Positions 1 to 48,281 of a stretch of DNA of 48,281 nucleotides are shown piece after piece. The stretch's first letter is position 1. Each line of letters starts with the position of its first letter. Both the position numbers and the translations under genes were made by a program. Where the stretch lies: the NCBI GenBank assembly GCA_017645765.1, contig JAGCNV010000015.1, positions 1 through 48,281 on the forward strand, given 5' to 3'. Under the pieces are notes generated by a model. It had not been told where the DNA came from. It did not search any database and was given only the letters and a program-made list of their open reading frames with translations. The DNA comes from a bacterium (lineage in GTDB: Bacteria; UBP6; UBA1177).

Positions 1-436
1 AATCGGTGCAGATTGTTTTTAATGTAGCAGCTTCGGTTCCGCAGTTTTCTTCAAGAATATCCTTGCATCCGTTTTCGCCGAAAATTCCTGTTCCGCTGCT
101 CAAATCATCAATTCCGATGCAGCTGCACTGGTATTCGCCGTCCGGCTTAATAATGCATGTTCCTGCTTCGTTTTCGCATTTGATTCCTGCGTTTTTGCAT
201 ACTTTTTCAAGTTCCGCATCACATTCTTCGTCTGTCGGCAGAGTTTGGGTACCATCAATTGTTGAATCTTCCCCAACACCCATACCATCACGGCATGTGC
301 ATTCCTGACTGAAAGACTCATCAGAAAGCGTGTAGGTGCATTTTCCTTTGTCCGATTCGCATGAAACCATTTCAGTGTCTGCAAAAACAAGCGGTGATAC
401 TGCAAGCATTGCAGCAAAAGCTAAAAATCTTTTCAT
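1..436 (-). CDS. Secreted cysteine-rich protein, partial (3' end beyond window)
   Basis: An open frame starts at an ATG at 436-434 with a GGAGG ribosome site about 7 nt upstream and runs off the left edge without a stop. The protein opens with a short Lys/Arg start and a hydrophobic stretch ending ...SPLVFA-D, a type I signal peptide with no lipobox Cys. The mature part is rich in Cys, Asp and Glu and shows about two copies of a loose unit (Cys-x-x-Cys doublets CTC and CSC, followed about 20-30 residues later by a C-D/K-x-x-LE-x-x-C helix). The spacing of the Cys residues suggests disulphides outside the cytoplasm. It starts 19 nt after the stop of the lipoprotein gene at 456-944 and is probably co-transcribed with it. 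I recognise no family and claim no function. Confidence 0.75.
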   Translation of the reverse strand, partial: MKRFLAFAAMLAVSPLVFADTEMVSCESDKGKCTYTLSDESFSQECTCRDGMGVGEDSTIDGTQTLPTDEECDAELEKVCKNAGIKCENEAGTCIIKPDGEYQCSCIGIDDLSSGTGIFGENGCKDILEENCGTEAATLKTICTD

Positions 437-455
437 AATTTCCTCCATTAAATAG

Positions 456-944
456 TTATTCATTCGGGCAGGTTAAATCAGCCCTTTCAATACAATTCCA
501 TTTTGATCCGTTGTTTTCATCTTCAACGCATTCACACCAATCAACCTTGGTTTCGCCGTCGGCGCAAGCCCATTCCATTTTTGTTCCGATTTCGGCACCG
601 CATGGAGAACATTCGACTTCATCTTGAGCCCAACCGCCATCCATACAAGTTGCGATTCTGCATTCATCAGGAATTTTGTCGCCTTCATCATATTTTCTGC
701 CTTCGCTGTCTTCGCACTGAACCGGAACTTCCGCGTCGTTTGTTTCGGTATCAGTAATTTCTGTGTCCGTTACTTCCGCGTCAGTTGTCTCTTCGTCATC
801 AGTTTTTTCATCGTTCTTTTCTTCATCTGTAGTTTCAGTGTCAGAAGGATCACTCTTCTTTTCTTCACTCTCACTACTCGAACCGCAGCTTACGGCAAAA
901 AACATAACAAAAGCCGCAACTGACAAAATCCATAATCTTTTCAT
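456..944 (-). CDS. Acidic, Cys-rich lipoprotein
   Basis: This is a 162-residue protein with a type II signal peptide (lipobox AVSC, lipidated Cys20), so it should be anchored to a membrane on the outside of the cytoplasm. Residues about 25-75 form a low-complexity Asp/Glu/Thr stalk with repeated T-D-x-E steps, like the stalks of the MopE-type lipoproteins at 26.7-30.7 kb. The C-terminal half is a Cys-rich module with eleven or so Cys; its opening (C-E-D-S-E-G-R-x-Y, then C-x4-C-M-D-G-G-W) faintly recalls a VWC-type disulphide domain. AGGAGG lies 6-7 nt before the ATG. It heads a two-gene unit with the Cys-rich exported protein downstream. The function is unknown; surface display on a flexible stalk is an inference. 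Confidence 0.8.
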   Translation of the reverse strand: MKRLWILSVAAFVMFFAVSCGSSSESEEKKSDPSDTETTDEEKNDEKTDDEETTDAEVTDTEITDTETNDAEVPVQCEDSEGRKYDEGDKIPDECRIATCMDGGWAQDEVECSPCGAEIGTKMEWACADGETKVDWCECVEDENNGSKWNCIERADLTCPNE

Positions 945-1031
945 GTCGTCCTCCTAAAAGTTAAAAAACATACGGCACTCGCCAAAAAACACATATATTT
1001 AGTTCCACAAAATTCGATTTTTATTGAAAAA

Positions 1032-1060
1032 ATTTTACCCCCCCCCGAAAAACTTTATAA
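1032..1060 (-). promoter_or_regulatory. Possible promoter with a nine-G spacer tract
   Basis: Read on the minus strand, TTATAA (1060-1055) and TAAAAT (1037-1032) are 17 nt apart. The half of the spacer next to the -10 is a run of nine G (1046-1038). The lipoprotein ATG lies about 88 nt downstream. A second possible -10 is TAAATA, about 30 nt further on and followed by TATGTG and six T, so which box is used is not settled. The rest of the 945-1123 gap is AT-rich with no gene. Confidence 0.35.
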
Positions 1061-1123
1061 CTATTTGATTTTATTGATGAATTTTTTGTGATTTTTTTTA
1101 TTGGTGGGAGGTGGTAAAAATGT

Positions 1124-2134
1124 CTATGACAACACGAGTTCCTTGTTCAAAAGCAGTGATTCCAAAGTGTTTTTGTAATCAGCAACTCCTTTGATTTCCA
1201 TGATTGTCGTGATTCTGCGCCCGGCATCTTTGCTGCTTGCGCCGCAGTGATAAAGCTTTTCGGTTTTTCTGCCGAAATCAACGGCTATGTAGCGGTCGTG
1301 GATCCTGTTTGACGAAGCGATAAATTTGATTTTGACATCCTGATATTCAGCCTGAAAATCACTGTATTCCAAAAGTTTGAGAGGAGTTTTTCCTTTATTG
1401 TCACTGATAATCGTTATCTGAACGCCGTTTTTCGTGTGTGCAAGATGACGTAAAGTCTTCAATCCGATGTAGTCGTCAATCACGATGACGCTTTTTTCCG
1501 CTTTTTCATATATTTTCTGGTATGCGAGATCGGCTTTGAAAGGCTCTCCGTCAAGAATCAGGATTTCGTCGCTGTCGATTCCTGTATCGAAAAGCTTCAT
1601 AAAATCAGAAAGTTCGTCTTTTGAAACCATCTTTTCTTCGACATTCTGGACTCTTTCGGAGAGTTGTTCCTGCTTGTGTTGGAGGAGTTTTAGCTCTTCG
1701 TAAGGAATCATCGGCGTATTCTGGCGGATGTAATGTGCGACTTCGACAAAAACTTTTACAATTATTATGCCCGCTTCAATAGCTCTGTCGGTATGAAGGA
1801 CCGATGTCAGCATCGAAACCCCGTGTTCTGTATAAACATACGGCAGATATTTGGAATATTTGCCCTGCTCCAATTCTAAGATGCCAGTTTGGCATCTTAG
1901 AATTTCGTGATACTCGTCTCTTGTAATCTGGAAGCAGAATTCCTCGGGGAATCTTTTGATATTACGCTTCATTGCTCTGTTCATGGCACCGGTGTCCACT
2001 CCGAAATACGCTGCAATATCTTTGTCAAGCATTACACGCATTCCGCGGATTTCATAAATCTGTGTTTTTACTTTGTTTTTGTCTATAGGTTCAAATATTG
2101 TCAATTCATTTTTAGCAATCAAGTTCGACTCCAA
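1124..2134 (-). CDS. ORF6N-domain protein with PLD-like C-terminal domain
   Basis: Residues about 25-115 match the ORF6N DNA-binding domain found in phage antirepressors and many bacterial homologues: I-R-G-M-R-V-M-L-D, then N-I-K-R-F-P-E-E-F-x-F-Q-I-T, and the Y-L-P-Y-V-Y-T-E-H-G-V motif. A short coiled coil follows (about 145-175). Residues about 190-310 form a phospholipase-D-like half: a hydrophobic strand V-I-V-I-D-D-Y, then H279-D280-R281, then G298-A-S-S-K-D. This HDR...GAS-x-KD signature is common in chromosomal ORF6N proteins whose biochemical role is not established. No ATG begins the frame. The first start is TTG at 2134 with no clear ribosome site, so the true start is uncertain. 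The gene stands alone between unrelated genes, which fits an accessory insertion. Alternatives are an antirepressor-like regulator or a defence or nuclease effector. Confidence 0.8.
   Translation of the reverse strand: MESNLIAKNELTIFEPIDKNKVKTQIYEIRGMRVMLDKDIAAYFGVDTGAMNRAMKRNIKRFPEEFCFQITRDEYHEILRCQTGILELEQGKYSKYLPYVYTEHGVSMLTSVLHTDRAIEAGIIIVKVFVEVAHYIRQNTPMIPYEELKLLQHKQEQLSERVQNVEEKMVSKDELSDFMKLFDTGIDSDEILILDGEPFKADLAYQKIYEKAEKSVIVIDDYIGLKTLRHLAHTKNGVQITIISDNKGKTPLKLLEYSDFQAEYQDVKIKFIASSNRIHDRYIAVDFGRKTEKLYHCGASSKDAGRRITTIMEIKGVADYKNTLESLLLNKELVLS
1872..1904. repeat. Perfect 15-bp inverted repeat inside the ORF6N gene
   Basis: The arms 1872-1886 and 1890-1904 are perfect reverse complements around a 3-nt GTT loop. 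It encodes residues about 77-87 of the ORF6N protein, at the join between the DNA-binding core and the Y-L-P-Y-V motif. In RNA it would make a very stable hairpin within the message. Confidence 0.9.
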
Positions 2135-2232
2135 AGGACAATCAATCGCCCAATATTTTATGATATAATAATTTTATATCAAATATTTATAACGTATTTC
2201 GATTTGTATTTGCAAAATATCTTTTGCTTAAA

Positions 2233-3072
2233 TTAAAATTTTTCTTCCTTCCTGTATAGCAGAAAATATGCTCCGCAGAATGTGAACACAGCCGTTGCAC
2301 CGATGATCCCCTCAAGGGCAATGTCGGAGAGAGTGAAAACCTTGAACACAGCCAGAGCGGCAATAAAATCCATCACCGTATGCAGCAGTATCGCAAGCGG
2401 ATATAACAAAAGTTTATTCTTCTCCCGGCAGGCATAGAAGACAATTATCGAAGCTCCGATATGGAACATTACGGCAAAAACACGTTCCGCTACACTCATT
2501 CCGAGATTCGCGATGGAAAATGCCGCAAGCTGTTCAGCCAGTTTATAGAGCGCATCAACCTTCTCCGGTGCCTTTGACATGACCTGACTGACCACTGTTC
2601 CGAATGTTCCGCTGCTTATCATAAAGGCATAAACAAGATATGTAACGGAGGTCGCTCCGACGATAAGCATGACTTCAAAACAGCCGTGACCTATTCCGTA
2701 AGAAACGGCCGTTTCCTTATTCTTTCTGTTTTTGAGTACCGTTTTGAATGCAATAAGCCGCCCGGTCTCTTCAAAAAGTCCGGGGAAAAGCCCTGCCATA
2801 AAAGCCATGATGACCGGATGCGCGTTTATAAAGCGGCTTGCGGCATGCTGCGTGAGTCCCATCGCGTCGTGAAAGAGCAGCAGATTCTGGATCGGTTTTT
2901 CCAGAACAAGCGCGAAGAGAAGAAAAGTCGCCGCACCGGTAATAACTGTCGAGAATTTCTCCTTTTTCCTTATTGTCCAGACAGTCGCGATCACAAGCGG
3001 CAAAAGTATCATAAGAGCCGTTTGCAGTGTAAGGAGAATTATCTGTTCAGTCCCTATTTTAGCGAATTCCAT
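2233..3072 (-). CDS. YhfC-family intramembrane metalloprotease
   Basis: This 279-residue polytopic membrane protein has about eight hydrophobic segments. It carries the conserved motifs of the YhfC family (related to CPBP/glutamic-type intramembrane proteases): G-L-F-E-E-T-G-R at about 98-105, G-I-G-H-G-x-F-E at about 126-133, and a late H-T-V-M-D. The paired Glu and the two His motifs are the expected catalytic and ligand residues in the membrane. The substrate is unknown. The start is an ATG at 3072 with GAGG about 10 nt upstream. It follows ispD after 15 nt and is the last gene of the tamB-to-ispD run, so it is probably co-transcribed, although no functional link to isoprenoid synthesis is evident. 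Confidence 0.85.
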   Translation of the reverse strand: MEFAKIGTEQIILLTLQTALMILLPLVIATVWTIRKKEKFSTVITGAATFLLFALVLEKPIQNLLLFHDAMGLTQHAASRFINAHPVIMAFMAGLFPGLFEETGRLIAFKTVLKNRKNKETAVSYGIGHGCFEVMLIVGATSVTYLVYAFMISSGTFGTVVSQVMSKAPEKVDALYKLAEQLAAFSIANLGMSVAERVFAVMFHIGASIIVFYACREKNKLLLYPLAILLHTVMDFIAALAVFKVFTLSDIALEGIIGATAVFTFCGAYFLLYRKEEKF

Positions 3073-3087
3073 GATCTGACCTCTTGG

Positions 3088-3780
3088 TTATTCCTTCCCC
3101 GCGATTATTCCGGCGAAAGCAATATCTTCGGGGTAAGTTATTTTGATGTTTGTCCTCTCTCCTTCGACGATGCGGATGTCGGCAAGTCCGTATTTGAAAA
3201 CGATCCCGCAGTCGTCGGTTGCCCCTGCAAAACCTTCTTCTTTCGCAAGAGCGTGGGCTTTTTTTATGACGCCTGCTCTGAATCCCTGAGGCGTCTGGAC
3301 CTGCATCATTCTGCTTCGGTCTGTAGTTGCCGTCATTTTGCCGTTTTCAGCTTTGATTATTGTGTCGGTCGCTTTGACCGCGGTGTGGACGGTATCGGAT
3401 GAATCAAGTGCTGAAATGCAGTCATCGATGATTCTCTGGCTTACGAAAGGTCTCGCCGCGTCATGAATAAGGACTTTTGCGTCGTCTTCAGCGATTTCGT
3501 TTACTCCGATCGATGAACTTTCAGCCCTGACCGCACCTCCCGGAACTATTTTTGTCACTTTTTTAAAGCCTGAGTTTTTGACGATTTCAGTGATTTTTTC
3601 TATGCAGGCGGGCTCCGAGACCACGATTATCTCATCGATCCCGCTGTTTTTTTCAAACGCTTCGATGCTGCGCCCGACTATGGTTTTCCCGGCAATTTCA
3701 ATAAATTGTTTCGGGAAGCCGCAGTTCATCCGCTCCCCTTTTCCCGAAGCTAAAATCACGGCGTAAACTTTTCTACTCAT
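3088..3780 (-). CDS. ispD: 2-C-methyl-D-erythritol 4-phosphate cytidylyltransferase
   Basis: IspD is the third enzyme of the MEP pathway to isoprenoids and couples CTP to methylerythritol phosphate. Visible motifs are the nucleotide-binding loop A-x-G-K-G-E-R-M near the N-terminus, K-Q-F, G-G-x-x-R-x-x-S, the V-L-I-H-D-A-A-R-P-F substrate loop, and T-P-Q-G-F late in the chain. The 230-residue length is typical. I start it at the ATG at 3780, which has GAGGA 8-9 nt upstream and overlaps the end of the xer gene by 8 nt. A longer frame begins only with TTG at 3795. IspF, often a neighbour or fusion partner, is not here. Confidence 0.95.
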   Translation of the reverse strand: MSRKVYAVILASGKGERMNCGFPKQFIEIAGKTIVGRSIEAFEKNSGIDEIIVVSEPACIEKITEIVKNSGFKKVTKIVPGGAVRAESSSIGVNEIAEDDAKVLIHDAARPFVSQRIIDDCISALDSSDTVHTAVKATDTIIKAENGKMTATTDRSRMMQVQTPQGFRAGVIKKAHALAKEEGFAGATDDCGIVFKYGLADIRIVEGERTNIKITYPEDIAFAGIIAGKE

Positions 3781-4705
3781 CGTCTTTTTCCTCAAAATCT
3801 ATGTTTTCTCGCGGATGTTTTTTATCGAATTCCCGGTGAATCGCCTCCTGCTCGACATGGGTGTAAATCTCGGTCGTGTTGATGCTCGAATGCCCCAAAA
3901 GCACCTGGACACTCCTAAGATCGGCCCCTCCTTCAAGCAGATGCGTCGCGAATGTGTGGCGCAGTTTGTGAGGCGAAATATCTTTCGTTATTCCAGCCAA
4001 CGCTGCGAATTCCTTGAGCTTTTTCCAGATTCCCTGGCGTGTCAGCTTTCCGCCGCGGTTGTTCAGGAAGACATATTCGTTGAAATCCCCTTTTTTCATC
4101 AGCTGATATCGCATTCTGTCAATGTATTCGTGCAGATATCTCGCGGCATCATCGCTGTAAGGCACAATGCGCTCCTTGCTCCCCTTTCCGAAAACGCGCA
4201 AGAGCTGTTTCTGACGGTAGATGTTGCTGAGTTTCAGATCGACAAGTTCCGAAACACGCAGCCCCGAAGAATAGAACATTTCAAGCATCGTTCTGTCACG
4301 GAATCCCGAAGGAGTAGACGTGTCCACGACCGAAAAAAGGCGCTGCAGTTCATCGTAAGTGAGGAAGACCGGAAGCGATTTTTTGAGTTTGACAGGCTCT
4401 AAGATCTCAAGCATTTCAGGGATAATGTAGTCATCTTCAAGCAGAAACTTAAGAAATCCGCGAAGGCTGGAGATCGAACGTGCCAGAGAGCGGTCGCTGA
4501 AATCCTTGTCTTTTGAAAGATGTATGATGTATTCGCTGATATTTACCGAATCGGCCTGAGTGAGACATGTCCCGCACGAATCCAGATATTCAAGAAAATC
4601 AGTAAGATCGCGCTCATAGGCCTCAACACTGTTCAATGCAAGCCTTTTTTCGAGTTTGATGTGGTTCATATATTTCTTCAGAAGCCTGGAATCGCTTTTA
4701 TTCAT
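3773..4705 (-). CDS. Tyrosine site-specific recombinase, XerC/XerD type
   Basis: This 310-residue recombinase has an N-terminal SAM-like core-binding domain (residues about 5-90) and a C-terminal catalytic domain with the full set of catalytic residues: R150 (S-G-L-R-V-S-E-L), K175 (G-K-G-S-K-E-R), H246-x-x-R249 (H-K-L-R-H-T-F-A-T-H), H272 (L-G-H-S-S) and Y281. Enzymes of this family resolve chromosome dimers at dif. The length and the lack of extra domains favour a housekeeping XerC or XerD over an integron or phage integrase, and I cannot tell C from D. The ATG at 4705 has AGGT about 8 nt before it, and the gene lies 7 nt after the upstream unknown gene. Confidence 0.92.
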   Translation of the reverse strand: MNKSDSRLLKKYMNHIKLEKRLALNSVEAYERDLTDFLEYLDSCGTCLTQADSVNISEYIIHLSKDKDFSDRSLARSISSLRGFLKFLLEDDYIIPEMLEILEPVKLKKSLPVFLTYDELQRLFSVVDTSTPSGFRDRTMLEMFYSSGLRVSELVDLKLSNIYRQKQLLRVFGKGSKERIVPYSDDAARYLHEYIDRMRYQLMKKGDFNEYVFLNNRGGKLTRQGIWKKLKEFAALAGITKDISPHKLRHTFATHLLEGGADLRSVQVLLGHSSINTTEIYTHVEQEAIHREFDKKHPRENIDFEEKDDE

Positions 4706-4712
4706 TTTTTAC

Positions 4713-6146
4713 CTAATAAAAAAGAAAATCATCAAGAATTTCAACAGCTTTTTGGTAAGAATCTGCGTTTTTGTCAACATCTCCGTGATTAATCTGTTTG
4801 AGGAACATCGCCTTTAAAATTTCGTCGCACTCTTTGTGGCGGTAGATGAAAAGCATTATTTCGAACATATCCTTGTCGGATTCGGTTTCAGGCCTTATCG
4901 AAAAAATCGCAGAAACCAGCCCTTTTTTGAGAACTTTCACCGCCTCATCCTCGCTCAGATTCCCTTCAGTCACAGTTTTCAAAGCGTAAGCCGGATAAGT
5001 CGCCCACTCAGGATAAGGATCAGAGGAATTTTCTTCTTTTTTTTCAAGACCGATGTAGTCAAGATCACCGCACTGCTCGATCATTCCTGCAAGTTTCAAA
5101 GAATGAGCGATCTCTTTTTTGCTTTCGTTGCTCAAGTTCTTCATTCCTAAAACCCAGTCGGTTTTTTCTGCAATATAGCCGCAAGCATTTTCGTTTTTAA
5201 CAAAATAAGAAGAAAAAGGTTTGATATTTTCAATAGTTTTTACAAAATCGATCCACTCGGTGGCAACTTTAACATCCTTGAAGCTGAGCCAGCTCCCAGT
5301 GGCGTTCTCAATCATTCCGAACTGACGCAAAAGAATATAGCGGTAAAGACCGACATCTTTTTTTGAGCCGTAGATCTTTTCTACAAAATTGTAGACAAAA
5401 GAATCCATTACATCCTTATCATCCTTGTTCATTGCAACAAAACGGTTAAAAAGTTCCCTGAAAAACGGATCATCTTCAAGGTTTACACCGTTTTCAATAT
5501 TCGACAAAATGGTTTTGAATGATGAAGCCAGTATGAAAAAAACAGTTTTAAGCGTGATTCTGTTTTCTCTTCCCAGCCTTTTGTTTCTCATGTTGACAGC
5601 TGCAAAATTGAGAACTATTTCAGCTGTCATTTTTCCGGAAAGATCGGCAACTGTCATAGGTTCGTTTGCGGCATCGTTTGCAAGAAGCGATCTCACATAT
5701 CTCTCGTTCTCACCCGAAATATCGGGATTATCGAAAGAAAAAGTGTCACTTCCCGAAGAATGCTCGTTTATGTCGTTTGCCGCCATCTGCAGCAGATTGA
5801 AGAGCTCATCGTAAGGATTCGGGAAAGATAACGGATAAGCGTTCAGATTCACCATCGTCATCATCAAAGCAAGCGCTGGCATGAATTGTCTAGTACGCAA
5901 GTAGTAAAGATAACGTACCGGAAACTGTTCCTGTGAAAAAGTTACGGAATTGAGATATGCAAAAAGCGCGTCGGCGTTTTCGTAGAGCGAATCTGCGACA
6001 GTGTATGAAAATGTTGCGTAGGATTCGATCGGAAAGATTTCGGGAAATATAAGCGAAGGCTCGCAGAACACATCTTTTTCAAAAGCGTAAACCGATGAAA
6101 AAACGAGTGTCAGAACCGCAAAAAGCAGAAGTTTAATTTTTCTCAT
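4713..6146 (-). CDS. Exported protein of unknown function
   Basis: This is a 477-residue protein with a clear N-terminal signal peptide (basic start, hydrophobic core, ending V-Y-A before Phe), so it is probably periplasmic. The rest is largely helical in composition with many Tyr, Phe, Asn and Asp, and no motif I recognise. Its length and regular helix pattern would suit a repeat-helical (TPR/HEAT-like) fold, but I see no clean repeat. It overlaps the upstream small RHH-like gene by 14 nt and ends 7 nt before xer, so it belongs to the tamB-to-yhfC run. A role in the envelope is the most I would infer. Confidence 0.75.
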   Translation of the reverse strand: MRKIKLLLFAVLTLVFSSVYAFEKDVFCEPSLIFPEIFPIESYATFSYTVADSLYENADALFAYLNSVTFSQEQFPVRYLYYLRTRQFMPALALMMTMVNLNAYPLSFPNPYDELFNLLQMAANDINEHSSGSDTFSFDNPDISGENERYVRSLLANDAANEPMTVADLSGKMTAEIVLNFAAVNMRNKRLGRENRITLKTVFFILASSFKTILSNIENGVNLEDDPFFRELFNRFVAMNKDDKDVMDSFVYNFVEKIYGSKKDVGLYRYILLRQFGMIENATGSWLSFKDVKVATEWIDFVKTIENIKPFSSYFVKNENACGYIAEKTDWVLGMKNLSNESKKEIAHSLKLAGMIEQCGDLDYIGLEKKEENSSDPYPEWATYPAYALKTVTEGNLSEDEAVKVLKKGLVSAIFSIRPETESDKDMFEIMLFIYRHKECDEILKAMFLKQINHGDVDKNADSYQKAVEILDDFLFY

Positions 6147-6396
6147 CCCTTATTTCCGAAAAAAGCCTTTCCTTAATGATTTCAAACTCTTTCTCGTCAA
6201 TCTTGCCGCAATCCAGAAGATTTACGGCGCGTTCTATTTTCGCCAAAAGCGGATCCTGCCCTATCACGACTTTTATCTGACTGTTTAGCATCGTGAAAAG
6301 AGCAAATTCTTTTGGCGACATATCCAGATCTTCTGCTTTTTTCACTATTTTTTCATACTGTTCATCGGTACACTGGACACTAATCCTGTGTTTCAT
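6133..6396 (-). CDS. Small ribbon-helix-helix-like protein
   Basis: This 87-residue protein has an N-terminal segment (residues about 3-40: beta strand I-S-V-Q-C, then T-D-E-Q-Y-E-K-I-V-K-K-A, turn, S-P-K-E-F-A-L-F-T-M-L) that fits the ribbon-helix-helix fold of small DNA-binding dimers and antitoxins. An acidic helical tail follows. The ATG at 6396 has GAGGAAG about 8 nt before it. It overlaps the radical SAM gene upstream by 17 nt and the next gene by 14 nt, which implies translational coupling. No toxin gene lies beside it, so an antitoxin role is not supported; autoregulation of the operon is possible. The fold call is from the pattern only. Confidence 0.65.
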   Translation of the reverse strand: MKHRISVQCTDEQYEKIVKKAEDLDMSPKEFALFTMLNSQIKVVIGQDPLLAKIERAVNLLDCGKIDEKEFEIIKERLFSEIRDEKN

Positions 6397-7306
6397 CGTT
6401 TACTTCCTCTTCGAGATCCTGAATCCAGCCGTCAAAACCGAATTTGTCAGCAAGTTCGGCCACTTGTTCATATTCTTCTTTATGAAGCTGACGGTTCAGC
6501 TTCGGGTTTTCAAGCGCCTTATAAGCGGGGAAATACTGGCTCATAAGGGCTATTTTGAAATTGAGTCCGCGCTTTTTATATTCATTTAAAACTTCCAGTG
6601 TTTTCAGCGAGTTTTCGATGTAATTCGGAAGAACGAGATGCCTTATTATAAGTCCTTTCTGCAAAATTCCGAGATCGTTTTCGACCCACGGGATATTTTT
6701 TTCAAGCAGCATATCCAAACATTTCAAAACAACATCAGCGTAATTTTTTATCGCGCACAATTCTCGTGGCGCTTCATTTGTCACATATTTCACATCAAAA
6801 AGAAATATATCGCTTATCTGCAAGATGATTTTGAAAAGTTCTTCTGTCTGCGCTCCGTTGCAGTTGTAAACTATCGGAACTTTGATTTCGCCTCTGATTT
6901 TTTTGAAGGCACGGAGCACTTTGCCGAGATAGTGGTCGCTCGTCACGAGATTGATATTATGCACTTTTTTGGCCAATAATTTGATTACATGAGCGGCAAA
7001 CTCATCTATCGAATAAATTTTTCCGTTGTTTCCCTGGCTTATAGGCCAGTTCTGACAAAAAACACACTTTGCGCTGCAACCAGAAAAAAAGATGTTTCCG
7101 GCGCCGTTCCAACCGCTCACCGGAGGTTCTTCTCCGTCATGAACCGCATAACTCGCGACCTTGATCCCTTCTTCAACAGCTCCGCAGAAGCGTGGATTCC
7201 TGCCACCGCATTTTATCGGGCAGCATTTTCCTTCTTTAAACAATTCGTCAGCTCTTTCAATAAGGCTATCGAGTGTTTTTTCGGACATTTCAGTAAGTAA
7301 CGTCAT
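6380..7306 (-). CDS. Radical SAM protein, PflX-like (COG1313 type)
   Basis: This 308-residue protein resembles uncharacterised PflX-type relatives of pyruvate formate-lyase activating enzyme. The [4Fe-4S]/SAM motif is C-S-A-K-C-V-F-C (CxxxCxxC) around residues 76-83, preceded by the family's N-terminal Cys cluster C-C-P-I-K-C-G-G and by S-G-W-N-G-A-G-N-I-F-F-S-G. Later stretches (I-V-Y-N-C-N-G, D-I-F-L-F-D-V-K-Y, I-R-H-L-V-L-P) are also typical. Such proteins make the 5'-deoxyadenosyl radical; the substrate is not known, and no formate lyase-like gene lies nearby. The ATG at 7306 has GGTGAG upstream. It begins 7 nt after tamB and overlaps the RHH gene at its end. Confidence 0.88.
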   Translation of the reverse strand: MTLLTEMSEKTLDSLIERADELFKEGKCCPIKCGGRNPRFCGAVEEGIKVASYAVHDGEEPPVSGWNGAGNIFFSGCSAKCVFCQNWPISQGNNGKIYSIDEFAAHVIKLLAKKVHNINLVTSDHYLGKVLRAFKKIRGEIKVPIVYNCNGAQTEELFKIILQISDIFLFDVKYVTNEAPRELCAIKNYADVVLKCLDMLLEKNIPWVENDLGILQKGLIIRHLVLPNYIENSLKTLEVLNEYKKRGLNFKIALMSQYFPAYKALENPKLNRQLHKEEYEQVAELADKFGFDGWIQDLEEEVNDETQD

Positions 7307-7313
7307 ATCTCAC

Positions 7314-10300
7314 CTATTCAAAAACATATTCCAGTTTAAGGTCAAAACCTATACCGCCGTAATTCGATTCAAGCATATCCTTGTTCTTCCAGCCCAGAAT
7401 TCCTTCGAACAGTTTTGTTCTGTATTTAAACTCTATTATCTGGTCAGTCGTATCCGCAGGATTTGATTCGAGAAGAAGGAAAAGATTCCTGTAAATTTCC
7501 TTTTCGGCAATCAGTTTGAGCACCGTTTTTTCGTCATATTCCGAATATTTCGGCACAAGTTCGAACTTGGAAAGTCTGAAGTTTTTTCGCACTTCCGTCG
7601 TTATTCCCATGATATCGGTCGCAGCTGCAATAGCCAGATCACCTGAAAATTCGTCTCCGATGTTTCCCCACAGCAGAAGCGAACGAAGCTGTTCCTGATC
7701 AAGCTGAGGAGTACTGTCGAAAGTGACGTCAAGCTCGCCGTCTATCGGGTATCCTGTCGCCGTCATTGTGATTCTGAAATCTTTGTTTGTGTCCTGGATT
7801 TTTGTCGTGACATTACGCGTCGATTCGAAATCAAGATACGGGTTTATTCCGCCGCCGTCAAAGACAAGATTGCCTCTCGTGACGGTGAAATCGTTCTGCT
7901 TATACTCAATTTTTCCGTTTTTAATTACGATTGTGCCGTCAAGGTCAGGTTTCTGCGTCGTTCCGCTCAGAACAAGGTCGAGAAAAAGATCAGACTGGAT
8001 CAGATTTGTCCTTATCCTGATGTTGTTTTTACCGGTTATTTTCAGGTTGAGATCAATCGGATTGCTTTTGTCAAGCTGTGAACTAGCCTTCTTTTTGCCT
8101 AGTTTCGAAATCATTTTGATGAAATCACTGTCGAGAGAAAGCGGCTGATTGTAGATGATGTTTTTCAATTCAACGTCTCCGCTCAGTGAGAACTGGTCTT
8201 CCGAAAATGCGATAAGATCGAGATTGGCCGATACAGCGAAATCACCGGCAAGGGCGTATTTTCCGGTAAGATTGACCGCCGAAATGTTCAGCGAGGCATT
8301 TTCTATCGGGGTTATTCCTTTTCCCTGCCCGGCAAGTGTGAGTTTTCCGTCTCCGGCATTTCCAGAAAGGCTTTCGATCGTCCAGTTATTGTTTTCGACA
8401 AACAGAGTCCCGTTGAAATTTCTCAGGACGATTCTCGGATCCTGCAAGATATATGCGAAATCCACAACATTCAGTTTGCCACTGAAATTGGAATTCTTAT
8501 AGGAAACATCGAAAAGTATCTTTCCGTCGATGTTGTTCGCACGGTAAGTCTCCTTCATAGCCAGCTTTTTTACGAAAAATGTTCCGTCTGCATGGAGATA
8601 CGGATCGAATTTTTCAATATCGAGCCCGCCTTCGATATAGAAATCGAGAGCATCTCCTTTAAAATATGCCTTGTCAGTCAATGAAAGTTTCGTAAAATCT
8701 CCTGCAATTTCAAATGGTTTTACATTTTGAGCAAAAATATCTGCTTTTTTAGCCTTAAGATCTTTAAAATCAATATTAACCTTGTCTCCGCGGACTGCCG
8801 CATCAAGCGAAAGTTTGACGATAAGATCATCATTCTTGTAGACAAAATTTTTGATTGATGCATCGGCTTTGAGTTTTTCTTTATCAAAATCGGGCAATTC
8901 CACCGTAAATTCGACATTTTTACCGAAACCGCCGTTCACGGCTAAAATTTGGTCTTCCGCCGTATATTTCGCTTCTACAAAGAAATCGCCGGTTTTTACG
9001 CCGTAGACTTCAAGTTTCGGGATTTCGAGCCTTCCGCTTGCATCCGGTGAAGCGAGTATTCCGTTGAGTTTTACGTCCAAAGTCGGCTTTTCGAAGGTTA
9101 TGTCTTCGTGAAAATCGAAATCCTCAGGATAAAAAGAGTCAAAATAAGCCTTTATTCTGCTGTTGAGGTCGGCTTTTGCGAGTTCGGCATCGACTTTTAT
9201 TGAATTTCTGCCGTAGATTATTTCGCCCTTTCCGCCGAGATTTTCAGCATCCTTTTCAAACAGATCGACTTCGACCGAATCGGCTATTTTTATTCCGCCG
9301 TTCTCCCCTTTTTTTCTGAAATCCTTGATTTTCGCCTGTGCGCTCAGTTTGGAGAGTCCGTTTTTGAAAAGGCCTTCCGCCTGAAGCATCGCCGTGCCGG
9401 AAAAATCGTTCGTGTCGACTCCGAAAAGCGCCGAAGCGTCCGAAAGTTTACCTTCTGCCTTGTTGATTTTGAAGTAAACGGGAAAGTCATCATCGTTGAA
9501 ATCGATCGTAACTATCGAATCTTTCGAAGAAATCGTCTTCTGCCGTATCTCATTGATGACTATGTCGAAAACAAAATCCTTCAGGTTGATGTCAATGTCG
9601 CACATATCGGAATTGAATCCCGCCATATGGCACGCCTTCCCTTTGAAGTTGCTCGTGATGAGCGGATTCGTGTAAAAACTTGTTACGAGAACTTCGATCG
9701 GTCCTTTGCCTTTGACATTGAACCCTGCAATTTTTTTTATATCTTTGCCGAGATCGATGTATGAGCCTTTGACTATCGGGATATGGAACTTCATCGTGTC
9801 GGCAAAACCGTAGTAAGAGCCTTTCAGGATGACGTGCGAAGACTCGTCAATTGTCCTTGCGACGGCATCTTTCAAGTCGACTCCGTCAGCTCCTATCGCC
9901 AGATGTCCGTTGACATAGACATCGCGCGGCAGATCAAGAAGTTCCTTGTTCATAACGTCAAATTCGGTAACGACAAGATTTGCCTCCATATCTTCGGCAC
10001 GAAGTTTGTCGATATCAAAACGGTATGAAACCGTGCCGGAAGCTATCATGTTGACCAAACCGGTCTGGGTCATTCTCCTCAGACAGTTGTCAAAATCGAA
10101 GTCGTAAAGTCTGACAAAGCCTTTGATATTCCTTTCGACATAAGGAAATTCGCCGTCGACAGAGATGTTGACCTTGTTTTTATGAAAGAAATTAAGCCTT
10201 TCGATAAAGGTTTTCGTCGGAGTCATCTTTATTTTTCCGTGAATATCCCACGGTTTAAAACCTTCGATGTTAAGATTTGAAATCGAAAGCAGAAGATCTG

Positions 10301-11186
10301 TTTCTGGGAGCGCGTTAAGAATATCAAGATTGAGTTTTCCTGCATTCTGCGGTTCCGGCGGCAGCTCTTTGTAAGTCTTGCTCTTCATTAGTCTGGGAAT
10401 GTATGAAGCAAGATTTTCCATAGTAAAATCAAGGAAAAACTCTCCATCCAGATTTATGTCGAACATCTCTCCGAGCTCGTTAAGCTTCAAAGCTAAGGTT
10501 CCGCCGAAAGCATCCTTGTTGTCTTGCGGCTGTTCCGCGCTTATCGAAAAAAGTTCCGAATTCACTTCAAGCAGATTAAGGGCATAATTTCTGTCTTCCG
10601 CCGTAAAATCGAAAGTCATATCAAGCGAAAGATCCTTTTTCATCACAGAGTTGGCAGCAATGAAAACATCTGGCATATGAAGTCTGTAAAGTTCGTTTCC
10701 TGCGAGAGAGATCTTTTTTGTGCTGAAGAGAGTTTTTTCACCGTCTTTCACAATAAAATCAAGGTTTTTGATGTTCATCTCTTCAATCGGAAAAAACGGA
10801 ATCCTGTTTGGAAGTTCTGATTCTTCACCTTCCGCGACATCTGATTCGCCATTCTGCTCGAAAAACTTAGTATCAAGTGAGATTTTTGTGTCAGTCATCT
10901 CGAAACTCTTTACAGTGACGTGGTTTTTGAAAAGACCGGAAAACTTCTTGCCGATGCTGAAAGAGAGCGTTCCGCTTTTGGCAGTCAGCGAATCCTGATA
11001 CGAAAAAACCAGATTTTTTACCGTAAAAGTACCGTCAAGAGCAAGATGAGGCGACTCAAAATCGTAAAAAATGCCGAACAGATTCTGTAAAATTGTTGAA
11101 GAGAGCGGATAAAACGTAAATCTTATCAGGAATGTAAAACCTATAAAAAGGAAAAAAAGCGATGAGAGAAAATTCTTTATCTTCAC
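7314..11186 (-). CDS. tamB: TamB-like translocation and assembly protein
   Basis: This is a very large (about 1290 residues) inner-membrane-anchored protein. It has an N-terminal membrane segment (about residues 5-25), then a long stretch of repeating amphipathic beta strands typical of the AsmA/TamB beta-taco. The C-terminal about 350 residues show the TamB domain (G-x-x-x-x-P-D-L-D-G-T-I, G-N-L-V-F-D-G-G-G-I-N-P-Y-L-D, then L-L-L-W-G-N). TamB proteins bridge the periplasm and help move lipids or outer-membrane proteins outward. No TamA or BamA homologue is adjacent. A longer frame exists, but it reads through tRNA-Gly; the first sensible start after the tRNA is GTG at 11186, 19 nt beyond the encoded CCA. 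The gene heads a close-packed seven-gene run. Confidence 0.9.
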   Translation of the reverse strand: MKIKNFLSSLFFLFIGFTFLIRFTFYPLSSTILQNLFGIFYDFESPHLALDGTFTVKNLVFSYQDSLTAKSGTLSFSIGKKFSGLFKNHVTVKSFEMTDTKISLDTKFFEQNGESDVAEGEESELPNRIPFFPIEEMNIKNLDFIVKDGEKTLFSTKKISLAGNELYRLHMPDVFIAANSVMKKDLSLDMTFDFTAEDRNYALNLLEVNSELFSISAEQPQDNKDAFGGTLALKLNELGEMFDINLDGEFFLDFTMENLASYIPRLMKSKTYKELPPEPQNAGKLNLDILNALPETDLLLSISNLNIEGFKPWDIHGKIKMTPTKTFIERLNFFHKNKVNISVDGEFPYVERNIKGFVRLYDFDFDNCLRRMTQTGLVNMIASGTVSYRFDIDKLRAEDMEANLVVTEFDVMNKELLDLPRDVYVNGHLAIGADGVDLKDAVARTIDESSHVILKGSYYGFADTMKFHIPIVKGSYIDLGKDIKKIAGFNVKGKGPIEVLVTSFYTNPLITSNFKGKACHMAGFNSDMCDIDINLKDFVFDIVINEIRQKTISSKDSIVTIDFNDDDFPVYFKINKAEGKLSDASALFGVDTNDFSGTAMLQAEGLFKNGLSKLSAQAKIKDFRKKGENGGIKIADSVEVDLFEKDAENLGGKGEIIYGRNSIKVDAELAKADLNSRIKAYFDSFYPEDFDFHEDITFEKPTLDVKLNGILASPDASGRLEIPKLEVYGVKTGDFFVEAKYTAEDQILAVNGGFGKNVEFTVELPDFDKEKLKADASIKNFVYKNDDLIVKLSLDAAVRGDKVNIDFKDLKAKKADIFAQNVKPFEIAGDFTKLSLTDKAYFKGDALDFYIEGGLDIEKFDPYLHADGTFFVKKLAMKETYRANNIDGKILFDVSYKNSNFSGKLNVVDFAYILQDPRIVLRNFNGTLFVENNNWTIESLSGNAGDGKLTLAGQGKGITPIENASLNISAVNLTGKYALAGDFAVSANLDLIAFSEDQFSLSGDVELKNIIYNQPLSLDSDFIKMISKLGKKKASSQLDKSNPIDLNLKITGKNNIRIRTNLIQSDLFLDLVLSGTTQKPDLDGTIVIKNGKIEYKQNDFTVTRGNLVFDGGGINPYLDFESTRNVTTKIQDTNKDFRITMTATGYPIDGELDVTFDSTPQLDQEQLRSLLLWGNIGDEFSGDLAIAAATDIMGITTEVRKNFRLSKFELVPKYSEYDEKTVLKLIAEKEIYRNLFLLLESNPADTTDQIIEFKYRTKLFEGILGWKNKDMLESNYGGIGFDLKLEYVFE

Positions 11187-11205
11187 GCGGCACCATCTAA
11201 AAAAA

Positions 11206-11281
11206 TGGAGCGGGCGACGGGACTCGGACCCGCGACATCCGGCTTGGGAAGCCGACACTCTACCAACTGAGTTACGCCCGC
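11206..11281 (-). tRNA. tRNA-Gly (anticodon CCC), CCA encoded
   Basis: The minus strand folds as a full cloverleaf. The acceptor stem is GCGGGCG with CGCCCGC, with a D arm, the anticodon stem TCGGC/GCCGA around the loop TTCCCAA (anticodon CCC), and the T arm GCGGG-TCCGAGT-CCCGT. The discriminator is T followed by an encoded CCA. It sits between the serC terminator and tamB, with its own promoter immediately upstream. Confidence 0.97.
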
Positions 11282-11321
11282 AAAAGCCGCAGAAGCATAC
11301 AGCTTCGTACCTTAAAGTCAA
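11282..11321 (-). promoter_or_regulatory. Promoter of tRNA-Gly and the tamB run
   Basis: TTGACT (11321-11316), a 16-nt spacer, and TATGCT (11299-11294), then TCTGCGGC and TTTT directly before the tRNA 5' end. The implied 5' leader is only a few nt. This is the only evident promoter between serC's terminator and tamB, so it may drive the whole downstream run. Confidence 0.75.
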
Positions 11322-11356
11322 GATAATTTAAATTTAATAGGTTTAAAGAAGATAAT

Positions 11357-11383
11357 AAAAAAAGGCGCGACCGAAGCCGCGCC
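11357..11383 (-). terminator. Rho-independent terminator of serC
   Basis: On the minus strand a GGCGCG/CGCGCC stem with a GCTTCGGT loop is followed directly by seven T. It lies about 60 nt after the serC stop. Confidence 0.92.
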
Positions 11384-11401
11384 ATGAAACATGATGCAAA
11401 T

Positions 11402-11420
11402 GGGCGGATTAAATCCGCCC
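11402..11420. repeat. GC-rich hairpin just after serC
   Basis: Arms GGGCGGATT and AATCCGCCC surround a single A. This hairpin lies between the serC stop and the terminator, and on the minus strand it is not followed by a T run. It may protect the 3' end of the serC message. Confidence 0.7.
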
Positions 11421-11443
11421 GCAAAAAACGAAAATTAAAGGTA

Positions 11444-12571
11444 TTAGTGAGCTTTTCTGAACGATTCCATGAAGTTGACGAGTGTTTCAACGCTTTCCGG
11501 AGTCGTCGAATTGTAGATGCTGGCTCTGATTCCGCCGAGGGTTCTGTAGCCTTTAAGTCCGAGCATGCCCTGAGCTTTTGCCGATTTGACGAACTCTTCT
11601 TCAAGTTCCGGAGTCGGAAGGTTGAAGGTTACGTTCATCCACGAACGGTGTTCCGGATTCTGGACATAGCCTCTGTAGAAGCCGTTGGAATTGTCGATAG
11701 CACCGTAGATCATCTTCTGTTTTTTGTCGTTTCTTGCTTCCATAGCCTTCAGGCCGCCCATTTCGAGCATCCATTTGAAAACAAGGCCGGTGATGTAGAT
11801 GTTGAAGCAAGGCGGTGTATTGAACATGCTGCCTTTTTCGATCTGAACTTTGTAGTCAAGAGTCTTCGGAAGCTGGAAGCCTTTCTTCTGGAAAGTTTCA
11901 GCCCATGATTTTTTGATAACGACAACTGTAACGCCTGCGGGGCCGACATTTTTCTGTGCGCCTGCATAGATCATGTCGAATTTCGTAGCGTCGAAGGTGT
12001 GTGACATGAAACCGCTGGACATATCAGCTACAAGCGGAACGCCCGGGAGAGGTTTCGGATAGTTCTTCTCAAAGAACTGAGTTCCGTAGATCGTGTTGTT
12101 CGAGCAGAAGTGAAGGTATTTTGCGTTCGGGTTCATGTTTTCCTGTTTTACTTCGGGAAGAACGCAGTATTTCTTCTCAAGTTCGCGTGTCGAAGCGATG
12201 CAGTTAGCCTTTGCTTTTGCCCAATCAGCCTGGATGCATGCTTCTTCGTAAGCTCTGTGTGCCCAGTTACCCGAATCAACGTAGTCAGCGCAGTCGCCTT
12301 CGTTGAGAACATTCATCGGGAGCATGATGAACTGATGCGTTGCGCCGCCGCCAAGGAAAAGGACAGCGTAGTCGTCACCGAGGCCGAGAAGTTTTTTAAG
12401 ATCTGCCTCTGCTTCTTCGGTTACAGCTATGAAAGCTTTGTCTCTGTGGCTGATTTCCATAACGGAAACGCCCGTGCCTCTGAAATTGAGAAGTTCTGCC
12501 TGAGCCTGTTTGAGGACTTCAAGCGGAAGCGCAGCCGGACCTGCGAAAAAGTTGTGAGCTCTGTTTTCCAT
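11444..12571 (-). CDS. serC: Phosphoserine aminotransferase
   Basis: SerC converts 3-phosphohydroxypyruvate and glutamate to phosphoserine in serine synthesis, and also acts in pyridoxal phosphate synthesis in some bacteria. The 375-residue length is typical. Motifs are the N-terminal F-x-A-G-P-A-A-L-P, S-V-M-E-I-S-H-R, G-G-G-A-T-H-Q-F, and the PLP lysine in Y-A-G-A-Q-K-N-V-G-P-A-G. The C-terminus has G-Y-R-x-x-G-G-I-R-A-S-I-Y-N. The ATG at 12571 has GGAG about 8 nt upstream. It is a single-gene unit with its own promoter and terminator. SerA and serB are not in the window. Confidence 0.97.
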   Translation of the reverse strand: MENRAHNFFAGPAALPLEVLKQAQAELLNFRGTGVSVMEISHRDKAFIAVTEEAEADLKKLLGLGDDYAVLFLGGGATHQFIMLPMNVLNEGDCADYVDSGNWAHRAYEEACIQADWAKAKANCIASTRELEKKYCVLPEVKQENMNPNAKYLHFCSNNTIYGTQFFEKNYPKPLPGVPLVADMSSGFMSHTFDATKFDMIYAGAQKNVGPAGVTVVVIKKSWAETFQKKGFQLPKTLDYKVQIEKGSMFNTPPCFNIYITGLVFKWMLEMGGLKAMEARNDKKQKMIYGAIDNSNGFYRGYVQNPEHRSWMNVTFNLPTPELEEEFVKSAKAQGMLGLKGYRTLGGIRASIYNSTTPESVETLVNFMESFRKAH

Positions 12572-12609
12572 TTTTTACTCCATAAAATATCGGTTGTTAA
12601 ATAAGCTCC

Positions 12610-12651
12610 AAAAAACGGGATTACTACAACCTTTTAAAAGGCAGTTGTCAA
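12610..12651 (-). promoter_or_regulatory. serC: serC promoter
   Basis: TTGACA (12651-12646), a 17-nt spacer, TGTAGT (12628-12623), then AATCCCG and six T (12615-12610). The -10 is imperfect, but the -35 is consensus and the T-run matches other promoters in this window. Confidence 0.6.
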
Positions 12652-12666
12652 ATTTTTTCGTTACAA

Positions 12667-12746
12667 CGCCGCCGCTTGTTTTTTTGTCGATATATCGATA
12701 TTTCGACATTTCGAAATAACGAAACGGCGGCGAATCGAAATATCGA
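12667..12746. repeat. Cluster of interleaved palindromes between divergent promoters
   Basis: CGCCGCCG (12667-12674) is the reverse complement of CGGCGGCG (12725-12732). TCGATATTTCGA (12695-12706) is the reverse complement of TCGAAATATCGA (12735-12746). A further self-palindrome, TCGATATATCGA, lies at 12687-12698. The two arm pairs interleave (A-B-A'-B'). The block occupies the space between the serC and AEC-permease -35 boxes. Confidence 0.8.
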
Positions 12747-12768
12747 CACACCTGCAGGCGCCGAAAAA

Positions 12769-12809
12769 TTGCTTTAACCCCGATTTTCCTTAAAATCCCC
12801 TGATTTTTT
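12769..12809 (+). promoter_or_regulatory. Promoter of the AEC permease gene
   Basis: TTGCTT (12769-12774), a 16-nt spacer, TAAAAT (12791-12796), then CCCCTGA and six T (12804-12809). The gene's TTG start is 14 nt further on. Confidence 0.75.
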
Positions 12810-12823
12810 GGAACGAGGCTGCC

Positions 12824-13786
12824 TTGAATCTGGTTGAGATTGTTCTGACGATAAATTTTCCGATATTTTTAGGCTGGTTTTTCAAGCAGCTGAAACTTTT
12901 TCCCGACAACGAATCTGCCGTTTTAAGGAAATTTGTCATAAAAGCGACTGTTCCTTTCCTTATTTTCCGAAACCTCTACAACGCCGACACAAAAGAGTTC
13001 AGTCAGATGTTGCCGATGATCACCGCGCTCTGCCTGACACTTGTTTTTTCCGCGATCATAGTTGTTTTGACACGCAATCTTTCGTCATCCGACAAAAAAA
13101 TCTCGAACAGTTTCTGTGTCGGAAGTTTCGTAGGCAACTACAGCTATCTCGGCTGGGGAGTCCTCTCCTATTTTTATGGTGAAACAGGTTTCACGCGAGG
13201 CGTCTTTTTCTCGATGTTTTTCTGGCCGGCAGTCCTTTCGACCGGTTTTACGATCATCTGGTTTTTGTCACGCGCTTCTTCGGGCAAAGCATCAAAAGAC
13301 AAGATAATTCACGCACTTACGTCAAACGCAATTCCGCCGGTCCTTTCTGCTTTTTTGGCGATGGCGATGAATTTTTACGGAATAAAACTTCCAGAATGGC
13401 TTGCAAAAAGCATCGGTTCGATAGCGAACATAACTATTCCTGCTATACTTTTCACAGTCGGTCTCTCACTTTCGGTAATACTGAAAAAAGGGACTGTACG
13501 CCCGGTCATTTTAGGAACATTTTTCCGCACAATTTTTGGAATAATTGTCGGTGCAGCAGTTCTTTCGATCGTATCTTTCTGCTTCAAAGATATTGATATC
13601 ACTACAAAAAAAGTAATTCTCATGGAATCGGTCATGCCGAGTGCTGCGCTTTCGCCCTTCTTTGCCGATTTTGTCGATTCAGACAAGGAAGTAGTGAGCG
13701 GGATCGTAACTTTTTCGACCATTTTCTCGCTCGTTACCCTTCCCTTCTGGTATTTTATGATCGAAAAATGGGGTTCGCTGCTATGA
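12824..13786 (+). CDS. AEC-family (auxin efflux carrier type) permease
   Basis: This 320-residue inner-membrane protein has about ten hydrophobic segments and the overall pattern of bacterial AEC transporters: an N-terminal N-F-P-I-F-L-G-W-F-F, a central N-x-x-Y-L-G-W-G, and a second half starting with N-A-I-P-P-V-L and later A-L-S-P-F-F-A. Members export or exchange small organic acids such as malate; the substrate here cannot be told. The start is TTG at 12824 with GAGG about 5 nt before it. Its stop overlaps the start of the next gene (ATGA), so the two are translationally coupled. Confidence 0.85.
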   Translation: MNLVEIVLTINFPIFLGWFFKQLKLFPDNESAVLRKFVIKATVPFLIFRNLYNADTKEFSQMLPMITALCLTLVFSAIIVVLTRNLSSSDKKISNSFCVGSFVGNYSYLGWGVLSYFYGETGFTRGVFFSMFFWPAVLSTGFTIIWFLSRASSGKASKDKIIHALTSNAIPPVLSAFLAMAMNFYGIKLPEWLAKSIGSIANITIPAILFTVGLSLSVILKKGTVRPVILGTFFRTIFGIIVGAAVLSIVSFCFKDIDITTKKVILMESVMPSAALSPFFADFVDSDKEVVSGIVTFSTIFSLVTLPFWYFMIEKWGSLL

Positions 13787-14160
13787 GTTTTAAAGAAAAA
13801 CTCTTTTTCGCATTTGCGATATTCGGACTTTCCATCTCCTTTGTCCTTCTTGCACAATTTCACTCGAATCCTTTCAGAGTTCCGACTTTTTCCGACATTC
13901 CGGTATGCTATATTTACGGCAATGCCTACATAGCTATTATTCTGTCAGCACTTTTGAAAAAATCTTTTCTGACGCGGCTTCTCGCATCGGCAGGATTTAC
14001 TGTCGGACTTCTTGTTTCAGCTTATTTTTTGTTTGTATGGGTGAAATTTGCAGGTCGGGCGAACATTTTTCCTGCGGAAATTTTCGGAATAAAAACGATT
14101 TATACCGATTTTTTCCTTTTTGTGATTCTTTTAGTACTAAGAATCTTAAAAAAACCTTGA
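13783..14160 (+). CDS. Small inner-membrane protein, unknown
   Basis: This is a 125-residue protein with four likely membrane-spanning stretches and a Lys-rich C-terminal tail. The ATG at 13783 overlaps the AEC permease stop as ATGA, which I prefer to a TTG start 15 nt earlier. Coupling to the permease suggests a shared role, but no family is recognisable. Confidence 0.7.
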   Translation: MSFKEKLFFAFAIFGLSISFVLLAQFHSNPFRVPTFSDIPVCYIYGNAYIAIILSALLKKSFLTRLLASAGFTVGLLVSAYFLFVWVKFAGRANIFPAEIFGIKTIYTDFFLFVILLVLRILKKP

Positions 14161-14198
14161 CCATATGATTTCTATTAAGTTAAAATTTGCCGTTTTTT
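14157..14198 (+). promoter_or_regulatory. Promoter of the Na/Pi cotransporter gene
   Basis: TAAAAT (14181-14186), then TTGCCG and six T (14193-14198). The best -35 is TTGACC (14157-14162) at an 18-nt spacing, longer than the 16 nt usual in this window. Confidence 0.55.
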
Positions 14199-14221
14199 GA
14201 TATTTTTTGGAGAAACTCTTT

Positions 14222-15883
14222 ATGAATTGGAGTTACATTATTTTCCACACGCTCGGTGGTCTCGGACTTTTCTTCATGGGTATGAAAGTCATGAGCGAAA
14301 GCGTCCAGAAAGCGGCCGGTGACAAACTCAGGAAAATTCTCAAAGTCCTCACTTCAAACCGTTTCGTCGGGGCTTTTGTCGGCTTTTTGATCACGGCTAT
14401 CATTCAGTCGAGCGGTGCGACGACCGTTATGACGATCGGTTTTGTCAATGCCGGGCTCATGACAGTCCAGCAGGCGATCGGAGTCGGCCTCGGAGCCAGT
14501 ATAGGAACCACGGTCACGGGCTGGATCGTAACGCTTAATGTTTCGGCTTTCTCTCTGCCGCTCATCGGTGTCGGCGTTATGCTGCGCCTTTTCTCTAAAA
14601 ACAAGTCATGGCAGTATATAGGCGAGCTGATCTACGGCTTCGGCATCCTCTTCCTCGGAATGGAAACTATGAAAAGCGGCTTTGCACCGCTTAAAGAGAG
14701 CGAAACTTTCGTCAGGATGTTCCAGAGCATTGACGGTTCAACCTATGCTTCGATCCTGCTCGGCGTTTTAGTCGGTATCGTCACGACCTGCATTACACAA
14801 TCGAGCAGCGCAATGGTCGGTATCGTGATAGCACTTGCCAGCCAGGGACTTATAAACTTCGAAGGTGCACTTGCTGTCGTTTTAGGAAGCAATATCGGAG
14901 CAAGTTCGACTGGTGTTCTTGCAGCTGTCGGAGGCACAGTAAATGCAAAGAGAACAGCTCTGTCGCAGGTTATTTTCAGATGTATCGGCGTTGCAGTCCT
15001 GCTTGTGATTTTCCGTCCTTACAAAGATATTGTGGATCTTATGATTCCAGGAACACCTGACGAAGCGCTGACAGTCCACATTGCTATGGGACACACTGTT
15101 TTCAATATTACGACACTTATCCTCTGTATTCCGTTCGTAAGCCAGCTCACGAAACTCGTAGAGAAGATATTCCCGGACAAGGCCGGAGGAACCGTAGAAA
15201 TGCCTGAAGATCTCGTCAAACTTCAGACAAGCATGTTCAGCACACCTTCGATTGCGATCATGGAATGTGAAAAAGAGCTTCTCAATATGTCGGACTATGT
15301 TACGAAGAACCTTGACATGCTCCGCCTTATGTCGCTTAAAGACACTAACCAGGTTGCAGAAATCAGCGATGAGATAGCAAGAAACGAGGACAAAATCGAC
15401 AAATATCAGTACCAGCTCACACAGTTTCTCATTGCACTTTCCGTGCGCGCTATTTCGCCGCGTGATGCTAAAATCGTCGCAAGCCGGATAGGTCTGGCGC
15501 ATAACTTTGAAAAGATCGCAGACTGTGTCGAACACATGTCACAGATTATCGACAAACTCACGCGCAACAACATGACTTTCTCGACCGAAGCGATTTCAGT
15601 CATCAACCAGATCCTTGACGAGAACATCGCCCACTTCAAGAAATCGGTCACGATCTTCAAGAACGGCGAGGAAGTTCCCTCTTATGCCGACGAAGCTCTC
15701 GTAATAAGGATCAGGATCAAAAAGCTCATAAAGGACGCGAAGATACAGCACTTCAACCGCATCAAAGAGAAGATCTGCGACGGAAGCGCGTCGATCCAGT
15801 TCATCGACATTCTCAACAACCTCAACACGATGAGCGCCGAAAACCACAACGTCGCAGAGAACCTTGCAGGTCAGAAATACTAA
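14222..15883 (+). CDS. Na/phosphate cotransporter family protein with PhoU-like tail
   Basis: This 553-residue protein contains the two inverted Na/Pi-cotransporter repeats: Q-S-S-G-A-T with G-A-S-I-G-T-T in the first (residues about 63-105), and Q-S-S-S-A-M with G-S-N-I-G-A-S-S-T-G in the second (about 192-235). The C-terminal about 200 residues are helical and PhoU-like, predicted cytoplasmic. Relatives import phosphate with sodium or are linked to phosphate signalling. I start it at the ATG at 14222, with GGAG about 11 nt upstream, not at the TTG at 14207. It converges on the Wzi-like gene with only 7 nt between the stops. Confidence 0.92.
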   Translation: MNWSYIIFHTLGGLGLFFMGMKVMSESVQKAAGDKLRKILKVLTSNRFVGAFVGFLITAIIQSSGATTVMTIGFVNAGLMTVQQAIGVGLGASIGTTVTGWIVTLNVSAFSLPLIGVGVMLRLFSKNKSWQYIGELIYGFGILFLGMETMKSGFAPLKESETFVRMFQSIDGSTYASILLGVLVGIVTTCITQSSSAMVGIVIALASQGLINFEGALAVVLGSNIGASSTGVLAAVGGTVNAKRTALSQVIFRCIGVAVLLVIFRPYKDIVDLMIPGTPDEALTVHIAMGHTVFNITTLILCIPFVSQLTKLVEKIFPDKAGGTVEMPEDLVKLQTSMFSTPSIAIMECEKELLNMSDYVTKNLDMLRLMSLKDTNQVAEISDEIARNEDKIDKYQYQLTQFLIALSVRAISPRDAKIVASRIGLAHNFEKIADCVEHMSQIIDKLTRNNMTFSTEAISVINQILDENIAHFKKSVTIFKNGEEVPSYADEALVIRIRIKKLIKDAKIQHFNRIKEKICDGSASIQFIDILNNLNTMSAENHNVAENLAGQKY

Positions 15884-15890
15884 TAAATCT

Positions 15891-17510
15891 TTAAAACTTC
15901 AATATAACTGAAAGTCCGGTAAGAACATCTACCGAAGCTTTGTCCGTCACTGAAAAAAGGATTGGTGAAGTATTTTCATCGGTTTTAGGTCCGGCATCGA
16001 CAGAGAGATAACCGCGTATCAGGTGACCGTAAAAAATCCAGTCAAACCAGATGTTGCCGTATCCGCGCCTGACAATTCCGTCACGCAGCGAAAAAAACGG
16101 ATAAATCGCAGTGACTATCATGTTTTTATCCTGCTTTGTTGCTCCTTCGAGCTGATAGTAACCTATCTCCCACTTGAAAGAGAATGCGTTGCTGAAATAG
16201 TGTCTATGGTTAAAACGGATCGCCTGATGGTTTCTGCCGAAAGGATGAGCGAGAGAAAGTCCGTGATAGGTAAAACCTTCAGGAACATACATGTGGTGAC
16301 GATAGTGAGAAAGCGAAGTTTTCGAATATTCAAGCCGCATAATATCATGCTCTGTTGCGGCAAATATACCCGTGATATAAGCTCTTTCCAAAAAATTAAA
16401 GAGCAGATAAGGCAGCATAAGTTCCAGTTTGTCCTTGTCCTCGACCTGCCAGAATGCCTGAATATCAGTGGCTGATTCCTGAAAATAGAACTTGAAAACC
16501 TTTATTGCAGGATTGAGTTTGTACATCGGGATATTGAACGTAAAATCTATAGCCGCATAGCTGTCGGCATCCCACTTGCTGCGAGGAACATTGTCCGAAA
16601 CTCCGGCTATCAGATAAGGGTAGTCTTTCAAAGAATAGTCAGGCCTGCCCTCTCCGCCGTACATCATGCTGCGGGTCATTCCGAGTTCGAAAAAACTGAA
16701 CATTTTCGGCGGTCTGTAAGTGAGCCTCATTGCCAGGATCTGCGGATTTCCCGACATTTCCCGGTCTTCGCGAAGCCATCCGTTGAAAAAAATGAAGTTC
16801 CAGTCTCCACCCAAATGGATCGTCCGCTCGTTCTGGATCTTCACCATATAGAAAGGATCGGCATTCGATGAAATCAGCATTCCGTATTCGCCCGGTCCTA
16901 AATGAACGGTGTCCTTGCCCGCCATGATCGAAAATTTCCACATTTTCAGTTTTGCGTAAAAACGTCTGAAATCGACATCCGTTGACCTGATCGAAGCCGC
17001 GGAATCAAACATGTTTTTTTCTTCAAGTTCCCAGTAAAACGCCCATGAATCGAGAAAAACGGCGTTTCCGCTCTGGTTCATAATCATTGTTGAGCCTTTG
17101 TCGAATTTCCGTCCTCCGGCACCGGGAATAAAGTTGCCGTCCTTATTTGAAAAATAGTAGCTTGCACCGACTTTCGAGACGATCTGCCAGTGGCTGCGGA
17201 AGCGGTCATCTTTCTGAACGCCGTTCAGATAAGGCAGAACAGGATAAAGCGATTTCATATCTTTTTTCGTGTCGTAAAAACCGCGTGGAAGAATCGAAAA
17301 TGAGTCTTTCGGTTCGGAATTCTGCATTTCGAAATAGTCGATCGCCGCTCTCTCATCTGTGCTGATGTGCAGCAGCGGATTGAATCTGCATCTGTTCTCC
17401 GCACCTTCCTTCTGATAAATTTTCGGAATCACGATGAAAGAATTGTCGCATTCATCGGCAAAAATTTCAGTGGAAAACAAGAGAATTAGAAGAAAAAAAA
17501 CAAAAATCAT
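15891..17510 (-). CDS. Capsule assembly Wzi-like outer-membrane protein
   Basis: This 539-residue protein has a signal peptide (cleavage near I-F-A-D-E) and a beta-barrel composition (alternating aromatic and polar residues, Tyr/Trp/Phe-rich, ending in K-F). The stretch G-K-D-T-V-H-L-G-P-G-E-Y-G-x-L-I-S-S-N-A-D-P-F and the following strand pattern are typical of the Wzi capsule-assembly family. In E. coli Wzi anchors group 1 capsule to the outer membrane; here no other capsule genes lie nearby, so the attached polysaccharide is unknown. Its ATG overlaps the stop of the small gene before it (ATGA). Confidence 0.8.
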   Translation of the reverse strand: MIFVFFLLILLFSTEIFADECDNSFIVIPKIYQKEGAENRCRFNPLLHISTDERAAIDYFEMQNSEPKDSFSILPRGFYDTKKDMKSLYPVLPYLNGVQKDDRFRSHWQIVSKVGASYYFSNKDGNFIPGAGGRKFDKGSTMIMNQSGNAVFLDSWAFYWELEEKNMFDSAASIRSTDVDFRRFYAKLKMWKFSIMAGKDTVHLGPGEYGMLISSNADPFYMVKIQNERTIHLGGDWNFIFFNGWLREDREMSGNPQILAMRLTYRPPKMFSFFELGMTRSMMYGGEGRPDYSLKDYPYLIAGVSDNVPRSKWDADSYAAIDFTFNIPMYKLNPAIKVFKFYFQESATDIQAFWQVEDKDKLELMLPYLLFNFLERAYITGIFAATEHDIMRLEYSKTSLSHYRHHMYVPEGFTYHGLSLAHPFGRNHQAIRFNHRHYFSNAFSFKWEIGYYQLEGATKQDKNMIVTAIYPFFSLRDGIVRRGYGNIWFDWIFYGHLIRGYLSVDAGPKTDENTSPILFSVTDKASVDVLTGLSVILKF

Positions 17511-17821
17511 CGACCGTTTCCGTGTTTTGCGGGATCGTTTTCGGCTTTGGTGAGCCAGACCGCCGATTCCTTGCTCTCTTCCGCTGTGATTTCACGCACC
17601 TGGATGTGATGTTTGTCTGAAAAAGCGGCAAGAAGGATCTTCATCCCTACTCCGTTGTACCACTCTTTCCGCTCGTACCCCTGCATCCAGACAACACGAA
17701 GCAGCTTGAAATCCTTGTTTGTCGTGATTCTCAAAGGTCTGTGACCGCAGAAAGCAGTAATTGCGTTCTGCAAATCGTAAGCGAGTGAAATCATTTCTTC
17801 TTTTGTTCGTTTTTCAGTCAT
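17507..17821 (-). CDS. Small protein of unknown function
   Basis: This 104-residue, soluble, mixed-charge protein has no signal peptide or membrane segment. I recognise no domain. It lies 26 nt after the LD-carboxypeptidase gene and overlaps the Wzi-like gene by 4 nt, so all three are probably co-transcribed. Just upstream a tandem CAGTAATTAT repeat (about 17830-17850) covers the gap. Confidence 0.6.
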   Translation of the reverse strand: MTEKRTKEEMISLAYDLQNAITAFCGHRPLRITTNKDFKLLRVVWMQGYERKEWYNGVGMKILLAAFSDKHHIQVREITAEESKESAVWLTKAENDPAKHGNGR

Positions 17822-17847
17822 GAAACACCAGTAATTATCAGTAATTA

Positions 17848-18765
17848 TCAGTATTTAAGCGTTTTTGCCTCAGTATCGAGCTCTGCAACCGCGCCGAGCA
17901 TGAAAGCCATGTTCTGCTGGTTGTGCCCTGCCGGAAAGTTGCAGACAACGGGAACCGATTTGTCAAGACCTATCGTTTCAAGCATAGCGAAAGGATTTAC
18001 GCTCTTGTCAGCCGGCGGCCTGAACTCACGGTATGTGAAATCGCCGAAAACGAGAGCCTTTATCCCTTTGAATTTGCCTGCAAGACGCATTTGTGTCAGC
18101 AGTCTGTCGACACGGTAAGGAACTTCATTCACTTCTTCGATAAAAAGTATCGAATCCTTGAAATCGGGCTCAAACGGAGTTCCGATCATTGAAACAAGAG
18201 TCGTCAGATTGCCGCCTTTGACAACACCTTTCGCCTTGCCGGGATTGAGCGCTCTCATATTTTTGTTAAAGATCGTGAAAGCCTTCTCTTTCCCTTGCAG
18301 CAAATCGAAAATCTGCGCTTTCGAGAAGCGGTCTATTGAATTCAAAGTCGTGATGTTCGGTCCGTGAACAGTGACAAAACCGCACTTGTCGACAAGCCAC
18401 GCATGAAGCGCCGTAACATCGCTGAAACCGATGAAAAGCTTCGGATTCGCCTTGATTTTATCGATATTTTCCTGCAACTTTTCAAGCAGCCTCAAAGCAC
18501 CATAACCGCCGCGTGCAGTCCAGACAGCCTCGATCGATTCAGTGGTGAATGCGTTAACGAGCGATTCAGCCCTGAGTTCGTCGCTTCCCGCAAGAAAACT
18601 TGCCTTCGCGAAAGCGTTTTTATCGATCACAGGCTTGATTTTATTCAGCTTGAGCTCGGTTATTCCGGCATTGAATACAGTTTTGTCAAACGGTGACGAA
18701 GGTGCAACGACCGCGACCTCGCCCCTGAAACTTATCGGTTTCAAATCAAAATAGGAATTACTCAT
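17848..18765 (-). CDS. LD-carboxypeptidase, peptidase family S66 (LdcA-like)
   Basis: This 305-residue serine peptidase of the LdcA/MccF family releases the terminal D-Ala from tetrapeptide muropeptides in peptidoglycan recycling. Visible features are an N-terminal V-A-P-S-S-P, the A-R-G-G-Y-G-A-L-R-L-L motif, the nucleophile Ser in G-F-S-D-V-T-A-L-H, the Glu in L-F-I-E-E-V-N-E, and the His in F-P-A-G-H-N. No signal peptide is seen, as expected for the cytoplasmic enzyme. The ATG at 18765 has GGGAG upstream. An MccF-type immunity role is possible but less likely in this wall-related setting. An imperfect promoter (TATTCT at 18805-18800, T-run 18789-18784) may drive it. Confidence 0.9.
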   Translation of the reverse strand: MSNSYFDLKPISFRGEVAVVAPSSPFDKTVFNAGITELKLNKIKPVIDKNAFAKASFLAGSDELRAESLVNAFTTESIEAVWTARGGYGALRLLEKLQENIDKIKANPKLFIGFSDVTALHAWLVDKCGFVTVHGPNITTLNSIDRFSKAQIFDLLQGKEKAFTIFNKNMRALNPGKAKGVVKGGNLTTLVSMIGTPFEPDFKDSILFIEEVNEVPYRVDRLLTQMRLAGKFKGIKALVFGDFTYREFRPPADKSVNPFAMLETIGLDKSVPVVCNFPAGHNQQNMAFMLGAVAELDTEAKTLKY

Positions 18766-18833
18766 TTCAATCTCCCAAAGTCCAAAAAATACGGCGTGAA
18801 GAATAGCAAAAATCCATATTTTTCCTATTTTTT

Positions 18834-18873
18834 TTGTAATTCCGCTGAAATAAATTAGACTTCCGCGTTTTTT
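18834..18873 (+). promoter_or_regulatory. Promoter of the TPR protein gene
   Basis: TTGTAA (18834-18839), a 16-nt spacer, TAGACT (18856-18861), then TCCGCG and six T (18868-18873). The same TCCGCG plus T-run follows the -10 of ileS and of the M23 gene. Confidence 0.75.
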
Positions 18874-18884
18874 GCGAGGCTTAA

Positions 18885-19817
18885 ATGGTCGAAAACAAGG
18901 AAAACAAAGAAAATAAAATTCAGGAACAGCCGAAAAACGAGCGTCCGCACGGCATTGATGATATCAAGGAGATGCGCCGTCTGATGACGCATATAATGAA
19001 CAATCAGGGCAGTCTTGATGCGGCGATAAAAGAGATAAACCGCAAGGTCAACACAAAAGAACAGAATCAGGCGACGCGTTATTTTGTCACTTTCGTAATT
19101 CTGGGTATCGTCATCATCCTTTCGTTCTTTTTCTATTTCAGGTCGCAGGCTGCAAACTATGCAAACCAGAGCAGGATCCGCGAAGAGCACAACAAATACC
19201 TTGAAAAAGAGGTCGCGGAACTCAAAGACAAGATTTTCTCGATGGAAAACAACGATATCAAGGCATACAACCTCTATCTGGCGCTGAAAGAAGGCGATCC
19301 TGACAATGCGTTCAAACTTTACGGAGAGTTCAATTTGTCGGCACTTTCCCGACTTGAAAGAACGATCATCGACAACGAAACAAGTATGATCAAGCAGAAA
19401 GCCGCTCTGAAAAAATACGAGGAAGGCGAAACGCTGTTCAAACGCAAAAGCTACGAAGCGGCAATCGACAGATTCAAAGACAGCCTCGATATTTCTTCAA
19501 CAGGCGACCACATATCAAATCTTTTCTACCTCACCGCCCTCTCCTATTATCGAATGAAAGACTACAACAAGGCGGCGATCGCATTCGAACGTTTTCTTTT
19601 CATCAACACGAAAAAAGATCTTCCGAAAGATCGTTCCGAACTTCTGCTCGGCGTCTGCTACGAAAAGATGAACCAGCTTGAGAGAGCGAAAAACTTCTAC
19701 GAACAGTCTATGCGTGAAAACCGCCACAACAGGTTTTTCCCGACGATCAGAGACCGTGTGAAAAACATCGAAAAGAAGATGGAAAAGCAGAAGCTGAAAG
19801 AAGCCAGCTACGAATAA
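18885..19817 (+). CDS. Membrane-anchored coiled-coil/TPR protein
   Basis: This 310-residue protein has a charged, Asn/Lys/Glu-rich N-terminus, one membrane segment (residues about 66-86), a coiled coil (about 95-125), and then tetratricopeptide repeats from about 175 onward (Y-E-E-G-E-T-L-F-K-R-K-S-Y-E-A-A-I-D-R-F, then Y-L-T-A-L-S-Y-Y-R-M-K-D-Y-N-K-A-A-I-A-F). The topology resembles YbgF/CpoB-like or YfgM-like proteins that work in the periplasm during envelope assembly, but no partner gene is adjacent. The ATG at 18885 has GAGG about 7 nt before it. A weak AT-rich hairpin follows the gene, around 19851-19868. Confidence 0.8.
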   Translation: MVENKENKENKIQEQPKNERPHGIDDIKEMRRLMTHIMNNQGSLDAAIKEINRKVNTKEQNQATRYFVTFVILGIVIILSFFFYFRSQAANYANQSRIREEHNKYLEKEVAELKDKIFSMENNDIKAYNLYLALKEGDPDNAFKLYGEFNLSALSRLERTIIDNETSMIKQKAALKKYEEGETLFKRKSYEAAIDRFKDSLDISSTGDHISNLFYLTALSYYRMKDYNKAAIAFERFLFINTKKDLPKDRSELLLGVCYEKMNQLERAKNFYEQSMRENRHNRFFPTIRDRVKNIEKKMEKQKLKEASYE

Positions 19818-19908
19818 TATTCTTGTTTTTTTATTGCCACACGGATTCGAAAAACCTCGGTTTTTCATGGAAAACGGCTGATTTTATTGTGCTTTTGGCA
19901 AGATAAGT

Positions 19909-21579
19909 TTATCTGAAGATGCTGTCGCCTACAAATTCACGAAGGATAGAGTTCAGAGGAAGTGTCGAATCGTCTATCTCTTCGAAGAAAGAGAGGAATT
20001 TGAGAAGCCTTTTCGCTTCGCGGTATTCCGGAATGTCCGTCGGAACCTGACGAAGAAGAGGTTCGGCATATTTTTTAAGAATGCTGAATTCGCATACAAA
20101 TGTTGAATTGAACATAGAATCGGCGTTTTCCTGATACGGGAAAATGTTTTTGTCCTCTCCGCTTCTGACCGAAGCCCAGCGCTTCAATGTGTCTATCGGC
20201 GAATGTCCGCGATACTGGAAGTCACGTACCATCCTGCGGATAAGCCTACCGTCTGTCGTCGGGATTCTGTTGTGGTTGTCGATATTGAGAGCTGTGAGCG
20301 CGCTGACATAAATCTTGTAGATGTTGTATTTCGGAACATCGGCATAAAGATTGGGGTTGAGCCCGTGAATTCCTTCAATGACGAGCACTCCGTTTTCGGG
20401 AAGGATTATCGTTTTTCCGTCCGGGCAGCTCTTTCCGGTTTTGAAATCGTATCTCGGAAGAGTAACCGCCTTTCCAGCCATGAGATCGTTCAGATTCTTG
20501 TTGAAAAGCTCGATATCTATCGCCGCAAGTGACTCGAAATCGTGCTCTCCTTTCTCGTCGAGCGGGGTTTTGTCGCGGTCAATGAAGTAGTCGTCAAGCG
20601 AGATCAGAAACGGTTTTATGCCATTGACACGGAGCTGAATGCAAAGCCTGTTTGCAGTCGTCGTCTTTCCGCTTGAACTCGGTCCGGCGATAGAAACTAT
20701 CCTCACCATTTTACGGCGGCGATAAATTTCATCGGCGATTTTCGCCAGTTTCTTCTCGTGCAGAGCTTCGCACAGAAGGATGATCTTTTTGCTGTAACCG
20801 CGCCTGATCCAGTCGTTGAGTTTTGCACAGGTGTCAAGTTCGAGAACATCAAGCCATTCGCTGTGTTCCTGAATGATGTCAAAATATTTCGGGCTGTCCT
20901 GAAACGCCGGAACTGTGTCGGGGTTATTCTGTGACGGAATAACAAGGACTATTCCGTTTTTATAGTGCATAAGATGGAATTTGTCACAGTACGAAGTCGA
21001 AGGAAGAAGATATCCCGAAAAATATCCTACAGTAGTACCGAGCCAGTAAATATTCGTGCGCGGCTGCGTCCTGATTTTGAAAAGAGAGACTTTGTCCGGA
21101 AGATCCTGCTTTCTGAACTCCTCGATTGCCTGCTCAGTTGTGACATTCTGGCGGACAAAAGGCATATCGGCACCGATTATTTCCTTCATCCTCGATGAAA
21201 TACGCTCGACATCGCCGGCTTCGAGCCACTCAAGCCCTTCAAACCAGCAGTAGTATCCGTTTCCGATACTGTATTCGATGTGGAGAACCGCATGCGGAAA
21301 GATTTCTTTTGCAGCCTTTATCATCACAAAAAATATACTTCTGAGGTAAAAAAGATAGCCGTCCCTGTTCTCCATCGTGAAAAATTCGATCCTGCCGTCA
21401 CCTGGGATCTCCTTCGTCAGATCGCAGAACTCGTTGTTGAAAACTGCACCGACAATGCGGCATTTGTAATTTTTCTGATATTCCGGTGCAAGATCAATGA
21501 ATTTCGTCCCAGCAGCCACGGAAACTTCACTGACACCTTCTGGGACAACAATTTTCAATAAAAACAAATCGTTAGCCAT
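19909..21579 (-). CDS. TGS-like domain/uridine kinase-like nucleoside kinase
   Basis: This 556-residue protein has an N-terminal half resembling the TGS and second-additional domains of threonyl-tRNA synthetase, and a C-terminal P-loop kinase of the uridine kinase/phosphoribulokinase class. The Walker A is G-P-S-S-S-G-K-T-T at about 293-301, followed by S-L-D-D-Y-F and by V-L-V-I-E-G-I-H-G-L-N. Proteins with this fused layout occur in many anaerobes and are annotated as nucleoside kinases. A role in pyrimidine salvage is inferred. The ATG at 21579 has AGGAG 7 nt upstream. It is a single-gene unit, divergent from the FKBP gene. Confidence 0.85.
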   Translation of the reverse strand: MANDLFLLKIVVPEGVSEVSVAAGTKFIDLAPEYQKNYKCRIVGAVFNNEFCDLTKEIPGDGRIEFFTMENRDGYLFYLRSIFFVMIKAAKEIFPHAVLHIEYSIGNGYYCWFEGLEWLEAGDVERISSRMKEIIGADMPFVRQNVTTEQAIEEFRKQDLPDKVSLFKIRTQPRTNIYWLGTTVGYFSGYLLPSTSYCDKFHLMHYKNGIVLVIPSQNNPDTVPAFQDSPKYFDIIQEHSEWLDVLELDTCAKLNDWIRRGYSKKIILLCEALHEKKLAKIADEIYRRRKMVRIVSIAGPSSSGKTTTANRLCIQLRVNGIKPFLISLDDYFIDRDKTPLDEKGEHDFESLAAIDIELFNKNLNDLMAGKAVTLPRYDFKTGKSCPDGKTIILPENGVLVIEGIHGLNPNLYADVPKYNIYKIYVSALTALNIDNHNRIPTTDGRLIRRMVRDFQYRGHSPIDTLKRWASVRSGEDKNIFPYQENADSMFNSTFVCEFSILKKYAEPLLRQVPTDIPEYREAKRLLKFLSFFEEIDDSTLPLNSILREFVGDSIFR

Positions 21580-21605
21580 GATTTTCTCCTAAAACAGACA
21601 CAAAC

Positions 21606-21645
21606 AAAAAGCGGAAAATTCTAATTGCGGCAAAAAGAATGTCAA
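21606..21645 (-). promoter_or_regulatory. Promoter of the nucleoside kinase gene
   Basis: Consensus TTGACA (21645-21640), a 16-nt spacer, TAGAAT (21623-21618), then TTTCCGC and five T (21610-21606). Confidence 0.8.
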
Positions 21646-21680
21646 CTTCATAACAACTTGATCTGTCAGGTTCTTTATTG

Positions 21681-21727
21681 TTGCTTTTACAATAAATTTT
21701 GATAATATCACCGGCTTTGTTTTTTTT
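21681..21727 (+). promoter_or_regulatory. Promoter of the FKBP lipoprotein gene
   Basis: TTGCTT (21681-21686), a 16-nt spacer, TAATAT (21703-21708), then CACCGGC, TTTG and eight T (21720-21727). It is divergent from the nucleoside kinase promoter, with 35 bp between the two -35 boxes. Confidence 0.65.
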
Positions 21728-21750
21728 AACTTGTTTTTTTAGGAGGAAAC

Positions 21751-22494
21751 ATGAAAAAAGTTATTTGTTGCGCGATCATGGCTGTTTCAATGTTTTTCTG
21801 CGCATGCGGCAACTGCGGCAACGCTGAAGGAAACACAGTAACCAAAGAAAAAATCGATTCCGACAAACAGGTAAAATACGGTTACGCTTTAGGAAGCGAT
21901 GTCGGCAGAAATTTGAAAAAACAGAATTTCGATTTTGACGTCAACGCATTCGTCGCAGGTTTCAAAACCGCTTTCACAGGCGCTGAATCCAAAATGACGG
22001 AAGAGGAAATCGGCACCGCTCTTCAGGAATTTCAGACTGAAATGATCACAAAAATGATGGAAGAAAGAGCTAAAAAAGGTGCTGCAAATAAAGAAGCGGG
22101 CGAAAAATTCCTTGCTGAAAACAAAACCAAAGAGGGTGTAAAAACAACTGAATCCGGTCTTCAGTACATTATTGAAAAGGAAGGTGAAGGTGAAAGTCCG
22201 GCTGCTGAAGACACTGTTGAAGTCCACTATCGCGGAACACTTCTTGACGGCACCGAATTTGACAGCTCATACAAAAGAGAACAACCTGCAAAATTCCCGC
22301 TCAACAGAGTAATAAAAGGCTGGACTGAAGGCGTTCAGCTCATGAAGAAAGGGGCTAAATACAAATTCTTCATCCCGTCGGAACTCGCTTACGGCGAAGG
22401 CGGCGCAGGTGAAACGATCGGTCCGAATTCGACACTTATTTTCGAAGTCGAACTTCTTTCCATTGAAAAAGTTCAAAAAGAACAATCAAAATAA
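21751..22494 (+). CDS. FKBP-type peptidyl-prolyl isomerase lipoprotein (Mip/FkpA-like)
   Basis: This 247-residue protein has a signal peptide ending in the lipobox F-C-A-C, so lipidation is likely. An N-terminal helical dimerisation region (residues about 35-130, G-Y-A-L-G-S-D-V-G onward) is followed by the FKBP domain (about 140-240). The FKBP motifs are V-E-V-H-Y-R-G-T-L-L-D-G-T-E-F-D-S-S, the V-I-K-G-W-T-E-G-V-Q-L-M active-site stretch, P-S-E-L-A-Y-G and L-I-F-E-V-E-L-L. It should speed proline isomerisation during protein folding in the periplasm. AGGAGG lies 5-6 nt before the ATG. It converges on the ABC ATPase gene with 9 nt between the stops. Confidence 0.93.
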   Translation: MKKVICCAIMAVSMFFCACGNCGNAEGNTVTKEKIDSDKQVKYGYALGSDVGRNLKKQNFDFDVNAFVAGFKTAFTGAESKMTEEEIGTALQEFQTEMITKMMEERAKKGAANKEAGEKFLAENKTKEGVKTTESGLQYIIEKEGEGESPAAEDTVEVHYRGTLLDGTEFDSSYKREQPAKFPLNRVIKGWTEGVQLMKKGAKYKFFIPSELAYGEGGAGETIGPNSTLIFEVELLSIEKVQKEQSK

Positions 22495-22503
22495 CAGAAA
22501 AAT

Positions 22504-23283
22504 CTAAGAACTGCTTCCGTTTACATATCCCTGGACAATCTCTTTTAAAGTCGCGCTTCTTCCCACTTCATCCGTCGTTTCGACCAGTCTTTCGTTAAGA
22601 ACCGGACCAATAACTTTGAAATCGGGCGAGATCGTTGAAGCGCCGGGCATGAGCCTGTGCGAAGCAAGAAGTGTTTCCTTTTCTCCGGAAAGCACAAGAC
22701 TGCCTTTGTAGAGTGCAGCGACAAACACATCCGACTTTTCGAAATCCGTTATTTCCTCCGAACTGACAACGATGGTTTTCTCTTTTTCTGCCATTTGATC
22801 CAAAAGCTCAATAAATCTGCTTTTCATTTCGGAATCGAGATATTTCAAAGGCTCGTCGAAAATCATAATGTCGGCATTGCTGGCAATAAGAAGAGAAGCA
22901 GAAAACCAGTTTTTCTGAGCGTCGGAAAGATGTAAAAATCTGCTGTTTTCGGCGATTCCGCCTTCAGAGAGCATGGAACGGAAGCATTTTATATCAAAAT
23001 TTCTGTACAGCAGCATCCACATGGTGCACAGGTCGGCTGTTTTTAATTTTGGAAAAAAGTCATTGTTTTCACAGGATATTCCTTTCAAAGCTCCTGTTTT
23101 TGCAACCACCTTGCCTGAATCGGGTTTCAACTCGCCGGCAAGAAGTCTGAGGAGAGTCGTCTTCCCTGCCCCGTGATCACCAACAACCACGGCAATATTT
23201 CCGGTGGGAAATTTTACGGAGATATCGTCGATCACTCTGGTCTTTCCGAAAATTTTGGTCACATTCTCAAGTGATATCACCAT
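22504..23283 (-). CDS. ABC transporter ATP-binding protein, degenerate
   Basis: This 259-residue ABC ATPase has an intact Walker A (G-D-H-G-A-G-K-T-T-L-L) and Walker B with catalytic Glu (I-M-I-F-D-E-P). Other parts are unusual. The signature loop reads L-S-D-A-Q in place of L-S-G-G-Q, the Q-loop region reads S-C-E-N-N-D-F-F, and the switch position normally held by His reads S-S-E-E. The last about 40 residues are an extra tail. It overlaps its upstream permease gene by 7 nt. It probably powers a small exporter, but weak or non-cycling ATPase activity is possible. Confidence 0.85.
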   Translation of the reverse strand: MVISLENVTKIFGKTRVIDDISVKFPTGNIAVVVGDHGAGKTTLLRLLAGELKPDSGKVVAKTGALKGISCENNDFFPKLKTADLCTMWMLLYRNFDIKCFRSMLSEGGIAENSRFLHLSDAQKNWFSASLLIASNADIMIFDEPLKYLDSEMKSRFIELLDQMAEKEKTIVVSSEEITDFEKSDVFVAALYKGSLVLSGEKETLLASHRLMPGASTISPDFKVIGPVLNERLVETTDEVGRSATLKEIVQGYVNGSSS

Positions 23284-23858
23284 TTTTCGCCTCTTCCGAA
23301 AACGAACATGACATAGGAAATAGCAAGCACGGCAAGCGATACTGCAAGAGAAAGCTGCTGATTCTGCTGGTAAATCGGACTGAATTGCGAAGATATGGCA
23401 AAAAACTCTGAAGTAACGAACGGAGAAACAAGATCAAAAAGAAGAACGAGCATCGGAAGCAGCATCATTAAACCTATTTTAAGAGCATATATCAGCGTCA
23501 AACCGAAATAAAAAGCATAAAAAATAAAATATTTCAGAAATTCGGGCGAACTGCTGCGGTCAAAAAGTGACCAACCGATCGCAGTAGTTGCAAAAATAAG
23601 CGAAAAACCTAATAAAAACGAATAGATGAAAAGTTCTGTCCTTGAGAACGGAAGCGACAGGAAAAATCTCATTTTTTTATCTGCCACCATAGATGGAAGA
23701 AGTTTTGCAGACAATGCGAAAATAAAAAGGAACTTCATTGATCCGGGTATCATCAGTGCAAAAATGAGAAAAAGACCGACTGCCCGCTTTCTGCCTGAAG
23801 TTTCGCAGATCAAAAACGCCTCGAAGCGCCTGAATAACGAAAAAATGAAGAAATCCAC
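23277..23858 (-). CDS. ABC transporter membrane subunit
   Basis: This is a polytopic membrane protein of about 193 residues with about six hydrophobic segments, paired with the ATPase downstream. I start it at GTG 23858, which has AGGA about 7 nt upstream. The frame continues eight codons further to a TTG at 23882, but that would place translation very close to the predicted transcription start. It is short for a permease and could be a half-size ABC-2 type subunit working as a dimer. The substrate is unknown. Confidence 0.75.
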   Translation of the reverse strand: MDFFIFSLFRRFEAFLICETSGRKRAVGLFLIFALMIPGSMKFLFIFALSAKLLPSMVADKKMRFFLSLPFSRTELFIYSFLLGFSLIFATTAIGWSLFDRSSSPEFLKYFIFYAFYFGLTLIYALKIGLMMLLPMLVLLFDLVSPFVTSEFFAISSQFSPIYQQNQQLSLAVSLAVLAISYVMFVFGRGEKW

Positions 23859-23893
23859 GCCGAATCCTGCAAACAAAAACAAAATACCGAATA

Positions 23894-23921
23894 ATTAAAG
23901 ATAAAAATTGCAAAAAATCAA
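23894..23921 (-). promoter_or_regulatory. Possible promoter of the ABC pair
   Basis: TTGATT (23921-23916), a 16-nt spacer and TTTAAT (23899-23894). The spacing matches the other promoters here. The implied start site supports the GTG start of the permease. Confidence 0.45.
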
Positions 23922-23945
23922 AAAATCTGCAAAATTCTGCGGTTT

Positions 23946-23983
23946 CAGTTTCGTTTTGAACGAACTTCTGACTGTTTTTTTAT
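23946..23983 (+). promoter_or_regulatory. glmS leader: hairpin with T-run, or promoter
   Basis: CAG...CTG closes a stem around TTCGTT-TTG-AACGAA (23946-23970), followed by ACTG and seven T, which looks like a weak terminator or attenuator just before glmS. The same bases can be read as a promoter: TTGAAC (23956-23961), 16 nt, TTTTAT (23978-23983). I cannot decide between the two readings. No glmS-ribozyme core is visible. Confidence 0.35.
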
Positions 23984-24011
23984 TTTTCGGATAAATTGAG
24001 GAGAGATTTTT

Positions 24012-26555
24012 ATGTGCGGAGTAGTTTCTATCGTCTATGCAGGCGACATCGTCAATCTTGGAATCGAAGCATCTAATTTGCTGAAAAAACTTGAGTACCG
24101 CGGTTACGATTCAACCGGTGCGGCATTTATAAAAGAGGACGGCTCGGTCACTTTGAGAAAAAAAGTCGGCGCACCTTCGAAAGTCGTTGAACAACTTGAA
24201 CTTGCAAAATACGGCGGTTTCAAATTCATCGGTCAGGTCCGCTGGGCGACTTACGGCGCAGTCACCGATGTAAACGCACAGCCGCATGAAGTAAACTGCC
24301 TTGTCCACATGGTCGGCGCGCACAACGGAAACGTCAGCAACACCGACAAACTCAAGGTTTTTCTTTCAGAAAACGGTCACGATGTCCTTTCCGACAACGA
24401 CGGAGAAATGGTCGTTCACCTTGTCGAGCACTTCTATTCGGCGCTCACTGCAAAGAAAGCTCCGAAAACCAACGACGAAAAGATCGCGGTTATGATCAAA
24501 GCGATAAGAAAAGCTCAGAAAATGATCGAAGGAAGCTACGCGGCGTGTGTCACCCTTCCAGAACTTCCGGGCGTTTTCGCGATCAAAGCGGGTTCTTCAC
24601 TTTACGCAGGCAAAGGCTCTGACGCTTCCGGCAACTTCATCGTCGTTTCAAGCGACCTTACTTCGATCCTTTCGAAAACAAGATTCCTCATTCCGATGTC
24701 GGAAGGCGAAGGAATTTATTTTGACAGCGAAAACTACAAACTTTTCTCGCTTGATGAAAACAGAGAATGGGTCCCGAAACTCAGCAGAAGCAGACTCAAC
24801 ATCGCCGACATCCAGCTTCAGCCGAAATATCACTTCTTCATGGAACAGGAAATCTACTCTTCACCGAAAAATATCGATAATCTGATGCTTTACTACTTCA
24901 ACTCCAAGGAAGAGAAAGAGCTTTACTCCGTTTTTGAAGAAAACTGCGACTCGGCGCGTGAGATCCTCTACTCTCTCCTCGCACTTTATGACCTTTACGA
25001 CAAAAGCGAACTTTCGGCTGAATTTGAAAAGATCCGCAATCTCCCGACTTTCCGCGAAATCTGCGACAAAACGCTCGGTTTTGCACCTAATCCGCGTCAT
25101 TTCAGCTTCCGTTCTGAAGAAAAAACACTTCTTGAAGAGCTTTACTCGGCTGACGGTGCATTCTTTAAAGAACTGTGGCTCATCGATTCGATGCTTATCT
25201 GGAAAAAGAAAAGAATGATAATCAGATTCCGCGACAAACTCGTCTCTGCACTCAAAGCGACGAAGAAAAACGGCGGCAGGATATTCCTCATCGCAAGCGG
25301 AACTTCCTATCACGCATCGTTAACCGGCGCTTACTTCTTCAACAACATGACCGACATTTCACTCATCACCTCGAATCCCGGAACTTTCAGGTCGTGCTAC
25401 ATCAACTCTCTTTCCGACAAAGATGTCGTGATCGGCGTCAGCCAGAGCGGTGAAACAAAAGACCTGGTCGATATTTTCAACGAAATCAGAAAAATGAGTG
25501 ACAAAATAACACTCATCACGATCGTCAACAACGAAAACTCGACTCTTCCGCAGGAAAAAAGCGATTTTTACCTTCCGATCATGTGCGGTTCGGAAATCGC
25601 CGTTGCTGCAACAAAATCGTTCATAAGCCAGATCGCCCTTTTCTACATTCTTGCTGCGCTCGTCAAGAACAGCGAAGAAAAAGTTGTGAATAATCTCAGT
25701 AAAATCAAATACTTTATGGATTTCACCCTTAAAAACATCGACGTTCCGGTGGCAGATGTCGCATACAAACTTTTCATGCGTCCTTCGATCCACATTCTCG
25801 GAACTTCGCTTACAGGTGTTGCTAAGGAAGGTGCTCTGAAAATCAGAGAAGTCGTTCTCAACCATACTGAAGGTTACGATGCAGCCGAGTTCAAACACGG
25901 CCCCAACACGATTCTGGGCAAAAACACGATCTATTCACTCACCGACATGGAAAAACTTCTCGGAAACCTCATCGGAATGAGTGAAAAGATGTTCTCGAAA
26001 GGTTTCTTCTCCGAAAAAGAGGGAAATTCTGAAATTATCCGCAATGTCATCAACATGACAAAAAACCTCAAATTCCGCAGAATGACTGAAGATTTTGTCG
26101 AAAAATCGTTTGCTTCGCCTGAAGAACGCGCTCTTACGAAACAAGTCGCTGACCTCTTCAACGAAAGCGTTGATATCGAAGAATTCTTCTCGAACTACCC
26201 GCTTGTTTTCGTCTGCCCGCCTGATGAAAGAGACAAACGTATCACGATTTCTCAGATCCACACACACAAGATCCGCGGCGCGGACATCGTTCTAATTGCT
26301 GAAGACGACGAAGACCTTAAAAACGCGGCTCTCGGCGTTCCGGCAAATGCTGAAAATTACTGGTCAAAATTTATTGAGCTCCCGAGAACCGGCGACAAGA
26401 ACATTTTCGTTTTCGAAGCGGCGGTCGTTCTCCAGCTTCTCGCACTGAAAATGAGTGTCGCGAAAATGAAATATCTCAACCGTTCCGAAATCCAGAACCA
26501 CGGTGTTCATCCCGACGTTCCGAAAAACGTCAGCAAATCAATAACTGTCGATTAA
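24012..26555 (+). CDS. glmS: Glutamine-fructose-6-phosphate aminotransferase, enlarged
   Basis: GlmS makes glucosamine-6-phosphate, the entry point to peptidoglycan and LPS amino sugars. The glutaminase domain starts with the N-terminal nucleophile Cys2 (M-C-G-V-V) and has R-W-A-T-Y-G and A-H-N-G-N. The two SIS sugar-isomerase domains show A-S-G-T-S-Y-H-A (about 428), S-Q-S-G-E-T, and E-F-K-H-G-P (about 626). The C-terminus ends K-S-I-T-V-D, as in the family. At 847 residues it is far longer than the usual about 600. About 100 extra residues lie between the glutaminase and SIS1 (about 290-415), and about 100 more follow the E-F-K-H-G-P motif. It is transcribed alone, with GAGGAG upstream of the ATG. 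Confidence 0.9.
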   Translation: MCGVVSIVYAGDIVNLGIEASNLLKKLEYRGYDSTGAAFIKEDGSVTLRKKVGAPSKVVEQLELAKYGGFKFIGQVRWATYGAVTDVNAQPHEVNCLVHMVGAHNGNVSNTDKLKVFLSENGHDVLSDNDGEMVVHLVEHFYSALTAKKAPKTNDEKIAVMIKAIRKAQKMIEGSYAACVTLPELPGVFAIKAGSSLYAGKGSDASGNFIVVSSDLTSILSKTRFLIPMSEGEGIYFDSENYKLFSLDENREWVPKLSRSRLNIADIQLQPKYHFFMEQEIYSSPKNIDNLMLYYFNSKEEKELYSVFEENCDSAREILYSLLALYDLYDKSELSAEFEKIRNLPTFREICDKTLGFAPNPRHFSFRSEEKTLLEELYSADGAFFKELWLIDSMLIWKKKRMIIRFRDKLVSALKATKKNGGRIFLIASGTSYHASLTGAYFFNNMTDISLITSNPGTFRSCYINSLSDKDVVIGVSQSGETKDLVDIFNEIRKMSDKITLITIVNNENSTLPQEKSDFYLPIMCGSEIAVAATKSFISQIALFYILAALVKNSEEKVVNNLSKIKYFMDFTLKNIDVPVADVAYKLFMRPSIHILGTSLTGVAKEGALKIREVVLNHTEGYDAAEFKHGPNTILGKNTIYSLTDMEKLLGNLIGMSEKMFSKGFFSEKEGNSEIIRNVINMTKNLKFRRMTEDFVEKSFASPEERALTKQVADLFNESVDIEEFFSNYPLVFVCPPDERDKRITISQIHTHKIRGADIVLIAEDDEDLKNAALGVPANAENYWSKFIELPRTGDKNIFVFEAAVVLQLLALKMSVAKMKYLNRSEIQNHGVHPDVPKNVSKSITVD

Positions 26556-26574
26556 TCCCAATCCCAATAATCTC

Positions 26575-26621
26575 AATCTCATCGTCACGTCGTAACGACG
26601 AAACGCTGTCACGATGAGATT
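26575..26621. repeat. Nested inverted repeat after glmS
   Basis: AATCTCATCGT (26575-26585) pairs with ACGATGAGATT (26611-26621). Inside it, CGTCGT (26588-26593) pairs with ACGACG (26595-26600). It may shape the 3' end of the glmS message; no T-run follows on the plus strand. Confidence 0.75.
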
Positions 26622-26636
26622 AGGCGGCGCGACAAT

Positions 26637-26670
26637 AAAAAAAATGCCGCCGTTTTTGAAACGGCGGCAT
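26637..26670 (-). terminator. Rho-independent terminator after the MopE-type lipoprotein gene
   Basis: A perfect 12-bp stem (ATGCCGCCGTTT with AAACGGCGGCAT, 3-nt loop, 26644-26670) is followed on the minus strand by eight T (26644-26637). It ends the lipoprotein message and, because it is symmetric, may also stop glmS transcription from the other side. Confidence 0.92.
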
Positions 26671-26711
26671 CAAAATTTACAAGGATTTTAAAGATTGGAT
26701 TTTATTGATTT

Positions 26712-28577
26712 TTACCAGTTGGAATAAGTTGAATTTCGAGGACGGTCTATTACATAATTTACAGTCCCGTCCTCGTTTTCAATCAATTTCGGCTGAATAT
26801 CGCAATTATCACTCTCATAGCCGCCGACCCATTTAATTTCAGCAACTTTCCAGAAATCGTTTTTCTTATTAAACCCTGACAGTTGCGGAAGAGGATCATA
26901 GCCGTAAGTTGCTTTTCGTGTTCCGCCGCAGTAAATATTTACAACAGCATGAGTTTCTATGTTGTCCGTACTCAATATGGGATGATAATATGCACCAACT
27001 CTGAAAGCATGACCATCTCCGGGGTTGTCAATATTGATGTTTTCCGGAATTGGACCGTCTCCCCTGTTATCAATATCAAGTCTCGGATTTTTTGCACTAC
27101 TACTCGTTGGAGTGTACCAATTCGGAGAACTGCCGTTTCTGCAGTTACTGAAGTAGCAGTCGTCCGATCCCCAGGTTGTTGTCGTTCCGTTTTTGCCGAC
27201 ATGCAAATCGACATCTACTTTAGTGTTCGAATCCCAGCAGAGCTCGACTCTGAGACCGGTGGAAACAACTTTCAGAGGCCAGTCACACTCATAAATTTCA
27301 CCGTTTTCACGGGTAACTTTGAGGTGAAGGTTATAAGTTCCGGAAAGCTGAAAATTAACTTTGAACTGGGAAAGCCCTTTACCGCTGAAAGTAATACTTT
27401 TTTCAGCATCTGTGCTTGTACCGGTTACACCACTGACTGCACTTGTAAGTGAAAAACTGGTTTTACCGAGAACGACATCACAGGGACCCTTAACCAAAGT
27501 CCATTCCCATGTTGCCGTGTCGGCATCGTTGAACTGGTGTCCGGAATCATAAATCTGCTTTCCGTCGATTAGTTTGTCTTCAAATGGTTTTGCTGTTCCG
27601 ATATCAAAAGAGCAGTCAATAGGCGGTTGACAGCAGAGACCTTCGTCAACGCAGCCGTTGCAGTTGTTGTCGACATTGTCGCATACATCTTTACTCGGAA
27701 GAATTTCATCTATACATTTACTGTTGCCCCAATCTCCTGTAGCAGCTCTCATCGGAGTTGATTTGCAGGTCTGAATACCGTCATGGCACGTTCCTTCGTG
27801 TCTGTTTGCAGGCTTTCCGGAGAAACATGCCTGGGTTGCTCCCGGAGTACACGGGCAACCTTCGTCTATTTTGCCGTCACAGTCGTCATCCTGACCATTG
27901 CAAAGATCAGCCTCTGCTTCGCTTGCCATCGGTGAAAGGCAACCGTTGTTCTCAATTTCAATAAGTGTATTGCAGGTTGTGTCACAATGCGCGACATCAC
28001 TGTCATCTTCTTCTTCAGGTTCTTCGTCATCAGATGGAGCAGAACCGCCTTTACAAATATTGTCTATTCCGTTGTCAATAATACCGTCGCAGTCATCGTC
28101 AATACCGTTGGAACAAAGTTCATTGGTGTTTTCAAGGATAGGTTCTACTGCTCCTTCGCATTTTCCCCATGTTCCGTCTTCCTTGCAGGTTCTAACTGCA
28201 GCTTTGCAAGGTCCGACATCTTCTGTTCCTTCCGCTCCCTGATATTCGCATTTCTGTGTTTCACCTGGTGTACAGATGCCGTTTTCAGGTTCATCGGCAT
28301 TCGTTGAATCACTGTCATCTGTCGTCTCGCCATCATTGGAATTACCGTTACCGGAACCGTTTCCGTTTTCACCGTCTGAAATTTCTCCGTTTTCACCTTC
28401 TTGGGAACCGCCGCCGTTAGAACCTTTGGTAACACATGTTCCGCTTGAACATATCTCACCGACAGGACAGTCTAAATTACTTTCACATGTTTTGCCGCTG
28501 CCGCCAGTCCCTGAACCGCCGCATGACAAAATAAACACTGTCAAAAAACAAGCCAGAATAAAAAAGAGTTTTTTCAT
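26712..28577 (-). CDS. MopE-type Cys-rich lipoprotein, paralogue 1
   Basis: This 621-residue lipoprotein (lipobox I-L-S-C, Cys19) opens with a small Cys-rich module (C-x4-D-C-P-V-G-E-I-C-S-S-G-T-C) and then a Gly/Asn/Glu/Asp-rich flexible stretch. Three MopE-like metal-binding motifs follow: C-S-N-G-I-D-D-D-C-D-G-I-I-D, C-N-G-Q-D-D-D-C-D-G-K-I-D-E-G-C, and C-D-N-V-D-N-N-C-N-G-C-V-D-E-G. The C-terminal about 300 residues hold a PKD-like beta module, then a domain beginning L-R-V-E-L-C-W-D with V-D-L-H-V-G. MopE motifs bind copper or calcium in other proteins. It is shown on the outside of the cell by inference. AGGAGG precedes the ATG. It shares its whole C-terminal half with the gene upstream. 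Confidence 0.85.
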   Translation of the reverse strand: MKKLFFILACFLTVFILSCGGSGTGGSGKTCESNLDCPVGEICSSGTCVTKGSNGGGSQEGENGEISDGENGNGSGNGNSNDGETTDDSDSTNADEPENGICTPGETQKCEYQGAEGTEDVGPCKAAVRTCKEDGTWGKCEGAVEPILENTNELCSNGIDDDCDGIIDNGIDNICKGGSAPSDDEEPEEEDDSDVAHCDTTCNTLIEIENNGCLSPMASEAEADLCNGQDDDCDGKIDEGCPCTPGATQACFSGKPANRHEGTCHDGIQTCKSTPMRAATGDWGNSKCIDEILPSKDVCDNVDNNCNGCVDEGLCCQPPIDCSFDIGTAKPFEDKLIDGKQIYDSGHQFNDADTATWEWTLVKGPCDVVLGKTSFSLTSAVSGVTGTSTDAEKSITFSGKGLSQFKVNFQLSGTYNLHLKVTRENGEIYECDWPLKVVSTGLRVELCWDSNTKVDVDLHVGKNGTTTTWGSDDCYFSNCRNGSSPNWYTPTSSSAKNPRLDIDNRGDGPIPENINIDNPGDGHAFRVGAYYHPILSTDNIETHAVVNIYCGGTRKATYGYDPLPQLSGFNKKNDFWKVAEIKWVGGYESDNCDIQPKLIENEDGTVNYVIDRPRNSTYSNW

Positions 28578-28763
28578 AGTTGCCTCCTAAACAACAAACA
28601 ATCTCATTATTATACATGTAATTAAAAATTTTTAAAGGATTTTTTTAATTTTCGGTATAAAGCGGACATATCAGATTTTTTGGTTTAAATCATTAGAAAT
28701 TTTTGAAATTTAAAGAATCGAACCGAGGATTGCTTTTTGAAATATTTTCAGATTTAACGATTT

Positions 28764-30707
28764 TTACCAGTTGGAATAATTCGGAACGCTGCCGCTTACA
28801 ATGCCAAGATTCGGTGTGAGCTGACATTCGTCGCTGCCGACATCACCGACCCACTTGATTTCAACAACTTTCCACGAATCGTTGTTATTTATGAGAGTAT
28901 ACTGAGGTGATACGCCGTAAGTCGCTCTCAAAGTGCCGCCGCAGTAAACATTGAGAACCGGATGTGTTCCTGTACTGCTTGAATAATCATCCCACGGATA
29001 AGTGTGAACCAGAACTCTGAAAGTGTCGCCGTTTTTCGGATTGTCAAGATTTATGTTCTCCGGTTCACCGGCAGTGTTTATGTTGTCGATATCAAGACGA
29101 GGATTCTTTCCGCTTGCCGTGTCGGCGTATCCCCAGCCTACAACGTTCCATTCGTCGTTATTTCTGCAGTTACCATAGAAGCATGCCGAACCTGCACCCC
29201 AAGGATAAATTGTAGTATAGGTATCCCAGCCATCGTCTTCTTCTATTTCTTCATATTTTGTTACACCGTTCTTGCCCAGGTGAAGATCAAGATCGTAACC
29301 TCCTGACTCGTGTGCGCCGGTCTTATCCCAGCAGAGTTCGATCCTGAGACCGTCGGAAATAACTTTCAGAGGCCATTCGCACTCGTAGACTTCACCGTTT
29401 GTACGAGTAACTTTAAGGTGAAGAAGATAAGTTCCCGACAGCTGGAAGTTAACCTTGAACCATGACAGACCTGTGCCGCTGACAGTAGTCGAAGCTGCGC
29501 CTGAACCACTCAAGCCAGCGGAAGTAGCCGCACCTTTTGTCGTGAAACTTGTCTTGTTGAGAACTATGTCGCAGGGGCCTTTCGTCAAAGTCCATTCCCA
29601 GTGTGCCGTCTCGGCATCGTTGAACAGGCGGTCTCTGTCGTAAATCTGGGTTCCGTCTATTATTTTATCAGTAAACGGCAGGGCCGTACCGATGTCGTAA
29701 CCGCAGTCGATAGGCGGAGCGCAACAGAGATTGTCGTCAATGCAGCCGTTGCAGTCATTGTCGGCATTATCACAGATATCACGTTTCGGGCCGATAGCAC
29801 CTACACAGTCACCCCAAGTCCCGGTTTTGCCGTCAGGACCGACTTCGCATGTCTGCATACCGTCCTGGCAGATTCCGATATTTCTCTTATTAGGCTCACC
29901 TGTGAAACAAGACTGAGTCTGACCGACTTCGCAGAAACACCCTTCATCAACTATGCCGTCGCAGTCGTTGTCAAGACCGTCGCAATAAGCCGGGAACTCG
30001 CTGTCCATCCTCGGAAGACAGCCTAAATCTGTAATAATAGGTTCACATGTACTCTCGCAAACGTCATCATCGGAACCAGTATCCCAATCGGTGTAGAAAT
30101 TTTCAATATCGGCATCATCCGTGTCTTCATCACTGTCGCTTGCCGTGTCGGAATCGTCAATAATTTCCGCATCGTTGTCGTTCATGTTGTCGAAATCGCT
30201 TACAGGTTCCGTATCGTTGTCGTTAATGTTGTCGAAATCGCTTACAGGTTCCGTATCGTTGTCGTTAATGTTGTCGAAATCGCTTACGGGTTCCGTATCA
30301 TTGTCACTCACGATGTCAGAATCGCTTACGGGTTCCGTATCATTGTCGTTCATGTTGTCGGAATCGCTTACGGGTTCCGTATCATTGTCGTTCTGAGTTT
30401 CCGAAGCATCAGCATCGTTATTGTTGGGAGTATCCGGAGTTTCAGGTGTGTCGGTCGGATTGTCAGAATCATTTTTCTCTCCGTCGTTTACATCACCGCC
30501 TCCATCGCCCGGAAGTTCACTGCTGCCGTCATCTTTATCATCTTTTTCAGCAGTGTCTCCTGAAGGATCGACACACATTCCGTCGGAACAAATTTTTCCT
30601 TCAGAACAGTCAAGAACTGTTATGCAGGGCTCTCCTGTCTCTGAATTGCCGCAGGACAGAATAAACGCAGTCAAAAAACAGACCATAATAAAAACGATTT
30701 TTTGCAT
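28764..30707 (-). CDS. MopE-type Cys-rich lipoprotein with Asp-rich repeat stalk, paralogue 2
   Basis: This 647-residue lipoprotein (lipobox I-L-S-C, Cys19) starts at the ATG at 30707, which has GGAGG 5 nt upstream. It opens with the same small Cys-rich module as its neighbour. A long acidic stalk follows, including five tandem 14-residue units of the type N-D-N-D-T-E-P-V-S-D-x-D-N-x. Two MopE motifs come next: C-D-G-L-D-N-D-C-D-G-I-V-D-E-G and C-D-N-A-D-N-D-C-N-G-C-I-D. The C-terminal half is the PKD-like plus L-R-I-E-L-C-W-D module, closely matching the neighbour and ending likewise in Y-S-N-W. The pair looks like a tandem duplication that diverged in the stalk. The 186-bp gap between them holds a possible TATAAT but no T-run. 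The function is unknown. Confidence 0.85.
   Translation of the reverse strand: MQKIVFIMVCFLTAFILSCGNSETGEPCITVLDCSEGKICSDGMCVDPSGDTAEKDDKDDGSSELPGDGGGDVNDGEKNDSDNPTDTPETPDTPNNNDADASETQNDNDTEPVSDSDNMNDNDTEPVSDSDIVSDNDTEPVSDFDNINDNDTEPVSDFDNINDNDTEPVSDFDNMNDNDAEIIDDSDTASDSDEDTDDADIENFYTDWDTGSDDDVCESTCEPIITDLGCLPRMDSEFPAYCDGLDNDCDGIVDEGCFCEVGQTQSCFTGEPNKRNIGICQDGMQTCEVGPDGKTGTWGDCVGAIGPKRDICDNADNDCNGCIDDNLCCAPPIDCGYDIGTALPFTDKIIDGTQIYDRDRLFNDAETAHWEWTLTKGPCDIVLNKTSFTTKGAATSAGLSGSGAASTTVSGTGLSWFKVNFQLSGTYLLHLKVTRTNGEVYECEWPLKVISDGLRIELCWDKTGAHESGGYDLDLHLGKNGVTKYEEIEEDDGWDTYTTIYPWGAGSACFYGNCRNNDEWNVVGWGYADTASGKNPRLDIDNINTAGEPENINLDNPKNGDTFRVLVHTYPWDDYSSSTGTHPVLNVYCGGTLRATYGVSPQYTLINNNDSWKVVEIKWVGDVGSDECQLTPNLGIVSGSVPNYSNW
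30175..30390. repeat. Tandem 42-bp coding repeat (five units plus a partial)
   Basis: Units start at 30175, 30217, 30259, 30301 and 30343, and a partial one begins at 30385. They encode the Asp-rich stalk of the upstream lipoprotein paralogue. The first three units are nearly identical in DNA, which points to recent copying. Confidence 0.93.
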
Positions 30708-30795
30708 GGGAACCTCCATCTTAAAAGAAAACGACATACTATTTTATACAGAATCAAATTTATTAAAAGTATTTTTTTAAAATTTTGGATAAAAA

Positions 30796-33552
30796 CTATT
30801 TGACAGCTTCGTAGCAGCTTTCGCAGATTCCGGTGATTTCTTCGGTATAGTCGTGAAGTTTTCTCTTTTTCCAGCAGCGCGGGCACTTCTCGCCTTCAGC
30901 CGTTTTCACGCCGATCCAGAGATCCATATCCTCAACTTTCTCAAGTCCTTCCGCAGAAGCCGCTTTCTTGAACTCGGAAACTATGAAAATCGATTCGAGG
31001 TTATCGAGTTCGCTATCGAGAACAGGATTATTTTCGTAATAAATCTGGACACTTGCGTCAAGCGAATGACCGATCGTCTTGTCTGCTCTCAAAACTTCGA
31101 GCTTTTTCTGAACAGCGTTTTTCGCATCAAGGACAGTCTGCCACGATTCAAGGAATTTAGCGTCTTCATCGTTGAAATTCGATTCCGGGAACTGCTCAAG
31201 GAAAACGCTTTCCTTCTTTGCGCCCTTCAGGTATCCGTAAGCCTCTTCGCAGGTGAAGCTGAGGATCGGAGCAAGAGCTTTGACAACGTCCGAAAGTATT
31301 GAGTAAACGACGCTCTGCGTCATTCTGCGTCTTCTGTCGTCGGCACGCATCGTATAGCGGTCTTTGATGATGTCGAGGTAAATCGCGCTCATCGGGATCG
31401 TGAAGAAATCGAGCATTTCGTGGTGGACGCGGTGGAACTCATAGTTTTCGTAGTATTCGCGGATATCTTTGAGTCTTTCCTGCCAGGTGAGATAAGCCCA
31501 TCTGTCGAGGGAAGTAAGTTCCTCTTTCTTGAAGCTCATTGTTTCGGGGTCGAAATCGTTGACGAAACCGAACATGAATCGAATTGTGTTTCTGATTTTT
31601 CTGTATGCCGTAGCGCAGCTTTCGATGATCGAATCGCCGATCCTGTTGTCGTCGCTGTAGTCTTCACAGGCTACCCATAGTCTCAGGATTTCTGCGCCGT
31701 ATTTGTTGATCTTGACCTGCGGATCGATGAAGTTGCCTTTGCTCTTCGAGATCTTCTCGCCTTTCTCGTCAACGATGAATCCGTGCGTAATGAGGTTTTT
31801 GTATGGAGCTTTTCCGTTGATGAGAACGCTCATTTTAAGCGAAGACTGGAACCATCCGCGGTGCTGGTCGCTTCCTTCGAGGTAAAGGTCTGCCGGGAAA
31901 GTAAAGCCTTTTCTGCCGTCAAGAACTTTCGCCCAGCTTACGCCGCTGTCGAACCATACGTCGAGGATGTCGTTTTCCTTGCTGATGTGCGTGCCGCCGC
32001 ATTTCGGGCATTTAAAACCTGCCGGTAAGAATTCCGCAGCGGTCTTGTCGTGCCAAACCTGAATTCCTTTCTCGGAAATCTCATCAGCAACTTTGTGTGC
32101 AATAGCTCCGTCAACGATCTTTTCGCCGCAGTCGTCGCACGAGAACGCGATTATCGGAACGCCCCAGCTTCTCTGACGCGAAATGCACCAGTTCGGAGCT
32201 TTTTCGAGCATCGGGACTATTCTCTTTCTTCCCCACTCCGGGAACATGCGGACTTTCGCGATTTCGTCAAGGCATTTCTTGCGAAGTCCCGTATCGTCCA
32301 TCGAAATGAACCACTGTTCGGTAGCTCTGAAAATGACAGGTTTGTGGCAACGCCAGCAGTGAGGATAGCTGTGGTCGATCATTTCGCCCGGCTTGTTGAG
32401 AAGGTATCCGGTATTGTAAAGGTGTTCCGTGATTACGGGGTTTGCCTTGAAAACGTGCATTCCGCCGATTACAGGGATGTTTTCGTCGATGATTCCGCTT
32501 CCGTTGACAGGAGCGTAAGGCTCAAGGCCGTATCTGAGACCGGTGACATAGTCGTCAGCACCGTGTCCCGGAGCGGTGTGAACGCAGCCCGTACCTGCAT
32601 CGGCAGTAACGTAGTCGGCATAAACGATTATCGATTCGCGGTCGATGAAGGGGTGATGCGCCTTCATTCCTTCAAATCTCATCGCGTCGAATTCCGCGAT
32701 AACTTCGGGATTTTCGGCTCTGACAGCGTGGACGAACGAATCTTTAAGAACGCTTGCGACAATGAAAACTTCACCGTTGTATTTTACTGCCGAATACTTG
32801 AATTCCGGGTTAAGCGCGATTGCAAGGTTTGCCGGAAGAGTCCACGGAGTCGTTGTCCAGATTACGAAGTTCACCTTCTCCCCTTCAAGCTCTTCGAGTT
32901 TGTCAATGAGGGGGAATTTTACATAGATCGAAGGAGACTGATGGTTGTCGTATTCAATTTCTGCTTCTGCAAGCGCAGTTTCGCAGCTCGTGCACCAGTA
33001 AACGGGCTTTTTCGCCTTGAAAAGCGCGCCCGATTCAACGACTTTCGCGAACTGATGAGCGATGCAGCCTTCATATTTCGGGTCGAGAGTAACATACGGA
33101 TGATCCCAGTCAGCCAGAACGCCGATGCGCTTGAAGCCTTCGCGCTGAGTGTTTACCCAGTTCATCGCGAACTTCTTGCACTCTTCCAGGAACTGGCTCT
33201 TCGTCATCTCTTTGCGCTTCGAACCGAGCTTTTCGGCCGTTTTGAGCTCGATCGGAAGACCGTGGCAGTCCCAGCCGGGAATGAGGGCGGTGTAAAGTCC
33301 CGTCATATTTTTGAACTTTACGACAAAATCCTTGAGAGTTTTATTGAGAATATGGCCGTTGTGCAGATTTCCGTTGGCATAAGGCGGGCCGTCGTGAAGG
33401 ACGAACGTCGGTTTTCCTTCGTTCTGCTCCAGAATTTTGGAGTAGATCTTATTTTCTTCCCATTTTTTCAAAATTTCGACTTCCTTGACCGGAAGGTTCG
33501 CCTTCATCGGAAAATCGGTCTGCGGCAGATTTAGCGTCTTGCTGTAATCCAT
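30796..33552 (-). CDS. ileS: Isoleucyl-tRNA synthetase
   Basis: IleS charges tRNA-Ile. The 918-residue chain has the class I signature P-P-Y-A-N-G-N-L-H-N-G-H near residue 55, the K-I-S-K-S-K-G-N loop, the large editing domain with G-T-G-C-V-H-T-A-P-G-H-G-A-D-D, W-F-D-S-G-V-S, and the C-terminal zinc site (C-P-R-C-W, then C-x-x-C) of the bacterial type. The ATG at 33552 has GGAG upstream. It is a single-gene unit with its own strong promoter and is divergent from lemA. No lspA neighbour is present. Confidence 0.97.
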   Translation of the reverse strand: MDYSKTLNLPQTDFPMKANLPVKEVEILKKWEENKIYSKILEQNEGKPTFVLHDGPPYANGNLHNGHILNKTLKDFVVKFKNMTGLYTALIPGWDCHGLPIELKTAEKLGSKRKEMTKSQFLEECKKFAMNWVNTQREGFKRIGVLADWDHPYVTLDPKYEGCIAHQFAKVVESGALFKAKKPVYWCTSCETALAEAEIEYDNHQSPSIYVKFPLIDKLEELEGEKVNFVIWTTTPWTLPANLAIALNPEFKYSAVKYNGEVFIVASVLKDSFVHAVRAENPEVIAEFDAMRFEGMKAHHPFIDRESIIVYADYVTADAGTGCVHTAPGHGADDYVTGLRYGLEPYAPVNGSGIIDENIPVIGGMHVFKANPVITEHLYNTGYLLNKPGEMIDHSYPHCWRCHKPVIFRATEQWFISMDDTGLRKKCLDEIAKVRMFPEWGRKRIVPMLEKAPNWCISRQRSWGVPIIAFSCDDCGEKIVDGAIAHKVADEISEKGIQVWHDKTAAEFLPAGFKCPKCGGTHISKENDILDVWFDSGVSWAKVLDGRKGFTFPADLYLEGSDQHRGWFQSSLKMSVLINGKAPYKNLITHGFIVDEKGEKISKSKGNFIDPQVKINKYGAEILRLWVACEDYSDDNRIGDSIIESCATAYRKIRNTIRFMFGFVNDFDPETMSFKKEELTSLDRWAYLTWQERLKDIREYYENYEFHRVHHEMLDFFTIPMSAIYLDIIKDRYTMRADDRRRRMTQSVVYSILSDVVKALAPILSFTCEEAYGYLKGAKKESVFLEQFPESNFNDEDAKFLESWQTVLDAKNAVQKKLEVLRADKTIGHSLDASVQIYYENNPVLDSELDNLESIFIVSEFKKAASAEGLEKVEDMDLWIGVKTAEGEKCPRCWKKRKLHDYTEEITGICESCYEAVK

Positions 33553-33579
33553 AATAAAAACTCCATATTAAATAAGCAT

Positions 33580-33621
33580 AAAAAAAACGCGGAATATTAG
33601 TCTTTTTCGATTTAAAGTCAA
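33580..33621 (-). promoter_or_regulatory. ileS: ileS promoter
   Basis: TTGACT (33621-33616), a 16-nt spacer, TAATAT (33599-33594), then TCCGCG and eight T (33587-33580). About 27 nt of leader separate the T-run from the ATG, and no T-box structure is seen. Confidence 0.85.
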
Positions 33622-33669
33622 GGATGAATCGTGACTAACGAAATTCCGTGATTTTTTATTTTTTTTGGT

Positions 33670-33686
33670 TAAAATCTTGTGTTTTT
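33670..33686 (+). promoter_or_regulatory. Possible lemA -10 region
   Basis: TAAAAT (33670-33675), then CTTGTG and five T (33682-33686) copy the downstream half of the local promoter pattern. There is no convincing -35 at 16-17 nt, so this is tentative. Confidence 0.35.
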
Positions 33687-33719
33687 GGATTGATTTTATG
33701 TTTTTTCATGGAGGAAATC

Positions 33720-34283
33720 ATGACTTTTGTTCTAATTTTCTTGGTAGTTGTCGTAGTTTGCGCGCTTACACTTTTTGCGATGTACAACAAACTCGTAGGT
33801 CTCAGAAACCTCGTCAAGAACTCTTGGAGCCAGATCGATGTCCAGCTCAAAAGACGTTTTGACCTCATTCCGAACCTCGTCGAGACGGCTAAAGGCTACA
33901 TGAAACATGAAAGCGAAACTTTCATCAAAGTCACAGAAGCCCGCGCCGCTGCAATGTCGGCGATAAACAAAGGTGACGTCAAGGAAGTCGGTGCAGCTGC
34001 GGCAAATCTCGACAGTGCTCTCGCAAAAATGATGCTCACTTTCGAAAATTATCCCGAGCTCAAGGCAAATCAGAACTTCCTCGCTCTTCAGGAAGAGCTG
34101 ACTTCGACCGAAAACAAGGTTGCTTTTGCGCGTCAGGCTTACAACGATGCCGTTATGGGCTACAACAACGCAGTCGAAATGTTCCCGACGAACATAGTTG
34201 CAAGTATGTTCAGTTTCAAGCAGTCCGATTTCTTTGAGATCGAAGATAAGGCAGAAAAACAGGCTCCGAAGGTAACATTCTGA
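33720..34283 (+). CDS. LemA family protein
   Basis: This 187-residue protein has one N-terminal membrane segment followed by a helical bundle with the family's marks: Y-N-K-L-V-x-L-R-N, S-W-S-Q-I-D-V-Q-L-K-R-R-F-D-L-I-P-N-L-V, then L-x-E-E-L-T-S-T-E-N-K-V-A-F-A-R-Q-A-Y-N-D. I start it at the ATG at 33720, with GGAGG 6 nt before it, leaving out an upstream extension. LemA proteins have no settled biochemical role. They are often next to M48 proteases, as here, with 16 nt between the two genes, so a shared membrane quality-control role is inferred. Confidence 0.92.
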   Translation: MTFVLIFLVVVVVCALTLFAMYNKLVGLRNLVKNSWSQIDVQLKRRFDLIPNLVETAKGYMKHESETFIKVTEARAAAMSAINKGDVKEVGAAAANLDSALAKMMLTFENYPELKANQNFLALQEELTSTENKVAFARQAYNDAVMGYNNAVEMFPTNIVASMFSFKQSDFFEIEDKAEKQAPKVTF

Positions 34284-34299
34284 AATTTCAGGTTTTTTC

Positions 34300-35706
34300 A
34301 TGTGGGAACTTATAAGGATAAACAAGCGTAAATCGCTTTTCGTGCTGATTTTGATGTTTATTCTCATGGTCTCGCTTTCGGGTGCTATCGGAGCAGGTTT
34401 CTACGCCGCAGACTGGGTCACGGGAATGCTCTGGGGCGCTTTGATCGGAATCCTTATCTGGGCGGTTCAGTCGGCAGTCGCCTACTTCGCCGGAGACGAT
34501 ATCGTACTTCACTTCAATATGGCAGTCGTCGTAACGCCGGAAAGTTATCCGCAGCTTTACAACATCGTCGAAGAGATGAAAATCGCGGCAGGACTTGCCG
34601 TAATGCCTGAAATCTACATTGTTCAAAGTGCAGGTCTCAACGCCTTTGCAACGGGAATCAGGCGCGAAAAGACGGCGATATGCGTAACGAGCGGACTTGT
34701 CGAAAACCTCACCCGCGACGAACTTCAGGGAGTCATCGCCCACGAAATGAGCCACATTTTAAACCGCGATGTTCTTTTCATGACATTTGCAGGAGTCATG
34801 CTCGGAACGATCACGATGCTTTCGAACGTCATGCTTAGAGGCACTGTTGCTGCAAATTCGAATAGCAGAAGATCCCGCAAAAAAGGTGGTTTTTCCGGTG
34901 GACATCCGGTCGTAATCCTGGTTATACTCCTTTTTGCGATCCTCGCACCGATCCTTGCCCGCATTTTCTACTTCACGATATCGAAAAAACGCGAATATTT
35001 AGCTGACGCCTCAGCCGCAAGACTCACCCGCTACCCGATAGGACTTGCCTCTGCATTGCAGAAAATAGCGAAACACTCTTCTGTCGATTTCGTCAGCAAG
35101 ATCACAGCTCCGATGTTCATCGTCAATCCGCGTTTTGCAGGAGGCGACGAAGATTCGCTTTTCGCCGCTTCGACTCACCCGCCGATTTACAAAAGGATTG
35201 CCATTCTGACGCAGCTTCAGCACGGCGGAAAAGTTTCGCTTGAAAATTACCAGAAAATTTATGAAAAAGAGCTCGAAACTTCAGGACTTTTCTCGAAAAC
35301 TTCGCTTGAATCCGACAAATCTGAAGCTGTAAGAGCCGAAAGCGCCGAAAAAATCACCGAATTCACTGAATCGAGAAAAGAGGTCGCCGACGTCATTCTC
35401 GCAAATACCGGTTTCAAAATCCTGACATGCGAATGCGGCCTTAAAATCAAGCTGCCGCCGAGTGACCTGCGCATGAAAGTCGTCTGCCCGAGATGCAGAA
35501 AAGAACTTTCGGTTTCAGGAGAAAGTGCCTTGGCTGCAGAAAACGGCGGAAACGAACTCGTTTTCAGGAGAAAAAACAAAAATTCGTGGGAATCCTTCCC
35601 GTGCCAGTGCGGAAATTTCACTTTCCAGCTCTCTCCCCTTTTCCGCGGAACTTACGCAGTCTGCAAGCGCTGCGGAACAAAAGTCAAAATAGAATATCCG
35701 GAATAG
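34300..35706 (+). CDS. M48 (HtpX-like) membrane metalloprotease with C-terminal zinc ribbons
   Basis: This 468-residue protein has two N-terminal membrane segments (about 12-35, 42-62), the zinc-protease motif H148-E-M-S-H152, membrane segments around 160-180 and 203-222, and the third zinc ligand E232 (R-E-Y-L-A-D). HtpX-type enzymes cleave misfolded membrane proteins. Unlike ordinary HtpX (about 290 residues), it carries an extra tail with two Cys4-type ribbons: C-E-C-G then C-P-R-C (about 371-395), and C-Q-C-G then C-K-R-C (about 430-460). The ribosome site is weak. Its stop directly abuts the stop of the converging PBP2 gene. Confidence 0.9.
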   Translation: MWELIRINKRKSLFVLILMFILMVSLSGAIGAGFYAADWVTGMLWGALIGILIWAVQSAVAYFAGDDIVLHFNMAVVVTPESYPQLYNIVEEMKIAAGLAVMPEIYIVQSAGLNAFATGIRREKTAICVTSGLVENLTRDELQGVIAHEMSHILNRDVLFMTFAGVMLGTITMLSNVMLRGTVAANSNSRRSRKKGGFSGGHPVVILVILLFAILAPILARIFYFTISKKREYLADASAARLTRYPIGLASALQKIAKHSSVDFVSKITAPMFIVNPRFAGGDEDSLFAASTHPPIYKRIAILTQLQHGGKVSLENYQKIYEKELETSGLFSKTSLESDKSEAVRAESAEKITEFTESRKEVADVILANTGFKILTCECGLKIKLPPSDLRMKVVCPRCRKELSVSGESALAAENGGNELVFRRKNKNSWESFPCQCGNFTFQLSPLFRGTYAVCKRCGTKVKIEYPE

Positions 35707-37593
35707 TTACTCGCTGACTTTCGCTTTCAGATAGTATGATTTGAGAACTTTATAGACGATAGGCGCTGCCGTACTTCCGCCGTGAGCACCGCTTTCAACA
35801 ACGGCAACAGCGACAACTTCAGGATTTTTGTACGGGAAAAACGCCGCGAAAAGAGCGTCATCCTGCATCAGGAACTTCTTTTCGTCCTCAGTCTGGTCGA
35901 CACTTCTTCTTTCAGCATTGGAGACGACCTGGCTTGTTCCCGTCTTTCCTGCCGCGTCGGGTATCGTGTGGTCGGCATGGTGAAATGCCGTTCCGCCAGG
36001 CTCGTTCGTGACAGACCAGAGTGATTTGTTCACATCGTTGAAATGCTGCTGTTTTATGTTGAGGACACGAACCACTTCGTTTTCGATTTCTGTTGCCGAG
36101 CCGTCTTCGTGGATTATTTCGTCAACGATTTTGGGTTTTACGATCACTCCTCCGTTTGCAAAAGCGGCGTATGCAACAGCAATTTGAAGCGGAGTCATTC
36201 TGATGTCGCCCTGTCCGATCGACATGTTCATGAGCATTCCGTTGTTGATCCTCATTCCAGGATAGTTCATCGCAAACCAGCTTCGCGTCGGCAGAATCCC
36301 GTTTTCCTCTCCAGGAAGATCGATTCCGGTCGCCGTTCCGACTCCGAAAAGAGCAGCAAAACGGGTCATTCTGTCGATGCCGAGATCCTGCGAAAGGTAG
36401 TAGTAATAGATATCGCAGCTCTCTTTCAGCGAATGGTAAAGATTCACGAATCCGTGTCCGCCCCTGCTCCAGCAGCACTTGGTGTCGCGTCCGAACGAAA
36501 GGCAGCCGCTGCAGAGATAAGTCGATTTCGGCGTTATAAGGCTGTAGTGAAGCGCGGTCACGGCGGGAATTATCTTGAAAGTCGAACCCGGGAAGTAAGT
36601 CTGCCTGATAACTTTGTTGAGCAGCGGGTGAAGTATGCTCTGGCTGTATTCGCGCCATATTTTTTCAGGGATCCTTTTTCTCGAAAAAAGGTTTGTGTCG
36701 TAGGAAGGACCCGAATAAAGTGCCAGTATCCTTCCGGTTTTCACTTCCATAACGACCACGGCACCGCTCAGCTCTCCCAATGCGGAAGCTGCCGTTTCCT
36801 GAAGGTAAGAAAGAACTGTCGTCCGGACCGAATCGCCTTTTGAAGCGTGTTTCGTCTCAGGAATCGCACCGTCAATATTTTCAGGGAGCTCGATCTTTCG
36901 CCCTAAATAGTCGATAACATGGAAAGTTTCGCCGTATTCGCCGTGAAGCTCGTTTTCATACCATTTTTCAAGTCCCGTCTTTCCGGTTGAATCTTCGGGA
37001 TCGTAAGTCGTGTATGTTTCAAGTTCCGACTGGTTTATTTTCGAAACATAACCGGTTATATGCGCCGTCACTTCGCCGTAAGGATAGACCCGCCTGTACG
37101 ATGAAGATATAATGGTTCCCGTAAAATTGGTCAAATATCCGGAATAACTGAGAATTTTCTTTTTAGGAATTTCGTCTTTGACAAGCATCGGAAGATACTT
37201 GCAGCGGCCGTAACATCCGTTAAGTCTTGAAAGAAGACGTTTTTTTTCGTTTTTGGAAAGTTCTATCAGTGAGCTCAGCCTGTCGACCTGCTCTTCCATC
37301 TGGTCGCTTTTGGCAAAAAATATAGGAACGACCGATATTTTGAAGGAAGGTTCTGTCGAAGCCATAACCGGACCATCGGAAAACAGGATCTCGCCTCTCG
37401 CCGGAAAAATCTTCTCGCTCAGGATGAAGTTGTCACGCGATCTGCCGTAAAATTCGTCTCCGTGAATGACCTGAAGGACAAACACTCTGACCAGAAGAGC
37501 CAGAAACGAGAAAAATATTACATAGATAAGAGGACGCGTCTTTTTGCAGATGTTTTTGACTTCATCAGCCTGATTGAGAATCCTCACAGCCAA
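35707..37593 (-). CDS. mrdA: Penicillin-binding protein 2 (elongation transpeptidase)
   Basis: This 628-residue class B PBP has one N-terminal membrane segment (about 22-43), a PBP-dimerisation domain, and a transpeptidase domain with S337-T-F-K (catalytic Ser), S392-C-D, and K-T-G-T-S near residue 535. S-C-D in place of S-x-N is usual for PBP2. A Cys/His-rich loop (C361-x-x-C364, C373-C374, H380) before the S-C-D motif suggests a metal site. It crosslinks peptidoglycan for cylindrical growth with the Rod complex. Its start overlaps the mreD-like gene by 10 nt. RodA is not visible in the window. Confidence 0.94.
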   Translation of the reverse strand: MAVRILNQADEVKNICKKTRPLIYVIFFSFLALLVRVFVLQVIHGDEFYGRSRDNFILSEKIFPARGEILFSDGPVMASTEPSFKISVVPIFFAKSDQMEEQVDRLSSLIELSKNEKKRLLSRLNGCYGRCKYLPMLVKDEIPKKKILSYSGYLTNFTGTIISSSYRRVYPYGEVTAHITGYVSKINQSELETYTTYDPEDSTGKTGLEKWYENELHGEYGETFHVIDYLGRKIELPENIDGAIPETKHASKGDSVRTTVLSYLQETAASALGELSGAVVVMEVKTGRILALYSGPSYDTNLFSRKRIPEKIWREYSQSILHPLLNKVIRQTYFPGSTFKIIPAVTALHYSLITPKSTYLCSGCLSFGRDTKCCWSRGGHGFVNLYHSLKESCDIYYYYLSQDLGIDRMTRFAALFGVGTATGIDLPGEENGILPTRSWFAMNYPGMRINNGMLMNMSIGQGDIRMTPLQIAVAYAAFANGGVIVKPKIVDEIIHEDGSATEIENEVVRVLNIKQQHFNDVNKSLWSVTNEPGGTAFHHADHTIPDAAGKTGTSQVVSNAERRSVDQTEDEKKFLMQDDALFAAFFPYKNPEVVAVAVVESGAHGGSTAAPIVYKVLKSYYLKAKVSE

Positions 37594-38078
37594 GTCTCCT
37601 TATAAAAAAGAGTATCGACTTTCGGCTTGAAGGCAACGAAGAGAAAAATCAGTATGAACACAGAAAAAAGTGACGGGAAAATAAACGAAAAAGCTGAAAA
37701 GTCCCCTGTAAAAACATAGCTGTAGAGTATTTTATCAAAATTTATCATAAAAGATGCAAGTATCGCGTTCAGAAGCGCTGTCAAGGAATAGTCGAACGCC
37801 GTCGAAGCAAAAAAAGCAACCGTGAGAATGTAGATCTGAAATGCAACCGTTAAAATAAAGAGAAACGGAAGAGGTGCCGCCGCCTGAGAATAGATCAAAG
37901 TTGCCAAAGTCATGTAAGTTATTCTTTTTCTTACATTTTTTTCAGTATACAAAATTGTTGCGACTATCGGAAAGTGAGGAAAAAGAAACTGCGAAATTTC
38001 CAAAGAATAAAGAATGAAGACAAACAGCGCGAACGCCAGAAGCAGTTCAAACACAAATTTGAAAGAGAGAGTTTTCAC
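37584..38078 (-). CDS. MreD-like rod-shape membrane protein
   Basis: This polytopic membrane protein of about 164 residues has five or six hydrophobic segments. MreD sequences are poorly conserved, so the call rests on size, topology, and position directly before mrdA (10-nt overlap) and after a cell-wall peptidase gene. I choose the GTG at 38078, with AGGTG 4-6 nt upstream. A TTG one codon earlier is possible. MreB and MreC are not adjacent, which is unusual for mreD. It follows tRNA-Arg by about 35 nt and is likely on the same transcript. Confidence 0.65.
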   Translation of the reverse strand: MKTLSFKFVFELLLAFALFVFILYSLEISQFLFPHFPIVATILYTEKNVRKRITYMTLATLIYSQAAAPLPFLFILTVAFQIYILTVAFFASTAFDYSLTALLNAILASFMINFDKILYSYVFTGDFSAFSFIFPSLFSVFILIFLFVAFKPKVDTLFYKETWL

Positions 38079-38113
38079 CAATCACCTGCGAAAAAACCAA
38101 AGAAACAAAAAAG

Positions 38114-38190
38114 TGGCGATCCCAACAGGAGTCGAACCTGTGACCTGTCACTTAGGAGGCGACCGCTCTATCCGTCTGAGCTATGGGACC
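38114..38190 (-). tRNA. tRNA-Arg (anticodon CCU), CCA encoded
   Basis: The minus strand gives a complete cloverleaf with acceptor GGTCCCA/TGGGATC, an anticodon stem GTCGC/GTGAC around CTCCTAA (anticodon CCT in DNA), and a T arm ending GTTCGAC. The discriminator is G followed by an encoded CCA. Its first ten bases are also the last codons and stop of the M23 peptidase gene. Confidence 0.96.
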
Positions 38191-38933
38191 GTCTTTGGCA
38201 AATTCTCCAAAGGATCGACCGGTTCCGATCCTTTTCTTATCTCGAAATGAAGGTGAGGTCCGGTCGCCTTTCCCGTCTGTCCGACCAAGGCGATCTTTTC
38301 GCCCTTCTTGACCTGTTTCTGTTCACTTACGAGATTTTTCGAATTATGCGCATAAATCGTAAAACTGTTGTCCAGATGTAAAATTATGATCGTCATACCG
38401 TATCCGCTTTTTTCGCCGGAAAAAACGACTTTTCCGTCAGCAGCGGCATAAATCGGTGTTCCTTCGGGACATCCGATGTCTATCCCGCTGTGTTTCTTCC
38501 CCCAGCGGGTACCGAATTTTGAAGTAACGACCCCTTTTACCGGCCATATATACTGACTCGGTTTTCCTGGTTTTGCAGGTTGGGCTGCTTTGGAAGGTGG
38601 ATTGCTTTTCGCCTTCGGAGCAGGTTTCGCTGCCGGCTTATCGGATTTTACATCCTTATGATTTTCTTTTTTCGCATTTGAAGGAGCAACTGCCGCCTTT
38701 CCGCCCGCTTCGAGCGGAGCAGCCACACCCGGAACGAAGATGTAATCTCCGGGCATGATCTTTTTTGCGTCGGGGATATTATTGTTTTTCTCCAGATTGT
38801 CAACAGTAGTTCCGTAAAGTTGTGCGATACTATAGAGAGTTTCGTTCTTTTTCACCTTGTGATAAATTCCGAACGGAGCGGCGCACGACAGAAACGCGAA
38901 CATTGAAAATATAAGAATCAGGAACTTTTTCAT
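38181..38933 (-). CDS. LysM/M23 peptidase lipoprotein (NlpD/EnvC-like)
   Basis: This 250-residue lipoprotein (lipobox F-L-S-C, Cys17) has a LysM domain (residues about 25-70: Y-H-K-V-K-K-N-E-T-L-Y-S-I-A ... P-G-D-Y-I-F-V-P), a Lys/Pro/Ala linker (about 75-130), and an M23 metallopeptidase domain with H-S-G-I-D-I-G (zinc His and Asp) and H-L-H-F-E. The zinc ligands look complete, so it may cut peptidoglycan itself, although some NlpD-type relatives only activate amidases. The ATG at 38933 has GGAGAGAG upstream. The stop codon lies inside tRNA-Arg. The order peptidase, tRNA, mreD, mrdA puts it in an elongation or division wall cluster. Confidence 0.93.
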   Translation of the reverse strand: MKKFLILIFSMFAFLSCAAPFGIYHKVKKNETLYSIAQLYGTTVDNLEKNNNIPDAKKIMPGDYIFVPGVAAPLEAGGKAAVAPSNAKKENHKDVKSDKPAAKPAPKAKSNPPSKAAQPAKPGKPSQYIWPVKGVVTSKFGTRWGKKHSGIDIGCPEGTPIYAAADGKVVFSGEKSGYGMTIIILHLDNSFTIYAHNSKNLVSEQKQVKKGEKIALVGQTGKATGPHLHFEIRKGSEPVDPLENLPKTVP

Positions 38934-38944
38934 CTCTCTCCAAC

Positions 38945-38985
38945 AAAAAAACGCGGAATTTTAACGATTTTTTAGCCAAATTCAA
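38945..38985 (-). promoter_or_regulatory. Promoter of the M23 peptidase/tRNA-Arg/mreD/mrdA run
   Basis: TTGAAT (38985-38980), a 16-nt spacer, TAAAAT (38963-38958), then TCCGCG and seven T (38951-38945). The T-run ends 11 nt before the ATG, so the leader is very short. No other promoter is evident before mreD. Confidence 0.8.
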
Positions 38986-39053
38986 GAAGAATAAAACAAA
39001 AATTTCCCGAAACCCCATAAATTTCCTAAACTCCCTACTCCCTACAAAAATCT

Positions 39054-39096
39054 TTGCTTTGCCCGAAATAACCGCTATAATCCGTCGTCGTTTTTT
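39054..39096 (+). promoter_or_regulatory. Promoter of the exported-protein/folD run
   Basis: TTGCTT (39054-39059), a 16-nt spacer, consensus TATAAT (39076-39081), then CCGTCGTCG and six T (39091-39096). The AGGAGG ribosome site follows at once. Confidence 0.85.
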
Positions 39097-39113
39097 AGGA
39101 GGTGTCGAAAAAA

Positions 39114-39701
39114 ATGAGAAATTTCGCTACTTTATTCTTTTTTATTTTCATTTTCCCGTTTTTTCTTTCAGCCAAGGAACCGGTTCAGGTCGCTATTCTC
39201 CACAATGACGGATACACGCTTTATCAGGAATTCAGACCGAATGACAACACCTATAAAAATACCGTACGCGATATGGAAGTTCTCGCTTCGAAACACAAAA
39301 ACAAAGTTTTTTCTCAAGCTGCGACTCTGGTTAAAACAATACAGAACAAATGCAAAACATATTATGATATAAATACAAAACTCATTGAAATACTTAAGAA
39401 AAAATGGTCGAAACCTCATTATGCCGACATGGATGAAGAGTGGAAAGAGACAACTTTTGCAAAAGACAGGAAAAAAGTTCAGGATATTCACAGGCTTTCG
39501 CTCGGAATGCAGCAGGCTTACAACGACTGGAACGAACTCAGGAACAAAGCTTTTGAAAAAAAAGATATAAAAGAGATTGCGAAAGAACTCGAAAAAGCGA
39601 ATGATGCTCTGAAAACGACTATCGACGGAGTTCTGGCTGAAGAAAAACCTGCTATGGATGCAATTGCAAAAGAGTTGGAAATAATGAAAATGTCAAAATA
39701 A
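39114..39701 (+). CDS. Exported helical protein, unknown
   Basis: This 195-residue protein has a signal peptide (M-R-N-F-A-T-L..., cleavage near F-L-S-A-K). The remainder is Lys/Glu-rich and largely helical with coiled-coil character in residues about 120-190. AGGAGG lies 11 nt before the ATG at 39114; a GTG 12 nt earlier sits on the ribosome site itself and is rejected. It is 13 nt from folD and probably co-transcribed with it. I recognise no family. The helical, charged, periplasmic make-up is loosely Skp- or OmpH-like, but there is no motif to support that. Confidence 0.75.
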   Translation: MRNFATLFFFIFIFPFFLSAKEPVQVAILHNDGYTLYQEFRPNDNTYKNTVRDMEVLASKHKNKVFSQAATLVKTIQNKCKTYYDINTKLIEILKKKWSKPHYADMDEEWKETTFAKDRKKVQDIHRLSLGMQQAYNDWNELRNKAFEKKDIKEIAKELEKANDALKTTIDGVLAEEKPAMDAIAKELEIMKMSK

Positions 39702-39714
39702 TCAAGGAGTTGAA

Positions 39715-40548
39715 ATGTTACTTAAAGGTAAAGACGCTGCTGACGGAATAGTTTCAAAACTTTTAGAAGAAGATCTAACAGGCCTCACTCTCGCGGTTTT
39801 TCACCCGCTTAACGACGGCGCAGCTGAAAGTTATCTCAAGACAAAAGAAAAATGGCTGAAGAAAATAAACGCTAAAATCGAGGTCGTTCCGGTTGATGAA
39901 AAAATGACGCACGATGCATTTTTCAGCAGACTCGAACAACTCAACAACGACTCCTCAATAACCGGAATCATGGTCGAACTTCCCCTCCCGATAAAAATTC
40001 CCGAAAAGGAACTTCTGACCGGAATAAACCCGCTCAAAGATGTCGACGCGATAACCTATTTCAATCAGGGCAAGATCTTCACTTCGAAGAATGAAGACCT
40101 GATTCCGTGCACATCTGCTGCTTCTATAAAACTGCTTGAGCATTATCGAATCGATTTTGCCGGCAAAAACGTCCTGGTTATCGGGCGAAGTTACATCGTC
40201 GGACTTCCTCTTTTCAAGCTCTTTTTGAATAGAAACGCCACCCCTACAGTCGCTCACAGAGGGACTTCCAACCTTAAAGATTTAATACATAACGCAGATA
40301 TTATTGCAGTTTGTGCCGGAACACGCGGAATAGTAAAATCGAGTGAAGTGAAAGACGGTGCAATAGTAGCCGATGTCGGAATCCACGTCACGGAAGAGGG
40401 AAAAGTTGTCGGAGATATGATCATAGATCAGGAAAACGAGGAAGAAAGAATCAACTACTCACCTGTTCCCGGCGGAGTCGGCACTGTTACGAATGCGATG
40501 ATGCTTCACAATCTTGTCCAGTGCAGGAAACTCCAGCTCCAAAACTAG
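39715..40548 (+). CDS. folD: Bifunctional methylenetetrahydrofolate dehydrogenase/cyclohydrolase
   Basis: FolD interconverts methylene-, methenyl- and formyl-tetrahydrofolate, supplying one-carbon units. The catalytic Tyr40-x3-Lys44 pair is present (S-Y-L-K-T-K). The family stretches G-I-M-V-E-L-P-L-P, P-L-K-D-V-D-A, P-C-T-S-A-A, the NADP loop V-L-V-I-G-R-S-Y-I-V-G-L-P, and the C-terminal P-V-P-G-G-V-G-T-V-T follow in order. At 277 residues it is slightly short at the N-terminus. The ATG has AAGGAG 7 nt upstream. It lies in a run with dciA-like, meaB and topB genes. Confidence 0.95.
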   Translation: MLLKGKDAADGIVSKLLEEDLTGLTLAVFHPLNDGAAESYLKTKEKWLKKINAKIEVVPVDEKMTHDAFFSRLEQLNNDSSITGIMVELPLPIKIPEKELLTGINPLKDVDAITYFNQGKIFTSKNEDLIPCTSAASIKLLEHYRIDFAGKNVLVIGRSYIVGLPLFKLFLNRNATPTVAHRGTSNLKDLIHNADIIAVCAGTRGIVKSSEVKDGAIVADVGIHVTEEGKVVGDMIIDQENEEERINYSPVPGGVGTVTNAMMLHNLVQCRKLQLQN

Positions 40549-40554
40549 GCGGAA

Positions 40555-41025
40555 ATGGTGATGAAACAGAGGTTTTCACAGGTAAAATCACTTAAGACTC
40601 TGGTGCTTGATTCAAAGAGCAACATACTGATAATATTAATGAATTGGCAAAATATCGTTGGCAAAAGCAACTCCAGGAATATGATGCCGGTAGAGTTGAA
40701 ACAAAAAACTCTGACCATTGCCGTTCCGAACAACATGGTTCTTTCAGTCGCTTCAAAATTTTCGGCGGTAATCATAAACAAGACCAACCACTGCTTTGAA
40801 ACAGAGTGCATTTCAAAACTGAAATTCGAGATAAAACCGGAGTTTTTCAAAAAGACAAAATCCGAAAAAAAGAATGACACACCGCAAGTTCCGGAAATCT
40901 CAGAAGAAGAAATTTGCCAAAAAAAGCAGGAACTTATCACAAGATTCAATCTTAATGACAATATTGCCGAATGTGCCGCAAGAATAGAACTTTTAAATAT
41001 AAAAAGAGGAAAAAATGAGCAGTGA
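40555..41025 (+). CDS. DUF721/DciA-like protein
   Basis: This 156-residue protein has a central stretch (W-Q-N-I-V-G-K, then P-V-E-L-K-Q-K-T-L-T-I-A-V-P-N-N-M) matching the pattern of DUF721/DciA proteins, in which a beta-rich domain helps load the replicative helicase DnaB in bacteria lacking DnaC. The N- and C-termini are Lys/Glu-rich and probably flexible. It begins 6 nt after folD and overlaps meaB by 11 nt. The family call rests on a short motif, so moderate certainty. Confidence 0.7.
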   Translation: MVMKQRFSQVKSLKTLVLDSKSNILIILMNWQNIVGKSNSRNMMPVELKQKTLTIAVPNNMVLSVASKFSAVIINKTNHCFETECISKLKFEIKPEFFKKTKSEKKNDTPQVPEISEEEICQKKQELITRFNLNDNIAECAARIELLNIKRGKNEQ

Positions 41026-41956
41026 TCTCATTATGGATTTCAGATCTTTGGCAAAACTGATTTCAAAGATCGAAAACAACAGGGCCGGTTACGAAGACGA
41101 CCTCATGTCGCTCTACAAAGAAAACTCCGAAACTGTAACGATCGGAATCACAGGCCCTCCCGGAGCCGGGAAAAGTTCATTGACGGACAGAATCATCAAA
41201 GAATACAGAAACTTAGGTAAAACTGTCGGAGTAGTTGCCGTTGACCCGAGCTCCCCTTTTTCAGGCGGCGCGATACTCGGCGACAGAATAAGGATGTCAG
41301 ACCACGCTTCAGATCCCGGCGTTTTCATCCGCTCGATGGGAAGCCGCGGCAGTTTAGGCGGTCTCGCTCCCGCGACAATTGATGTCCTCAACCTGATGAA
41401 AAGCGTAGGATTTGACGTTCTCATAGTTGAGACAGTAGGCGTAGGACAGAGTGAAATCGATGTCATGAGCATCGCTGACACAGTTCTTCTGGTTTTGGTT
41501 CCGGGACTCGGTGACGACATTCAGGCTTTGAAAGCGGGAATCATGGAAATCGCCGACATTTTTGTCGTAAACAAGGCCGACAAAGACGGAAAGGAAAAGC
41601 TTCTAGCCGAAATAAACATGATTATCAACCTCAACAAACACCGTTTTCTGTGGGTTCCGCCGGTAGTCGAAACGATTGCGACCGAAAATCAGGGAATCGG
41701 TCGCCTCATGGATTCTATTTCAGACAGAAACGCATGGCTCAAAAACAACGGCCTTGATGTCAAAAAAGATAAAATCATCAATCAATTCAAGCATAAAGCG
41801 ATGGACAGGATCGGTTATGAAATTATGAACATGCTTAATTCAAAGGGAATAATCGAAGGCTGGACTCAGGGGATCATCGACGGAAAAACCAACCCCTACT
41901 CCGCTATGCATGAGCTTGACAAAAACCTTGAAATCATTTGGAAAAGCAACAAATGA
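41015..41956 (+). CDS. meaB: MeaB/ArgK-type G3E P-loop GTPase
   Basis: MeaB is a GTPase chaperone that protects and reloads adenosylcobalamin on methylmalonyl-CoA mutase. The 313-residue chain has the P-loop G-P-P-G-A-G-K-S-S-L, V-V-A-V-D-P-S-S-P-F-S-G-G-A-I-L-G-D-R-I-R, the switch stretch R-S-M-G-S-R-G-S-L-G-G-L, E-T-V-G-V-G-Q-S-E, and N-K-A-D for base recognition, all typical. The mutase itself is not in the window. It overlaps the DciA-like gene upstream and topB downstream (ATGA). Confidence 0.94.
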   Translation: MSSDLIMDFRSLAKLISKIENNRAGYEDDLMSLYKENSETVTIGITGPPGAGKSSLTDRIIKEYRNLGKTVGVVAVDPSSPFSGGAILGDRIRMSDHASDPGVFIRSMGSRGSLGGLAPATIDVLNLMKSVGFDVLIVETVGVGQSEIDVMSIADTVLLVLVPGLGDDIQALKAGIMEIADIFVVNKADKDGKEKLLAEINMIINLNKHRFLWVPPVVETIATENQGIGRLMDSISDRNAWLKNNGLDVKKDKIINQFKHKAMDRIGYEIMNMLNSKGIIEGWTQGIIDGKTNPYSAMHELDKNLEIIWKSNK

Positions 41957-43989
41957 GAGTAATGATCGTCGAAAAACCCTCCATGAAACGCAAAATGGAG
42001 GCGGCACTTGGCAGCGAAGTCAAGGTCGTTTCGAGCGTCGGTCACATCGAATCGCTTCAGGATCTTGAATTTTATCTTCAGGATCATTTTCAAAGCGGAA
42101 AAAAACCGTTCTGGCGCGATCTTCTTCAGTTTCTGCCGTTTATTCCCAAAGATTTCAGGCACATGGTGACAAACAAGCAGGTTTTCGGTGAAATCGAGCG
42201 TGCTTTGAAAAACGCGACTGAAATCATTTTGGGCGCCGACCCTGACCGCGAAGGAGAATTGATCCACCGAAATATCCTTGAAATCGCTACGGAAAACGGC
42301 TCAGTTTCGACCGACAAAATCACAAGGATCTGGCTTCACAGCGAGACTGCGCCCGAAATAAAAAAGGCTTTCGAAGCGAGAAAAAGCTATACCGAATACG
42401 AAGGTTATTACAAAGCTGCGAAGACGCGCGAAATCGTCGACTGGTTAATCGGAATCCAACTCACCATCCTTTACAGCGTGAAATACGGAACTCCCGGAAA
42501 ACCGGTGAGCATCGGGCGTGTTCAAACGTGGTTACTCGCTGAAATCATTAAAAGATTTTTTGAGAACCGTGATTTCAAACCTGAACCTTTCAGAACTTTC
42601 ACGTTCCTCTCGAAAGAAGGCGTCGCATTCCAGATGGTCGATGAAGACGACCGCATTTTCAAGACAACCGATTTAGCCGAAGCTGATAAGATCGCGGCAT
42701 CTCTTGAAGGTAAGAACTTAACGATCACAAGCGTCAAAAAGAAAAAATTCGTTGAATACGCACCGAGCTTATACGACCTCAAGGCTTTGCAGAAAGACGC
42801 CGCAACACGTTACGGGATTTCGCCTGACGACACCTTGAAACATGCCCAGAATCTTTACGAAAAATACGATCTCATAAGCTATCCGAGAACCGATTGTTCG
42901 GTTTTAAGCGAGCAGGAGGCGAAAGAACTGCGCCATGCTATGAATCTGATTTACCGATTCGACAACTACAAACCGCTCGTCATGGCGGTAAAAGCGCAGA
43001 ATCCGAGCCTTGAACTTAATTCGAAATATATCGGAAAACTTGAAGGCCACTACGCGATAATTCCTGTTCTTTCCTACGACAAAAACACAGTTCCGGTGCT
43101 TTCCGGCGGCGAAAAACTGATTTTTGATCTCATCGTAAAGCGTTTCTGCGCGACTCTTCTCAATCCGGCAAAAGGAGACACGACCGAATTTCACGGAAAA
43201 ATTGATGATCACCTTTTTCTTGCAAAATTCAAGAACTACACCGATTTGGGTTATCTTGAATTTATCAAATCGGATAAAAAGAAAGCGAGCGAAGATGCGG
43301 AACTAAATAACGAGAACAAATCTGTTCCTGATGAAGAAGATAAAATAATTTCAGTTAGTTATAAGAAAAACGACTCACTTCTTGGCCATATCGAGATGAA
43401 AGAAGATATGACAAAACCGCCGAAACTTTTCAAGGATGCATCGCTCCTCACCCTCATGGAAAAAGCGCATCTCCAGATCAAAGATCCGCAGCTCAAAAAA
43501 GCGCTTAAAGAAGCTGACGGGATCGGCACGGCAGCGACAAGGGCGTCATTTCCTCCGCTTCTCATGAAACGCGGCTACATCATAAAAACCGATGACGGGA
43601 ACTATATCCCGACAGACCTCGGCATAAAACTTTACGACATACTTCCCGAAGAACTGACAATTCCCGACTTCTCAGCCAATCTTGAGCAGGAACTATCTGG
43701 ATTTATTAAGAAAAAAGCTTTAAAAAACGAAACTGAAATTATTGCCGAAACAGAAGTTTTCCTGAAAAAAGTATTCGAGAAAATAAGACGCAACAACTAC
43801 GTTTTCAACACGAATACGACTCCGATAAAAAAGGATTACAACAAACTTTCCGATAAACAGCGCGCCGTCATCGAAAAAAATGCTCCGGCAGAAATCAAGG
43901 AAGCCCTTCAAAACGGCGATTTCGTGAAATGCAACCAGTGGATTGACGAATTTTTCGAGTCGATGCGAAACAAAAACCAGCCGAAATAA
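41953..43989 (+). CDS. topB: Type IA DNA topoisomerase (topoisomerase III-like)
   Basis: This 678-residue enzyme has an N-terminal Toprim domain (V-E-K-P-S-M, later G-A-D-P-D-R-E-G-E metal motif at about 95-103), the G-R-V-Q-T region, and the catalytic Tyr in I-S-Y-P-R-T-D-C-S. It relaxes or decatenates DNA by single-strand passage. No C-terminal zinc fingers of TopA are present, which favours the TopB class. The last about 45 residues are a separate helical tail (L-S-D-K-Q-R-A-V-I-E ...). The ATG at 41953 overlaps the meaB stop. Its stop abuts that of the converging recN gene. Confidence 0.92.
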   Translation: MRVMIVEKPSMKRKMEAALGSEVKVVSSVGHIESLQDLEFYLQDHFQSGKKPFWRDLLQFLPFIPKDFRHMVTNKQVFGEIERALKNATEIILGADPDREGELIHRNILEIATENGSVSTDKITRIWLHSETAPEIKKAFEARKSYTEYEGYYKAAKTREIVDWLIGIQLTILYSVKYGTPGKPVSIGRVQTWLLAEIIKRFFENRDFKPEPFRTFTFLSKEGVAFQMVDEDDRIFKTTDLAEADKIAASLEGKNLTITSVKKKKFVEYAPSLYDLKALQKDAATRYGISPDDTLKHAQNLYEKYDLISYPRTDCSVLSEQEAKELRHAMNLIYRFDNYKPLVMAVKAQNPSLELNSKYIGKLEGHYAIIPVLSYDKNTVPVLSGGEKLIFDLIVKRFCATLLNPAKGDTTEFHGKIDDHLFLAKFKNYTDLGYLEFIKSDKKKASEDAELNNENKSVPDEEDKIISVSYKKNDSLLGHIEMKEDMTKPPKLFKDASLLTLMEKAHLQIKDPQLKKALKEADGIGTAATRASFPPLLMKRGYIIKTDDGNYIPTDLGIKLYDILPEELTIPDFSANLEQELSGFIKKKALKNETEIIAETEVFLKKVFEKIRRNNYVFNTNTTPIKKDYNKLSDKQRAVIEKNAPAEIKEALQNGDFVKCNQWIDEFFESMRNKNQPK

Positions 43990-45621
43990 CTACCCTTCTG
44001 CAATCATTTTTTCCGCAGCAGCCATGAAATCGGCAGAATCGCTGTTTCCCATCATACGGGCAAGTTCTTTTACCCGTCCCGCCTTGTCGAGAATCGATAT
44101 TTCCGTTTCGACTTCGCCTTCTCCGACACTTTTTTTGACTATGATGTGAGTATTTGCCAAAGATGCCGTCTGCGGGAAGTGCGTTATTACAACTATTTGA
44201 TTTTTTTGAGAGTTTTTCTTCATTTCAAGTGCTGCGCTGCGTGCTGTCTCGCCGCCTATCGAGCTGTCTATTTCATCAAAAAGAATGACCTTTCCTTCTT
44301 CGTCGTCAATAAGTTTTACGGCAAGAAGCAGGCGCGAAAGTTCGCCGCCTGAAAGCGAAGTTATATCGAACATTTTTTCTGTCCCGATCGTATTTATCTC
44401 AAAAACGGCCTCATCGAAACCGGTTTCGTTGAGATCTTCAAGTTTGTTCAGCAAAATAGAGAACTTAACTCCTTTCATCCCGAATTTGAGAAGATATTTC
44501 AGAATATTTTCTTCAAGCGGCTTTACAGCTTTAAGACGCTTTTTCTGCAGATCTTCGGCCAGTTTCTCCCCTTTTTTGAGCAACGAAGCAAGCTCTTTTT
44601 CAGCTTCTTCGGTCTTCCTCGGGATCTTGTTCATTTCAAAAAGCTCTTCATTGAGAGAATCGAGTTTTTTCAGAAGATCAGCCGAGGTCGTTACTCCGTG
44701 CTTCATGAAAAGTGAAGAAAGTTTGTCAAATTTCGTCTGGATTTCTTCAATATTATCAATTGGTTCATCATATTTTGAAAAAAGTGTCGAAGCAGTTTTC
44801 GCAATGTCGTCAAGTTCTATAGCGGCGGCAGAGACTCTTGCCGAAATATCGCCGATATCGTCAAGCTCGGCAAGATCAGCTGCATTGGAATCGGCGCTGT
44901 TCAGGAAATCAAGAGAGGAATTGAGCGAATTGATAAGTTCAGAACTGTATTTCATGATTTTCACGCGGTTTTCTGCAAATTTTATTTTTGAAAGAAGCTC
45001 GGCTTCCTCATTTTCGTAAGTTTCGATTTTTTCGATCTCGCGAATCTGATATTCCAGATAATCTCTTTTTGAAATATCGTCCTTCGTCTCAAGCTCTTCG
45101 ATCGTTTTTCTAAGTGACTGGATTTTATGGAAAATTTCTTTATATTCAGCCAAAACCGCCGCATCTTCAGCCTTCAGGTCAACAATTTTCATCCGGTAGT
45201 CTTTTTTGAAAAGTTCCCTGTTCTCGAACTGGCTTCCGATCTCGATCATTTCACCCAAAAGTGAAGCCAGAAAAGCAGAACTTACCGGAATATCGTTAAG
45301 ATAGACACTGTTTTTCTCGCCAAACACACGCCGAACCAGAATTTTGTCGTTTTCAGGCTCGATATCATTCCCTGCAAGAAGATTTCTGATTTCGTCATCG
45401 CCCGCTTCCAATGTGATTTCGGCGCAGATTTCTCCGCTCTTTCCCCACTTCCCGAGCAAAGTTTTCGAGAGCCTTTCACCGCGCAATGCCTTCATCGCAG
45501 AAACAAAGAGGCTTTTTCCGCTTCCGGTCTCGCCAGTAACAGTCGTAAGTCCCGAAGAAAGCTCGATATTCGACTTCTTTATAATCAGAAAATTCCTTAA
45601 AAATATGTTCGTTATTTTCAT
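43990..45621 (-). CDS. recN: DNA repair protein RecN
   Basis: RecN is an SMC-like ATPase for double-strand-break repair. The 543-residue chain has an N-terminal Walker A (G-E-T-G-S-G-K-S-L-F) after the I-x-L-x-N-F-L-I-I-K-K motif, a long central coiled coil, the signature L-S-G-G-E-L-S-R, Walker B (V-I-L-F-D-E-I-D-S-S-I-G-G), and V-I-T-H-F-P-Q. The ATG at 45621 overlaps the stop of the zinc-ribbon gene (ATGA), so the pair is translationally coupled. Confidence 0.96.
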   Translation of the reverse strand: MKITNIFLRNFLIIKKSNIELSSGLTTVTGETGSGKSLFVSAMKALRGERLSKTLLGKWGKSGEICAEITLEAGDDEIRNLLAGNDIEPENDKILVRRVFGEKNSVYLNDIPVSSAFLASLLGEMIEIGSQFENRELFKKDYRMKIVDLKAEDAAVLAEYKEIFHKIQSLRKTIEELETKDDISKRDYLEYQIREIEKIETYENEEAELLSKIKFAENRVKIMKYSSELINSLNSSLDFLNSADSNAADLAELDDIGDISARVSAAAIELDDIAKTASTLFSKYDEPIDNIEEIQTKFDKLSSLFMKHGVTTSADLLKKLDSLNEELFEMNKIPRKTEEAEKELASLLKKGEKLAEDLQKKRLKAVKPLEENILKYLLKFGMKGVKFSILLNKLEDLNETGFDEAVFEINTIGTEKMFDITSLSGGELSRLLLAVKLIDDEEGKVILFDEIDSSIGGETARSAALEMKKNSQKNQIVVITHFPQTASLANTHIIVKKSVGEGEVETEISILDKAGRVKELARMMGNSDSADFMAAAEKMIAEG

Positions 45622-46025
45622 TTTTGCTCCGATTCACCTTGAAACATATCCTTCAAAAACTCTGCGACTTTCATGTTTTTCGATTCGCCGAGCGTGTCGA
45701 TTATTCTGTAAAGTTCGTCTTTGTCAAACCAGATTCCGTGTTCTTTCGGGCATGTGTCGATGATTATTTCACTCTTCGAGGTTGGAACACTCACTTTTTT
45801 CATCGGTTTTCCGCAGATCGGGCAAGGACGTTTCTTCTCTTTGCTTGAATTTGTAACATCCTGAAAAGATTTGAGAATTTCGGCTGATTTTTCGGAATCG
45901 CCCATCAAATATTCAAGTTCTCCGGCATCGAGCCAGATACCGCCGCACGAAAAACAATAGTCGATTTCTATTCCGTGAAGCTCAAGAACTGCCATATCGC
46001 AGCCGCAAACAGGACAAACAAGCAT
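45618..46025 (-). CDS. Double TFIIB-type zinc-ribbon protein
   Basis: This 135-residue protein has two related zinc modules. The first is C-P-V-C-G ... C-F-S-C-G-G-I-W-L-D-A-G-E-L (residues 4-37). The second is C-P-I-C-G ... C-P-K-E-H-G-I-W-F-D-K-D-E-L (about 68-107), in which the last metal ligand is C-P-K-E-H rather than C-x-x-C. The pattern matches the zf-TFIIB family, whose function is mostly unknown. It precedes and overlaps recN, which hints at a nucleic-acid role without proving it. AGGAGG lies 6 nt before the ATG. Confidence 0.88.
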   Translation of the reverse strand: MLVCPVCGCDMAVLELHGIEIDYCFSCGGIWLDAGELEYLMGDSEKSAEILKSFQDVTNSSKEKKRPCPICGKPMKKVSVPTSKSEIIIDTCPKEHGIWFDKDELYRIIDTLGESKNMKVAEFLKDMFQGESEQK

Positions 46026-46058
46026 TTTTTCCTCCTAAATTATTTCGTTTTCAATTAT

Positions 46059-46099
46059 AAAAACGCAAACTATCATAAAGAAAAGGGAAAAAATGGCAA
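46059..46099 (-). promoter_or_regulatory. Promoter of the zinc-ribbon/recN unit
   Basis: TTGCCA (46099-46094), a 16-nt spacer, TATGAT (46077-46072), then AGTTTGCG and five T (46063-46059). No LexA-type CTG-N10-CAG box is evident beside it. Confidence 0.75.
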
Positions 46100-46157
46100 G
46101 GTTTTTACTCGTATGATTCATGCGGACAAACAAGAGCAAAAAAATAATTTTTTTCTG

Positions 46158-46185
46158 TTGACAAACAAAAAATTCCAACTATGTT
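46158..46185 (+). promoter_or_regulatory. Promoter of the porin-like gene
   Basis: Consensus TTGACA (46158-46163), a 16-nt spacer and TATGTT (46180-46185). It lacks the T-run seen at other promoters here. The leader to the ATG is long (about 105 nt) and AT-rich, leaving room for post-transcriptional control. Confidence 0.65.
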
Positions 46186-46296
46186 AGATATTGCTAATTT
46201 AGTTGTTCTTTAAAAATTTAATTTTTTATCACGAAATTAGTTTGAAGTTTTATTTTTGGTGTTTTTTTTAACAATTTCAATTTATTGGAGGTTTTT

Positions 46297-47655
46297 ATGC
46301 GTAATTTCTTTTTTGCGGCAATGATTTGCTGCGCAGTATCTTTTTCATTGTTTGCTGAGGAAACTCAGTCAAATGAAGAAACAAAAGAATCAACAGTCGA
46401 GGCTGCTGAAGCTCCCGCTGAAGGCGAAGCTGCCGAAGAGGAAGAAGAGGAAAAGAAACTCGCTTTCGAGCGTAAACCCTATTTCAATGCAACTGTTTTC
46501 GGCGGAGTTTCTGCCGGGATCAACATCGAAGACGGCGATGTAAACAAGGAAGAAAGCTACGAAATCGGACTCGACAACCTGATTCTCGACTTTCAGGGCG
46601 GCGACAGGATGTTCAACGGCCGCGCAGTTGTCGATTTCGGCTCGGTCGATGACGAAGGCAAAATGACGCTCGATGTCATCAAAAACGTCTCTTTCAGAAT
46701 GCAGCATCCCTCTTTCAGGAACTCAGCAGGAACTTTCGGGCTCGATGTTAACCTTGAAGCGGGTCTTTTCTCGATGCCGTTCGGAATCGAAAACGGCTAC
46801 GACCATGAAGTCGCTTTCGCAAATTCGGCGATAAAGGAGGACTTTTTCGGCGGAGCCTTCAACGATCTCGGCGTTTCTCTCGGCGTTGACCTCATTTTTT
46901 CTAAGGAATCCGACCTTGCGATCACACTCTTCACCTTCAACGGAGCGAACGAAACAGTGCTTGACGGAGATGCCAACCTCTTCCGCGCTCCGGCATTCGG
47001 CGCAGATATCCGCTTCAACAAAACAGGTGATTTTTTCGCTACCGCGGCAGCTTCGCTCGTTGTCGGCAAAGCTTACAGAGAGTACGCTTTCGATGTTTAC
47101 AACCTTTCTGAAGAGGGCGAAATAGAGTCATACAAAAACGGCGAAAGCCTTGATCAGGACAAAAACAACGTCCTCATGGCGATAGGAGCAGATCTCGGCT
47201 ACAATGTAAACGACAACATCTCTGTCGGCTTCAAGGCTGAATTCGGTCTTGCCCACCGCGCTCTCTACAACCCCGATTTCCAAAACGGCAAACTTATTTC
47301 TGACGGCGTGAAGGACGCTGATTCATCGTTGACTTCATGGGGACTCTTCGCAATGCCTTACGCGACTCTCTGGGATGTCGACATGATGGCGAGAGTTTCA
47401 TACTTCAAGGCTCCTTTCTACGAAGAAAACATCGTCAGCAAGGACAATTCGAATCTCGGCGTAAACATCGCAGTGATCTACAACTTCTGCGACTACGCAG
47501 GAATCGAATTTGACTATGATTTCAACCACTTGACATCATACGGTTATGACAAGAACGCTGCCAAGGAAGAGGCGACACTGAACACCCACGCAATCACTCT
47601 CGCACTCAGCGGCGCGTTTGATTTCCTCTGGGAAGAAACCAAAGAAGATAAGTAA
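46297..47655 (+). CDS. Porin-like outer-membrane beta-barrel protein
   Basis: This 452-residue protein has a signal peptide (cleavage near L-F-A-E-E), then an acidic Glu/Ala-rich linker (residues about 22-55), and then a beta-barrel pattern of alternating polar and aromatic strands, Gly/Asp/Asn turns, and many F-D-x-x-Y or F-x-A pairs. The ATG at 46297 has GGAGG 5 nt upstream; a TTG 12 nt earlier overlaps that site. The strong promoter suggests high expression, as for a major porin. The acidic N-terminal stretch is too short and too irregular to be an SLH domain. The substrate is unknown. Confidence 0.8.
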   Translation: MRNFFFAAMICCAVSFSLFAEETQSNEETKESTVEAAEAPAEGEAAEEEEEEKKLAFERKPYFNATVFGGVSAGINIEDGDVNKEESYEIGLDNLILDFQGGDRMFNGRAVVDFGSVDDEGKMTLDVIKNVSFRMQHPSFRNSAGTFGLDVNLEAGLFSMPFGIENGYDHEVAFANSAIKEDFFGGAFNDLGVSLGVDLIFSKESDLAITLFTFNGANETVLDGDANLFRAPAFGADIRFNKTGDFFATAAASLVVGKAYREYAFDVYNLSEEGEIESYKNGESLDQDKNNVLMAIGADLGYNVNDNISVGFKAEFGLAHRALYNPDFQNGKLISDGVKDADSSLTSWGLFAMPYATLWDVDMMARVSYFKAPFYEENIVSKDNSNLGVNIAVIYNFCDYAGIEFDYDFNHLTSYGYDKNAAKEEATLNTHAITLALSGAFDFLWEETKEDK

Positions 47656-47761
47656 GAATTTCCCTGCATAATCCCGAATTCAGGAAACCGGCATATAAAA
47701 ATTCAAAGAAATATATGTAAGAAAACTAACTGGTTGATTTCACAAAGAAATTTTCAGATCC

Positions 47762-48281
47762 TTATTTCAGAGTTTTTGCCAGTTCCCTTCCGATTTTGAC
47801 CGCTTCCATGTTGAAATCTTCAGTCCCTTTCGGTGCAGCCTGAAGAACTGCTTTTTCGAGCGAATCTTCGGAAACGAGTTTGGTTACTTCAACGAATGCG
47901 GAAAGGGAAACGATGTTGAGGGCGATGAGTTTGCCCTGTTTGTCGTAGGTCGTCGAAGAAATCGGGAGTCGGACGACTGTGTATTTGTCTGTTTCGGGAA
48001 CATCGACATAGTCGCTGTCAATGAGGACAAGGCCGCCTTCCTTGAGATCCGGAAGGTATTTGTCAGCTGCTTTCTGCGTAAGGCAGAGCATGAAGTCGAT
48101 ATTTCTAGCCTTCGGGTATTTTACGGGTTCGTCGCTGATGATGACGTCTGCTTTCGACGCACCGCCTCTCGCCTCAGGGCCGTAGGACTGGCTCTGAACA
48201 GCGTGTTTGTTCTCGTAAAGAGCCGCTGCGGTTCCCAAAATTACGGATGCAAGGATTACGCCCTGACCGCCGCTGCCTGAA
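47762..48281 (-). CDS. korC: 2-oxoacid:ferredoxin oxidoreductase gamma subunit, partial (5' end beyond window)
   Basis: The frame runs off the right edge, entering with S-G-S-G-G-Q-G-V-I-L-A, the conserved opening of the gamma subunit. Y-G-P-E-A-R-G-G-A-S-K-A-D-V-I-I-S-D follows, typical of the 2-oxoglutarate (KorC) type. With its partner subunits it makes acyl-CoA from a 2-oxoacid while reducing ferredoxin, an anaerobic route. The other subunits are presumably upstream, past the window edge. Its stop faces the porin-like gene across 106 bp with no clear terminator. Confidence 0.9.
   Translation of the reverse strand, partial: SGSGGQGVILASVILGTAAALYENKHAVQSQSYGPEARGGASKADVIISDEPVKYPKARNIDFMLCLTQKAADKYLPDLKEGGLVLIDSDYVDVPETDKYTVVRLPISSTTYDKQGKLIALNIVSLSAFVEVTKLVSEDSLEKAVLQAAPKGTEDFNMEAVKIGRELAKTLK

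Follow-up and report, generated by a model that had tools for sequence, protein, structure and literature searches.

The window, that is, the whole stretch of 48,281 nucleotides that we analysed (contig JAGCNV010000015.1 of assembly GCA_017645765.1), encodes on its minus strand a LysM/M23 peptidase whose reading frame runs into the gene for tRNA-Arg(CCU), and two further protein genes follow the tRNA. Listed from 5' to 3' on the minus strand, the features are:

38958..38985, minus strand: promoter-like site TTGAAT-16-TAAAAT before the M23 gene (sigma-70 scan)
38934..38941, minus strand: ribosome-binding-site-like GGAGAGAG before the M23 ATG (read from the sequence)
38181..38933, minus strand: open reading frame (ORF) for a LysM + M23 peptidase, 250 aa (Pfam M23, 9.8e-37; LysM, 4.5e-11)
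38190..38191, minus strand: predicted RNase P cleavage site, separating 38191 from 38190 (inferred), with the upstream piece ending CCA AAG AC
38181..38190, minus strand: M23/tRNA overlap G-GTC-CCA-TAG, the stop being tRNA U8-A9-G10
38114..38190, minus strand: tRNA-Arg(CCU), 77 nt, CCA encoded (ARAGORN; Rfam RF00005, 62.1 bits)
38107..38112, minus strand: run of six T, one base past the encoded CCA, with no terminator predicted there
37584..38078, minus strand: 164-aa hydrophobic protein beginning with GTG 35 nt past the tRNA (called mreD from its position alone)
35707..37593, minus strand: PBP2, mrdA (TIGR03423, 553 bits against a cut-off of 455)

The M23 peptidase is a predicted lipoprotein, as judged by eye, and its zinc/metal-binding motifs HxxxD and HxH are intact, as they also are in the 18 orthologues that we compared with it. 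Its gene has no AGG codons, which rules out autoregulation through them; tRNA-Arg(UCU) is also encoded and may read AGG too. Close to the 3' end of the peptidase gene (window 38209-38234) there is a hairpin that occurs in the five closest species only and is terminator-like on the plus strand. A divergent gene of 199 aa (window 39102-39701, plus strand) adjoins the peptidase gene in most of the genus, with 82-96% identity and no Pfam match.

The tRNA has standard pairs throughout its stems under the Rfam tRNA model, and its sequence is identical in all 12 overlap-bearing species of the genus (g1). T-runs follow it in all of these species and in the overlap species of genera g2 and g4. The 164-aa protein downstream matched no Pfam or NCBIfam profile, the MreD profile included; it is probably MreD, given its position next to mrdA, and the ends of its gene and of the PBP2 gene overlap.

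At the junction the minus strand reads ...GAG AAT TTG CCA AAG AC/G GTC CCA TAG/CTCAGACGG (slashes bound the overlap), and the tRNA part resumes with CTCAG after the TAG. ARAGORN, the ORF and the sequence itself all bear out the first-pass annotation, which had placed the end of the M23 gene and its TAG inside tRNA-Arg(CCU) on the same strand. The shared stretch is exactly 10 nt, as had been described, but base 1 of the tRNA is the third base of a Thr codon (ACG), and the only codons contained entirely in the tRNA are those for Val and Pro and the stop.

TAG is very common at tRNA positions 8-10, and the stop position of an in-frame ORF entering a tRNA is therefore unremarkable. The element that is not due to chance is that a supported gene enters a tRNA at all. 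As a control set we used the tRNA and tmRNA genes in the fetched loci of three genomes (40 in G000, 37 in G006 and 35 in G020). Among the 40 collected from G000, the M23/tRNA-Arg(CCU) pair is the sole overlap by a supported protein gene; the remaining ORFs that overlap tRNAs there are short or unsupported. One of these lies in the window, where a 110-aa ORF ends with TAA at positions 8-10 of tRNA-Gly(CCC) (11206-11281). We judged it spurious, since the close relative G006 does not conserve it and tRNA-Gly(CCC) is preceded by a promoter of its own.

Nineteen orthologues could be read at their 3' end, and 17 of them have the exact 10-nt overlap: 12 from g1 (this genome included), one genome each of g2 and g4, and three of family f3. 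It thus spans three genera of one family (f1) and a second family of the same order, while identity among the M23 orthologues falls to about 45% and the length of the tRNA varies (77 or 79 nt). In g2, one codon is missing right before the tRNA, and the frame and the 10-nt overlap are unchanged. The relatives, where named, are ruminant-gut assemblies, some of them labelled bacterium UBP6. In four genomes (G001, G019, G022 and G024) we found neither the M23 orthologue nor tRNA-Arg(CCU), which may reflect draft gaps, and no M23-tRNA layout was seen among the more distant matches from other phyla (L050-L067). Every genome used is a draft or metagenome assembly, so that an assembly or sequencing artefact might be suspected; the identical junction in 17 separate genomes from different hosts and studies refutes this, and we give it practically no credence. 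The overlap is hence not peculiar to one assembly, the point on which the first-pass annotation had advised a comparison with relatives.

The M23-tRNA pair stays joined while its neighbours differ. In f3 pyrD is immediately followed by the overlapping peptidase and tRNA genes, g2 and g4 show other contexts, and the mreD-like gene and PBP2 follow in g1 only. We therefore rejected these two genes as part of the conserved unit. The earlier statement that MreD and PBP2 come after the tRNA holds for g1 and not for the other genera, and the mreD label lacks profile support. The exceptions to the overlap are two species of g1 (G004 and G010), in which M23 and tRNA lie 45 nt apart and M23 has its own TAA. 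They fall within the g1 clade of the peptidase tree (support 93/99), their exact position there being unresolved. Family f4, an outgroup within the same phylum, has tRNA-Arg(CCU) as a solitary gene, with no M23 gene nearby.

Promoters were scored with a sigma-70 weight matrix over at most about 70 nt upstream of each tRNA, a scan that assumes sigma-70-type sites. Most stand-alone tRNAs scored 8.5-13. tRNA-Arg(CCU) scored 1.8 in G000 (39th of 40), 1.8 in G006 (last of 37) and 0.7 in G020 (last of 35), no better than the coding sequence of the window (mean 4.0, sd 1.9), and none of the 17 overlap genomes has a sigma-70-type promoter-like site between peptidase and tRNA. The site before M23 is identical in nine of the 12 overlap species of g1 and reads TTGAAT-16-TAGAAT in a tenth. 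Its score is 8.9 in most g1 species; in g2 and g4 the site is TTGACA-17-TATAAT and scores 15.1, comparable in strength to tRNA promoters. No promoter-like site precedes M23 in f3, as expected behind pyrD. The tRNA-Arg(CCU) genes of f4 have promoters just upstream (TTGACA-17-TATTAT or TTGACT-18-TATTAT).

In the split clade this arrangement is reversed. TCGAAA-16-TATTAT, with a -10-like element, precedes the tRNA in both species (it is the top pick in G010, and an overlapping site scores equal in G004), and no good site remains before M23, where the promoter score is down to 1.7-1.9. No other observation argues as strongly that the overlap species make the tRNA from the M23 transcript, on which it most likely depends. 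A separate promoter before the tRNA, which the first-pass annotation had named as evidence against its reading, was accordingly not found in the overlap species; the exception is this derived two-species clade. M23 transcripts could nevertheless be rare relative to the demand for the tRNA, which counts against the reading that we prefer below. Most of the tRNA might instead come from a promoter within the M23 gene that escaped recognition, with M23 messages ending elsewhere and the shared RNA rare. The restriction of the scan to sigma-70-type sites leaves room for such a promoter, but stand-alone tRNAs have clear TTGAC-type promoters and tRNA-Arg(CCU) has none in any of the 17 genomes, and the mreD-like gene begins only 35 nt past the tRNA; we consider this account distinctly improbable.

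By parsimony, the simplest history starts from a solitary tRNA that was joined to M23, losing its promoter, in the common ancestor of the order; the pair then moved as a unit through several gene contexts and was split once. If the tRNA lost its own promoter at the fusion, the two genes could no longer easily be separated. A second LysM/M23 copy adjoins pyrD without a tRNA in several genomes (L191-L196, L124, L125 and L126) and has a variable C-terminus, unlike the tRNA-bound copy. In f1 this second copy remains beside pyrD and the tRNA-linked copy lies elsewhere. In G017 both copies stand in tandem behind pyrD, and the contig ends before any tRNA.

RNase P cuts at the 5' ends of tRNAs, and cleavage here should make the M23 transcript nonstop, ending ...LPK-AC. 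A protein made from the cut message would be short of Thr, Val and Pro only. In g1 and g4, pairing of C-1 with G73 is possible and might move the cut by one base. The cloverleaf is part of the most stable predicted precursor fold in no more than about half of the species. In this species leader and trailer pair in the precursor fold (z -1.0); we rejected this pairing as a signal because it is not conserved across 12 species, in which no conserved extra structure was found around the tRNA. The first-pass annotation had proposed that the processed transcript yields a stop-less peptidase message, a substrate for ribosome rescue. The predicted cut would indeed leave a message that lacks its stop, and a tmRNA (tag ANNNFALAA) and SmpB are encoded. 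Among the release-factor-like proteins we detected two of RF1/RF2 type and no match to a third, ArfB-type protein.

We infer from this layout that the two genes are co-transcribed, that RNase P cuts the RNA and that the nonstop message is translated. Our preferred reading, held with moderate confidence, is that peptidase and tRNA share a transcript on which the RNase P cut and full-length translation exclude each other, with tagged enzyme made afterwards. The promoter before the peptidase gene would drive the unit, except in f3, where transcription would probably come from the pyrKD operon. To arrive at the UAG of tRNA positions 8-10, a ribosome would need the acceptor strand and D-arm unfolded, and it would yield full-length enzyme. 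While terminating there, it would keep the acceptor and D-arm strands from pairing, so that finished translation and tRNA folding should exclude each other at every instant. Ribosomes that follow RNA polymerase closely, the first on the message, may reach normal termination at a time when RNase P has as yet no tRNA to act on. Once the tRNA has folded and been cut, later ribosomes would run off at ...LPK-AC and need tmRNA/SmpB. Each transcript would thus give one tRNA, untagged enzyme up to the time of the cut and tagged enzyme from then on.

The same steric argument could be taken further: M23 ribosomes might keep the tRNA unfolded to the point that RNase P seldom cuts translated transcripts, in which case nonstop messages would be rare and the tRNA would come from untranslated ones. 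From its general footprint, a ribosome terminating at tRNA positions 8-10 should indeed cover the 5' strands of acceptor stem and D-arm; RNase P, however, is generally fast on folded precursors, and we regard this outcome as rather unlikely.

The mechanics of the preferred reading are compatible with the absence of any benefit. The overlap may have arisen once, by loss of a stop before the tRNA, and may be kept only because breakpoints inside it kill a gene, with no regulation involved; we see this as equally likely to hold or to fail. The cost of nonstop translation would be small, as tmRNA would clear it and the enzyme would be complete at ...LPK. Such an accident is made easy by U8-A9-G10, a ready-made stop, and by the loss of only three residues from the protein, and it agrees with the survival of the clade that lost the overlap and with the unconserved leader-trailer pairing. 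It also agrees with the Lys codon before the tRNA, for which we rejected a special constraint: 9 of 17 other well-conserved Lys columns vary equally little at the third position. Against it, a one-base escape that would end the overlap (AAG or CAG to TAG) is available in all 12 overlap species of g1, in 11 of which the codon before the tRNA is AAG, and is used in none; selection on the C-terminus could explain this.

Alternatively, the overlap could be a selected switch in which RNase P and tRNA processing set the amount of M23 peptidase, more tRNA maturation giving less hydrolase. The cell would thereby couple wall cutting to its translation capacity, and tmRNA capacity would enter as another input, much as arfA is controlled. 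Retention of the overlap across the order through changes of neighbours would fit, as would the strong M23 promoter of g2 and g4. The unused one-step escapes would fit too, a weak argument given that the C-terminal residues may themselves be needed. The split clade lost the overlap without replacement, which speaks against a switch, and linkage itself needs no overlap, as two other linked tRNAs keep gaps of 7-19 nt. We think a selected switch rather unlikely. That RNase P processing of tRNA-Arg(CCU) is a conserved post-transcriptional governor of the wall hydrolase, with enzyme made only until the tRNA is cut, after which tmRNA would clear the ribosomes, is likewise an improbable proposition; if true, wall cutting would be linked to the maturation of the tRNA as well as to the capacity for ribosome rescue.

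Mukai (2021, PMC8124441) described bacterial selB genes in which tRNA-Sec is nested or which overlap it in part, and called this the first tRNA found nested within an ORF of a bacterium. In one of the partial overlaps the stop falls at tRNA-Sec positions 46-48, and some relatives have lost the overlap; that tRNA processing produces a nonstop mRNA was proposed there without experiments. The M23 case resembles selB/selC in that a bacterial protein gene enters a tRNA gene on the same strand, with conservation, a nonstop logic and loss in some relatives. In selB/selC, tRNA-Sec is paired with its own elongation factor SelB and the whole tRNA is usually nested, whereas here an ordinary elongator tRNA and an unrelated wall enzyme share 10 nt. 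By analogy, the M23/tRNA pair would work in the manner of selB/selC. In E. coli arfA, an RNase III cut at a hairpin has been shown experimentally to give a nonstop message under tmRNA control (reviewed in PMC3989581). For M23, removal of the stop by an endonuclease, in a genome that encodes tmRNA/SmpB, is predicted from RNase P specificity; arfA differs in its nuclease, its hairpin and its product, a rescue factor, in place of RNase P, a tRNA and a wall enzyme. In mitochondria, tRNA excision defines mRNA 3' ends without an encoded stop, which polyadenylation completes (PMC9674279). Excision would likewise set the end of the M23 message without a stop, but poly(A) could not complete it: the message ends in AC (g1), GC (g4 and f3) or AA before G1 (g2), and an added A gives ACA, GCA or AAA. 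The secG-leuU transcript of E. coli is an mRNA-tRNA cotranscript from which the tRNA is reportedly freed by tRNA-processing enzymes (Mohanty and Kushner 2008). There too the tRNA is downstream of a protein gene, but the secG-leuU message is not known to lack its own stop codon before the tRNA, and the M23 stop lies inside the tRNA. We found no earlier report of an M23/tRNA-Arg overlap in the open-licence literature.

If cutting occurs as expected, one gene would routinely yield a stop-less message, a natural standing substrate for ribosome rescue, and would offer a direct test of tRNA processing and translation competing for one RNA. The case also illustrates that the common U8-A9-G10 of tRNAs can supply a stop codon that is kept through an order. 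Where annotation pipelines discard protein genes that overlap tRNAs, similar cases may be hidden.

The two other linked tRNAs are found in both f1 and f3 (L086 and L096 in G000; L146, L154, L175 and L178): HPF/S30AE is followed by tRNA-Arg(CCG) after 7-12 nt and HU by tRNA-Pro(GGG) after 16-19 nt. On contig C34 of G000 (L084), a TadA-like deaminase gene lies between tRNA-Arg(ACG), a known TadA substrate, and tRNA-Ser(CGA); it ends 3 nt before the latter in G000 and G006 and 12 nt before it in G017. Finally, contig C146 of G016 (L123:2740-2785) contains the 3' half of tRNA-Arg(CCU), positions 33-77, near an open 135-aa ORF without Pfam match at the contig end, and this half resembles the edge of an element integrated into tRNA-Arg(CCU).
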